A stretch of 64,000 nt of DNA from Hexactinellida sp. DTS-2022 (lineage: Eukaryota > Porifera > Hexactinellida), in NCBI GenBank assembly GCA_028753945.1, contig JAPNXP010000002.1:10416001-10480000 (forward strand). Direction: 5' to 3'. Made by a program: the position numbers and the translations under genes. The notes beneath the pieces were generated by a model. It was not told where the DNA came from. It saw only the letters and a program-made list of their open reading frames with translations, and ran no database searches. Below are positions 1-64,000 of the stretch, piece by piece. How positions within the stretch are numbered: the first letter of the stretch is position 1; each line of letters begins with the position of its first letter.

Positions 1-584
1 ATTCTATATCTCCTGTCCATATTAAAATCTCTATCACCAATGGTCTAGTCAGGCAATCGCGTACGGCCGGCCGGCCGGAGGTCCGACAGAGGTAAATTCA
101 ATACTGTGCACTTATAGTATAAAACTATAGTAGGACCCTACTATAACGTTTTTGTATTAGAAGAAGGACACTAAAAATGATATTTACTCAACAATAAACA
201 GGATTTAGCTATGCTAAATTGGTAAATTAATAACATTGTTAGTAATATACTTTGCATACTTATGTTATTGACGTAATAAGCTAATAATATATCACGAATA
301 GTGATGAAAGCCAAACTGGATTAAAGTAGAAAATCGACACGGCAAATCCCAAGAACAACTGATAAGGATAATTTTTGAGGTATAATTTTTTTATCTACGA
401 TTTATACTTTTTGAGATACACATAAGAATACAAAGGTCACTCCCCTGAAATTCTAACGGAATGTATTTGTACAAAATGATGGTGATTTTGACCTTTGGTG
501 ACGTCAAAAAGGTTTAAAAAAGTCCGAATCAAATTTTTCTTTTGGATTTGGTTAGATAGCATGCCAAAGTATAGCTAGGAGTGG
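1..584. other. Intergenic, no gene recognised
   Basis: I see no gene here. A short GC-rich ggcc run lies near 66-80. A block near 103-150 (the actatagtagg / cctactataacg palindrome) recurs in inverted orientation near 57163-57212, so it belongs to a dispersed repeat. Confidence 0.5.
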
Positions 585-588
585 TTAA

Positions 589-1308
589 GGTTAAATTACC
601 CCACGGGAATGAAATCTCTTGTATTAATCTGTAATTGTTAGAAATAGATCAAGGTACGATACAAAGCAATAAACAAAAAAGAAAATGTCTCAATATATTA
701 TACTTTTTATTTTTTGTAGGTTTCAATATTTGGCTAATACAAATCTCCCATAGGGCGATTTCAAAAAGTGGTGGTCGATATTATAGTGTAATTTGGCAAT
801 GCGGCCATCAATGTTTGTTATCAGAATCAATATTGAAAGATTATAAGCGTACGGAGTTGGTAGTCGGTTTACATTTTTGAATTATGACTCTGAAATTATT
901 TTTCAAACATTTTATCAAATATCTCATAAAAAACATGACCTTTTTAATGATTTCTTTAGTTCAAAAGGTCGCAACTTTTTTTATTTAGGTCAAATCAAAA
1001 TTCTAAACCAGTCACCTACAGCATATAACGATGATCTATGTGATATATCGCACATAATATGTCTTTAGCTAATAATGATCTTGAGATCGACACACTTATC
1101 AGGTGGAGTCTGAAGAAATCCCCCTATGGGACTTTTGTATTACCATAAAACTGCACGCCCCATAAAATCGAATTTATTCAAAATAATTCGATTTCGTTTT
1201 CAGTTTCGATATAGCTATAATGTCTTCTATTATATATGTGAAAATTAAACATCTTACTTCAAAACGAAATTTATGTGTTTTTTTACATGAATCTGCCGTA
1301 ATTTAACC
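589..1308 (+). mobile_element. Family A TTAA element, copy 1 (720 bp)
   Basis: The element is bounded by TTAA at 585-588 and 1309-1312 and has short inverted ends (GGTTAAATTAC... at the left, ...GTAATTTAACC at the right). A copy of exactly the same length lies at 42520-43239 on the other strand, and a third, interrupted copy at 12087-14439. The two 60-80 aa frames inside are not conserved as proteins, so it looks non-autonomous. The TTAA duplication points to a piggyBac- or Kolobok-type transposase acting in trans; which one is inference. Confidence 0.8.
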
Positions 1309-1343
1309 TTAACGCTGGTTCCGTTCTTTTTGTATTAGTGGGT

Positions 1344-2007
1344 CACAGGTGGCTCACATACAGATATCAATCAAAAAAATACAGTTTGTTCAAAACCTAT
1401 CATGTGTGATAGAGTAGCATCTCTACATTCAGAATATGCATTAATTAAAATTATTCGTACGCAAAACAAATTTTTATCCCAATTTTATTTTTTCACTTTA
1501 TTTCTAACACTTACTTTCTTGTGGTATTTGCTCTTTGAATTCAATAAATGCCAATTAGTAGTGTTTAATGTATATCCATTTAGATTATCTTAGCATAAAC
1601 AATAAATATTGGTTGAACATATTAATTCACAAGTTATATTTAATTGCACTTCTCATTTCCAGGCATGATACCAAAAGCTATTAGTGCAGCTTTTATATCT
1701 ATCGTCAGGCTAACATTGAAATCTAAGATCAGACGTCTGATTTCATTCCTGGAGAATATTGTCTTGAGGTTATGATAATTTTCTGGTACAGGCCAGTCCC
1801 AATTTATAACGTAATTTATAGATGTCAATCACAGCTAATCGAGAATATCTCTTACTAAGAAGGCCAGGAATATCACAACAGGATACTGTCCAGACAGGAC
1901 AAATATCAGTATGTCCTTTCTTCTGAGATCGGTTCAATTCTAGTTGGCATACTTCAAAGAACTGACAAATCATTTCATATCGAGCAGCATAAAACATTCC
2001 TGGAGTG
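1344..2007 (-). mobile_element. Family D transposon, 3' half of a split copy
   Basis: This is the downstream half of a family D element whose other half is at 6230-7260. It begins with the CACAGGTGGCTCACATAC terminal repeat, carries the same ~220-bp terminal region as the intact copy at 16655-18451, and holds the 3' part of the D gene on the minus strand. The two halves are separated by a 4.2-kb TTAA insertion (2012-6225). Immediately left of it a short CGCTGGTTCCG stretch after TTAA matches the tip of the element at 30546-31947. Confidence 0.75.
1640..2007 (-). pseudogene. Family D Cys-rich protein, 3' part
   Basis: The translation matches the C-terminal half of the protein in the intact D element (17790-18155), including NTPGMFYAARYEMICQFFEV, CPVWTVSCCDIPGLLSKR and a terminal FGIMPGNEKCN. 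The frame breaks after RLAVIDIYKLRY and continues in another frame as INYVINWDWP..., at the same place as in the D copy at 16.7-18.5 kb. Function is unknown; by position it is the only gene of its transposon and so a candidate transposase or accessory protein. The 5' part of this copy continues beyond the inserted element at 6243-7001. Confidence 0.6.
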
Positions 2008-2335
2008 TTAAGGGTGTTTCCAATCGTGAATAATTGACATTTTCGGGAAATTGCTTTCGCTGTCACAAATTTTATTTTGTGTGAATAAATATAGCTTTAT
2101 ACTTTATTTTCATATATTCAATCATATTTTTGTGGAAAACCACTAGGATCACCGACACTTGCGTCATTTAACACCTCCATATATGGTCAAAAATGATTTT
2201 ATTCCGGTTAAAATTGAAAATTTCTGCGAAAATTCTGGGTTATGTGAAAATATATTCTACGCTGTTATAATCGTATTTTTTTTTAAATTAACTTGTTTTA
2301 AACGCTTTTCTATGGCACGACATTATCCTTTAGAA

Positions 2336-2900
2336 CAGGGCTGCCCAACCTTTCTCATGTGGTGAATCACATTTCAAATGATATATAATTTTCGAATCAT
2401 AACCACAACGAGGTTCCAGAAACCCCAAAATTACCTACAAATATTAATAAACAAAAAGCAGGTGTTATCAAATGTATTTCTTATATATTTATTATAATAA
2501 ATATATAATAAAGAATTATTATCAATGTGAAGGTTTGTACTGCTTGCAATTGGATACAAAATTGTCAATGAGTCCATTAACTGTTGTAAAGAAATACCAA
2601 CAAAATATATTTTCGCTCACACAATCTTCCTTGACTTCCATGAATAAAGTTACAATAGTTACTCAAAGATTTTTGGAAGAAATAAACGAACGATTTAAAA
2701 TATTGAAATAACTTAATTATATTTGTAGAATCATCAATTTTAACAGTATTCAATAATAATTGTATTTACGATAAAATATTTAAAATGCTGTTTTCAAAAA
2801 TTATAGTATATTAAAATCAGAAGCAACAAAATGTTTCGCGAATCATATTTTTCAGGAAAGAATCACATTTGATTCGCGAATCACAGGTTGGGTACCCCTG
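2336..2900. mobile_element. hAT-type MITE (565 bp)
   Basis: Inverted ends CAGGGCTGCCCAACCT and (inverted from the right) CAGGGGTACCCAACCT are flanked by a perfect 8-bp duplication CTTTAGAA at 2328-2335 and 2901-2908. Both features are diagnostic of the hAT superfamily. No transposase is encoded. It is nested inside the Mutator-like element, upstream of the transposase promoter. Confidence 0.9.
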
Positions 2901-2939
2901 CTTTAGAACAAAGCCACCATATACAATAATATTATGTAA

Positions 2940-3119
2940 TCTTAAACCACTTATTGTTATATATATATACCTAGGCAACTACAATAGAACATTGACATGT
3001 AATCCGAAACCACTTATAAAATTAGTACAACGAACGACTATGGAGTAATGATATGTGAAACCACTTGAATATCAATTTACACAAACAGAGTGGTTTATAT
3101 TACAGCTTAGGTATAAATA
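2940..3119 (+). promoter_or_regulatory. Transposase promoter: repeated AAACCACTT boxes and TATA box
   Basis: Three direct copies of AAACCACTT (near 2945, 3006 and 3057) and one inverted copy (AGTGGTTT near 3089) precede a TATAAATA at 3112-3119. The transposase ATG follows at 3178. Evenly repeated boxes next to a transposon promoter are often transposase or host-factor binding sites; that role is inference. Confidence 0.55.
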
Positions 3120-3177
3120 GTTTAGATAATCAAAAATAATAAATAATCAACTTCTCATCTTTTCTGATCCTTGTCGA

Positions 3178-5493
3178 ATGGCATCTCTTGAAGAAACCTT
3201 CTCGCTAAATATCTCCTCATCCGATGATGAGTATCAGTCTCCACCGCAATACCGGACTGCAGCACTACCGGAGCTAAGCATACCCTCTCCATTCCAGTCA
3301 GAGGAATCATCCACCGATTTCGAGACTGGCAGTGGCAGAGAAACACCACTAACACCGGGAACTCCTCTTTCACCATTGGGGGCCGAGTTTTCCTTCCTCG
3401 GTGTTTCATCTCAGGCTTCGGAGGCCGGAGATTTTGCAACTCCTCGGCCTAGAAAGAAGCGCTACAGTAAGCGACGTACGCTTAACCTCAGAAAGTCTCT
3501 ATTTGGGACAACCGAGACTACAACAGATTGTCCGCCACCCAAGTTGTCTAAACGGACTAAGCTCTCCCGCCCTACATCTGATCTCTTCAGCCACATTCAA
3601 TTCCCACCTGTTCAAGAGCCTTATAGTGTCAAGATCGCTGAAGGTTGCGAATTAACAGAGACACAACTCCTCGTTCCACGTGGGAACCAAATCTTTAATC
3701 TGGAAATACTTTCGAATGTATTACACTCCTTTTGTGTCCAGATAAAACTTGCACAGGCAGGCCCCGCTTGCATCAGCACACTTCTAAAGACGGGTTACAG
3801 AGTAACTTTTTGTTAAAATGTTATGTCTCCCACACTGTTATCGCGGACCTCCCAGCTTCAGTCCCAATTGGTGCATCTCCCGATAATTGCATCAATAATC
3901 CGAGTGCACGCATTGGACACAGCGAGATTAACGCGCGGGCTCTCATCGCCGTACATTGCACTGCATCAAGTCTTCCCGGCTTACATGTAGTATCCTGGAT
4001 CTTGATGTTCCTTCTAAGGCAATGCACAAACATTCTATGGATAAATTTGTCGCCGCCTCCAAGGCAGTGGTTGAACGTTCAATGTACATCTCTGGACAAA
4101 AGGTCTACACGAACTCAGAACCTTCAGCAATGGTTGTGCCAGGATCACGTGAATGCATTGTTAGTTTCGATGCTTCCTGGCATAGGCGCGGTCACTTCTC
4201 AAATCAAGGCTTCGCGGCTGCGATTGATTCGGAAACCGGTAAAGTTCTCGATTATGCTCTCTATGAACGAGTTTGTATTTTGTGCTCTAAGTGGGACGAG
4301 GAACGGAAATCGAAGAATCCCGATGATTACGCCGATTTTTGGGAGGAACACAGGCTTAATTGCACCGCGAATTATAAGGGTAGTTCACAAGCCATGGAAA
4401 CCACAGCAGCATTGGATATTTGGAAGCGGTCCATAGCCAAACACCAGCTGGTGTATGGTACTTATATCGGAAATGGGGACTCTTCTTCGTTTCGTAACCT
4501 CACGAAATCCGACCCGTACAAAGGAGAAGTTGTTGTCAGGAAGGAGGAATGTCTGGGCCATGTTCAGAAGCGCGTGAAGAAGCATCTACTGAAGAAATCT
4601 ACCGAGTATAAAGGACTACCTGAGGTCAAGGCAAATCGGATTGCACATTTATACGCACTCGTTGTTGTGCAAAATTGTGGAAAAGAACCTGAAACTATTC
4701 GGCACGCGCTGAAAATCTTCTCCTCGAACACACTAGGGAGCAACACGACAACTGTCCTGTAGGCGAGTCTTCATGGTGTTAATACCAGAAACAGGTAGCT
4801 CGTTGTCTGAAAGACGATACTTTACCAGCGCCATACACCCGAGCTCCTTATTTGTTACCAAATGAGGATAAGCGAGCAAGAGAGGTGTTTTATATCTTTG
4901 CGTCCCTTCAATTCTGTGGCTCTATCACACTCGGAAAGACCCAGAATTCTAACGAGTCAATCCACTCAATGATATGGCATCACTCTCCGAAAGTGAATCG
5001 AGTTGGGCAGAAGTCCTTGATTGCTAGCACTGCGATGGCAGTCTTGAGCTTCAACGATGGATCGCTCGCATACGCTGCCTTGTTTAATGAACTCGGGATC
5101 ACTGTCAGCCACAACACCCTCCAGTTCCTCGCTCGACGCGATAAACGTCGTAATTTGCACCGTGAACGCCGCATAGTGGAGACGCATAAGCGAAGAAGGA
5201 GGCAGATGGCGACGCAAATTACCTCAGCTGAATCCTCTCGGAGGCGTCGGGACAAAGGAGCCGTCTACCAATCAGAACGTTTTGGTTCTGAAGTCCCACT
5301 TTCTGATGACGACTCGGACACAGAATGCCCCGTCTGTAATGAAAGAAATTGTCCCCTACCTCCAAAAAGGAAAAAGGAGTACTGGATTGCATGTCATAAA
5401 TGTGAAACATGGTTCCATTGGTCTTGTGCCGGGATAAAGACCAAGAAAGATGAACCAAAATATTATTTCTGTAGTAATTGTCACAGTGATTGA
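3178..5493 (+). pseudogene. Mutator-like (PF20700-type) transposase with C-terminal PHD finger
   Basis: A broken reading frame covers a whole DDE transposase of the animal Mutator-like group. The first part (3178-3735) is a Ser/Pro-rich and basic leader. A shift near 3735 leads into RLHQHTSKDGLQS...CINNPSARIGHSEINARAL, and a second shift near 3960-3990 leads into the catalytic core: IVSFDASWHRRGH (first Asp), YIGNGDSSSFRNL (second Asp) and, after another shift and a TAA near 4778, GKTQNSNESIHSMIWHHSP (Glu). The C-terminus has a basic RRRRQ tract and a PHD-type finger, CPVCNERNC...CHKCETWFHWSC...CSNC. The ATG lies about 60 bp downstream of a TATA box. With at least three frameshifts and a stop it cannot make an active enzyme. 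A paralogous fragment lies at 12765-13658. Confidence 0.85.
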
Positions 5494-6229
5494 GTTAGTT
5501 GTGGTTGTTGTCATATAAAATAGAAACTTTGTCACATCCATGCACAATACAAGTAAAGCTAATATAATTTTTCAAATGGTAAATACAGCGGGGATATAAT
5601 AAAACAAGTTAGATTACAAAATAAAGTCATAAGGTGGAGACATGACGACAAATAATAACACCATATTCAAATGGTTGTATCTCAAAATACTAAAAAAGAC
5701 ATTTTGGTCTTACGGAAACATTAGTTTTGGGATTTTTAAATTATAAACATGAAAAGTCGAAACGGGATTCTTTTCAATATACTTAGAGGAACAAAAAATC
5801 GGGAGTATAATATCGAATTAGGGATTAGATAAAGTTTGATGAATGAAAATCATAGAAAATATGCACTTTATTGAAGAAAACTAGACATACTTTCGTAAAT
5901 GTAAAACAAGGATAGAGAAAAAATAAATTCAATGTTGATCGCTCGTTTAGAATATTCAAAAGTAATTCAATTTGATAAATAACCATTAGATAGAAGTTGG
6001 GAAGAACTCCTACTAAGTTAACATAAGCATATTATACTATGTTATAGTCTATGGGAAGCCATTTAGAGAAATATCTCATTATTTTAGTTCCATAATGAAA
6101 ATTGAATTTTTGAAATCTAGTTATTCTTAGAAATGCATATAAAGATGCTGTTAAAAATCTTAGACTGTACGCTGAAGCAATAAAAAGTTACTATATTAAA
6201 TTACAAATCGCGATAGGAAACACCGTTAA

Positions 6230-7260
6230 TTGATTTTCCTCTCAATATAGTCATGACTCATTTAAGACCTCTATTACTTAGATTTCCCATACGTTTTATG
6301 CTTAACATATCTGATAGTTCAAGACTGACATGTGATGCGCTACTTGAAGCAGACATATCTAAAGAAGAACAGCCTGTAAGATGCACCGAGTGCCCTCCTG
6401 AAAGGTGTGGTAGTTCGAGCTCTAAATCTTCACTTACATCCAAACGCTTGACGATATCATCTCCTACAAATTTAGCTAATAATTTCCTCTACCTAGGCAG
6501 TCTCTGGTGTTGGTTACAACATTAGAAGAAGAACATTCATGGCGAATATCTCGTTCTACTTTTAGGACAACTTTACAACTTGTTGAGGAGAATTTTCTAA
6601 CGGCCTACCAACAGACTTATGTCGAATTTGCTGGGAGGCTCGTTTTTTAGGTCCAAATCGATATGCTTCTTGACACATAGCACAAGGCGAATCAACACTA
6701 CAAGAACTCAGTCTGGTGTTCTTGATTGGTATGATCCAAGTAAAGGGGACCGGAATATTCCCAGAACTCAAAAATTATTATTTTTCTCGAGCCAAATTGC
6801 GCAAGTCTTACAGATGACTGTCGGTAACATGCAGCTTAGTTGCTCAACGCTGTCTGATAAGAACTCTTTGTGAATATTTAGTAACCTTTGAGTAAAATTC
6901 ACCCCATCACTCCCCACTTCAACACAACAATTGCGACATAGCATCTGTCGCGCTCTCATATGTTTGTCACTAAAATTGTACCAGAAGATAGCATTTTTCA
7001 AATAATTGTTTGAGCTTAAAAGATTGATATTTATAACATATGCAGTTCAAAAGGATGGATATGAATGGAAATTAATATAGGTGTGAAGGCACTATTCTTA
7101 CTATCATAGTATTTAATAAACAATACTAATTGGCATGTATTGAATTCAAAGAGCAAATACCACAAGAAAGTAAGTGTTAGAAATAAAGTGAAAAAATAAA
7201 ATGGGATAAAAATTTGTTTTGCGTTAGAATAATTTTAATTAAGGATGCTCCAGGTGAAAT
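6230..7260 (-). mobile_element. Family D transposon, 5' half of a split copy
   Basis: This is the upstream half of the D copy interrupted at TTAA 6226-6229. It contains the 5' part of the D gene on the minus strand and a decayed terminal repeat at about 7100-7260 that matches the terminal region of the intact copy (gcaaataccacaagaaagta...). The outermost tip is lost. Confidence 0.7.
6243..7001 (-). pseudogene. Family D Cys-rich protein, 5' part
   Basis: Minus-strand frames read FSDKHMRARQMLCRNCCVEV, then MLPTVICKTCAIWLEKN, then CAMCQEAYRFGPKKRASQQI followed by RHKSVGRP, then MDVSEDLELELPHLSGG. The same order is seen in the copy at 17.0-17.8 kb. The Cys pairs (CRNCC, CKTC, CAMC) and the RHKSVGRP basic motif suggest zinc binding and perhaps DNA binding at the N-terminus. 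I do not recognise the family. The gene is broken by frameshifts and by the 4.2-kb insertion that separates it from its 3' part at 1640-2007. Confidence 0.55.
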
Positions 7261-7907
7261 TTATATTAGTTATATGAGCAGATTTTTATCTAAATTGATT
7301 CTCCATGGTTTTCATTTCAATACCTCGCTTAGACCACCCAACTAAGATGAACAAACTGCAATTACCATAGTTTCAATCTTTGTTTATTAAGTCCACTATT
7401 CCCGTTAAATCCAACATTCCCGTTCATGTTTAATTATCCCATTGAGTCCATTCATCCAGTTATGTCCATTCATCCCGTTGAGTCCATTCATCCCGTTATG
7501 TCCATTCATCCCGTTCAAGTCCAGTTATCCCGTTAAGTTTCTTCCTTTTAATTGATCTGTTTTACATTTCCCAGTAAATTTTTGTTTGAATCAGTTCATT
7601 TAGTTTCAATTTGCCAATTTCTTTTTTTCTAAATTTAGAAAATCATTTTTCTTTCAAATTAATTAGAATATTGAGTTTCAATCTATTGAACATGCTCACT
7701 TTAATCAAATCTCAAAGCACTTTATTTTAAATTATCCCGTTCATGCTTTACTATGAAAAAGTAATTGCAAATTTATTAAACAACCACAGGTTATTTCTCT
7801 GCTCACATTATATTCACAGTCACACATTAAATTTCGAAACATTGTACTTGTGAATCTAAAGCTGAAAGATATCATTACAAGTTTTTCTACCTAGATTTCC
7901 CTCCTAC
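7261..7907. repeat. Minisatellite and unassigned AT-rich DNA
   Basis: At about 7390-7545 a tandem array of roughly 18-bp units (GTCCATTCATCCCGTT variants) is present, with six to eight decayed copies. The rest of the interval shows no gene. Confidence 0.6.
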
Positions 7908-8639
7908 CATGAACTACTATAGATAAGGACTGGAAACGACAATAAAAAATGGACCATGGATGAACTAGAAGTGCATTGGATATGTTTCCTATTACAATTG
8001 GTTATGAACTTTCACATGAATTATGTTGTTTTTACCTGGATTTAACTCTGTAAACTAAGTATGTAATATTGCATATATTTGACATCCATTCATTGTAGAA
8101 ATAAGTTATCCATTAACATATAAGCAATATTGTAAGTACTCAAATAACAAAATGTGAAATGAAAACAGAATTACTATGCACAGTATTTGTTATTAAATAA
8201 TTGATTTCAATTTTCTTCCGAATATCTTTAGGTAATGTGCATTTAGTGGATATTAGTACTAAATATCCTCCGAACTCTACAACTATGAGAGATATTCCTC
8301 TAAGCAAGATTTATCAACGAATACGTTTTGAGCTAGTCGAATTAACACTTTTCTAGAAGGCGGGGGATATTATTGTTTTTTAAAGCTTGATTTTAATCAA
8401 CTTGATTGATATCTCCCACAATACCACAATTGATTCAGTTTCAATATCTGAAGGTCATTTAAATAGAACCACGATCAATATATACATATCTTACAAGGTC
8501 ATATTTCGTAGCCTCTGTAATCTCAATATCCTTGTTTCAGTATAAGTAGTTGATCGTTGAATACAATGATGGCAGTTAGTGGTTTCAAGATAATAAGAGC
8601 AACCACAACAGATTGGAGAACATTAATGTTAAGGTCGAT

Positions 8640-9192
8640 CTAGCTTAGATCATGAATAACTTCAATATCCTGGTGACAAGAAAATGAATTATTTCCATCT
8701 GTTGTTGAAAAAAAAGTGTGGATAAATTGATTAAGAAAAATTATAGGTTTAAGCAGAACTGTGGAGTAGATGGATTTGTCAAATCCATAACTGGGTTTAG
8801 GCCAAGTTGACTCTTTAATACTATAGATTAGGTCATGTGATATTAAGCATCGCTCATCATTCAATATAAATCCCAAATAGGTGCTCTATTGGGTATCATA
8901 GGCGCCGAAAGGGGGGGGGGGGTCAGGGAGGGTGTCACCCCCTAGCGTTGGAGAGTTTCGGCGCCCATGTTGGGTATTCTGGAGTTATAGTTAAGAACAT
9001 TATCATAACCACAATTAGAGTGAGCTGTGAAATGGTTAATGGCAGAGCAATACAAGATTGGGAAAAACTATAACTTTTGAAATTTTGTGAGCTAAGTTTA
9101 TCATCCTTTCCAATTGTTGAACTCCATCCCTCAAGCAATTTACAAACTAATTCAAGAAACCCAAACGCTATGATGTATAGAATACTCTTCAT
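8640..9192 (-). CDS. Possible decayed gene in family F, function unknown
   Basis: Two minus-strand frames lie head to tail (8935-9192 and 8640-8876). The first starts with a hydrophobic MKSILYIIAFGFLELVC that looks like a signal peptide and has a second hydrophobic run (LTLIVVMIMFLTI). The second frame is Cys-poor and has no motif I know. The break between them coincides with the GC-rich palindrome at 8901-8965, which may be an insertion. It could equally be chance; I give it little weight. Confidence 0.2.
8901..8965. repeat. 65-bp GC-rich foldback insertion
   Basis: The sequence starts GGCGCCGAAA, runs through a long G tract and a C tract, and ends TTTCGGCGCC, so it can fold on itself. It contrasts sharply with its AT-rich surroundings and looks like the fused ends of a deleted transposon. 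Confidence 0.6.
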
Positions 9193-10146
9193 TCAATCGC
9201 ACATGTTTAAGAGGGGTATTTATCGTTGAATACGCCAAGTGCTAGATAAATTTCAGAACTAAACTTGTGGACCAACATACATTACTGAGGTAGTGAGCTT
9301 ACTTTATAGTAGAAAGTCGTTCTTCTTTGTACAATAATCGAATATCATTAAACTTAGCTTCATTCAGTTTAGTAGTCAAATGAGTGAAGGATAGAGTAAC
9401 GTAACACCAATGATTCAATGTCCAAGTTTAGCCAATTGTTTCTTATCAACTTTATTGTGTCCAATGAAACAATATATAGAGCTCTCTCTGGACAAGTTGG
9501 GTGTGGAACTTGAGGAAGTAATGTATTCTTCCGCTCTAAGGTTGTGGATACAAATAATATCTTGTATTCTTGAAGATATCGGTCATGGAGAGCTCTACTC
9601 CATTTGGCTTTGATATCACGTGAAACTTAGGCAATCTGAAAACAGTGGTACTAAGGTAACCTCTGCAATTTGTCTTCCAAATACAGAACGTGTGCTAAGC
9701 ACAACAACGCGTTTGACTCATATAAACTAGTTAATATAGAAAAAGTAAAGAAATAAGGAGTAATGCATAAAAGAATTGGGTAACAATTATCGCTTACAAA
9801 ATCCCGTACAAAATTTACATTCATACACATAATACAAAAACAAATATATATATACTCAAATATAGTTTCAATGTTTATGGGTCATTAATAATACCTTAAA
9901 TCTAGACACTTAAAACGTATTTCCAGTCCATTTTTAGTGTCGAATCCAGGTAAAACAACATAATTCATGTGTAAAGTTCATAACCTATTGTAATAGGCAA
10001 AAATATCGAATGCACTTCTAGTTCGTCCATGGTCCAATTTTTTATTGTCGTTTCCAGTCCTTATCTATAGTAGTTCATGCTCCTACCATTCTCAAGATTA
10101 TAAACCAAGAATTCTCCTGCCGATAATTGGACTGATGCATTGCAGG

Positions 10147-10697
10147 CAGGGAATGAAAGGTTCACGAACGGACTGAATTGACGCAATTCAGTTCATCTTG
10201 AATTGACGCACGCTCAGTTAGTTCAAGTTCACCTCCAATTCAGCTCCGCCAGCGTTCGTTCAGTTCGTTCACGGACTAACCCACGTTCGTTCAATCCTTT
10301 CAATTAATTAAGTTCGTCAGTTAGTTCAGTGTACAGTGAGTGTGCCGAACTATTCCGTTTATGGTACTGTTTGATCCTCCAAGCTGATATTGAAGTTCAG
10401 GCTAAGAAGCTAGAATCTAGGCTAAGAGACACGAGTCCACTAGCGATGTCCGGAATCAGCACTTTTGCAGTCACCTATTATATTTAATGGATCTATATTA
10501 ATAATTTATCTTTATTCAGTTTAGTTCGTTCAGTTCAGTTCGTTCAATCCGATCAATTCAGTTCGTTCAGTTCGTTCAATTGTCGTTCGGAAACCGTTGG
10601 CGTTCGTTCAGCTCGTTCACTGCGAATACCACCGTGGTCTGGGTTCAGTTCGTTCAGTTCAAGTTCAATAAGTTTTTCGTGAACCTTTCATTCTCTG
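10147..10697. mobile_element. hAT-type MITE rich in GTTCA motifs (551 bp)
   Basis: Inverted ends CAGGGAATGAAAGGTTCACG and CAGAGAATGAAAGGTTCACG are flanked by ATTGCAGG (10139-10146) and ATTACAGG (10698-10705), a 7/8 match. The interior is a degenerate tandem of TTCAGTTCGTTCA-like motifs, as expected for subterminal transposase binding sites. No coding capacity. Confidence 0.85.
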
Positions 10698-10776
10698 ATT
10701 ACAGGTGTAGTTTCTGAAACAAAAGATAGGTTGTCTGTTGCGGTATAAAAGGTACTTTCATCCTTTGAAGAGTTAA

Positions 10777-11651
10777 GGTTCAGGTATACTCTACAAAATC
10801 CCAAAATTTCGATAAACCCCAAACTATGGTAAATCTCGTTTTTATTGCATTTTCGGATTGTGTGGATACCCATGTGGACCTTGACGAAAATTCAAAGAAA
10901 AATTCCAATTATTTCTCCAGTTTGACTCACTTCGAGTTTTGAAAGAAATATTGGGGTTCTGGTTTTGGTTGCCGGTTGCAGTATACCATGGAAACTTGAT
11001 AATTTCGGGACATTGCCACATATAGGTTTTATCTTATATTTGGATAGAACAGCATATATCGCATCTTAATTTCAAATATTATGGAAGAATATTGAAAACT
11101 CTCAATGATACAGACTTTTTAGTGTCCTCTACCTAAGCCACTGCCATAGGGGACACTTTTTTTCAAACCTCGCTTTCTCCAAACACAATTATTGCCATTG
11201 CGGAAGTCATATTATGACTCATATACCACCTAGAAACAAAATCTCAACGGTTTTGGACAGATCTCAATTAGTTCTATCATATGAGTGTAGCGATTTCATT
11301 TGTAACCTTTATTTTTATTTTTATTTAATTTATTGATGATGAAAAAAGTGATGTCCACATTTATTGATGAAAATTTTGACTAATAAGTGATTAAAAGAAT
11401 TCTTGCACTCATATGATACTTTAGAAGTTTCTCCATGCAATGCAACAACAATCTACTCTTAATCATTAACAGGAGAAAACTTATCCGTTCCGCAAAATAC
11501 GATTTTCTAGAAAAAATATTTTTCACTGAGTTACCTAGTTCGAATATTATTGCATTTTTGCCGGTTAGAAGATGAATTAAATCCGCTGTAAAAAATTTAA
11601 TTAATTCGGGTAAATAGTTTTGGTAGAAGTGCTCTAGAGTATACCTGAACC
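10777..11651. mobile_element. Family B TTAA element, copy 1 (875 bp)
   Basis: The ends GGTTCAGGTATACTCTA and TAGAGTATACCTGAACC are perfect inverted repeats of 17 bp, flanked by TTAA at 10773-10776 and 11652-11655. A second copy of identical length lies at 19335-20209. A ~90 aa minus-strand frame (11380-11650, FRYTLEHFYQNYLPELIKFF...) is open in both copies, but it runs into the terminal repeat and resembles no transposase I know. Confidence 0.85.
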
Positions 11652-11655
11652 TTAA

Positions 11656-12086
11656 CAGCATAATTTGAACTCCGCTCTTCAAACCCACTCCATTGATCAT
11701 TTTCTATTGATTGGTTTAGCAAAGTATTGTGTTCTTGTATATAATCGTCTCGTAGGATGGAAGAGGAGGTACAAATGAGCTTGATGTGTCCACTCGTGAA
11801 GTGTTCTCTCCTAAATATCCTGATGCAATTTGTTCTAGAACTGTACTAGGATGCAGTGTTGAGGATATTCCAACAGCAAAATTATCCGTTTGAGATTCCC
11901 CGTGATGTGTTTCAAACTTCAGATAAAGTAAATGAAACGACACCCAACTCTTAGAACAAACACATTGTTGTGAATCATAATATGTGATTTAAATGTTGAT
12001 GAATTTTTCCGTAACTTAGACCCTTATCCACGCTTTCATTGAATATTATTAATACAAGTTAGAATGTGTGTGTTATATACAAATTT
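11656..12086 (-). other. Unassigned; short open frame
   Basis: A 75-aa minus-strand frame at 11716-11943 has no recognisable domain. The flank right of family B could continue it into 10706-10772 if the element were excised, but I cannot support a gene. Confidence 0.3.
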
Positions 12087-12604
12087 AATCTATAATTGTG
12101 AGAAATATATACCTATACGATACAAATCAATAAACCAAAAAGAAAATGTCCCTATATATTATGCTTTTTATTTTTTGTCTGTTTCAAAATTTGGCTAATA
12201 CAAATCTCCCATAGGGCGATTTCCAAAAGTGGTGGTAGATATTAAGCGGTAATTTGGCAATGCGGCCATCAATGTTTGTTATCAGAATCAATATTTAAAG
12301 ATTATAAGCGTAAGGAGTTTGTAGACGGTTTACATTTTGGAATTATGACTTGGAATTTTTTTTATCAAGCATTTAATCAAATTTCGCATAAAAAGATGAC
12401 CTTTTTATTCATTTTTTGGTTTCAAAAGGTCGCAATATTTTTTATTTAGATCTTATCAAAATTCTAAACCGCCCACCAACCGCCCATACTGATGATCTAT
12501 CTCATTGATCACACAGTACAGGTCTTTTGCAAATCATGATCTTGCAAACCACACACTTATCAGGATGAGTCTGAAAAATCCCCCTATGGGACTTTTGTAT
12601 TAGC

Positions 12605-14272
12605 TTAACGCTACCTACGACTACTATTTTCCCATTTTTCCAGAAAAAAAAATCTTTTGTTCTAAAGTTAACTTTTTGTTTATAGACACCTCTGCCAATT
12701 CCTAAGAAACTGGCAAAATCAGATTTATCATATTTGAATTTTTTGGCCACATAACTAGTCATAAACTCCAACCAGTGGGCTGGTTATTGTACAGAACAGG
12801 GGAAAGAGTCCTGAAGAAATACAAAAAGCTCTCTACGTCCTTGCCGATCACCTTGTTGAGAACCATGATAACTGTCCTCATACCAGAGATTCGTGGTGCT
12901 ATATGGGGAAGAATATTGCTGAAGTAAAGGATGACGACACAATTTCACCGGTGAATCTCCGGGCCCCATACCTCACGGCACCAGAACTGGCTCGCCTCTT
13001 GGATGTCTTTCAGAAGTTCGCGAGCATTGCTTTATGTTCCGCCGTAACCCTTGGCAAGACGCAGAACGCGAATGAATCTCTGCACTCCGTCCTATGGCAT
13101 AACGCGCCGAAAATCAAGCGTGTCGGCCAGAAGTCCCTCCAAGCCTCTGCAGCGCTGGCGGTCACCACTTTCAACGAGGGCTCTATGTCTCTGGCTAGCG
13201 TGCTTACCAACTTAGGAGTAGCCTGTTCACATAAGACCTTGCTCTATTTCGCGAGAAAGGACAAAGAACGCAACCGGTGTCGTATCAAAGCTGTCTCTGA
13301 AACCCAGAAGAGGAGACGAAGGTTACTCCAGTCCCAGTTTCTGACCGCAGAATCTTCCAGACGCAGGCGGGAAAAGGCTGGGGCAAAGTATAAGTCCAAA
13401 GCCTTTGGTAGTGAAGCTTCATCGAGCACCCCTGCGAAGAAAGCCGTTGCAAAAGCGTCCACTGGTGACGGATCAGACACCGTTTGCGAAGAGTGCCAGT
13501 TGCGAAATTGTCCGATCGGAAGAAAGCGGAAGACCGATGACTGGGTGTTTTGCGAATTCTGCGACCAGTGGTATCACGCTAGGTGCATGAAAGTGACCCT
13601 GAAGGAAGTAGGAGATGAACCATTCCAGTGTTTCGACTGTGAAGAGCAAGATCCTTAGATATATTTGTGTTAGTAACCTTAGATTGCATGTATTTGTCTT
13701 GAATTTGTCTTTCTTCCTCATTATCTCCAAATAAATTTAATGCAATACTGAATATGAGAGAATCTAGTGAACTCCGAAAGTATTTATAATAGAAACTATA
13801 AATTTGGGGGTTATGTAGTATACATATATATGTAAAACAATAGCAGAGCGTTTTCTAACTTTTTTATTAATTCAAATTGTTATAAGGCCAAGAATCCCAA
13901 AAAAGTACAAATTCCATACGTAATTGGACCTAATATATTAATATTCTAATTAACTAAATTAATTTTGACAAAATTGGAGATTTTGGCGGGTACCCGTATC
14001 GAACGCATATTGATTTGACGCGTTGCGAGTTAAAAGCAAAGTAATTCATGCTCTCGTCATTTTCTACTAGGAAAATCTCTTGCTTAGTTACTGTAGCAAC
14101 GGAAAGTATGTATTTACATATTTGTGTCAAAACTATTTTGAAAATCTATGATTTTTTTTATAAAATAATTACTATATAGTATGTTATAGGAACTGAAGCA
14201 CTAATTGAATTGAGTCCGTCAAGTCCTTTTTTTTAACCCATCACAAGCATTCTCAAGTAGTCGTAGGTAGCG
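12605..14272 (+). mobile_element. Deleted Mutator-like/PHD transposon nested in family A (1,668 bp)
   Basis: Inverted ends AACGCTACCTACGACTACT (left) and AGTAGTCGTAGGTAGCGTT (right) are flanked by TTAGC at 12600-12604 and 14273-14277. Family A copies at 1 kb and 43 kb have the uninterrupted sequence, which supports the insertion. It carries only the 3' third of a transposase gene. Its TIR differs from that of the 2012-6225 element although the proteins are clearly related. The exact duplication length (TTAGC or shorter) is ambiguous. Confidence 0.7.
12765..13658 (+). pseudogene. Mutator-like transposase, C-terminal part with PHD finger
   Basis: The frame is open from 12765 to the TAG ending at 13658. 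It begins with SGLVIVQNRGKSPEEIQKAL, continues with the conserved HDNCP...WCYMGK motif and the catalytic Glu block GKTQNANESLHSVLWHNAPK, then a basic RRRRL region and a PHD-type finger CEECQLRNC...CEFCDQWYHARC...CFDC. It lacks the domain with the two catalytic Asp residues. Compared with the 3178-5493 gene this part is uninterrupted, so it is younger or was deleted recently. Base composition is clearly more GC-rich than the flanks. The ATG at 12903 is internal to the domain and not a natural start. Confidence 0.85.
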
Positions 14273-14443
14273 TTAGCATAATACTGCAAGCCCAATAATT
14301 TCGAATTTATAGAAGATAATTAGATTTCGTTTTCAGTTTCGATATAGCTATAATGTCTTCCATCATATATGTGAAATTCAAACTCCCACCTTCAAAACTA
14401 AATTCATGTGTTTTTTTGGTGAATCTGCCGTATTTAACCTTAA

Positions 14444-15320
14444 GTTTCCGGTCTCCAAATGTGATTTTTGGCATATAGGGGTAACCTTTGGCACCCGTCA
14501 ACAATTTGACGTTTTCACTCAAAATTTCTCACACCTCGACAAGTTATGACGTCATTGTCACATTTCGAGAACCCTGAAAAGTCACTTAATCGCACATAAT
14601 TCGCGCACTCTAAGAGATAAAAATCTGAAAACTTAATAGAACATGCACATTAATGATGCGGACACTTTGGTCGCACCAGATTACCGATATGCTAACTCAT
14701 TATCACATGATGACGTCATCAATAAAATTTCACAATTTTAAATTTGACTATTTAGGCCTATTTACGCTTTATAATCAATGTTAGAAGTGTATAAACCACA
14801 CACCAGCCTCGAAGCAGTTGGTGTGTGGTTGGTTTCTGCTGCCAAGCACGCTAGTGTCTATATAGATTGATGCAACAGTATATCTATATAGACTTGGGCG
14901 CCTCGCTTGCTAGGTCGCTTTGCGGCAGAACACAACCACACACCAACCGCTTTGCGGTTGGTGTATGGTCTATACACTTCTAACATTGATTATAAAGCGT
15001 AAATAGGCCTAAATAGTCAAATTTAAAAATGTAAAATTTTAGTGATGACGTCATCATGCAATAATGAGTTAGCATATCGGTAATCTGGTGCGACCAAAGT
15101 GTCCGCATCATTAATGTGCATGTTCTATTAAGTTTTCAGATTTTTATCTCTTAGAGTGCGCGAATTATGTGCGATTAAGTGACTTTTCAGGGTTCTCGAA
15201 ATGTGACAATGACGTCATAACTTGTCGAGGTATGAGAAATTTTGAGTGAAAACCTCAAATTGTTGACGGGTGCCAAAAGTTACCCTTATATCCCAAAAAT
15301 CACATTTGGAGACCGGAAAC
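14444..15320. mobile_element. 877-bp palindromic (foldback) TTAA element
   Basis: The left arm starting GTTTCCGGTCTCCAAATG is repeated almost perfectly inverted at the right end (...CATTTGGAGACCGGAAAC). The arms are about 370 bp each and leave a core of about 130 bp near 14815-14945. TTAA flanks both sides (14440-14443, 15321-15324). The core contains further short inverted repeats (accacacaccaac / gttggtgtgtggt). No coding capacity. Confidence 0.85.
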
Positions 15321-15324
15321 TTAA

Positions 15325-16643
15325 TGCTTTATCAATTTTTATAATTGGAGCCTCTCAGACTCAAGTGAAAACCCCCGAGATCGCGACGTTCCAGTCCTTT
15401 ACTTAAGGAGTCTATGCTTTAACCTCACTTATTCTGGAATATTCTTGTATACTAGTATACGTATAATGTTTCAATAAAAGTAAACAAGGTGATATTATCG
15501 TAACTAAGTTCCGTAAGCATGATTGATTATTCAATCAAAGAAGTCATAAAACAGTGTGTAGCAATTCTGACACGGCTTATGAATATCCATGGTACCACTA
15601 ATAGATGTAGCAATTCTGCTACGGTAGCAATTCTGACATGCAACAGTCCAATGCATGTTTGTCTGTAAAACCAAGAACTCTAAATGGCCACGGTACGCCC
15701 CTGATAAGATTTGAACACTATCTGTGTACACTTAATGTAAAAATGAACTAAATTCTAAGTTTGAATTATGATGGTACTTATCCATCGTTATTAAATACAC
15801 GAATTAAAGATAAGCATAATGCATTTCACATAGAATCAATAAATTTTGACAAGGTGAAGCAATGGAATCAGAACCGAAGTGTAGGTAAACAAAATAAATT
15901 AACACCTCATTATTGGGACAAACTAAGCTCAAATAAATAAATCTGAACTCGCTAAAGATGTAAAATTTCATTGTAGTCCCAAAAATGTAAATAGAAATGG
16001 GATTTAGTATCCATTTTTTTGAGACATGGCCCAGAATAATATCAATAGGTGTCAAAATGTCTCCCAGAAATTTAAATTCAAAATTCGACTACTAACTAAC
16101 TAACTGACTAACCAAGGCAGTGATTTCAATACTGGCCCACGACGCGCTAGCCACGCCTTGGATATCGCGTAGTAGTTGGCACAGAAAGAATTTGCATTAT
16201 ATTTAATGATACTCACTACACTTCATAAATATACAAAAATCACTTGAATTACAGCAAAGAATAACTTACGCTATTTTGTACCACTCTCAAGGACTCCTAA
16301 ATGGAAACATTGTAATAATGCACTCAAAATATTCATTAATAACAAGCTGATCGACGCGACGCAACGTGAGATCCCATAACTTGGTCTCGGGCCTTCGGCC
16401 CCCTCTCAGTGTCAAAATGTGTATAAGTAAATTTTAAATACATATGCACTTGACCAACCTGAAAAATATCATATTTCGATTCACCCTAACTGAAAACCCT
16501 AGACTGACCGATGGAATTATTTCCTAGGAGCATTTTGAATTTTCACCAATTCATATTGAAAATTTTAAGTCTATTAGGGAGGTGTGAAAATAGACACGTA
16601 TTACTATTTTTCAAGAGGTGTGAAATTCGCCTAGATATTTAAA
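15325..16643. other. Intergenic, no gene recognised
   Basis: AT-rich sequence with short open frames that show no domain. A tagcaattctg motif is repeated three times near 15560-15630, and a GC-rich patch lies near 16350-16420. I cannot assign a function. Confidence 0.4.
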
Positions 16644-16654
16644 CTTGCACCATA

Positions 16655-18451
16655 CACAGGTGGCTCACATACAGATATCGATCAAAAAAATACTGTTTGT
16701 TCAAAACCTATCAGGTGTGATAGAGTAGCATCTCTACATTCAGAATACGCATTAATTAAAATTATTCGTACGCAAAACAAATTTTTATCCCAATTTTATT
16801 TTTACACTTTATTTCTAACACTTACTTTCTTGTGGTATTTGCTCTTTGAATTCAAATACATGCCAATTAGTAGTGTTTAATGAATACTATGATAGTAAGA
16901 ATAGTGTCCTGTATTTGTAATGCCTTCACACCTATATTAATTTCCATTCGTATCCATCCTTTTGAACTGCATATGTTATAAATATCATTATTTAAGCTCA
17001 AACAATTATTTGAAAATTGCCATCTTCTGGTACAATTTTAGTGACAAACATATGAGAGCGCGACAGATGCCATGTCGCAATTGTTGTGTTAAAGTGGGGA
17101 GTAATGGGGTGAATTCAACTCAAAGGTTACTAAATATATACTAAGAGTTCTTATCAGACAGCGTTGAGCAACTAAGCTGCATGTTATCGACAGTCATTTG
17201 TAAGACTTGCGCAATTTGGCTCGAAAAAATACTAAGAGTTTGAGTTCTGGGAATATTATCGGTCCCCTTTACTTGGACCATGCCAATCAAGAACACCAGA
17301 CTGAGTTCTTGTAGTGTTGATTCTCCTTGTGCTATGTGTCAAGAAGCATATCGATTTGGACCTAAGAAACGAGCCTCCCAGCAAATTCGACATAAGTCTG
17401 TTGGTAGGCCGTTAGAAAATTCTCCTCAACAAGTTGTAAAGTTGTCCTAAAAGTAGGACGAGGTATTCGCCATGAATATTCTTCTTCTAATGTTGTAACC
17501 AACACCAGAGACTGCCTAGGTAAAAGGAAATTATTAGATAAATTTGTAGGAGATGATATCGTCAAGCGTTTGGATGTAAGTGATGATTTAGAGCTCGAAC
17601 TACCACGCCTTTCAGGAAGGCATCCGGTGCATCTTACAGGATGTTCTTCTTTAGATATGTCTGCTTCAAGTAGCGCATCACATGTCAGTTTTGAACTATC
17701 AGATACGTTAAGCATAAAATGTATGGGAAATCTAAGTAATAGATGTCTTAAATCAGTCATGAGTATATTGAGAGGAAAATCAATTAACACTCCAGGAATG
17801 TTTTATGCTGCTCGATATGAAATGATTTGTCAGTTCTTTGAAGTATGCCAACTAGAATTGAACCGATCTCAGAAGAAAGGACATACTGATATTTGTCCTG
17901 TCTGGACAGTATCCTGTTGTGATATTCCTGGCCTTCTTAGTAAGAGATTTTCTCGATCAGCTCTGATTGACATCTATAAATTACGTTATACATTGGGACT
18001 GGCCTGAACCAGAAAATTATCATAACCTCAAGACAATATTCTCCAGGAATGAAATCAGACGTCTGAACTTAAATTTCAATGTTAGCCTGACGATAGATAT
18101 AAAAGCTGCACTAATAGTTTTTGGTATCATGCCTGGAAATGAGAAGTGCAATTAAATATAACATGTGAATTAATATGTTCAACCAATATTTATTGTTTAT
18201 GCGAAGATAATCTAAATGGATATACATTAAACACTACTAATTGGCACGTATTGAATTCAAAGAGCAAATACCACAAGAAAGTAAGTGTTAGAAATAAAGT
18301 GTAAAAATAAAATTGGGATAAAAATTTGTTTTGCGTACGAATAATTTTAATTAATGCATATTCTGAATGTAGAGATGCTACTCTATCACACCTGATAGGT
18401 TTTGAACAAACTGTATTTTTTTGATCGATATCTGTATGTGAGCCACCTGTG
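16655..18451 (+). mobile_element. Family D transposon, intact copy (1,797 bp)
   Basis: The element has inverted ends of about 220 bp starting CACAGGTGGCTCACATAC and is flanked by CATA at 16651-16654 and 18452-18455. Between the ends is one gene on the plus strand. The insertion lies exactly in the tip of the P element, whose other tip shows the unoccupied sequence. I do not recognise the superfamily; the CACAGG tip recalls several cut-and-paste groups but the protein does not. Confidence 0.75.
16998..18155 (+). pseudogene. Family D Cys-rich protein, unknown function
   Basis: Frames along the plus strand give FSDKHMRARQMPCRNCCVKV, a CAMCQEAYRFGPKKRASQQI stretch followed by RHKSVGRP, a Ser-rich acidic stretch after LDVSDDLELELPRLSG, then NTPGMFYAARYEMICQFFEV, CPVWTVSCCDIPGLLSKR, and in another frame INYVIHWDWPEPENYHNLKT to a final MPGNEKCN. 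CxxC-type pairs suggest zinc binding. At least two frame changes (near 17420 and 17975) occur at the same places in the other D copy. So either introns or altered frames are real, or both copies descend from an already broken source. No DDE block is evident to me. Confidence 0.5.
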
Positions 18452-18596
18452 CATAGCCTACTCTATATATGGCCCAACAGTAAAAAACCATGGATATTTT
18501 AGAAGTCATAACTCGTAATTGAATTCAATATTGTAGTAATTACAATAATAAATACACGTTAACAATAGTTACTAAGTTTCAATAATAATTATATAA

Positions 18597-21500
18597 TCAA
18601 GAGGTTCTAGACTTCTTTGCGCTCTTAACTTTACTGTCAGTTGTTCTGGGACGAGTTAGTTTCTTGAGATTTCGAGTAGTTTGCCTTTCTCTTGATAGTG
18701 ATACGACGGTAGAATTGAAATTTTTAACTTTATTGGCAATTATGCAGTTAGACGTGATGGTTAAAATTCGTTTAAGATAATCCCATCCAAAGAGGTTGCA
18801 ATTTGGCCATTTGTTTCTCCAATGTTCGCATTGAACATCTTATAGCGATTTTATTGAGAGGTTCACATGGATTTTTCTTGATGATCCAGCAGCGAATTGA
18901 AGAAGCAGATCATTATCCAACTCAATTACTCTAAATATTTTCCAAACTAATACTACAGCGTCTAGAACAACATCAGATGGCCACTTCAGATTTCCTCGAT
19001 CAATTAAATCTAAAATTTTGTATTTTGAATCCATAGGTTCGTCGAAATGAAGATATTTATCCTCTGTCAAATACATCATACAATTAGTGCAAGGACTAAG
19101 ATGCTTCCATAATTGCTAAACAGTATAACATCCTCCAATAAAGGCTAAAGACTGTAGAGATTCAGTATCCAGGAAAATATCAGACAATTTATGGATTACA
19201 GAAGAGTAAATATTGAAATCATATGGAGTATTGGTACATGTGTCAGGTTGAGTGTCATCAGTTGTCGCAGAAAATGAGCTTATAAAATTGGCCAAAGTTA
19301 ATTCATTTGAGTGTAGATTGGAAAATAAATTTAAGGTTCAGGTATACTCTACAAAATCCCAAAATTTCGATAAACCCCAAACTATGGTAAATCTCGTTTT
19401 TATTGCATTTTCGGATTGTGTGGATACCCATGTGGACTTTGACGAAATTTCAAAGAAAAATTCCAATTATTTCTCCAGTTTGACTCACTTCGAGTTTTGA
19501 AAGAAATATTGGGGTTCTGGTTTTGTTTGCCGGTTGCAGTATACCATGGAAACTTGATAATTTCGGTACATTGCCACATATAGGTTTTATCTTATATTTG
19601 GATAGAACAGCATATATCGCATCTTAATTTCAAATATTATGGAAGAATATTGAAAACTCTCAATAATACAGACTTTTTAGTGTCCTCTACCTAAGCCACT
19701 GCCATAGGGGACACTTTTTTTCAAACCTCGCTATCTCAAAACACAATTATTGCCATTGCGGAAGTCATATTATGACTCATATACCACCTAGAAACAAAAT
19801 CTCAACGGTTTTGGACAGATCTCAATTAGTTCTATCATATGAGTGTAGCGATTTCATTTGTAACTTTTATTTTTATTTTTATTTAATTTATTGATGATGA
19901 AAAAAGTGATGTCCACATTTATTGATGAAAAATTTGACTCATACGTGATTAAAAGAATTCTTGCACTCATATGATAGTTTAGGAGTTTCTTAATGCAATG
20001 CAGCAACAATCTACTCCTAATCATTAGCAGGAAAAAACCTATCCGTTCCGCAAAATACGATTTTCTAGAAAAAATAATTTTCACTGAGTTACCTAGTTCG
20101 AATATTATTGCATTTTTGCCGGTTAGAAGATGAAGTAAATCCGTTGTAAAAAATTTAATTAATTCGGGTAAATAGTTTTGGTAGAAGTGCTCTAGAGTAT
20201 ACCTGAACCTTAAGATAGTAGAGACCTTGAGCCGTCGCTCACTCTCGAGGACTTGGCAATAAGAAATGTGGTAGTTGGCTCCTGACATCATTCGATATAA
20301 ACCGAAATGATGTTCTAATGCGTCTGTTTGCAAAAAGTAACTCAAAAAGTAAGTGAATCCACATTCCTTTGTAAGATAATTAACTATTCTTGGTAACGCA
20401 AGACAGGAGTGCTTCATACTGGTAAACGTCTGAGGACTAAGTTTACCATCTTTTTCTGGAAGAGATTTCCAATGATCTAGCCAGTCAACTACTTTTCGCT
20501 AAAAAGTCAAAGCGAACGTCATTGTAGTAAATTGTTCGGAAAAATCATCATTGAGACGAATATTCTTGTTTGGCCTGTTAATATTAAAAAGTTGCCATAG
20601 TTGATTAATAACATCAATAAAATCTGATGTATGGGTCTGGAATATCTGACTACGGGATAAGTTCTGAATTATTATGGCCGAACTGGTGTATTCGCAAAAT
20701 ATTCTCAGAGCAAGGTTAACATTTTGTCGTTCAAAAGATGTCGGCCAGCAAGACTTTGCAATTAATCTAGGAGCCAGTTTGGCACATTTGTACTGCTCTT
20801 CCCTATACAAAAGCCGAATGTCCTCAAAAGAAGCCGTGTTCAATTGTTGAAGGTCATGAAAGTCTGGATACTTAAGTATTTTGTCATGGTTCTTGACGTT
20901 AAGCCAGTTATTATTAATATATTTTAAGATATGAACGAAGTCAAAGATTAATAACAAATTACGAGTGGAATCTAGCGGATGTGGTACAACAGGTTGGAGT
21001 GTGTGATCAGGAGATAATAGTTTAAAAAGGTTGACGTTCAGAGGATAGGCATCTGTACTTATTACTTGAACTGAGAGGTTACATTGTTCGATATCATTTA
21101 TCACGGATTGAACTATAGGGAATAATTGTTGTGCAGAAGAACTACCTAGCGGTAAAAGTCGAATTATTGTAGACCATTTTTTAAACAAGCTAGATACCAT
21201 AATGGAGAAAACGGTCCTTCTCGGGTCATTCGGATCAAGAGAACCTCCAATAATTTGTCCAGCCTTGTAAGTAAGATCAGACTTTACATGAATCTCATCC
21301 ATTTGCAAAAATACATTCTTTTCTTGAAGTTTAAAGTTTGCAGTTGCTTGCATAAAAAATGTAGTAAACTCATTATCCAACCCGAATGAAGAATACAGTT
21401 TTTGGATCGTATTGAAATGGGGTAGAGCGATACATTCAAGGGACTGTAGGAAGTTATAACATGTTGAAGATATGAGGTGGGCTTTAAGGGCAATGATTTG

Positions 21501-22400
21501 AGTAATTGTATTATATCTGCGCCTATTCTTCTGAATGCATAGATTTCGGAGTTGGCAAACTATAAATTGGAGCGAAGGAAGAAAAGGAGCATCATTGGAT
21601 ATATCAACGATGTCTTCCTTTGAGTGGTCTTCAATACTAGATATCGTATTATTAAGAAGAGCAGTGGCTTCAGCTATCATATCTCTAGGTTGGGATATCT
21701 TTCTGGAAGACGAGATATTGTATTAACTAATTCTGTAAGCAGAGTTTCGATTTGCCTGACATCAGAAATGCAGTCGATCCCTAAGGATATTTAATTGGAC
21801 TGGGAGAAACCTCGTGCTGTCAACGTAGAGTCAATGATCAAAGCTGCTTCTACGCTAATAACTCCCTCTGATTTATATGGATAAATGAAGTTTACCATAT
21901 CTTCTTGTAACCACACATGCCAAGGATCAGGATAGTTAGAATTTATTTTCTCCTTCAGGTCAGAAAAACTATCGAAATCAAACAATTTGCCTTCTGTATC
22001 TTTTGTTTCGAGACTAAGATTACGAGCGATAATAAATAATTCTTCTTCCTTAGTTTCATGTGAGAAACGAGATGCTCGCGATGTCTGCGTAGAAGATAAA
22101 TAGCTAGGACAGCCAGGAAGAAGTGAAGGTATAGCACCTTTAACTAAAAGAGGTCTGTCTCGTTTGAGGTACTTGATTTCTACGCCGTCATTAATTCTAA
22201 ACGTATAGTCAATGTCTTGTTCGAGGAAATGCTTCATACACACAAAGAATGTCTTAGGAGGATTAAGATGTTCTCTGTGTAACGCGTTTAGCCAAGCTTG
22301 ACGTGAATTCTGGGTCTTCGGGAGATTTGAATACGGGTGTATACGCATCATTCGGATAGTAGTTGCTTTTACATCCAGGAGCCCAGCATTTGTTTGGCAT
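18597..22400 (-). pseudogene. P-element transposase with THAP domain
   Basis: The start is the ATG at 22400, giving MPNKCWAPGC, the first Cys pair of a THAP finger; a frameshift leads into AWLNALHRE...FVCMKHF, which supplies the C-x2-H half (C2CH). The RNase H-like core contains QMDEIHVKSDLTYKAGQIIG, KWSTIIRLLPLG, STDAYPLNVNLFKLLSP, VPHPLDSTRNLL and FDFVHILKYINNNWLN; the C-terminal block has TDALEHHFGLYRMMSGANYH. Defects are a TAA near 21788, a frameshift near 21685, an in-frame TAG near 20497 and the 875-bp family B insertion. Removing that insertion and one TTAA restores an uninterrupted frame across the site. The C-terminus (18597-19079) matches 63395-63805 of the second copy. THAP9 and Drosophila P are the characterised relatives. 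Confidence 0.85.
19335..20209. mobile_element. Family B TTAA element, copy 2 (875 bp)
   Basis: Same 17-bp inverted ends and same length as the copy at 10777-11651, with TTAA at 19331-19334 and 20210-20213. It interrupts the P transposase gene, so it is younger than that P element. Confidence 0.9.
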
Positions 22401-22752
22401 ACTCTCACTCAATCACTCGATGTAGATATGAACCAAAAATATCTAATATATATTGAAAATGAAGAATAGGTTAGAACAGGTACAAAAGATTGGCAAAAGC
22501 ATACATATGGAAGAAGAAAATTCGTTGTAAAGTAAAATATAATGAAAATATTCTGTTATGTAGTAACACAAAATTCGCAAATATTAATTATGGTTGTGTT
22601 TTATCCTATAATATTAATAATTGTATACCCATAATAAATTGCAAGTAAAGTAGTCTTAGATGGCGCTAAATATGATATGACTTCTAGTCCATCCTTGGTT
22701 ACAATTATTCCTTCAGTTGTTGGGCCATATATAGAGTAGGCTATGCTTGCAC

Positions 22753-23624
22753 CTTCAAATATTAAACTACACACTCCTGCCAAATTTGAAGTTTGTAACG
22801 CTATTCTGAGATTATGCGCAAAATTCCAGATCATTTGAGCAGATTTCAAGGGTTTCCAAACAATTTGTCAATTTTTCTTTTGAATAACCAAAGAAAATAT
22901 TCACATCTTCCCTCCCAAAAGGTTACAAAACCTTTAACCAATTAAATTATTGTGTTGTCCCAGTATGGATTAGCAGCTAGCTTTCAATTAGAAAATTGAT
23001 TCAACTGTATCCATCAGTTGTTAACTCAAAATCCTCTTGGAGATTTTGTATTGAAAATTTGCAATGTCATTGTGATAATTACAGGTGAGATTTGGATTAG
23101 TTATTGGTATACCAAAATCCTCACACTAGATTAAAGCACTCAATAAATTTCATGTGAATTGAATGGCAATTGACTAATTTATAAAATGTTATGTAGTGCT
23201 CATATTTCGCTGCTGGAACTCGCTGCTAACTTCACACTACTTAAGGTTTGAACACTTATGCTAGATACGAATTTGACATTTGAGAGTTTCTATGATGAGA
23301 ATTTGTAGTACGTAGTAGTAAATTTATTTAAGCAAGACTTCGTAGCGTTTGAGTAATCCGTCGTGAAGGGACCGAACCCAAAGGGTACGCAGAAAGTTTG
23401 AATGTATTTTGAATCAGTTCATTTATTTGATTTGAATTGATTTGACTTGATTTGATATGCTTTCATTTGATTTCATTTATCTGATTTATTTACTTTTGAT
23501 TCATTTACCTCTGCGTACCTTTAACCTGTTTTGAAGAGGTTTCCTATACAGTAGATGTCGGATATTAGCACACCGGTTATAAGAACATATCGAACATGGT
23601 TCTAAAAAATGAGTGTAAAAATAA
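22753..23624. repeat. Unassigned DNA with a dispersed repeat
   Basis: Sequence at about 22870-23010 (ending ...gtatggattagcagctagc) recurs inverted at about 55925-56035 inside another insertion, so it is part of a mobile family. A pogo/mariner-like tip CAGTAGATGTCGGATATTAG lies at 23551 after TA; a related tip is at 45190. No gene recognised. Confidence 0.5.
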
Positions 23625-23926
23625 GGCGCCTTAATTTTGGTCATCCATATCTACTCGCCTTAATTTTTTTCGGTCCTAACCCCAATTGGTTTACTCGCCT
23701 TAATTTTTTTTTCGGTCCTAACCCCAATTGGTTTACTCGCCTTAATTTTTCCGGTCCTAACCTCAATTGGTTAACTCGCCTTAATTTTTTTGTCGGTCGT
23801 AACCCCAATTGGTTTACTCGCCTAATTTTTCCTGGCCCTGACCCCAATTGGTTTACTTGCCTTAATTTTTTATTCGGTCCTAACCCCATTTGGTTTACTC
23901 GCCTGAATTTTTTTTTCGGTCCTAAC
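23625..23926. repeat. Minisatellite, segment 1
   Basis: About eight units of roughly 41 bp with the core CGGTCCTAACCCCAATTGG and a poly-T stretch. Long open frames on both strands arise only from the unit length and are not genes. The array continues at 25957-26432 and 29504-29680 after transposon insertions. Confidence 0.9.
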
Positions 23927-23927
23927 G

Positions 23928-25074
23928 CACAGTGGTTTAAAATGGGAGTTAGTAAAGAATAGGTATCCTGGTTGCAGATAGACATATGAGATGTATTAAA
24001 TGCATATGGGTTATTGATAGCTGCGAATTGAATGGCATCATCAAAAATGGTGTATCCACTCTTTTAAGTTTAGTTCTGGGCGATTTGTTGTAAATCAATG
24101 AAACACAAAAATTTTGGTTTGTTAACAATCTTTTAATACTCACCCACAGTTGTTGTTCAAATATCTTGAACATGGGGAATATTTTGTAAAAGTCCAGTTC
24201 CCAAAGGATATAAGGATTTGTACACTCATGTAAAGGGGGTATATGGTTACCTATTGTAATTATAATGTGTATTAGAACTCATATAAATCCTAGATGACTT
24301 TTTCTAGCATAGCTGTCACTTGTGCATCACACTAAATAACCTCCGAATTGTGCAAAACTAACTTCCTTCATTATAAAATCCCAATATGAGTTCATAGTTC
24401 GCTGCTCTCATTGATGAAATTGTACTCAAGTGCTCAGTTGTTCTTAATATACAATATTTACAAACATTTGGGTAACCAATAAGATATACTACTGAATAGT
24501 ACCGAATAATTAGTTTTAGCATTTTCATAGCAACTTAAAATAGAGAATGGAATTTGAATATAAATTCTATATTGCGCATCGAAGCGCATCTAAATATTTT
24601 AATATGTTGTATATGTTCCATCTTAGAATGGCCACAGGAAATTTCTAAGCTATAGAATGCTATATGTGTTTCAGCGGATACTTAAAAATTTCAAAATAAT
24701 TTGATATTGATAATTTTTGTCTCTCAGCTCCAAAGAAGAAATTTGAGAAGTTAATAAGACATTTGGATCAATTTGACAATATGAATAGATTGAATATGTG
24801 TTAAATTTAGAATGTATAAGAAGAGCAAGGTATATTGCAGATACAAACGAAATCCTAGCAAATTGAAATTCTTGATATTTTGAAACCGCAATTTAAGGAA
24901 TTTTGATAAATACATTCTTTCATCTTTAACAGTTGCTAGTTATAGCTATATATACTTCATCAAGTTAATTTTTGAAATACTTAGTAATTACACAATTATA
25001 AATCTATTTATTCCATAATTAAGCAATTTCTATATCTCGAAATTTTCAACTATTCCGTGCCCCAAACCACTGTG
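23928..25074. mobile_element. Transib-type MITE, copy 1 (1,147 bp)
   Basis: Both ends read CACAGTGGTTT inward, and a 5-bp duplication TAACG flanks the element (23923-23927 and 25075-25079). The first seven bases are the V(D)J heptamer CACAGTG. Five-bp duplications and such tips define Transib/RAG transposons. No transposase is encoded; the element at 26433-29503 is the likely source of enzyme in this window. A second copy at 52048-53194 has the same length and differs at only two bases that I noticed. Confidence 0.85.
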
Positions 25075-25078
25075 TAAC

Positions 25079-25956
25079 GAGGGGTTTAGATAAATCATTT
25101 TGATTATTTTATTTTCAAATCAAATCAATGATTTATGATTGATCTTTGGGTAACATTCAATGATTTGATGATTGATTTTTTCTATTTCATTTTTAGAATG
25201 ATTTGATTTTGATTGATTTGTGAAAAGTTAATGATTTGATTTTTATTTGAAAATCAAATCATTTTTCTGCTCTGTATAATATTATTAACCCAGATTTATG
25301 TTATATTTGCTTCCACATCAGGAGGTTATAGTAGTATGAACACGTTAAATACAATTGCGGGTCTATGTGCATTTTATCGTTTACTTCACCCCCGTTTGAA
25401 ACTACAATCACTCAGCTAAATCGAAACGCAAGTTTTACCAGGAACAACCCATTACCAATAGTCTTAGATTGCTCCGGTTTAATGGGTGAAATATACTAAC
25501 GTATACGTATACTATTACTATCGACTCCGCTTATTAGTCTCCTCGGAATGAGATATTTTGACCTATTAATAGGTACATCTGAAAAGGATTACTAATTTAT
25601 AGTAACATGTATTTGTATTTCCCAGGTCCAAATAACCAAAGTGATTTGTTATTATAGCTATTATCTTGATTAAGATTCTTCGATCACCTATAAAAAATCT
25701 GTTATTGTGTGTACATTAGTATTCGGCTAAAAGAATATCTTCGGGACTCGGGAGTAACAAAAAAACTAATTATATCATCGTAATTGGAAATGATTTGATT
25801 TTGATTTTTGATGATTTTGTGGTGAATCAAAATGATTTGATGATTGATTTTTTCAATCTCACATTTTGAATGATTTGATTTTGATTGATTTTTACAACAC
25901 TAATTTTTGAATGATTTTGATTTAAAATCAAAATCAATGATTTATGTAAAGCCCTG
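25079..25956. mobile_element. hAT-type MITE in the minisatellite (878 bp)
   Basis: The right tip, read inward, is CAGGGCTTTACATAAATCA; the left tip is GAGGGGTTTAGATAAATCA. An 8-bp duplication GTCCTAAC lies at 23919-23926 and 25957-25964. The left duplication is separated from the element because the Transib-type MITE later inserted across the junction. Interior sequence is dense in ATGATTTGATTTTGATT motifs, typical of hAT subterminal repeats. Confidence 0.8.
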
Positions 25957-26432
25957 GTCCTAACCCCAATTGGTTTACTCGCCTTAATTTTTTCCGGTCC
26001 TAACTCCAATTGGTTTACTCGCCTTAAATTTTTTTCGGTCCTAACCCCAATTGGTTTACTCGCCTTAATTTTATTTCCGGTCCTATCCCCAATTGGTTTA
26101 CTGCCTTAATTTTTTTTTCGGTCCTAACCCCAATTGGTTTACTCGCCTTAATTTTTTCCGGTTCTAACCCCAATTGGTTTACTTGCCTTAATTTTTTATT
26201 CGGTCCTAACCCCAATTGGTTTACTCGCCTGAATTTTTTTTCGGTCCTAACCCCAATTGGTTTACTCGCCTTAATTTTTTTCCGGTCCTAACTCCAATTG
26301 GTTTAACGCCTTAAATTTTTTTCGGTCCTAACCCCAATTGGTTTACTCGCCTTAATTTTATTTCCGGTCCTATCCCCAATTGGTTTACTCGCCTTAATTT
26401 TTTTTTCGGTCCTAAGCCCAATTGGTTTACTC
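25957..26432. repeat. Minisatellite, segment 2
   Basis: About eleven further units of the ~41-bp repeat. The last five bases, TACTC, are the left target duplication of the Transib element. Confidence 0.9.
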
Positions 26433-29400
26433 CACAGTGGTCAAAATCTTGTATTCATAGGAAATTGGTATTTGGATGCATGCTAGACCAATAATTTGTA
26501 TTAATGACCTATAGTATATCACCCATGAGAAATTCATTAAGCCAAAAATTTTTGATATGGCTTCTATTTCGTGAGATTTGATGACGTAGCATTTTTCTAT
26601 ATTTTGTAATTCCTTAAAAAATCGCAGTAAATTGTAATAACAATAGGTTATAATGGGGATAATTATATTATATTCTACACATTATCTAACTATTAAGCAA
26701 CTAAATAATACAAATTTTGTTGAGGAAACTACATTATGAGCATGCTATCAAAGAGTTCTTGATTTTTCGAATTCGCCTGTGAGTACTTTTTAGCAATTTC
26801 CTCCCAATTCGCTTCCTTTGGTAGAATGAGAAGTAATCTGACTGAGAAGTAAGACGGATGAAGATATCTTGTATATTTGCTTCGAAGGAGAATTTTCTAG
26901 CCAATTGTTCGCGATATCGTCTGATGTGCTTATGGCACGCCTCTAAACCTTCTTCTGACAAAGATTTCAGACCTCTCCCCCCATTATAATCTTCAATCAA
27001 TTGAGCGCTATGAGCCAACACCTTATGTAACGTTGGGGTAATACTCGCCCAAGGAAAAGTATCTATTATGAGTTCGTAAGTGTCACTACACAGTGTTGCG
27101 AATTTTTCGTGGTCTATTCGCTCATCAGAGTTAAATATGCGCAAGACTACAGCTGTAGATAACTGTAAGAGATTGGTGGAACTCACAAGGAATCAATGTT
27201 AAGATCCAATAAAAGAAGTCTTTGTTGCTATCGTTAACAGGTTGGAAACAAGTTCGAACCACATTTCCTGTAGAGGTTGTACCACCCTGATTAGTGGGAA
27301 AATCGATTCGAACGTTTATTTTTTCCCATAGTAAACCACGAACAAATTCCATCGAATGGCGAATCTTTGGTGAAGATGGTACCCATTTCTTCTCTCCAGC
27401 TTGTATGTGGTACACTAACTGCATGAACCATCCGAATACTCTCAGATAGCCATGTAGAGGTGAAGCAGATAAGATGTTTTCCTCTGATAGAGGCTTGTGT
27501 GTCATTCCAAATCTTTCATTACTTGGAAGAGAGAAAAAATCGTCTTCATCGACCTCAGCGAATATCTCAATCGCAGAATCGATTGAGCGGTTAATGGGAA
27601 AACCCTGTTTTATTAATTCAATATCCTTCAATTGATTTCGTGTGCACGTGCACAAGTGACATGGTGCTCCTCCGGCTCCGTCAAGGATAGCTGCCATCTT
27701 TGTATCAAACAAACACCTAGTGATATTGACATTAACTTTTCCAGCCTTTAGCTGTATTCCTGTTGTTTGTAAAAGTTTAATCTCAAATTAATTGTAATAT
27801 CCATTAAAAATTTCACATTTTCTTCGCTTTCAGCTAAAGCCATTAATGCTACAGGTCTCATAGCGAAAGGTGAATTAGGAGAGGGATTTGTCCAGATAAT
27901 ATTTTCAAAGGAATCTTTGATCCAGATTACTTTGAACGCAAATAGGAGAAAGTTTTTAGTGGTAATATCTGGGTGGTTTCTTAATTGGTTGTATATTGAG
28001 TGTGATCCAGATCCGTCTAACCCATCACTAAGTTTGGCTGTTAAAGGATAATTAACATCTTGCAGTGATCTCTCAGCCTCAATTATTTGAGAAATAGTTT
28101 GTGTGGCGATTGACTGATAAGAATGGTAAATGCCAACTGGCGTACCGAAACCTTTGTCAAAATAGCGCAGTTCATTGACCAAACAAGTATCTTGACGAAA
28201 TTTTGCCACTTTGTTATAAGAAGAAATTAAGATTTGTTCGTCTTTTAAAAAACGCCTGAGTTCTCTGTACTTCTGTTTCCCAATAGAGAAGAAATCTAAT
28301 AAGAATGAGGAATTTCTTTCAAACATTATTGTGTTGTGTTTTCTGTAAGTTCCCTTCAGAACTATTTCCTTGCACACTTCGATAGTACCAGTATCCTTGT
28401 CTTCGTTGGCAAACAACTGAAGACACAAAGAAGCGATTGTCTTCGTTGTAACTCCCTCAATCTCCGCTATTGACTTGATGTGTGATAATAATGACTGTAG
28501 GCGGGTTCTAACATGTTTGATGTTTAAGTTTGTAAGAGAAGTTCGAATTTCTTTGTTAGCATCAACTTCGAAAACAAGTTGTTGCATAGGAATATCTAAG
28601 GAGGCCGATGACTTTCGTTTCTTTGATGCCAGACCCTCTGATACATCATAAAAGTGAAGTTCTTCCCAAGTGAGTAAATCGTAGTTTTTAACGAATGTTC
28701 TTCTGATCTCCTTGAGTTCTCGTAACTTGGAGCGAATGGTATTCAATTCAGTTTCAGGATATTGGTGTTCATTTATTATACGTTCAGATTCGGCACGGGT
28801 ATTGTTGTTGCATGCTTCGAGAATGTTGAGAGATTGAAGATTATTCATTGTTCAATTCAAATTGATATTATGGAAAATACAAATATTATATATATTTTAA
28901 TTTTAAGTCAACCACATGGATCCCATTAATTTAAATTTTCCTAAATTGAAAGGGGTTTTTGTAGGCAGAGACCTTAGATCGGATGGGAATGTTTTTAGTC
29001 ACGTTCAGTCACTTAGCAACCAAGTGCATTTGATAGAGAATTTTCTCTAGTTTAATGAAAAGTGACTAAAATTTCTACCCAAAACAGGCCAAAGAAGTCC
29101 GGAAAGTAAATATGGAAAATAAATATATATAAAATTATTCTAGAGTGGGATTGATAAAATGTATGCTCATCTGAAACCATAGGGAGTTGAGTTATAATTA
29201 TTATTTTTGTATTGATCTACGATAAAAATTGATTCGAATAAGCTTATGATAGCGCATATATGCTGCATTTATATTGTTAGAAATACTATGAAACCTGATA
29301 GCATAATAGCAACACTTACAATCGCTTGGAATTCGTATATGATGACTGCTACTAAAATTAAAATATTTTCACTACCAATTGGAATGTGGTAAAAGTAATT

Positions 29401-29503
29401 ACATTTCTTTGATCCTTAGGTATCTTAGAAATAGATAATATATCAATTTCACGCATACAGTTGCATGAAAAATAATGCTATTTCTACTGGTTTGCCCACT
29501 GTG
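26433..29503 (-). mobile_element. Transib/RAG1-like transposon (3,071 bp)
   Basis: The left end CACAGTGGTCAAA and the right end, read inward, CACAGTGGGCAAA are flanked by TACTC at 26428-26432 and 29504-29508. The CACAGTG tip and the 5-bp duplication match Transib and RAG-type transposons. The only gene is a RAG1-like transposase on the minus strand (26734-28848); I find no second gene, so no RAG2-like partner. The element interrupts the minisatellite, which resumes at 29504. Confidence 0.9.
26734..28848 (-). pseudogene. Transib/RAG1-like DDE transposase
   Basis: Three minus-strand frames in series (366, 193 and 150 aa) cover about 700 residues, the usual Transib size. The first Asp is D275 in AKLSDGLDGSGSHSIYNQ (position of RAG1 D600), followed by WTNPSPNSPFAMRPVALM. 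The second frame starts FDTKMAAILDGAGGAPCHLC, where the Asp corresponds to RAG1 D708 and CHLC to its zinc-binding CxxC. The third has TPTLHKVLAHSAQLIE (the HxxxxH zinc ligands) and LKSLSEEGLEACHKHIRRYR with the Glu equivalent to E962. The frames are joined by two shifts, near 27765 and near 27190, and there are no introns. It would act in the nucleus on the CACAGTG ends. Two single-base errors could reflect recent death or sequencing error. Confidence 0.9.
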
Positions 29504-29680
29504 TACTCGCCTTAATTTTTTTTCCGGTCCTAACCCCAATGGGTTTAGTGGCCTTAATTTTTTTCCGGTCCTAACCCCAATTGGTTTACTGGCCTTAATT
29601 TTTTTTTTCGGTACTACCCCGATTGGTTTACTCGCTTTCGAGGTTTTCTCGCTCATACCCCAATTGGTTTACTCGTCGTA
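29504..29680. repeat. Minisatellite, segment 3
   Basis: About four decayed units of the same ~41-bp repeat; the first bases TACTC are the right target duplication of the Transib element. Confidence 0.85.
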
Positions 29681-30541
29681 TAATAACCTTCAATTCAAGT
29701 TAAGTATAGATATATGTTGATTAACCACAATTTGTTTCATGATACTTTGCACAATTAGTGTTCACTATATGTAATACACCATTGTTATCTTTTTCGTTGT
29801 CTACTTATAGAGCTTTTTATTAATATTATAACTTTTTGCCACCAATTAGGTTAATTTTACGAGCCTTAATTTACTTGTCTAAATATTTCACACATGTTAA
29901 TTTATTTGTTGCATTCCTGAATAATTTTACTCCCTTAAAAGTATTATTCGTATATCTTGCTTATTATATCGCGCTATTGGAATTGTAATGAACAACTTTC
30001 AGCTTAACCCTAGACTGCCGGAGTGATTTTCAGGGAAATAGCATTCTTTGTATTTAAATATACAAGTAATATCACGACTCAGCACGAGTATAACAATTAG
30101 GTTTTGACCGGTTTTGACCAGTTTTGTCTAGTCAGGAGGTTTTTGACAGGACGATTTTTACCGGTTTTACCGGTTTTTACCAATGGGTTTTTACCACATG
30201 GACAAAACCTGCCAACCCTGAATTCAGAGAGTATGATAACTTGGTCTTACCTCGAACTAATGCTTTGTGGATTTGTTTCTAACTTTTTTAAATTGTTGAA
30301 TGAATAAGAGCCTAGGTAATCCCGAGGTGTCAAGAGTGTTAGCCACGTCTTTCTTGGCACCCCTCGCTCAACCGTACAGGCTCGCGCCTGGGAAAAGTGA
30401 CAGAGTGTGTCCCAAGTGCACTCACAGCGAAACTACACTCTAGTAGCTACCTGCAGCCCTGAGGGTACAACCAAAAGTTATATAGTTCAAGCCCTTTGCT
30501 CATCATTTCGCGATATACACGTATAATTGTTAATTATTTGT
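29681..30541. other. Unassigned; hAT tip and GC-richer block
   Basis: At about 30100-30219 degenerate ACCGGTTTT repeats end in GCCAACCCTG, which is a hAT-like tip (CAGGGTTGGC inverted). A more GC-rich block at 30310-30475 is not AT-rich like the rest and could be a SINE remnant, but I cannot find convincing A and B boxes. No gene. Confidence 0.35.
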
Positions 30542-30545
30542 TTAA

Positions 30546-31947
30546 CGCTGGTTCCGCATTGTAATCACCCATTATTAGAAATGTCCAAATTTTTACAATA
30601 TTTTCATAGATACTGCGGAGGGAGGGTATCTTTCGATGGGACTTGGGTTTTCATCGATCCGATCATTATTTCCAGAGTTATGACCGTTTTAGAAGATCGG
30701 CATTTAATATTAAAACTCGGTTTTATAACTCCGAAGGTGTTGCCCACGTTAAAATAACTATTTATTGTATTTACAACGTTTCAATATTCAGACATATGAT
30801 AGTTTGAGGAAATTTTTGCACATCTCAACAAAATTTTTTAGGAAAAAGTGGAAATTGCAAAAGTTATAGCCCTTCGGCGATCTTCAGGGTACGGATTCTT
30901 AACTAAATTGTAACTCGGAGAGGAAAGGAGATAAATTAAAATAGCACTAGTGAAAAATGATCAGCATACATGGTTTCCCATATGCAAATAATACATTTTG
31001 TGAGCCTAGGACGCCCCGTTTTCAAAAATGCCCTATATGGTAGTGTGAATGTGACCAATTTTGATGACACATGCAAATTTGAAACTTCTAAACGAGAGAC
31101 TCTAGAGCTTAGCTCTAAATTACTAATCACATTGATATATCATCTCGAAATCATTGCAATGTCTAAAATCACTCAAAACCAAATGGTTACCTTCCTAATA
31201 ATCCCGAATGCCCATATATGGAGGTGTCATGTGACCATCGAAAGAGAGAAATCCAAATTCGAAAGTGAACTGGAGCTTAGATCTAACTTTCAGACACTAT
31301 CAGTGAATGAATTCCAGCTTGATGGCCGATTTCAATTCCTTCCCGGAACAATATTCTTCGCTGTAGACGTGTCGAAAATCGTCTCTGCCACCTGAAAACC
31401 ACCAAATCTAAATATAGACTGCCACAATCTTTAAAGCTTAGTTCTGGGGAACTTTATGAAGTTATATCGCTGAGATTTGGAACATAGCACTCTAATAAGT
31501 AAACTAAGACCTGTTTCAGTTCCGATTGTCCGAATTCGTCCTTAAAATACAAACTGGGGCCCTTTGGGAGCAAAAATGTGGCTCAAATGTGGGAAAACCG
31601 TCCGTTTTTTTTTTAATCGAGCCATTCCAAGAGAAATTTGAATTTTTTCTCTTAAGAAGCTCCTAGGAAGTCTCAAGGGGACATGCAATAATGGTTTAGA
31701 TCAAAAATTAGATCTGTGCCCTTTTTCATTTTTCAAGACTAAGCTTTTAGTACTTTATTATTCTATATGGGAGCTTAAATCCAGAATTTCAAAAAAAATC
31801 AGTGCTTATAAGCCCTATATTAGAGTACTAGAAGTCTTAAAATAGCCTATACATATGAGCCCCTATGTACTTGGAAGTATTGACTTACTAGGATCAACGA
31901 GTACTGTGTTGTATAGACTCACTAATTTGACCAAGGCGGAACCAGCG
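30546..31947. mobile_element. TTAA element with CGCTGGTTCCGC ends (1,402 bp)
   Basis: Left tip CGCTGGTTCCGC and right tip GCGGAACCAGCG are flanked by TTAA at 30542-30545 and 31948-31951. The same tip appears after the TTAA at 1309. The interior has short repeated segments (e.g. cctatatggtagtgtgaatg and catatatggaggtgtcatg) related to family E at 38.8-40.3 kb. No transposase. Confidence 0.7.
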
Positions 31948-31951
31948 TTAA

Positions 31952-32195
31952 TGTTTAGTTTATTGCAATGTATTTGCATTCACTAATTAAAAGTATACTA
32001 ATTCAATTATTTTGTATTAGAATCCCAAAACAACCTCGATTGAAAACATGCGCCTACGTTTCCTGATCGTTTTAAAAAAGAATTCGACCTTCTAAGATAA
32101 AAATTCAGATTTTTGTATTCATTCGCCCAGATTCAATTTTTTTAAAAAAAAATCTTTTTTAGAATACGTTCCATATAAGGAAGTCGACGTCATAA
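31952..32195 (-). repeat. Family E repeat, fragment
   Basis: Inverted matches to the ends of the repeat at 38750-40335: attaaaagtatactaattca near 31985 matches 40315-40335, and ggaagtcgacgtcat near 32178 matches 38778-38800. Unclassified. Confidence 0.5.
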
Positions 32196-32698
32196 CTTTG
32201 TAAAATTAAAATCTTTTGATGAAGGTTTTGGTACAAAAAGTCATGGGAGTCAATCAGTGTATATTACAGAGTATTCCTGGTACAAAATAATTTCATAAAT
32301 CTTCTCAATTATTTTACACGGAAATCAGGGGGGTAACACCCTAGGACAACTTTGAAGTCCTATTATTCCAGGAAGCTGTATTGTTTGAGAAAATTTAACT
32401 GCAAACTTAGATATTAGACAATGCTCTATCAGCAAGACTACGTTTGGATATTTTTTAAGATGAAAAACTATTTCCTAATTCTAGGGGTTGTGCCACTGTG
32501 CACACTGCAATTATATCTTTTTGTGCATGTCATTTTGGCAAAAAATATAGTCGACGTAGTAATTAACTAGCTAAACAATGTATTAAATTACAGTTCAAAT
32601 TAATGAGTATTCAGTCAGGGGGTCGAGTAATATCAATTCGCATTTTGATCAAAATTTCCTTGCCAATAGCGAATGTGCTATGGATGAATGGAATTAAA

Positions 32699-34624
32699 TT
32701 AAACTATTTTGGAACTGAAAAATCTCCTGCAACTACAGCTTTCTGATACATGCAAAATGAATCTGCATTCTCCTGCAACTAATGCTTTCTCATACATGCA
32801 AAATGAATCAGCACCCAACTCACAATATTTATGCATTTCATGAAAATTATCATCATTAGCAGCTAAATGATAAACAATACCCAACATTGCTTCAATTAAT
32901 TCCATTAGATCACCACCAATTCTACTTTTACAACAAACCCATATAGAGATGTTATTTTATCAATTATATTATCAGGTAAAAGATTTATTTCATTAGATAT
33001 ATCTACTAATTCTTCACTATCATCCCAATTATCTCTTCCTTTTTTCAAATCACTAAGCGTAGATGGCCGATATAAATCCCTAACAGTTTTTTTCTGCGAG
33101 TCAGTTTTACATTGTCCCAATTCGTGTTGCAATAATGTTTTTTGTGAAGCAATAAACTCTTTTTGTTTTTCAACTAGATGCATTCGTATGCGCTTCTAAG
33201 CATGACTCAGACATTCCAACCGCCTTATCGTTATATTAAATTCTCCATAAATATTATTTTCAGCTAATATATTTACACTTTTATCATCACCATCCGCAAT
33301 CACAGTGGAGTAAATTAATTTCTGTTCAATAGACTTTCGAAAAATAACTGGGGCTAGCGAAACTGAACGATACTTGCCATATTCTTTAACTTGGCAACTA
33401 GATGCATGCAATTCTTTCCATATCATATATTCTGCTAAATCTAATTGTTTCTCCCTAAGAGCTTGCTGCTTCTCAATACACATTTTGCAACTAATACATG
33501 CAATTTCATAATTTCATACTTTCCCAGTTTCTCACGGATATAGCACAAGCAACGCAGTATCTAGAAAATCCACCCCCCGATTTGCCCCCCCCTTTATTAA
33601 TATGCACCGTCATATGAAACTGTAACCTCTAAAAATTCTGAATCATCCGTGTTGTGTATTTTTCTCAGCTCTAAGGCTGCCCGCATACAGCTTGCTTGTG
33701 CTACATCCGTGGAAACCTTAGATAAATAATCCAGAGCTTTGTAAAATTCCCTATTAGATAACGTTGATGGTAAACCAATGAAAGTATTTATGTAAAAGAG
33801 TCCTGATTTTCCAATGCCAGCTAATCTACCTCCTAAAATTTGTAAAATGTTATGGCCAAACTTTGTAGTATTATCTGGGTAGGAATGGGCACTATTCTGA
33901 GGGAGAGTATAGAGAGGGACATCTTTAAAACATTGATCACAGACAATATAATAATGCAAGGCCAGTCCATGATTATACGACGTACGATAGAAAGATAGCC
34001 GACCTTTACCACAAAACTTACAAACATAAATATCCGCTAAAGCACTCTCTAAAATTCCTACATCCATAATTCCATTGCCCACGACCTTACATAAATTTTG
34101 TTTTTCACCCCTAGATTTACCGACCATAAAAATTTCCATTTCCCTAAAAGAAAGGTTATCAACGATGCCCCAAGTGATTTTTCTTTGGGCAGTTCCAAGC
34201 TTAGGCTGATCCTTCTGTAACGGAGTTTTTTGATGTTCTTGGCTATCCAAAATGGTATAATCTCGTTTTGGGTCTCCTCAGAAACTCTGGGGACCTTAGC
34301 GGATAGCTCAAGAACATCAAGTGACTCCGTTGCACTTGTTTGGATGCTAGCCGTTGGAAGCGGAGAGTACTCAGGAGCTAAGGCCACCATTTCGCGCTTT
34401 ATGTGTCCACGGAGTTTATTTGGACGCTTTTTCGAGCTAACAAGAACTCTACCTTTTTCCATTTTTAGTGTGGGAGTTATGGGAGCTGCAAAAACATATT
34501 TACCTTCCGATGTTTCTCCAAAATCAAAGCCTTTCGGCACTTCAATATCCTCATCAGAACTGGAACTAAGATCCTTTCCAGGAAGTCCTGGGTTTCCTTC
34601 TACACCACCAACAATCAATAACAT
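32699..34624 (-). pseudogene. Divergent Mutator-like transposase, frameshifted
   Basis: Serial minus-strand frames give a PF20700-type transposase of another lineage. The N-terminus MLLIVGGVEGNPGLPG resembles a 2A-like peptide but lacks the final Pro of NPGP. Further on are a Cys-pair segment (VCKFCGKGRLSFYR...VCDQC), FIGLPSTLSNREFY, the first catalytic Asp in EVTVSYDGAY followed in another frame by KSGGGFSRYC, then IACISCKMC, the second Asp in STVIADGDDKSVNIL with RRLECLSHA, and HKYCELGADSFCMYEKAL near the 3' end. The catalytic Glu block is not seen, so the 3' end is lost. Frameshifts lie near 34235, 33590 and 33185. A ~35-bp segment is duplicated at about 32725-32812. Confidence 0.8.
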
Positions 34625-34739
34625 TATAATAACAACAGCAACTAGAAGTGTGGATCAGGGTTGGGTTCAATTATAATTGTAATTAATTCAATTACAATTA
34701 ATTACTTGTTTGACATAATTGTAATTGTAATTGAAAAAC

Positions 34740-34862
34740 ACAAATCCCTATAATTGTAATTGTAATTGTAATTGAAAAACACAAATCCCTATAATTGTAA
34801 TTGTAATTGAAAACACAAATCCCTATAATTGTAATTGTAATTGTAATTGAAAAGCACTAATC
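34740..34862. repeat. Subterminal tandem repeat of hAT element
   Basis: Three to four imperfect units of about 45 bp, each with several TGTAAT repeats and the spacer aaaacacaaatccctata. Likely transposase binding repeats. Confidence 0.6.
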
Positions 34863-35030
34863 CATATTGGCAATTTTAAATTAAATAATTTGTTCTTAAT
34901 ATAGACGAAAAATTTTCGATTATACGTTTCTAGTGTTCGTTATAAATATAATATTATTAGAACACCAGTTATGGCTTTGGATTGACATTTTTGCGCAACT
35001 TCTAGTAAGCTGTTGATTTTACAATAACAA

Positions 35031-36317
35031 ATGGCTTCTCTTTGTTATAATGAGAGTATACGTATATATATTGAGCATTCAGTACTAGGCTATCTACCGA
35101 CTCAATCTTGTGAAATGACTCCTCCGATATTCAATCACTTCGATGAACCTGCTGGTAATATTACCGGTCAGTTCAAAATTAATTGCAAGCACTGTAAGAA
35201 ACCAGTCTCAGGTTCCTATGCAGCATCATCCAACTTTTACACGCACATGAAGGTAAGATTAAGAAAAATACACTTTGAGAATTTTGGTTATACAATTTAT
35301 CCCATTCTGTCTTTCTATTAGCGACATCACCCAGAAATACACATAGAACATAGCTCAACTAGTAATTCATTTTATCTAGACAAGGGCCTATAACTAACTT
35401 TATGGCTGTTAGTGGAACTCCAGTTTTACGGAAGGCAACAAATCCCAACCAAATAGAAATGACAGACTACTTAGTTAAATATATCTGTAATTCTTTGAAG
35501 CCACTCTGCGAGGTAGAAAACCCTGATTTTTGTGCGCTATTGAAGAAAGCTCAGCCTGCTTACAACATTCCATCTCGTAAATATTTGAGTACCAAGATCC
35601 TCCCCGCGAAAACTTCAAATCTTCACATCAACATATTAAACGACTTTCTAAAATCAAAACAATCTGCCTCACAGTAGATATATGGACAAATAGGACTTTG
35701 CGTGCCTACATTGGTATCACTGGACACTTCACAGAAGATTTTAAACTGCAAAGTGTCATGCTAGCGTGTAGACGTTTTGAGGGATCACATGCTGCAGAGA
35801 ATGTGTTATCCAATTACCAGGGCATCATCGAACAGTTCAATTTAGATGGTAAGGTTGGATATATATCACAGATAATGCTGCTAATATGCTCAAGGCTTTT
35901 GTCAAGTTTCCAGGAGTGGAAGCGGACAGCAGAGACAGTGAAAGTGATGAAAATGACGATGAAGATGAGGATTTGTACATGTCTGTCGATTCACAAGATG
36001 TGTTGGACTATCTGCCTAAGCATATCTCATGTTTCATACACACTCTAAAGTGTATAGTACATGATGGAATCAAACAAATTGGAGCTGTATCGTCAATAAT
36101 CAACAAAGTATCTAAGATGGTTAGCTATGTTCGTCACTCCTGCCAAGCTACTTCTCTCTTTGAAGGTGGTCATAAATTCAGGCAAAAAATGACACAAGAT
36201 GGAACAGTACGAATAAGATGCTCAAATCACTTTTGGATGCAGATCCCGCCATAATTGAGCAACTTAATTATTCAGCTAAGTTAAAGCCCGTCTTTACTCA
36301 AGATGGAAATCGACATT
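35031..36317 (+). pseudogene. hAT transposase with BED finger, intron and truncated C-terminus
   Basis: Exon 1 starts MASLCYNESIRI and carries the BED-finger part FKINCKHCKKPVSGSYAASS with NFYTHMK. A 69-bp intron (35253-35321, GTAAGA...TTAG) separates it from KRHHPEIHIEH, which supplies the His of the finger, so splicing is needed to complete the zinc site. Exon 2 continues in shifting frames: VKYICNSLKPLCEVENPDF, KYLSTKILPAK, then TLRAYIGITGHFTEDFKLQS, CFIHTLKCIVHDGI and a final WNS-like block NKMLKSLLDADPAIIEQLN in another frame. The C-terminal hAT dimerisation region is missing. Frameshifts lie near 35395, 35690 and 35870, so it is dead. Confidence 0.8.
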
Positions 36318-36998
36318 AGAGGGTTTTTGGATAGTATCCAGTATCGTCTAGCTGCACTTAAGTATAATAAAATTGCACAATTAATTAGAGCATCCATATA
36401 AGGTATCTCAATAATATTGTGTAGAATACTTACCACGAAATACAGTATTTTGTGTGTATGTCTAGCACGCTCATTATCTGTAAAACTAGGATAAATTTCT
36501 GGTGTCCATTCCATTACAGTCTCAATTATGTCTCTCTTCTACAGATATATAAATGCAATGGATATAAGTTGTGTTTTACTAATCTAAAATTTTCTAATTT
36601 ATACTCGGTTAGACTTACAATTTTATCTTCTTTTTCACCATTCAAAAACTGAAATAAATAGGTGGAGGGAGTATAGATGTGTTGTTTGTTTAAGCTTCTG
36701 TACAATTTCTCATGTAAAGGAGTCGCGAAGGTTCCTTGGAGAATATTCTGTTTTAGAATTTCCTAGAAATTAAAAAAAATGATGAAGTAATCATTATTGC
36801 CTGAAGTTATGAGATAACTGAAATTGACTCAATTGGAGAAGTAAATTGATAAAATAACAATCACTTCTCAACAATAATTCAGGAATGTATAGAGAATGGA
36901 ATCCTTACTTTGAAAGTAGTTAGATGTGTAAATATAGTGCTGTAAATCCATAGAGATTCAGGCAAGTCTAAAATTGAATGTTTTCAATGAAATTGACA
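36318..36998. other. No gene recognised
   Basis: AT-rich; short frames only. It may hold the remaining 3' end of the integrase-like gene to the right, whose last exon I cannot delimit. Confidence 0.4.
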
Positions 36999-39900
36999 CT
37001 AATTTATATTTATGTATGATTTGATCAATAGTACCTGTGATGTGTCGACACCTATGCTCGAATCGAGGTTTACTTTCTTCTTAGTGTTTCTTACAAAATA
37101 AGGACGTGTGATATGGATTGGAATTTTCTTGTCTTTTTTGGCTCCTAATTCTGTCTGAGAAATAGTAACATGACTATCTGTTACTTTAGACACCGTGTAA
37201 GGCCCAATATATTTTGATTGCTTCTTCGTTTGGGTAAGTGTTTTATCTATGGCATGTTAGTGTATATTATCTTATCATCCATCTTCAGAGAGGCACTACA
37301 GATGTCATAATGATAATAAAATGTGAGTAAGAAAACATTGTTGAATTTATAAAGCTCAACTAACCGTCCTTCGTTGACCTTCTTATCATACTGCATCTTC
37401 TGTTTTATTTGCTCAAAGTTGATACTATCCATTGCTGATTGCTGTGTAGAAGTACGAGATTCATCAATACCAGTAACTTCTTCTTGGGGAATGTCAAGTG
37501 GTGGAGAAAAGATGTCTGATATTTCTTCAATATCATCGAGTGGAGGAATGAATTCGCTCATAATAGCATCATCTATTGCAAAATCTTCTTCAGTGTTGCA
37601 CTGCAGGTTGTTAATGGTCGATAGAAGATCTTGATGCCTGGACTCTCTTCCCACATAACCTTGAATGGAGTTTGTCCATGGGACCTTTTAAAGGTAGAAT
37701 TCATTGTTATTGCAGCAGCTTTTAGAAGATTTGTCCAATGATCCCCAGTCTGGATCTCCATTTTGTTCAGTTTACTAAAAAAGTACTTTCATAGTTGGTA
37801 TATTATCCTAAATCATGCATTCGAAATGTTGTTATCATTTACTAGTTAACTAATAACACTACCTTTTGAGAATCTTATTGTGTGCTTCGACTAAACTGTT
37901 AGCCATCGGGTGGTATGCACAAGTGCTACGTTTTTCAACTTCTAATTTCCGGTGAAATTCCTTAAATATCTATGAATAATACAAGCAAAATTACTATCGA
38001 ATACGTACTAATATTATAAAAAATACATATTTAGCAATATATTCTGATAATATTTGATTAGAATGTAGAAAAATTATTATGCAACTCACATTACTTGTAA
38101 ACTCCCTCCCTTGGTCGTGCTGAATAATATCGGGTAATCCCATATCGAGGTAGATATCCTTAAGATTCTGGATTACTTCTTCTGATGTCTTCGACTTGAG
38201 AGCGCGCACTGCAACGTATTTGCTCAGATAACAAACAGTGACTAAGATGTGTTTATATCCATCTTTGCTCTCAGAGAAATCACATATAAGGTCCATCCCT
38301 ATATGTTTCCACGTTTTAGATGGAGGTGGGATTGGTTGGAGCTTCTTTTGCGGTTGTGGTGGCAAGGCCGCTGTCATCTGACATGTATGGCAAGTCCTTT
38401 CCTTTAGTATACAAGAAAGAAATTATAATATGGCATTTTTTAATAATTTTGTATTAGTTGCAGCATCGATATCTAATTACACCATTATATAAAATTCGTA
38501 AATGGTTGATTAAAGTTAACTGAACATTATAAAAATAAATATAAAAACAATTTGGGATCTTGCGAAATCATGTTAGTTGCTATTAGTCGTCAAAATAAAA
38601 TGCTTTACTAATTAGACAATCTAGAACTTTAGGGTAATCTGTATTGATATTCGGGCGTTCACGGTGAATCTCAGAATTGCATAATTTACTACTAGGAATA
38701 CTCTAGATGAGATAGAGATTGACTTCTATGATTTTTTTTTTCTTAATTTTCAATCAAGATGGTGTTTTTAATAAAATAAGACGTCGACTTCCTTATATGG
38801 GCATGACATTTTTTCAAAAATTGTTGAATCTTTTTGAATTTTTGAACATATTATTATGAGACTATTTCCTCTCAGTAATAATTTTTATTTTAATTATTTT
38901 TGTAGAAGAAACGATGCTAAAGGGCATTTTTTCAAAATAATCATAAAACGCAGTCGTGCACTAAACTATCGTTATAAAATGTTAGAAGAAAATTTTTTCA
39001 ATTCTAGTTCAAGGGTCTGAGGATGTATCATGTATTACCCCAGAGAAATTTTTTGACTTTCTGATAATTATTTTTGGTTTTATAAGCATTCTAAGGCTGC
39101 GGCCCACGAATTTTTCCGAATTTCAACATCAAAAGAGGTGATAAAATTCTAGACTGCCATATATTGTTCCCAAAATTAAAAAATTCGGAATCTACAGGTC
39201 AAAATATACAGGTTCACGTCAAAAAGTTCAGGAATATGTCAAAAATTAGGAAATTAGGGGCATAAAAGAATATGAAGGGTATGCAAGTACCCGGTGATCA
39301 TATATTACTGTGGGAAATTGGAAATCAGAATAATTCTGTTATTCTTCATAAAAATGCGCCAGCTTCTTATCTATGCGTAGCATTTGTTTTCAACACTTTT
39401 ACAATAATATATCATGAGTTATGACCAATTTATGACTATGGTTTTGTCTGTTTTGTCATATTTTCACACCTCAAGGCCCTCAAATATACAATAATGTATT
39501 ATATAAAACACCAATTTGGTAATACAAATAGGGAAATAGCATTTGCGCACAAAATGAGACGTTACACAACACGATCCAATCATTATTCGATAAGTTATGG
39601 ACTTTTGGGCCACAGAAGGGGGCAAAAAATCTGACATTCCACACCTGTTGATATTTCAGAAACGCTTTGAGATAAAATGATCATAGGCATTAGAAAATAC
39701 TGTAAATACCTGACTTTCTATACGTTTATAATACATTTTAGGTCTCTAGGTGTCACACTTTTTAACATGACCATATATGGTAATTTGATGTGCCCAATTT
39801 TGATGACGAAGCAAATTTTGTAACTCTTGATCTCTGGACAGCAGAGACTAGCTCTAAAATTCTAGTCACATCATGATACTATTTCTTACTCATTGGATAA

Positions 39901-41971
39901 ACTTTTGGGAGTATATTATAATTCGAATGATGTGTTCTGATTTCAAATGCCCAAATATGGTGGTGTCAAAGTGGCAATATGTTAAAAGGGTGACAAAAAT
40001 CCAACTTCTGATCCAAATGAGATAGAGCTTAGCTCTAAATTGCTAAAAATAGTCTAGTTCAATTTCAAATGACATTATCTATTTTATGCAGTTTAGGAAC
40101 TCGTTTTCTTCGCACTTTCATATTCTGAACTCAGCCACTTCGACACAAATTAATTAAATGCTAATTATGAAGGTGTAAAAAAAGACCATTTGGGCATATG
40201 GATGTAAAAAAGAGAATATTTATTCTAGAAAGTCAAACTTTTTTTAAAATGCTCAGTATATGTAGGCGCATGTTTTAAAAGCGGGCAGTTTTGGCAATAT
40301 AATACAAAAAAATTGAATTAGTATACTTTTAATGAAAAATAGTGGGTTTTTTTTGACCAATTTCACAAAAATGACAATAACATAGAGTAGATTAAAGAAA
40401 AAGCATATTTCGGTTCGATTTAAAACATTGAGTATTGACTCAGGTATATTTTATAATTGACATGTTTCGCGCTAAAAACTAACATAAAAATTTTTTTTAA
40501 ATATTTGGCTAGTATGGATTAGGCCTATATTGACATTGTCTAGTTTATAACTGAGGATATATACATAGTAGAACTCTAATATTTTCAGGGATATCTTAGA
40601 TATATTAGTACTATCCAAAAACGCAATAAAAACATTAGGTCGTCGGGTGTCAAAATATCAGTACAGAGCACCCTTAATAATTACGATTACAGCACATGGA
40701 TGATTCAACTCAAATGTTCCACTAACACTGCATTCTAATACTATTTTGGGATGTACGTACATCAATTAGAATAGAAATATAATAGAACTCGATTAAGGCG
40801 TACCAGCCTTGGGAAACAAGACAAAGTACGTACTAACGGAAGGCATGTCTTATCCGTATGCATAATCCACAGGTCGAAATGCTGACTTGTTGAATTGTGT
40901 AAATACGATGTAAAGGGTATACAGTCTTCAAACATACTCAACGATAATATAAAAGTATTTTGGTTGTCACGTACTCAGACAATCAAAACACTAACGGAGT
41001 TCTGCTGACAATTTTCTAAGATTACGTACTAGCAGAATTTAGTTGAGAATAGAAATTGGTACGTCTGATTCGAGTAAGTACTGAATTGCAATGCAATTTA
41101 CCCAGTAAATGTAAAATAAATCAAATGAATATATCTACATAACATTACAAATTGATTTTAATTGAAAATAAATCGAACTAATAGTAGGTTAATAAGGGAT
41201 AATTATATAATCGTTAGGAAATAGGGAAATGTTTCGTAACAGAAGTCAAAGATTAGATTGGTTGAAGTTGCAAAATGAGGACCAGGGTGATCCAGTTAGC
41301 GATAATTTGAAAAGTAACTACTTTTTCCTATTTTGAGTAGATAAGTTACCCTTATTAATTAAGCAATTTTAATTCGAAAGACATCAAATACAAATTGTTC
41401 AAATAAATTTCATTATCATATTAACTTACATAATCTCGAACGTCAATGTGCATGCCTGTCCATGTGTATCTTTGCTGAACTGAATGAAGAGTGGCGTGAA
41501 TCCCTGGATGACCAACTTGGTCATGGAACCTTTGATAAATATCATCCAACTGAGACTTCAATGGAACTTCCAAATCTGTTTCTGTACAACCCAGTTTAAC
41601 TCTCTAAAGGGGAAGATTAATTAAAACTATTAAATCAAAAATAGTAGAACCTGCTAAGTAATAAGGAGCAGGAAAGGACAAGGCAAAATGGCCGTTATAG
41701 ACAAGTAACCGTTATGCAGTGGCTGCTAATTAAAGAGGATCTACTGTATTTTTAATTAATATATAAATAATGGGATTATCTATTAGTATAGCGAGTGATT
41801 TAAGGGGTAAAAACAAAATGTCACCTTGAATAGTGTGTCGGATTCTGCAATGAAATAGGGGGACAGTTTTCTTTTGTAATTCCATCTTGTTTGCCGTGAG
41901 ACTTGTACTGTCTCAGGATATTTTTGTTCGCGAAGAAACTGAATAATTTCTTGATACTCTTCTGAATTCAT
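36999..41971 (-). CDS. Ginger/Gypsy-type integrase gene, six exons, two frame breaks
   Basis: Minus-strand exons with GT-AG boundaries: 41825-41971 (MNSEEYQEIIQFLREQKYPE...), 41430-41603 (the HPGIH half of the HHCC finger), 38090-38401 (RTCHTCQ, then WKHIGMDLICDF with the first Asp and DIIQHDQGREF with the second), 37863-37969 (CAYHPMANSLVEAHNKIL with the Glu), 37365-37774 (HWTNLLKAAAITMNSTFKRS, GQTPFKVMW) and 37295 downward (KYIGPYTVSKVTDSHVTISQ and HITRPYF, the integrase C-terminal fold). Splice phases agree across exons 1-5. One base is missing in a G run near 37645 (FKVMWG/RESRHQDL) and another break lies near 37250. Introns and no reverse transcriptase suggest a Ginger DNA transposon or domesticated integrase rather than a Gypsy element. 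The 3.0-kb third intron-like gap holds family E. Confidence 0.75.
38750..40335 (+). repeat. Family E repeat, longest copy, inside an intron
   Basis: The segment 39360-39790 matches 59975-60550 (cttatctat.cgtagcatttg, atatatcatgagttatgacc, acctgactttctatacgttt). Internal segments with tatatggt.gtg...ccaattttgatgac and agagcttagctctaaa recur within it and in the element at 30.5-31.9 kb. No coding capacity; superfamily unknown. Confidence 0.55.
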
Positions 41972-42488
41972 TTGAAAATCAGAATAGAAATGATTGATTA
42001 TTTGGTTTGGTTAGGTTTGATTAGTTTGTTTGATTGATTGATTGTGTTGTGATAGTTGTAGACAAGGAGAGTAATATAATTTACCTTATATAGTTGCGCC
42101 TCAGAATACCACAGCGTCTCAAAATACCACAGTCTAATTTGTAATAGCACATCCATGGTGTATAGAGTGTATCATATAGGCGTCTCAAAATACCACAGCG
42201 TCTCAAAATACCACACAACAGGTCTATCACTACTAGTTATTTAGATAACGATAAATAACCTATTTATCAATAGCCTTCCTTTAATCCATGGTCCAGTTTC
42301 ACAAAGTTGGTGCATAGGCCTTATATAACGTAGGTCACGGAACAGATTATTTACACAAAACAAAATACTATATTTAGATGGTGTAGACAAGTTTAGGTAT
42401 TAATAGGCTCGCAATCAATAATTTTTCCCTAGCTAAAAATCCCAATACGGTCTAGCCAAAATGGACAAAATTCCTGTACTGTACAGGG
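41972..42488. repeat. Unassigned with short tandem repeat
   Basis: A GCGTCTCAAAATACCACA unit occurs three to four times at about 42095-42215. A aggccttatataacgtaggtcacgg motif near 42309-42335 recurs near 49392-49415 and inverted near 43805-43832. No gene. Confidence 0.5.
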
Positions 42489-43522
42489 CAGGCATGGGGC
42501 CAAGCCCCAAAGGGCTTGAGGTTAAATTACGGCAAATTCATGCAAAAAAAAAACATAAATTTCGTTTTGAAGTTAGGTGTTTGATTTTCACATATATGAT
42601 AGAAGACACTATAGCTATATCGAAACTGTAAACGAAATCTGATTATCTTTTATAAATTTTATTTTATGGGGCATGCAGTTTTATTGTAATACAAAAGTCC
42701 CATAGGGGAATTTCTTCAGACTCAACCAGATAAGTGTGTGGTTTGCAAGATCATTATTATCCAAAGACATATTTTTGTGATCTAACAGAGAGATCATCGT
42801 TATGGGCGGTTGGTGGGCGGTTTAGAATTTTGATAATTTGTACATTAAAAATATTGCGACCTCTTGGAACCAAAAAATGGATAAAAAGGTCATCTTTTTA
42901 TGAGAAATTTGAGAAAATGTTTGAAAAAAATAATTCCAAGTCATAATTCAAAAATGTGAACCGTCTACCAACTCCGTACGCTTATAATCTTTAGATATTG
43001 ATTCTGATAACAAACATTGATGGCCGCATTGCCAAATTACCGCATAATATCGACCAACACTTTTGGAAATCGCCCTATGGGAGATTTGAAATAGCAAAAT
43101 TTTGAAACCGACAAAAAATAAAAAGTATAATAGATTGGGACATTTTTTTTTTGGTTTATTGCTTTGTATCGTATAGGTATCTATTTCTCTCAATTACAGA
43201 TTAATACAAGAATTTTCATTCACTTGGGGTAATTTAACCTTAAGCCCATTTTTGAGAGGCTTAAACCCGGACTTAGATCCTCCTTTTATAAAAGGGCTTA
43301 AGTCTGGACTTGGACTTAAGCCCTTTATAGATGAGCATCAAGCCTTTTCAAGCCCTTTTTCAAGCCACTTATTCAATAAAATACGGTATGGATTTCTAAA
43401 TAATTAGAGTAAAGGACCTAAGTCCGGACTTAAGCCCTTTATTAAGGGCTTGTGCTTAAGCCCTTCTGATATGGAATGGGCTTGGACTTAAGCCCTTTTG
43501 AAAGGGCTTGACCCCATGTCTG
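42489..43522. mobile_element. hAT-like MITE split by family A
   Basis: Left tip CAGGCATGGGGCCAAGCCC and right tip, read inward, CAGACATGGGGTCAAGCCC. The interior outside the insertion is a run of AAGCCCTTT / AAAGGGCTT motifs. The flanks gtacaggg and ctacaggg resemble an 8-bp duplication but are offset by two bases, so this is tentative. Confidence 0.6.
42520..43239 (-). mobile_element. Family A TTAA element, copy 3 (720 bp)
   Basis: Reverse orientation copy, same length as 589-1308, flanked by TTGA (42516-42519, a decayed TTAA) and TTAA (43240-43243). It lies inside the AAGCCC-rich hAT-like MITE. Confidence 0.85.
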
Positions 43523-44749
43523 GACTACAGGGATCCCTGTACGATTGGCAGTTATGAATATGGTTTCTAGAACTCTATTTTTCACCGAAAGCTTTGATAT
43601 AAACGAAGTTATGTGAAATTTATTGAATTACGTTTTAGAGCTCCATAGGCGGTACATAGTTTTATTATTATGGATTCATTCTTGAATTTAATTTTATACA
43701 CTTTATTATGCCAAAACAACTTCTTCATGGTTAGATCAAAATTACTTTTCCACGCGAGAGTTGAATTACGATTTTGGTCTTCAGTATTTTTGCATCGTTC
43801 CTAAATAATGTCGTGACCTTCGTTATATAAGGCCAATTCACGACTTTAAAAATTGGACCATGGATGAGTTCGAAGTCCATTGGAAAATAGAGGATACTTT
43901 TTATCTCGATTATTAGTAATGGTAGACCTGAAATATAACTTGCAACTTTATGGGAACATCCGAACATGATATCAAGGTATATGTACATTGCACCTCTCAA
44001 AATTGTTATATGTCATCATTTGATAGTGTAATTGTCAATTTTCGCGCGAATTATATTGTTTTTATCCTGCTTTAACAATATCTGTTGCATCAAGTAAAGT
44101 AGTATGTTCTAAACATTTTATAGGTCTGAATTGCTTGCAAAATTTAGTACTAGTAGTAATGATTAATCACTGTAATTTTTAGAGTTATACCTATCATATT
44201 TAATGTAGAAAGAATTCAGTAAATTCTGATGCTATACTGTTACTGACATGGAAGCCAAAAGTCAAGTTATGTAACTACAAGCTAAAAATAGAACCAAACA
44301 AGCTTTAGAAGTTTGCTTATAATCTTAGTTGGTGAATTACAATTTATGTTTCACCTCTAACACTTAACTTTTCACATTATTGGTTAAACTACCCATACCA
44401 CTAATGCACTTTTCGAAGCAAGCATCCTTAAGCCACCAAATCTTGCCTTTGGTTGCTGGACTAATCTACCATATATTGTGGATTATTGACTTTATGTACA
44501 TTATATGTTTCGTTGCATCATTTGTTATTAACATTAGTGTTGTTTTACGGCATCAAAACTTTGTTAAGTTATCAGTGGTTGGCTTAACCGGCCGTTTTTT
44601 TTTTATTTAGCCACCAGTGAGGTGGTGGCTTAATTAGCCACCATAAAAATGTTATTTTGTCGAGCACTGATGCTGTATGACCTGAAAAATTGCAAAAAAT
44701 TGTTTTGAAAATCGCTGGATTAAGTATCCACATCAGCCATTTCAAATGC

Positions 44750-44752
<3 letters not shown>
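43523..44752. repeat. Unassigned; diverged family F arm
   Basis: About 43800-44080 resembles the family F terminal arm (attggaccatggatgagttc, attatattgtttttatcctg). The sequence near 44600-44645 contains an inverted agccaccagtgaggtggtggct. No gene. Confidence 0.4.
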
Positions 44753-44782
<30 letters not shown>

Positions 44783-44802
44783 CATACATACGTATACATA
44801 CA

Positions 44803-44836
<34 letters not shown>

Positions 44837-45076
44837 CATACATACATACATACATACATACATACATACATACATACATACATACATACATACATACATA
44901 CATACATACATACATACATACATACATACATACATACATACATACATACATACATACATACATACATACATACATACATACATACATACATACATACATA
45001 CATACATACATACATACATACATACATACATACATACATACATACATACATACATACATACATACATACATACATA
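44753..45076. repeat. (TACA)n microsatellite, array 1
   Basis: About 81 tetranucleotide copies with very few interruptions (near 44791 and 44831). All long frames here are artefacts of the repeat. Confidence 0.98.
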
Positions 45077-45460
45077 GGCGTAAGGTTTGCCAATGTGGGG
45101 GGGGGCCGGCCCCCCCACTTAGTAAGTTAGGAAATATAGTCCGAAGTGTTTTTTGAAATAATGATTCAAACAGTCTAATATTGTTAATACAGTAGATGTC
45201 GGATATAAGCACCTCGTCGGGAACTGCTTTGAATGTGCTTATAACCGACATGTTCTTATAACCAACATAAATTATATAGGGGTACCGTTGGTTTAGTAGT
45301 AAGTATTGACCAATATTCTATTGTTGAGAAATAAATCAAATATATCTAGTATTGCATTGGAAATACTGAAGTTATAAATTTGTGGGAGAAGGTAGCACGT
45401 TTTTTGAGGTAGAGATTGCCCCCCCCCCACTTTCTAAAAATACCCCCAAAACTTTACGCC
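45077..45460. mobile_element. Small TIR element inside the TACA array (384 bp)
   Basis: Ends GGCGTAAGGTTT and AAACTTTACGCC are inverted, each flanked by TA, with G and C homopolymers just inside. It separates two TACA arrays. A pogo-like tip (CAGTAGATGTCGGATATAAG) occurs inside at 45190. No coding capacity. Confidence 0.6.
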
Positions 45461-45721
45461 TATGCATACATACATATATACATACATACATACATACATA
45501 CATACATACATACATACATACATACATACATACATACATACATACATACATACATACATACATACATACATACATACATACATACATACATACATACATA
45601 CATACATACATACATACATACATACATACATACATACATACATACATACATACATACATACATACATACATACATACATACATACATACATACATACATA
45701 CATACATACATACACACATAC
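45461..45721. repeat. (TACA)n microsatellite, array 2
   Basis: About 64 copies. It ends at CAGTGGCGTAGACAG, which looks like the tip of yet another hAT-like element. Confidence 0.97.
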
Positions 45722-46372
45722 AGTGGCGTAGACAGCTCTAGACTACTGTTGGTGCATCGGTGCTGTATGGGATCTTCTCCTTGATGCGTCGGTAGTGATG
45801 CGCTCATCTCGGTGCTGCACGGGGTTGTCTTTTCTACTCTCCCCTCCCCCTATATCCCAAACAAACCTTGGCAATTCACAAAGTGCAAATCAATTTTCGA
45901 ACGAAGTATAATCGGACAGGTGATCGAATTAACTACGCAGAACGTGGAGGGATTTTATAAAAGTTCATGTACAGTCCACAAAAAATTAAATCCGAGATGT
46001 ATTCCATTTCAAACATAGTGTATACAAGTATCGAAAATTATTTGGAATGCCATTGTGCAGTTCTTAGATATTGAAGTATCTCCTTTTACCTTACTCTGCA
46101 GGGTAAAAATGCCAAATTGGGAGGACTAAGGTTTCAGATCTCGGGCATGCGTTTTCGAGTTCATTAGGGCCTAAATGAATCGATGACTCAGAGTTACACC
46201 CGACAGCTTAGTCATGGAATTGATTTACCTCAGAATATCTACCCAAAAGCTGAATAATGTGTCAATGGATATCCCTTCGTTAAAGTTTTAGAACAAACAG
46301 GGACAATTATTGATACAGAGACAGATGTTTTCAAATTAAATGAAAACAAAAATGGGCAAATTTGATTATATA
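45722..46372. other. No gene recognised
   Basis: Begins with a hAT-like tip (CAGTGGCGTAGACAG); otherwise unassigned. Confidence 0.4.
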
Positions 46373-46374
46373 TA

Positions 46375-46851
46375 CAGTACCCGGACAAAAGTATTCGACC
46401 ACCCAACATTTTCCCTTTGAAAATAATACTATAGTAGGCCTAATAATATTGTTCAATGTATTAAAACTTTATGACATATTGTTATTTTGAATTCAGATTC
46501 GTATTCTACGCAATCGAATTACCCATTGTAGATGCTTCCAATTGATTAAATATTAATTAGGTTGAAAATTATCATCAAATGGCAACATGTGCCACCAGTT
46601 CCCATATCTCCAATAGTGGCAATTTTGGAATAGTGGTACATAGTGGCATAGGAAGATAATTTTTAACCAAATCAAAAAGGGATTGAATTGAAAGCTCCTA
46701 CAATTGTTAATTCGAATGTGCAGAATAATATGTAATCGAAGTAGCAATATCTCATGTAATTTTAAAACACCATCTTCCATTGTTAACCCCACTATTGTAC
46801 TATTTTCAATGGGAAAATGTTGGGTGGTCGAATACTTTTGTCCGGGTAGTG
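46375..46851. mobile_element. Tc1/mariner-type MITE (477 bp)
   Basis: Inverted ends of about 45 bp, CAGTACCCGGACAAAAGTAT and CACTACCCGGACAAAAGTAT read inward, are flanked by TA at 46373-46374 and 46852-46853. No transposase. Confidence 0.85.
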
Positions 46852-46906
46852 TACGTACTTTAGTCTACAAACAGATTGTCTTACATTTACTAGTTTTTAT
46901 TTCCAG

Positions 46907-48510
46907 ATGTGGTGGGCCCTGTATGTGTAAAGCTGTTTTCGAAGGAAGTGAATTGTTGTACTCAATTTAGACAACCGATATTTGATCCATTATGGAGTTT
47001 TCTTTGATTATAGTGAGCTTATGACCTTGTCGAGAAATACGCTGCATGGTTAAATGAGGTAAGTTATCCAAATTTTCTAACTTTTAATACAGTAATTTAA
47101 GACGTGCATAAACTATTCATTTTCCAGACTTGCAATGTATTTAATCATCCTTTCTATATTTAGGGCGAAGAACATGAAGTTGCAACGTATGGGTAATAAA
47201 ACAGATATTCATATCATATTTTACAACATGCATGGAATGCATATTTGCGCATGGAAAATATCGACTACACTTCTGTCTTTACCTGTACAGTTGTAAAGAT
47301 AATCCAGATATTGTTATTTTGGATGGAATAACGTTGGGTACAAGTAGAGGCATTCCACAAGCTCATTTCGATTACGATGAAAATCAACAATTTCTCCCAA
47401 TACCATTATCACAACGTGTATTTGTAACGAATAAACTAGTCCGTAAAAGCTTAACGAGTATACGTTCAATGGTTTATTTTCCAATGGATTTACTGAGCTT
47501 ATTGATCTATTAACGAAACAATTAGCTGATTATCTCAGATATAGTTGTATATATGAATATAATATCGTCAAAATTTGTCAAGAATTCCCCAATATAAAGG
47601 TTATAACAAGACTTCTCAACAGTTCGGAACCTATCAATGGAATTTTCCAATTTTCTCTGCTAACAAGCGGTGAATGACATGCACTATTATACTTTCGAAG
47701 GGCGATCAGGTGGGACATGTTGTTATATCCAAAATCTGTTGTAAGATGAGCTCATTAGCAATTCAATTTAATTCATTTGAAACGATGGATCTTACTGGAG
47801 GAGAACTTACTTTGCATTCAACAATCGCAAGATTACTTGGAACGATAATTTTTAAAGTTAAATGTCTATATGGAAATCCTACTCGTGTAGCTATCGAAAT
47901 TGAAGCACCCAATGATAATTATTTTGCCTATTTTCCTGCCTTCAAAAGTAATTATATGTAAGTTAAATTATTTCTACTTATAAATGCTAGGAACTTTTGT
48001 TTGGAAATGATTGAATAACGAATAAAGCTACACACGCCAAATTTCGCAGAGGACAACTTATTCCATGTCCTTTATAAATTTACCCTTAGGATACCTGTTT
48101 ATCATGCTACAGCAAAAGGTAAATCAGTTGACAACTGTACTAAATTGTATCCGAAACACCAGCGATTATCTCCGGGACCTCTCGTTATGGTGTGTAAGCA
48201 TAAGATATGTTAAGGTTTTCAGATACTGAGGGAAAATGAGTCAACTGTAGCTGATTTTAACTTAGTTCTGAGACTTTTCCGAATCCCTCCACGGACCATT
48301 ACTATGATAACGCATGCAACCTGCACAATACCTGCATGATAAGGTAACTAGTAAAATGTTAATTTAGGCAATTAGAAAAACTATGTGATAACAATAATAC
48401 TATTTATTATTATTATTAAAGATATTATTCTTTTCAAGATCCTAAGTTATTTAAGAAAACCACCTTCCTTATTGATCGGTTTCATCACGAAATCATCGTT
48501 GCAATTTCTC
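46907..48510 (+). pseudogene. KDZ-type transposase (CxC-associated), multi-exon, decayed
   Basis: Plus-strand pieces in order: FRQPIFDPLWSFLFDYSELM (46.97-47.03 kb); CKDNPDIVILDGITLGTSRG (47.29 kb), a CxC-cluster style block with DG; LPIPLSQRVFVTNKLVRKSL; after a shift near 47462, FNGLFSNGFTELIDLLTKQL; then MDLTGGELTLHSTIARLLGT; a 128-bp GTAAGT...TTAG intron (about 47957-48090); CTKLYPKHQRLSPGPLVMVC; FQILRENES and TYDNACNLHNTCMI, and finally LIDRFHHE. The YDNAC and DRFH motifs with the upstream Cys cluster are characteristic of KDZ (Kyakuja-Dileera-Zisupton) transposases. Stops near 47670 and 48210 and at least two frameshifts make it inactive. Confidence 0.7.
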
Positions 48511-50160
48511 CTATACAATGAAATCTATAAAAACTGAAATCTTCAGAGATTTGAATTCTCAAGCTTGTAAACAGATGTTTTCAACTCTCTGAAGAATTTC
48601 TCCACAAGTTTCATTTATGAGGATAGAAATGTGTATCATAATTTTGGATATTTTTTAGCATGTTTAAATACACTAGAATCCTGAAAATATAGAATATGTA
48701 TTAAGGGGCCATTATATTCACGACATCACTAACAACTATGGGCCGGGCATGGGCCGGGTAGAGCCGGGTAGACCCTTCGGGCTGCCCGGCCCATGCCGGG
48801 TGGCCGGTTCCGCCCGATGCCTATGGCCAAACTTGAATAATCTTTGACATAATGAGTGTATTATCATATAAGGAATTAGGTAATAATAATCTCATTACCT
48901 CAAAAAATATTGAAGTTTGGCCTAGAAAATGTATTATCAATGATTGGGAATTTCCCAATTGCGGATAGATCAGTGTTAGCATAGTTTATATAATATTGCT
49001 ATTTTTGAGTTATGGCTCATTTAGGAAATATACATTTCCCTGGAAACCGAGGAATGTGTCAACATTCCATTGATAATTTCGGTATATTTCATTCAAATAC
49101 TAGTTATGGACGTCCTCATGTTCCAATTTTGAACATGTATAACGCGTTTAACTATGTTAAAATCAGGCTATAAAACACGATAATTCCCACGAAAAATAGC
49201 GATTACAAAATCAAATTGTGATATAGTATAACAATTCTAAATGGTGTTATGTATGCCTTGATATCATGTTTCTAACTTCCTATACAATTATAATGCATTT
49301 CTCAGGTCTGTCATTACTAGCTTTTGAGATAAAGTTATGTCAGCTAATAATCAATGGCCTTAAAGTAATCAATGGTTCGGAGTAGTAGTAAGGCCTTGTA
49401 TAACGAAGGTCACGGTAATAGTTATAATAATAGGATTTACCAAAGATGCTAAAAATTTCAAAAAAATATAATTTAATAAATACAAACCATGAAACCTCAG
49501 TTTGGACCAAATTTCCATCAAAATTGGTTTGTCCGACAAACCTATGTTCCAAGTGATCAAAGTTTTCTTTGCAGTACAGTTAAGTATGCTTAAGTCAGGC
49601 TAAGTGGGGATTTACTCCCTTTATCCCCACGCTCGAACCCGCCCGTAACACCGCCATCCCTGGGCACGCCCCGCTGCAAATATCAGAATCCGATAATGCT
49701 TGATTACTGTAACGTGAAATCATATTTTTGCTTAAGGGTCGCCTCAGTTATTTGGTGTGGGTCCGCTTACAGGTAGTTACAATTCTGAATACATGTTTTT
49801 TTGGAATTAAGACACAACTCATTATTTTTGTTCTTTCGATACTATTAATCTGCTAGACAATTGACACACGATCAAATTTAGAAATTGGGCATTTTGTAAA
49901 ATGCAAAATGCCCCTATAGTATGAAATTTAAAAATTATCGACCCAGGATTTCTTACACCAATGCAATCCGGAGCAAATGGTTAGGATTCCCACCTTGGTT
50001 AGACCGCCACTGCCCATGTCATATACACTATTGACACAAAACCCGGATTGTGAAGTGAAAGTTAATTGCATTTCAATTGAAAGTGATGATGATTTTTCTT
50101 ATTTATACCTTGGACCCCATGTGCCACGTCTTATTAGCTAATTTGTGAAAAACTTTATTG
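48511..50160. other. No gene recognised; GC-rich island
   Basis: A very GC-rich block at about 48735-48825 (gggccgggcatgggccggg and its partial inverse) stands out from the AT-rich background and looks like hAT-type tips brought together. The remainder shows no gene. Confidence 0.4.
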
Positions 50161-50397
50161 AACATTTTAGTTTACTACAGTCTGAAATTGATAAACTTGT
50201 CTCAACTAATTTGTATAAGTGGTTACTTGTTTTTTGTCAAAAGAAGTTTTAAAATCTTCTGATGTTGACTGTATATTTTATATGTATTCTGGTAGCTCCG
50301 AGTTTGATGTTTGTAACCCAGAACAATCTGAATTCGCTAAAACAAACAGCGTGTAGTTAACTATTTATCAATTATACTTTCATTTCTAGATACGCTA

Positions 50398-51035
50398 ATG
50401 CAAAATTTGCGTGAGATAGCAGACTTAGATCACTCTTCATATGATGGTTTTATATTATTTGTCTTGACGCATGCCATAAAAAAATCTGCTCATGATTCAG
50501 GCTATATTTCTCCTTGGTTGAATGCCAAATTATTGTCAGTTGATCTGATTGATTTGATTGCGTTGTACTGTCTGACATATTCACAGATTGCAATTGTCCC
50601 ACTTTATGTGGCAAGCCAAAGCTATATTTCCTCGATTTTTGTCGCGATTCTAAGAATAAGTGTAATTATAATGGTTCTATATGGCTAGATAGTGTCAAAT
50701 TATATTCAAGATCCCAAGATGCATTTTATCGAGACTGTCTGGTATGCAATTCGTCTAGCTCTGGTCATTCGTTGTATGCTGACCAAGTGAATGGATCGCT
50801 ATATATTCGGAGGTTGTGTGAAACATTGGGTGAAATACAACTCACGGAGAAATTTGGCTTATGTCAACTCTTGACAATTGTAGTTGATCGAGTCTCGGAT
50901 AATCGATTTATAGATGTTTCTTGGATTCAGCAGCCAACTTTCTTTGTGTTATTACTTAAAAAGTTCCATTTTAAATTAGTGCCAGCTCTACCAGATAAAT
51001 TTATTCCAACATTGTGCTTCCAAAATTCACATTAG
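50398..51035 (+). pseudogene. Caspase-like (C14) domain with one frame break
   Basis: The first frame (50398-50585) reads DLDHSSYDGFILFVLTHAIK, the caspase region with the catalytic His, and LSVDLIDLIALYC. After a one-base shift near 50585, DCNCPTLCGKPKLYFLDFCR (50586-50645) follows with the Cys-Arg of the active site (QACRG in classical caspases, LDFCRD here). Then comes SGHSLYADQVNGSLYIRRLC, the small-subunit block, and VVDRVSDN...QQPTFFVLLLKKFHF. The order and spacing match a large plus small subunit. The Gln-Ala before the Cys is replaced by Asp-Phe, so even an intact protein might be atypical or inactive. It is followed directly by NHL repeats. The shift could be a short intron rather than a mutation. 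Confidence 0.75.
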
Positions 51036-51778
51036 GCACCACTAGTAATTGGGAATATGATGATCTGTTTTGGCCAAATGTTATCTGCTTTGACAACAAC
51101 AGGGATAACTTATTGGTCGCAGATTGTGGTCACGACAGAATTATATTCTTCTCTAAGGAAGGGATATTTATGAAGACAATCAGTCATAAACTCTCTCGGC
51201 CACATGGTTTGTGTACTTGGCGGAATTAAGTGATTTCTACTCAGTGGATGGTAACTGCACACATATCACTGTTTAAATAGCTGTTGTTTGCTTAAGGAGT
51301 TTGCATCATTTCGTTAGTCACATGGGGACTTCGATCGTCCCACTGGTGTAGACATTTGTTCTGTTGAATAAAATTTGTATATAGTATGTGATCTAAATAA
51401 TAATCGTGTGCAGATATTCGATGTCGTCACCACTAATTTAAACACTGTCTCTCTGAGTTGCATGAACCACAGGATGTACATATATTCCAAGAGCATATCT
51501 ATGTGCTGGACAAGGGCAATCCATGCATGCATATTTATTGTTTGCAGCACACTCTAGTGCGTCAGATCATCTCCCGAGCTGACGATACTACAAAGAGTAC
51601 TTGTTGTCAACTTATAGCGGGTTGGTTTTTCTGTATTAACTGGTCAGGGAATATACTCGTTCCAGATTATTGCGCACATTGCATTAAGATATTCAGCGAG
51701 AGGGGAAAATTGAGAATTATTTTGGGAGGACAAGGACATGTGATGGGGAATTTATCAAGCCCAAATACATTGCATTAA
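51014..51778 (+). pseudogene. NHL-repeat beta-propeller protein fragment
   Basis: FTLGTTSNWEYDDLFWPNVI then CFDNNRDNLLVADCGHDRII and LSRPHGLCTW are typical of one NHL blade and its linker. Further blades are seen as VCDLNNNRVQIFDVV (51379-51420), HIFQEHIYVLDKG and NWSGNILVPDYCAHCIKIFS in shifting frames. NHL domains bind RNA or protein, commonly in TRIM-type proteins. It overlaps the end of the caspase-like frame by 22 bp, so the two may have belonged to one gene. Several frame breaks (51229, about 51450) indicate decay or unrecognised introns. Confidence 0.6.
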
Positions 51779-52047
51779 GTAGGACACAAGCCATAGCAGT
51801 TGTCTGCAATAAATACTATCGAAAAATTATAATCTATTAACCGCCTACGTTATCTTATTGGCGTCATGAAGGTGTTGGTTGCTAATATATCTGGTCTCTC
51901 GTCTAATTCTACTTCCTATATTCAATTCTTAAAGTTTAAATTCTAATTCATAGTTTGTCAGCTCTCCAGCTTCAATTTAATCTCAACTTATTCTACTTCC
52001 TTTATTCAATTCTTCAAGTTATATTTTGTTTACAGATGGTACTACTA
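51779..52047. other. Unassigned; possible splice acceptor at 52035
   Basis: The interval ends tttgtttacag then ATGGTACTACTA. The pyrimidine-rich acceptor precedes a frame that joins the CXC-gene frame at 53200 once the MITE and one TACTA are removed. Confidence 0.4.
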
Positions 52048-53194
52048 CACAGTGGTTTAAAATGGGAGTTAGTAAAGAATAGGTATCCTGGTTGCAGATA
52101 GACATATGAGATGTATTAAATGCATATGGGTTATTGATAGCTGCGAATTGAATGGCATCATCAAAAATGGTGTATCCACTCTTTTAAGTTTAGTTCTGGG
52201 CGATTTGTTGTAAATCAATGAAACACAAAAATTTTGGTTTGTTAACAATCTTTTAATACTCACCCACAGTTGTTGTTCAAATATCTTGAACATGGGGAAT
52301 ATTTTGTAAAAGTCCAGTTCCCAAAGGATATAAGGATTTGTACACTCATGTAAAGGGGGTATATGGTTACCTATTGTAATTATAATGTGTATTAGAACTC
52401 ATATAAATCCTAGATGACTTTTTCTAGCATAACTGTCACTTGTGCATCACACTAAATAACCTCCGAATTGTGCAAAACTAACTTCCTTCATTATAAAATC
52501 CCAATATGAGTTCATAGTTCGCTGCTCTCATTGATGAAATTGTACTCAAGTGCTCAGTTGTTCTTAATATACAATATTTACAAACATTTGGGTAACCAAT
52601 AAGATATACTACTGAATAGTACCGAATAATTAGTTTTAGCATTTTCATAGCAACTTAAAATAGAGAATGGAATTTGAATATAAATTCTATATTGCGCATC
52701 GAAGCGCATCTAAATATTTTAATATGTTGTATATGTTCCATCTTAGAATGGCCACAGGAAATTTCTAAGCTATAGAATGCTATATGTGTTTCAGCGGATA
52801 CTTAAAAATTTCAAAATAATTTGATATTGATAATTTTTGTCTCTCAGCTCCAAAGAAGAAATTTGAGAAGTTAATAAGACATTTGGATCAATTTGACAAT
52901 ATGAATAGATTGAATATGTGTTAAATTTAGAATGTATAAGAAGAGCAAGGTATATTGCAGATACAAACGAAATCCTAGCAAATTGAAATTCTTGATATTT
53001 TGAAACCGCAATTTAAGGAATTTTGATAAATACATTCTTTCATCTTTAACAGTTGCTAGTTATAGCTATATATACTTCATCAAGTTAATTTTTGAAATAC
53101 TTAGTAATTACACAATTATAAATCTATTTATTCCATAATTAAGCAATTTCTATACCTCGAAATTTTCAACTATTCCGTGCCCCAAACCACTGTG
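52048..53194. mobile_element. Transib-type MITE, copy 2 (1,147 bp)
   Basis: CACAGTGGTTT ends, 5-bp duplication TACTA at 52043-52047 and 53195-53199, and the same length as copy 1. I noticed only two substitutions against copy 1 (24312 g versus 52432 a; 25035 t versus 53155 c). It sits in an apparent exon of the CXC gene. Confidence 0.9.
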
Positions 53195-53199
53195 TACTA

Positions 53200-55531
53200 A
53201 TGTTGCTCTGATGCCATTATTTTTGGAAAATGCCCACTCTGTAGCGATGATCTTGCACCCTATGAATGTTGTTAAAGCAGTTATTCATCACATAAATCCA
53301 TCTCAGATTCCAGTTCTTGTCATGGACCAACCATTGTTTGCATTGGCCAAGAAGATTCAGTGGAATTTTCCTGACATATTGGGTGAAGATAAATTTTTCG
53401 TTATGTCTGGTGGCCTCCATATAGAGATGGTATCACTGAAGATACTTGGTGATTGGCTACAAGCTAGTGGATGGAGCAATCTCCTATATACAGCAGGAAT
53501 TGCTTCAAGTGGAATTTGTGATTCATTTCTCAAAGCAACACATGTGACTAGGACAAGACATGCTCACCAGGTGACAGCAGCAGCACTCTATATTTTGCAA
53601 CATAGGGCACACCAGGAATTTGCAGCGACAGCCGTAGCAGACTACATAGAGTTTGAACCTTGGTGTATCAAAAAGTCAGAGGAACAGCCTCAATTTCTCT
53701 ATTGGTCAAAGGTGTTGCAACTAGAATTGTGTTTACTTAAGCTTGTTGGTTCCATTAGAAAAGGTCATTTTGCTGATTACTGTGAAGCAATAGCACATCT
53801 TATTCCATGGACATTTTCACTTGACCACACAAACTATGCTAGGTGGCTGTCTGTTCACATAAGAGATATGTGTTCCTTAGTGGAGGAGCATCCTTCTCTA
53901 TATCAAGAGTTCACTGCTGGTAGATTTGTATCTCACAAGACTTCAAAGCCCTTTTCTGGTATGGCTTTGGATCAGGCCCATGAGCAAGTCAACTCAATGG
54001 TTAAAGGGGATGGTGGGGCAGTTGGACTGACAGAAAATGCAACTGCACTTCATCAGTGGATGGTTTCTGGTCCTGAAATTTCACGAATGATTCAACAGTT
54101 TGAGGGTCTGTCAACGACAATGTCTTCTAAGCATCATGAGCAGATACCAAGTGTCCAGGCTAAATTTATTCATGAAGTTGAAGCTGTTGTTAACACGATT
54201 CTGGACTTTGGAAATCCATTTACTGAAGATAGTGGGGATCTTCTCACCTGAGATACAAAAAATATTCTAGCTTCTGACGTTGTTAAATCTGTTCAAATGG
54301 TTCCAAAGGTTGGAGATGATCAATATCAGTCTTTTGTGAAAGAAAGATTCATCGACAGATCAAAATCAATAAATGATCCCATTAAAAGAAACAACCTGCC
54401 ACTATTATCAGTGAAAAAGACTTCACAGAAGCAAAAATCTCAAGTAAAAGCTTTGAAGGATAATTGCAGTTTATTCTCCAGATTATATATTGCGTTCCAG
54501 TCTAGAGATGGGGACCTCGAGGATTTTTTTAAGCATGAAAATCAACCTTGGCCACCGTCTTTAGCTAAACTGGAAGAAGTCAGGTCTGGTACCAAGGCAG
54601 ATCTCCTTCCCTGTTTGGAGAAACTCATGCAAGCTCCAGAACACTGTCCACCAGTGGATGCATTGATACTGGATGGCGCTGTTATAGTACAGATGTTAGT
54701 TCCAAAGCAGGTAAACACATTTGGAGAATATTTTGAGAAAATCTTCAAGCCATACATATTGAAGCAACTTCAGACTGTTGTTAGACTGGATGTAATATGG
54801 GATGTTTATAGACAGGACAGCCTGAAAGGAGCTACAAGAGAAAACAGAGGCACTGGGATCCGAAGAAGAGTGAAACTTACTACCCACATTCCAGGAAACT
54901 GGCAAAGTTTCCTACGTGTAAATGAAAACAAAACTGAGTTGTTCCATTTATTAGCTGAGCAAATAACCTCTATTAAAATGGATGGAAAAGAAATCTATTG
55001 TACTTTGGAAGATCAAGTTCTATCCACACCAAACCTCACACAAGATGACAAGGTCCGAATAGAGCCATGCACACATGAGGAGGCTGATACAAGAATCATG
55101 ATTCATGTTGCAGATGCTGCCGAACGTGGTTTCAAAAAAATTATGGTCAGAACAGTGGATACTGATGTTGTTGTCATACTCATTTCCCTCATACAAGACA
55201 TTTTGGCTCAAGAGGTATGGATAGCATTTGGTATAGGTAAGAATGACCGTTTTATTTCTGCCCATGAAATCGCTACCAAACTGGGAACAAGCAAGTCTAA
55301 AGCACTTTTGATGTTCCATGCCATCACAGGATGTGATATGGTTTCTTTCTTTTCTGGTAGAGGTAAGAAGACAGCTTGGAATACCTGGCAGGGACGTCGC
55401 CACGGGGGGGGCATAGGGGGGCAATGCCCCCCCTGGTAGAAATCCTCGCCCCGGGGCAATGCCCCCCCTGGTAAAATTTCGTGCCCCGGGACAACCCCCC
55501 TGCTAAATTATTGCCAAATAACGTTGTAGGT

Positions 55532-55562
<31 letters not shown>

Positions 55563-56796
55563 GTATACAAGCCCGCTTCGCTTGCTTTCGCTGCGCGGCT
55601 GCAGAAAGCACCCTTCTGGTGCCTCATATATCCCAACCAACAAATAACAGAAGTAACGTTTGTAAATTCCTTATACGTCTACATCTAAACAACAAATATA
55701 TACACATGGGTTGTTAACAACATCATATTTGGAATCAGCTTACTTAATTACTCCATATATAGTCGTTGGAAGTAAGCGGCCACGACCCTTTAAAATATGT
55801 AAATTACAAATAAATGATTGGATTTATTATTTTTCTCTTGCCCAATTAAATTGCAGTTTCAGATTGGCATTCTATAATGCACGCTTAACAAATGTTAGAG
55901 ACACTAAATCAATTTATACTAATTGAATGCTAGCTGCTAATCCATACTGTGCCACGCTCGAATTTAATTGGCTAAAGGTTTTGTTACCTTTTGAGATTGA
56001 AGATGTGAATATTTTCTTAGATATTAGAATTTGTTTCTAGATACGTAGTTACCCACCTCCCTGCCAAATTACAAGTCTGTAGCTCTTACCCAGTTTCTCA
56101 ATCAATTCCGAACAAACAAACAACAAACAAAAAAACAAACCATTTAGATTTAAAATATTAGATAGAAACTTGATAATTTCATATTATAATCGACTCTCGT
56201 TGATACGAATTTTGTGAGGGGGGGGGGGGGGAGGGGGGGCATGCCCCCCCTGGTAATTTTGCCGCCCCCCCTAGATGAAAAATCCTGGCGACGTGCCTGA
56301 TACCTGGGATACATCTCCACAAGTTACAGATGCTTTTGCAAATCTGTCAAAAACACCATTTGAAATTTCCACAGCTATCATGGATGTGGTGCAAAGATTC
56401 GTTGCAATTTGGTATGACCGAACAAGTGAACTGTCTAAAGTGAATGAGTCACGCCAACAATTATTCTCAAAAGGAAAAGTAATTGAAAATATCCCACCCA
56501 CGGAGGAAGCTTTGAAACAGCATGTTAAGCGAGCAGCATACATCGCAGGTTATGTATGGGGACAATCACTGGTAAAAGACCCGATAATCTCAAGCCCAGC
56601 TGATTGGGGATGGATAATGTCAGATGGTAATTGGAAGCCATTTTGGACAGAACTACCACAGGCACAAAAAATGTGCTATGAACTAATCAGCTGCAACTGT
56701 AAGAAGGCATGCAGAGGTCTGTGCAAGTGTGCCAAGGCCAGCCTTAACTGTACTGCACTTTGCAGCTGTGGAGGAAAATGCTTTGACGAAAGCTAG
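53200..56796 (+). pseudogene. Large multicopy invertebrate gene with C-terminal CXC finger, interrupted
   Basis: One frame runs from 53200 to 55391, interrupted only by TGA at 54249-54251. Landmarks are VLVMDQPLFALAKKIQWNFP, GEDKFFVMSGGLHIEM, THVTRTRHAHQVTAAALYIL, SLDHTNYARWLSVHIRDM, MALDQAHEQVNSMVKGDGGA, then LILDGAVIVQMLVP, GTGIRRRVKL, CTHEEADTRIMIHVADAAER, VRTVDTDVVVILISL and FHAITGCDMVSFFSGRGKKT. After an insertion (55392-56274) it continues with VKRAAYIAGYVWGQSLVKDP, WGWIMSDGNWKPFW and a tesmin-like CXC finger CNCKKACRGLCKCAKASLNC. I know this architecture as a widespread multicopy family in invertebrate genomes without settled function. EEADTR and DTDVVV are reminiscent of PIN/FEN-like nucleases (inference). 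The 5' end is cut by the Transib-type MITE. Confidence 0.75.
55392..56274. mobile_element. Insertion with G/C-tract ends in the CXC gene (about 883 bp)
   Basis: The insertion splits the sequence encoding AWNTW and NPGDVPDTW. Motifs GGGGGGCAATGCCCCCC or close variants occur at about 55408-55432, 55454-55470 and 56236-56252, so both ends carry related G/C palindromes. Inside are (ATT)n at 55520-55560 and a block (55925-56035) found inverted at 22870-23010. I cannot define the target duplication. Confidence 0.6.
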
Positions 56797-58943
56797 ATGG
56801 CGGAAAACACATTACACTAAGCTATAGTACACATATGCTATTTATAAATCGTAGACTTCAGCCACCAGGAGGTACTGGTAACTTGAGTCAACATAAAATT
56901 ATATTTAGTGGTTCCTCTAGCCACATACCGGATTTGATGCTCATGCAATACATATATAGGCTATAACCATGTAGAAAATGTTATAAAATGGGAAAAACTG
57001 GGAATTTTTTTTTTTTGGCCTCCGAGGACACTGCAGAGTGGGGTCCACATTAAAAAATAATCTCTAGGGAGTACTCTACAAACATGCCAAATTTGATGCT
57101 TTTAGGAAAAAGTGCACGATTGCTGCTTATATTCTGATTAACCGCCCCACTATTCTAATAAAACGTTATAGTAGGTTCTACTATAGTTTTATACTATAAG
57201 TGCACACTATTAATAACAACTAATAACAACACAAAATGCTATTTTTTAAATCATAAAATCAACAGAAGTTTTTAAGGCCCCTCTTTGGTTAATTTGGTAA
57301 TTGAGATTAGACTGTTTTCGTATAGTACACAGTAAAGTATTGATACATTGAAAATTTCAAGTGAATCTGAGCTCTACTTTTGCTGTTAATACCAGTTTAG
57401 TGCTCAGGAATGTGTGTATCATCATGAAAATGTCAATTTTCAATTGAAAATATATTTACATTTGGTTCAACTATTGCAAATTTGGTCTAAATAGTTTGAA
57501 ACCAAGTCTAAACTGATGAAGACATATGTAATTCGGGGGATTTTTCAAACTAACCACTAACATACAAACTTTGTGAGTTATAGCCCTTTGAAGTCACATT
57601 TTGACTGCCAATTTTTGCATTATTCGATGTTTTATATAAATATGCGGTCCAAGTCGAACTTCAAAGATATAGAATTCTGAATTTTTTTATGCTAGAGGTT
57701 AGTTTGAAAAATCCCCCCGAATTACATATGTCCTCGTTAGTTTAGACTTGGTTTCAAACAATTTGGACCAAATTTGCAATAGTTGAACCAAAAATAAATA
57801 GAATTTTAAATTACTTTTCACACTATTATGAGGGTATTCCGGTCAATATATAGGACAGCAATCTTTAGGAAAATGGTTTCAATTGTGATTCTAATGGGTT
57901 TGCAATATTATATGGAAGTGATGGGAAATTTAGTGCTAAGCTCTAGAGTTTATAGTTTTGAAGAAATAAATATGCTAAATCATCAAAAATGGGCACATTT
58001 TATGCCCATATATGGTCATTTGGAAGATTTTTGCGAGTTAGGGTCATAAAATGTATTATGGACGAATAGGAAACCGGGTATTGCGAGCATTTTGCACTCA
58101 AATATTTCATTATTGGTCGACGGGTTTCTGAGATTCAATGTAGAGATGTGAAAGGACCACCCAATGAGTTGAAAGGTCAGAAAGTTTAAAATTCTAAAGC
58201 GTTCACAGTTTTCATCCAAATTGTTTGAAACCAAGTGTAAACGATTGAATATATATTTAATATGGGAATGACCCTTGATCTAAACTTTACAATACAAACT
58301 TTCAAAGTTAATGCCCTTTGAAGTCAGACTAGGGACCTGGACAGTCCAAATCTGACTTCAAATGACTATAACTCGGAACTTAATTTTTGGAATGTTCAAA
58401 ATTTAGGTTTACAACCAAAGTAGATATGCAAATATACTTTTGTATGAATAACAACTATATTGAAAACAAATTGTGGCAGTGCCAGCCTACTAAACTTTCA
58501 TTCCATTTGAAAAAGTCACCCTCCATGATGTCCTTCACATTCCTGGATCTTATAATGGTCGCTACAGCAAAACTATACGTCAGATTCACCTGAAATTTTC
58601 AATGTGGATTTACTTTCTGGTGTACTATCCAAAAAGAATCGAATCTCAATTTATCTGACCAGCATTGTGTGGCCGTAATTTATATTACTCTCAATTTGGC
58701 CATATAACAGACATTCCCCAATTTCAAATTGCTCTAGTTATTTCAATTGTCCTCAGAATTAAGCCAAATTGTCCTATATTATCCTCCCGGGTATTATAAC
58801 TAATAAAAACGAAATAGACTCAATTATTTGAATAATTCAAAATTAACCCGAGAGGGGCCTTAAATCATGAAATAGAAAAACTAACGCATTTTTTATTTCC
58901 CTTCATTTTTATTGCAATCCCCTGAAAACAATCTGCGACCCCT
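56797..58943. repeat. Repeat-rich, no gene; hairpin at 57461-57792
   Basis: Arms 57461-57558 and 57695-57792 are near-perfect inverted repeats (tttggttcaactattgcaaa...) around a ~136-bp loop. A diverged relative of the arm lies at about 58205-58330. A block near 57163-57212 matches 103-150 inverted. Open frames here have no domain. Confidence 0.5.
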
Positions 58944-59050
58944 ATGCGCCCCCTGTTGAAAATACCTAGCGCCGCCCCTGCTCTACACCACCACTACTAT
59001 CGCTATACCACCACTATCGAAACTCCACCACTATCGCTACACCACCAATG
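58931..59050. repeat. hAT-like tip and CACCACTATCG tandem
   Basis: The stretch ending CCTAGCGCCGCCCCTG at 58979 is, inverted, a typical hAT tip (CAGGGGCGGCGCTAGG). It is followed by four to five imperfect copies of CTACACCACCACTATCG at about 58981-59047. Confidence 0.5.
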
Positions 59051-59365
59051 TCAGCTTCTTCGAAAATTCTCTCTGCGTAGGTCGACGCAAATCGTCTTGA
59101 ACGTGTCGGCCTCCGCCAAGAGATGCACTCTCTCCGCTTCATGTTGGACAGGTCCAACAGCAAAGTTTTCAAATACAGATTACGAATATAGCTCCTGGAG
59201 CGCAATCAATCTTATTAATTTATTGTAATTGTATTTATCTACCCTAGTATATTCTTATTTATTATGTATCGCTTTATAACAATAAACTCCTAATATTTAT
59301 CCTAGAGTTACACACACATTTAGTACTATTAGGTTACCTGTAAGCAAATTTCCGTTCGGCAAATA

Positions 59366-59625
59366 CCGTATTTATTCGAATAGTAGCCTAGGCGATTATT
59401 GTTTTTTAAGCCATTTTCTGACCAATAATCTTTGTGACTTTTCGAGAATATCACATGTTGATACAATTTATTTTGTATAGTCGGTTGATAATCGTATTGC
59501 GACTAATATTAGATAAAGAAATTTTCTCAGGGTACCCGTGATAAATTTGTATTTGCTAATTTGGGGGGGCTATTATTGGAGGTAGGCGATTATTCGAATA
59601 GGGGCTATTATAGGAGTATATACGG
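59366..59625. mobile_element. TA-flanked MITE (about 260 bp)
   Basis: Inverted ends CCGTATTTATTCGAATAGTA and CCGTATATACTCCTATAATA (right end read inward) are flanked by TA at 59364-59365 and 59626-59627. The tips resemble widespread pogo/mariner-type MITEs. Confidence 0.7.
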
Positions 59626-59949
59626 TATGTGTAATTATGGGAAAAGTCCAAAAATACTATTTTTTTTTCCAAAATTTTCAAAATACTCCGCTAATTTGTA
59701 AATATACCCAATTTTATTGGAATATTCCAAATATGCTCAAGTTTTATTGGATTATTGAAACTACTATGGGGATGCCAACCACAAATATTTATTAGTACAA
59801 GCTGCTCATCTCTTCTTCGCGCGTCATCACAACTTGTTATCGGGGCTGCGGCCCTCGTTGGTATTTCCAGCATGTTCCTTTTCAAATTAGATGTAGTACT
59901 TGATGCGTGACCCCTAGCTTCTATTTATATACGTAGATCCTTGTTAAAA

Positions 59950-60560
59950 ACGCTAGTGACTCGATTTTTTTTGTGAAATGTGTAAGCTTCTTATCTATAT
60001 GTAGCATTTGGTTTCAACACTTTTCCACTAATATATCATGAGTTATGACCAATTAGTGACTAATGTTTTGTCTTTTTTGTCATATTTTCACACCTCAATG
60101 CCCTCAAATATACAATAATGCATTATATAACTTCCGATTTGTTGATACAAAGATGGAAATAGCATTTTCGCATAAAATGAGAAATTTTAGGACACGATCC
60201 AATCTTTATTCGATTGGTTATGGACTTTTGAACATCAGAAGGGGGCAAATAATCACACATTTCACACCTGTTGATATTTCAGAAACGCCTTGAGATAAAT
60301 GATTATTGCCATCAGAAAATACTGTAAATACCTGACTTTCTATACGTTTATACAGTCGAAATGGTTTTTTTTTGCTGCCGGGTTTTTTTGCTTATTGGGG
60401 TATTTTGCCTCCTTTTGGCGTGCAAAAATGTGATATCTTTATGTGTTTTCCATCGGGTTTTAGCTCATTGGGTTTTTTTAACTCCTTTTGTCGTGCATTT
60501 GGGGGCAAAAAAACCCAATTTCGACTGTAATACATTTTAGGATCCTAGGTGTCTAAAATC
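59950..60560 (+). repeat. Family E repeat, copy with MITE insertion
   Basis: Matches 39340-39800 over its length and is interrupted by a 175-bp MITE at 60353. Confidence 0.6.
60353..60527. mobile_element. Tc1/mariner-type MITE (175 bp)
   Basis: Ends CAGTCGAAATGG and CCAATTTCGACTG (imperfectly inverted) are flanked by TA at 60351-60352 and 60528-60529. The related repeat at 39770 has the empty site (cgtttataatacatttta), which confirms the TA duplication. Confidence 0.85.
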
Positions 60561-60927
60561 TTTCAAATTAATTTATTAGAAAATTTAAGGCTAATCAATA
60601 TCAGAAACGAAAAGTATTATTTCGAAACTCAAATACAGTCATTTACAGTTTATTGCATTAAACACTACTTCTATCATAGCCTACTCTATATAAGGCCTAC
60701 CATCAAAGCTAATATTTTGCACCAAGGATGAAGTAGTGTACGATATTATTATTGACCCATAGTTATTTACATTTATCTCTGTCAGTTAGAAATATTTTAA
60801 ATTTGTTTGGATCAACTTGTTATTGATTTTTGTTAATTTTTAGTAATTAATTAATACAATTCTCCCACCGATATTTTAAGCACTTCCTAGTACTATATTT
60901 GACTTTGTTCCTTTTTAATTTTTCTCA

Positions 60928-63805
60928 ATGCCGAACTGTTCTGCCCCCGTTTGTAGGGGTAAATCCGGGTAATTATACCCCAGAAGACGCGTCCCAGTTT
61001 TTAAACTTCCTGATGGTCCACCCCTGAGTTACGACATGCCTGGATACGTGCTCTCCATCGTGAGGATATTTCTGACCTCAAAATGGTGTATGTGTGTGCT
61101 AAGCATTTTCCGAAGGAAGATATTCAATATTTTCACACGGTACCCAGAGGAGATGGCACATCCTATGAGGTCCCGCGAGGAAGACCCAAATTAAATCCTG
61201 GCGCTGCCCCCTCTCTCCTTCCTGGTTGTCCGTCTTATTATTCCTCTACCCCTTCAATTAGAATCAAACGAACTCGGTTCTCTTACGACTCCAAAGAGGA
61301 AGATTTATTGAACCAAGCAACTAATCTCAGCTTGAGATCAGAGAATACAGAAATGGAGAAGTTTCGTGTTGGTTGTATACAAGAAATACGAGATAAGTTA
61401 GCTTTGGTAACAATCCCAACTGACTGGTTAGTTGGGATTCAAACAGATAATTGTGTGAGATTTTTTTGCCTAAGATTGAAAATAATAATATTTGTGCAGA
61501 TGTTTCTCTTGAAATATATTCTTTTTTATCTGTGAACGGATATATAATATTATATATATGGGAGGAGTCCATTTCTCTCTCACTTATCTCTATCACTGAT
61601 ATCCGACAAATTGAAACGATGTTTACAGAGATTACTCTGAAACTTAGCTCTTCCCCTCAGAAGAAACATCCTCACCATATCTCTAAAGCAAAAGAACATA
61701 TTGAGGAGGCCATATGTAATCTATTAGATAGTGATGAAACAGAATCCAATTGTTCCGATTTGCCAAGATTACAATTTATTCTTGGCCAACTAGAGAATGT
61801 GGGTATTTACAAGAAGAGAAGGAGATATAATGGTCTTACACAAATTCTGGCCATAAAAATGCATCTGGTTTCTCCTGCTAGTTACAAATTCTCCAAAGTT
61901 CAGAATGCATTTCTTTTCCACATGTTCGTACACTAGAAAGTTGTACTCTTCTTTTGGGCTGGAAAACGACTCCTGTACTTACCATAGCCAGGTAACCTCT
62001 TCTTTAAGTTCTCAAGAGAAGAATGTAATTATTCAGATGGATGAGATCCACGTTAACTTAAGTCTGAGGGGTGGGAAGGGTGGGAAAATATTTGGTCCTA
62101 ACTTATCCCCTGAATACCCCAAAAGAACTGTATTTGCTATCATGGTTTCTAGTTTACACAAAAAATGGTCCTGTATTCCTCGTTTGATACCTTGCGCATC
62201 TATATCTGCTGAATACCTTTCCTATAATTAAGTCTTGTATTTTGGATATCGAATCTTGCGGTTTGAAAGTACAGATTATTTCTACCGACAATTACCCTTT
62301 AAACGTGAACTTATTCAAGTTATTTTCTCCAACTAAACAGTTAGAGACTAGTGTACCACACCCTTCTGATAATAAAAGAAAACTCTATGTTACTTTCGAC
62401 TTTGTGCACATTTTGAAAAGTATTCGAAACAACTGGTTGAATCAGAAAGATATTCGGAAAACCTTTCACTTTCCCAACTTTCAGAACATTAAGCTGGATT
62501 ACTGTGTGTATCCTGTTCAAGTTTACTCTGCATCTTTTAGTGATGTGCGTCTCCTCTATAATTTAGAGAAAGAATCCTTAGCTAAGTTAGCACCTAGCTT
62601 GACTATCAAAGCTTGTTATCCTTCTGCTATTGAGCGCCAAAATATGAAACTTGTTTTGAAAGTATTCAACGAATTAACTGTTGCGGCTCTGAAGTTACTG
62701 AATGAACTCAGTAACCAAGAAGACCGAAACAATACACACGACTTTGTTGAAATGCTTCTTCAAATTTGGAAACTTTTCAACATAAATTCCCCACTTAAAG
62801 GCAAACGTTTGAATGATGATATCTCAAGAGCTCTAACATACCAGGACGAACGATTTTCATTCTTAGCTTGTGTTGTTATTTGGTTGGAGACTTGGCTGGC
62901 TTTTCCATGAAATGTAGGAAAGTTAAGTAAACAAACGTTTACCAGTTTTAAACATGCTTGCACTGTATTGCCTCAGATAACTAACCATTTAACTGGATTT
63001 TGTGGATTTAACTATCTTTTGACATCCTTTTACAGACAGATCCATTGGAACATCACGTTGTCCTATATCGTATGATGTCATGTTCAAACTATCATGTCTC
63101 GTATCTTCAAATCCTTGAAACTGAACGCCGCCTCTAGTTATCCAACATATTAAAGATTTTTGCTTCACAACAAGATTGTGGCTTATATTCAATTCAGAGA
63201 TTTATTGATTCATACTCATCCTTTGGCACGAATAATGGCGATGAAATCGATGTCCAACTAGTCTGGGATGAAATTGATGATCTAACTTCCATTGAATGTA
63301 GTTTACAGACTCAACACTCATTAGCTTTTCTTGCTGGTTATGCAGTACATAAATATATTTTTAAAACTCAGCCATGTCATGTTTGCATTGATCTTTGACC
63401 ATTGACAAAGACTTTATCTTTAATGAAGATTCACAACCCGAGTTCAGGCTTTTGCAATTAACTGACCGTGGTGTCCTAAAGTATCCATCTGAGTTTATCC
63501 TCGAATCTATAGTAACTTTATGGAAGACGTTAATTACAATTGAAAGCAAAGAAAACTTGTTGGCGATATTGATGCAAGGATCATCCAGAAAAATTATTGT
63601 GGAAGTAACCTTGATATTCTTAGAAGGGAATGATGCGATTGCTAAATTGAGTTGCATTTCTTGTGGTGTCTCCATTTTGACTATCCTAAAAAATCTTATT
63701 TTAACTTGCGCCAACTGTTTGCTAGCTAACAAGGTTAATAATTATAACTCCGCTGTTGCAACTAAAGGAATAGAAAAGCGAAAACTAAAGAAGTTCTCAC
63801 ATTAA
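60928..63805 (+). pseudogene. P-element transposase with THAP domain, second copy
   Basis: ATG at 60928 gives MPNCSAPVCRGKSG, then a TAA; in another frame AWIRALHREDISDLK and VYVCAKHFPKEDI complete the C2CH THAP finger. Conserved core blocks are IIQMDEIHVNLSLRGGKGGK, KRTVFAIMVSSLHKKWSC, ISTDNYPLNVNLFKLFSP, FDFVHILKSIRNNWLN and LEHH-VLYRMMSCSNYH. The C-terminus reads LKYPSEFILESIVTLWKTL to KLKKFSH and a TAA. Frame breaks lie near 60970, 61450, 61905, 62230, 62908, 63040 and 63390, so it is more decayed than the copy at 18597-22400, which it parallels block by block. Confidence 0.85.
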
Positions 63806-64000
63806 TGAAATACACCAGAAGCTACTCTTCTATTATTATTATTGTTATTATTATTGTTATTTGACCCACATTATTATTTATGTATTCTTATCATTGTTGT
63901 TAAGTAAGCAATAAAGACTCAATAGAGAAAATCTATTAATTTATAGAATTATTTATTATAACAGATTAATTTCTAAAATGAACCTCATCGTACACTACTT
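63806..64000. other. 3' flank of the P transposase
   Basis: (ATT)n-rich at 63830-63880, with an AATAAA at 63911 that may be a polyadenylation signal for the transposase. No other feature. Confidence 0.4.

Follow-up and report, generated by a model that had tools for sequence, protein, structure and literature searches.

How paired recombination signals of unequal spacing originated is the question raised by a transposon that couples one RAG1-like gene with tips identical to the vertebrate V(D)J heptamer. It lies in a 64,000-nucleotide stretch (the window) of contig JAPNXP010000002.1 of the sponge Hexactinellida sp. DTS-2022, positions 10,416,001 to 10,480,000. A preliminary description, made from the letters alone, had read it as a RAG1-only system of the Transib/RAG kind; the observation itself is confirmed here, and the interpretation is partly supported. 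It is proposed, with a probability of roughly 0.8, that the element is a degenerate Transib copy in which the N-terminal domain of the transposase reads a second block at both ends, and that a short and a long end are paired without RAG2.

The element in the window and its target site

The features of the locus are as follows, in positions of the window.

25956..26432, no strand: 41-bp tandem array, low side, the insertion target
26428..26432, no strand: target site duplication TACTC, low side
26433..29503, minus: whole transposon, 3071 bp
26433..26439, plus: heptamer CACAGTG of the 3' TIR
26459..26468, plus: second block of the 3' TIR, AGGAAATTGG, 26 bases from the tip
26485..26505, plus: degenerate copy of the subterminal 3' box AGACCTATNAAATGTATTATT
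26734..27192, minus: transposase piece 3, with the zinc-binding His and the catalytic Glu (codon 26941-26943), without a C-terminal CCHC tail
27131..27787, minus: transposase piece 2, with the second catalytic Asp (codon 27704-27706) and the CxxC of the zinc-binding domain
27748..28848, minus: transposase piece 1, with the N-terminus, the nonamer-binding-like domain and the first catalytic Asp (codon 28015-28017)
28345..28554, minus: nonamer-binding-domain-like segment, about residues 99-168 (best PDB match of profile A3, 3gna)
29477..29486, minus: second block of the 5' TIR, TAGAAATAGC, 17 bases from the tip
29497..29503, minus: heptamer CACAGTG of the 5' TIR
29504..29508, no strand: target site duplication TACTC, high side
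29504..29675, no strand: 41-bp tandem array continued, high side

The ends are inverted CACAGTGG...CAAA. Since the transposase is encoded on the minus strand, the low end holds the 3' TIR and the high end the 5' TIR. The inverted ends recognised earlier are real, the tips CACAGTGGTCAAA and CACAGTGGGCAAA being identical at 12 of 13 positions, and both carry the vertebrate heptamer exactly. So is the TACTC duplication: if a single TACTC is kept between the two flanks, the array word GGTTTACTCGCC is regained, of which the window has exactly 12 further copies on the same strand, and the remaining 41-bp units display the empty site as it was before insertion. The gene described at first sight as one is indeed single, but it is not intact; it is split into three minus-strand frames (28848-27748, 27787-27131 and 27192-26734) by two frameshifts, and the copy is therefore dead. 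No RAG2-like frame is present in the element, as had been stated: the longest stop-to-stop frame outside the transposase frames has 92 aa and is antisense, and beyond the span of these frames the longest has 84 aa, with none of RAG2L size. The copy is 96% identical to L012 over a 2593-position alignment and 88% identical to L011 over 3102 positions. We conclude that 26433-29503 is a degenerate autonomous Transib-superfamily cut-and-paste copy from a large old radiation in the host genome.

A large family and its heptamer

When the host genome (112.4 Mb in 18 contigs) was searched with residues 1-366 (the first half) of the transposase and 112 of 539 candidates were scored, at least 116 match rows resulted, two from some copies; 13 of the 116 rows have a frame of at least 700 aa without a stop. 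A 3'-end pattern matched 253 genome places at up to two mismatches and its reversed control none. A scan for exact heptamer ends paired 2.3-4.2 kb apart, without use of the flanks, covered 36 sequences (L010-L044 and the window excerpt; L001-L009, repeats of these or single ends, were set aside) and returned 21 pairs, in which some loci overlap and the L012/L016 pair counts twice. The 5-bp duplication recurs across these copies, with identical flanks in 14 of the 21 pairs against 0 of 420 shifted controls. In four of the seven misses (L012, L016, L023 position 109, window 27089) the heptamer scored is not the one at the tip of the element itself; the others are L033 without a duplication, L037 with one of 6 bp, and L043, matching at four of five positions. 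Three full copies on three contigs (L020, L022 and L023) are 99.1-99.3% identical and have the different duplications CATGG, AAATG and TAGTA, so transposition has been recent; the frames of L022 and L023 are uninterrupted, that of L020 is broken. In all four pairs of uninterrupted frames compared, dN is 0.24-0.45 and dS is not estimable, which is read as saturation together with long purifying selection. Non-autonomous copies of 1.1-1.5 kb also exist: six of 30 loci (L045, L046, L066, L070, L071 and L073) have a partner end and an identical 5-bp flank within 1.5 kb, one end of L046 and one of L070 reading CACAATG.

Heptamer conservation, put forward as a check at the first inspection, holds in part. 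The word CACAGTGG stands at every one of the 26 ends of 13 complete, non-redundant elements, which were selected by the heptamer (three near-duplicates were removed from 16), whereas altered tips occur in L004 and L011 (CACAGTTG), at the other end of L011 (TACAGTGG) and in L008 (CACATTGG). A subfamily with CACAGTG-TGG suggests that the constant part is seven bases, not eight. A heptamer-blind test used the subterminal box AGACCTATNAAATGTATTATT, which has 414 genome places at up to two mismatches and one in the reversed control: at 20 sites hand-picked among the first 100 listed, CACAGTG lay within two bases of its expected place in nine, and the other 11 belong to other repeats. Boxes such as AGACATATGAAATGTATTATT also occur in L076, L081, L083-L090 and L095, repeats in which the heptamer is missing at the expected place; some of them carry the box at both ends, about 2-3 kb apart.

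These data bear on whether the family is a Chapaev or another CAC-ended CMC element, an outcome that the preliminary description had named as fatal to its view, together with true ends lying elsewhere in other copies. Chapaev tips also read CAC...GTG according to passages of PMC4079192; however, the duplications here are 5 bp rather than the Chapaev-type 3-4 bp given there, and the catalytic core matches HzTransib and RAG1 (see below), which leaves a Chapaev origin with almost no likelihood. Other copies terminate at the same heptamer, both those selected by that word and nine of the 20 box sites selected without it.

The transposase and its domains

The RAG1-like catalytic blocks noted earlier are substantiated, all three RAG1/Transib catalytic residues being present in the window transposase. 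A profile built from ten family proteins with uninterrupted frames matched HzTransib in the PDB at 4.3e-45, BbRAG1L at 6.5e-20 and RAG1 at 6e-15, and Pfam RAG1 was matched by all ten (best 6.6e-8); piece 3 of the window copy reaches 8.5e-5 and 21.3 bits, below the 25-bit cut-off. Residues D269, D373 and E626 (L021 numbering) align with D126, D225 and E436, the catalytic residues reported for HzTransib in the text of PMC6941560 that bears on them, once a uniform chain offset of 17, calculated manually on the profile alignment, is applied. The triad and the CxxC/HxxxxH zinc ligands are invariant in the ten proteins. The two zinc half-sites lie about 48 residues apart and align with BbRAG1L and RAG1, against 13 residues in HzTransib. 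A CCHC tail of the form CX2CX3GHX5C is present in five of the ten proteins (two of them, L021 and L023, 99% identical) and absent from the window lineage; zf-CCHC scored below cut-off in three of the ten, in agreement with the tail seen by eye. L028 has an uninterrupted frame whose last ~80 residues are unlike those of its close relatives L029 and L035, and its tail, to judge from that comparison, is probably frameshifted. The bases adjacent to the heptamer seemed as if they might go with the CCHC tail, but the pattern was not clean and no link is claimed.

A 76-residue N-terminal profile (A3; ten family rows, the window row included) has the RAG1 nonamer-binding domain (NBD) 3gna as its best PDB match (E 8.6e-5); the first 16 PDB rows are RAG1 and the next, a non-RAG1 chain, scores 0.26, the segment having been picked after the ten-protein profile had aligned the same stretch to RAG1. 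Pfam scans of this segment alone gave no RAG1 match, the best being DeaD_dimer at 0.00065 in three of ten, below cut-off. DeaD_dimer, PH_SLA1, SQS_PSY and other Pfam matches, like NCBIfam APH, are below their cut-offs and were taken as chance.

Classification

The family belongs to the Transib superfamily, is RAG1-only and stands close to the published Subgroup I Transibs, not to RAGL transposons or Chapaev. It has the RAG1-like DDE core with an aligned triad, 5-bp duplications, RSS-heptamer-like CAC termini and, in the window element, a single gene without a RAG2-like partner. The RAG1-like core of the preliminary description thus stands and is best read as Transib: in unrooted trees with long branches and only three outside references (HzTransib, BbRAG1L and mouse RAG1), BbRAG1L and mouse RAG1 form a clade (100/100) apart from the family and HzTransib. 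HzTransib (6pqn; passages of PMC6941560 and PMC1852546) shares the DDE core, the 5-bp duplication and the single gene, and differs in its 489-aa protein, its shorter zinc-domain spacing and its TIRs, reported as symmetric in an excerpt of PMC8289069.

Subgroup I Transibs, as portrayed in portions of Tao et al. 2022 (PMC9435367), share with the family the RAG1-only constitution, asymmetric paired TIRs (here an offset of 9-10 between ends in 15 of 16 families), a nonamer-binding-like domain and the alpha11-alpha12 region of the zinc-binding domain (here about 48 residues), and some members here also keep the CCHC tail. The likeness in the TIRs is to the asymmetry described in that text, not to block spacing. 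Unlike Subgroup I, whose CTT1 reads CX2CX3GHX4C, the window lineage and five of the ten proteins have no such tail and the other five have X5C instead of X4C; because its lineage lacks CTT1, the window element is not called a Subgroup I member, although it resembles Subgroup I in its TIRs and its zinc domain.

Another derivation would be from a RAGL transposon (RAG1L+RAG2L) after loss of RAG2L. The kept zinc-binding insertion, which RAG1 uses for RAG2 and HzTransib lacks, would suit such an origin, as would the CTT1-like tail in half of the proteins and the second lineage L096, which alone matches BbRAG1L at 1.6e-21 (L021, 9e-8). The clade of BbRAG1L and RAG1 apart from the family argues against it, as do the identities of the ten rows, 19-24% to BbRAG1L/RAG1 versus 24-28% to HzTransib, and the presence of insertion and tail in Subgroup I Transibs too, in the same portions of PMC9435367; we regard loss of RAG2L as very unlikely. 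A genome search with PF03089 (RAG2) gave no match, but its controls were equally silent, so that it carries no weight on RAG2 outside the element. No prokaryotic or viral relatives appeared in GTDB and IMG/VR scans with the family alignments, whose narrow patterns do not bear on the 'bacterial Transib' of Tao 2022, and tblastn with one protein found none in plasmids and phages.

L096 (1125-3209) is itself a deeper RAG1/Transib-like lineage of the same genome, whose uninterrupted frame of 695 aa shares 26-31% identity with the family rows. Downstream it has the CACAGTGG word with GTGGAAATAGG at 26, a matching 3' end; a 5' tip was sought without success in the 1.1 kb upstream, and no duplication was found.

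A second block at unequal distances from the two ends

Nonamer-like blocks inside the tips, for which the preliminary description advised a search, were found, one per end. Each block is about 10 bp long. At the 5' end, the one nearer the start codon, it starts ~17 bases in from the tip, and at the 3' end 26 bases in; its consensus, about NGGAANTAGG, differs from the vertebrate nonamer. When the 5' and 3' ends of each element were compared, the best shared register outside the tip was a shift of 9. The mean within-element match at positions 14/23 is 7.5/10 in the 13 non-redundant elements, against a maximum of 4.8 over all registers in 60 shuffles, and the mean of own pairings at 17/26 (6.85) exceeds all 727 between-element pairings (maximum 6.08). 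An element's own 3' block is its best or tied best partner in 10 of 14 elements. Sixteen families were scored for offset, the 13 elements and three more, with further near-copies left out: offset 9 is among the best in 12 (the window's tie counted) and 9 or 10 in 15, while 200 shuffles gave a mean of 1.0 and a maximum of 4. The exception is L044, with a best offset of -1. In the window copy the within-element match is weak (7/11), offset 9 tying with offsets 2 and 10. In a plain identity scan offset 9 ranks top at 0.386, with offset 0 near it at 0.379.

It might be argued that this is a plain Transib in which only the first 13-15 bp function and the second block is a leftover from one ancestral end. 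Positions 8-17 do match between the ends at zero offset (mean 6.2/10), and for protostome RAGL, recognition has been proposed on about 15-17 bp in an excerpt of PMC7204232. The block, however, is conserved at the shifted register, and the likeness between the two blocks of an element persists over families whose transposases mostly share only 42-46% identity with L021, so we consider a leftover unlikely.

An exploratory test of co-variation between block and N-terminal domain

Block distance follows NBD distance (Mantel r 0.59, p 0.0002, 14 elements) more closely than the rest of the N-terminal half (r 0.51) or the catalytic region (r 0.40). Once the rest of the N-terminal half is accounted for, the NBD retains a partial r of 0.38 (p 0.011); controlling for the NBD, the rest retains 0.20 (p 0.077). 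The partial Mantel test on 14 related elements is permissive and its significance can be overstated; seven of the 14 rows come from broken proteins read across the breaks (L020, L029, L032, L033, L036, L037 and the window), and block positions were set by hand for three elements. The bases adjacent to the heptamer follow the rest (0.43) and the catalytic region (0.40) more than the NBD (0.28). As an exploratory result, the pattern fits a division of labour in which the core reads the tip and the NBD reads the block. No report of such co-variation was met in the literature surveyed, a scope outside which most subscription papers fall, so absence of a report is not proven.

Could the block instead be a host-factor site or promoter element that the transposase does not bind? 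The neighbouring box AGACCTATNAAATGTATTATT occurs in the heptamer-less repeats listed above, so part of the sequence near the ends is not peculiar to this transposon family. In contrast to the box, the block is found at both ends, varies between families and follows the N-terminal domain best, and a host role for it appears slightly more doubtful than its being a leftover.

Our preferred reading is thus that the N-terminal domain, homologous to the NBD of RAG1, would read the second block at both ends. By analogy with RAG1 and HzTransib, the transposase would cut at the CACAGTG tips with its DDE core, leaving hairpins on the flanks, and would insert with a 5-bp stagger. The 3' block lies ~9 bp further in, slightly less than a helical turn, so that a short end may be paired with a long one, a 12/23-like rule working without RAG2.

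Comparison with known recombination signals and significance

The closest geometry is that of AanRAGL from the alga Aureococcus, described in portions of PMC9435367 with a 13-bp element, 4/13-bp spacers and a 10-bp second element, which places the second element 17 and 26 bases from the tips as in the family; AanRAGL differs in carrying RAG2L and in its elements, CACACCCAAACCT and CCTCAA[C/T]A[C/T]G. Vertebrate RSS and RAG1 share the heptamer, the NBD and the use of two spacings, and differ in the 12/23-bp spacers (a difference of 11, not 9), the nonamer ACAAAAACC and the RAG2 partner (passages of PMC8289069), the family having neither 12/23 spacing nor the vertebrate nonamer. ProtoRAG of the lancelet shares asymmetric bipartite TIRs and the 5-bp duplication, and differs in the heptamer CACTATG, 27/31-bp spacers and the presence of RAG2L, according to the same passages.

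Several elements of this picture have precedents. The exact heptamer had been thought closer than is typical of Transib tips, a view that does not hold, since two reviews, in the parts concerned, give some Transib ends as identical to the vertebrate consensus and also describe ends with 12/23 asymmetry (PMC6941560, PMC8355894); asymmetric TIRs in RAG2-less Subgroup I Transibs are published as well (portions of PMC9435367). What is added here is the size of the radiation and an exploratory link from block to domain with no RAG2 gene found. Passages of PMC8355894 state that RAG1 by itself is weak and does not favour 12/23, and suggest that the 12/23 preference depends on vertebrate RAG2. In the radiation described here, an end difference of 9-10 bp in 15 of 16 families goes together with a RAG1-type NBD and with blocks that tend to change with that domain, no RAG2 gene having been found. 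Many matched signal-enzyme pairs, several of them uninterrupted, lie in one genome, so that 'asymmetry precedes RAG2' becomes directly testable, and the family offers a natural test bed for the start of the spacing rule without RAG2. A tentative extension, to which we give somewhat less than even odds, is that a RAG2-independent '12/23 rule' operates in a living radiation with family-matched block and domain, and that 17/26 may be ancestral to vertebrate 12/23. If so, one NBD-bearing protein pairs short-spaced and long-spaced CACAGTG signals, and the spacing rule, whose geometry is common to the algal RAGL transposon, would predate RAG2.

Other features of the window

The window carries further transposon-like sequences. 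A Mutator-like transposase (PF20700) followed by a PHD finger occupies 3130-5493, and a second PHD-bearing fragment 12765-13658; Mutator-like matches cluster on the contig to which the window belongs, whose 15.6 Mb make up 14% of the genome and carry about 81 of the 146 rows, counted by hand. At 20502-22408 a THAP domain precedes a TNP-like RNase H transposase, and the frame at 61014-62910 is similar to it by eye. An integrase core (rve) fragment at 37997-38422 scores 30.5 bits, below the 32.6-bit cut-off, and at about 44700-45130 a long four-base repeat gives rise to HTYI-type frames.
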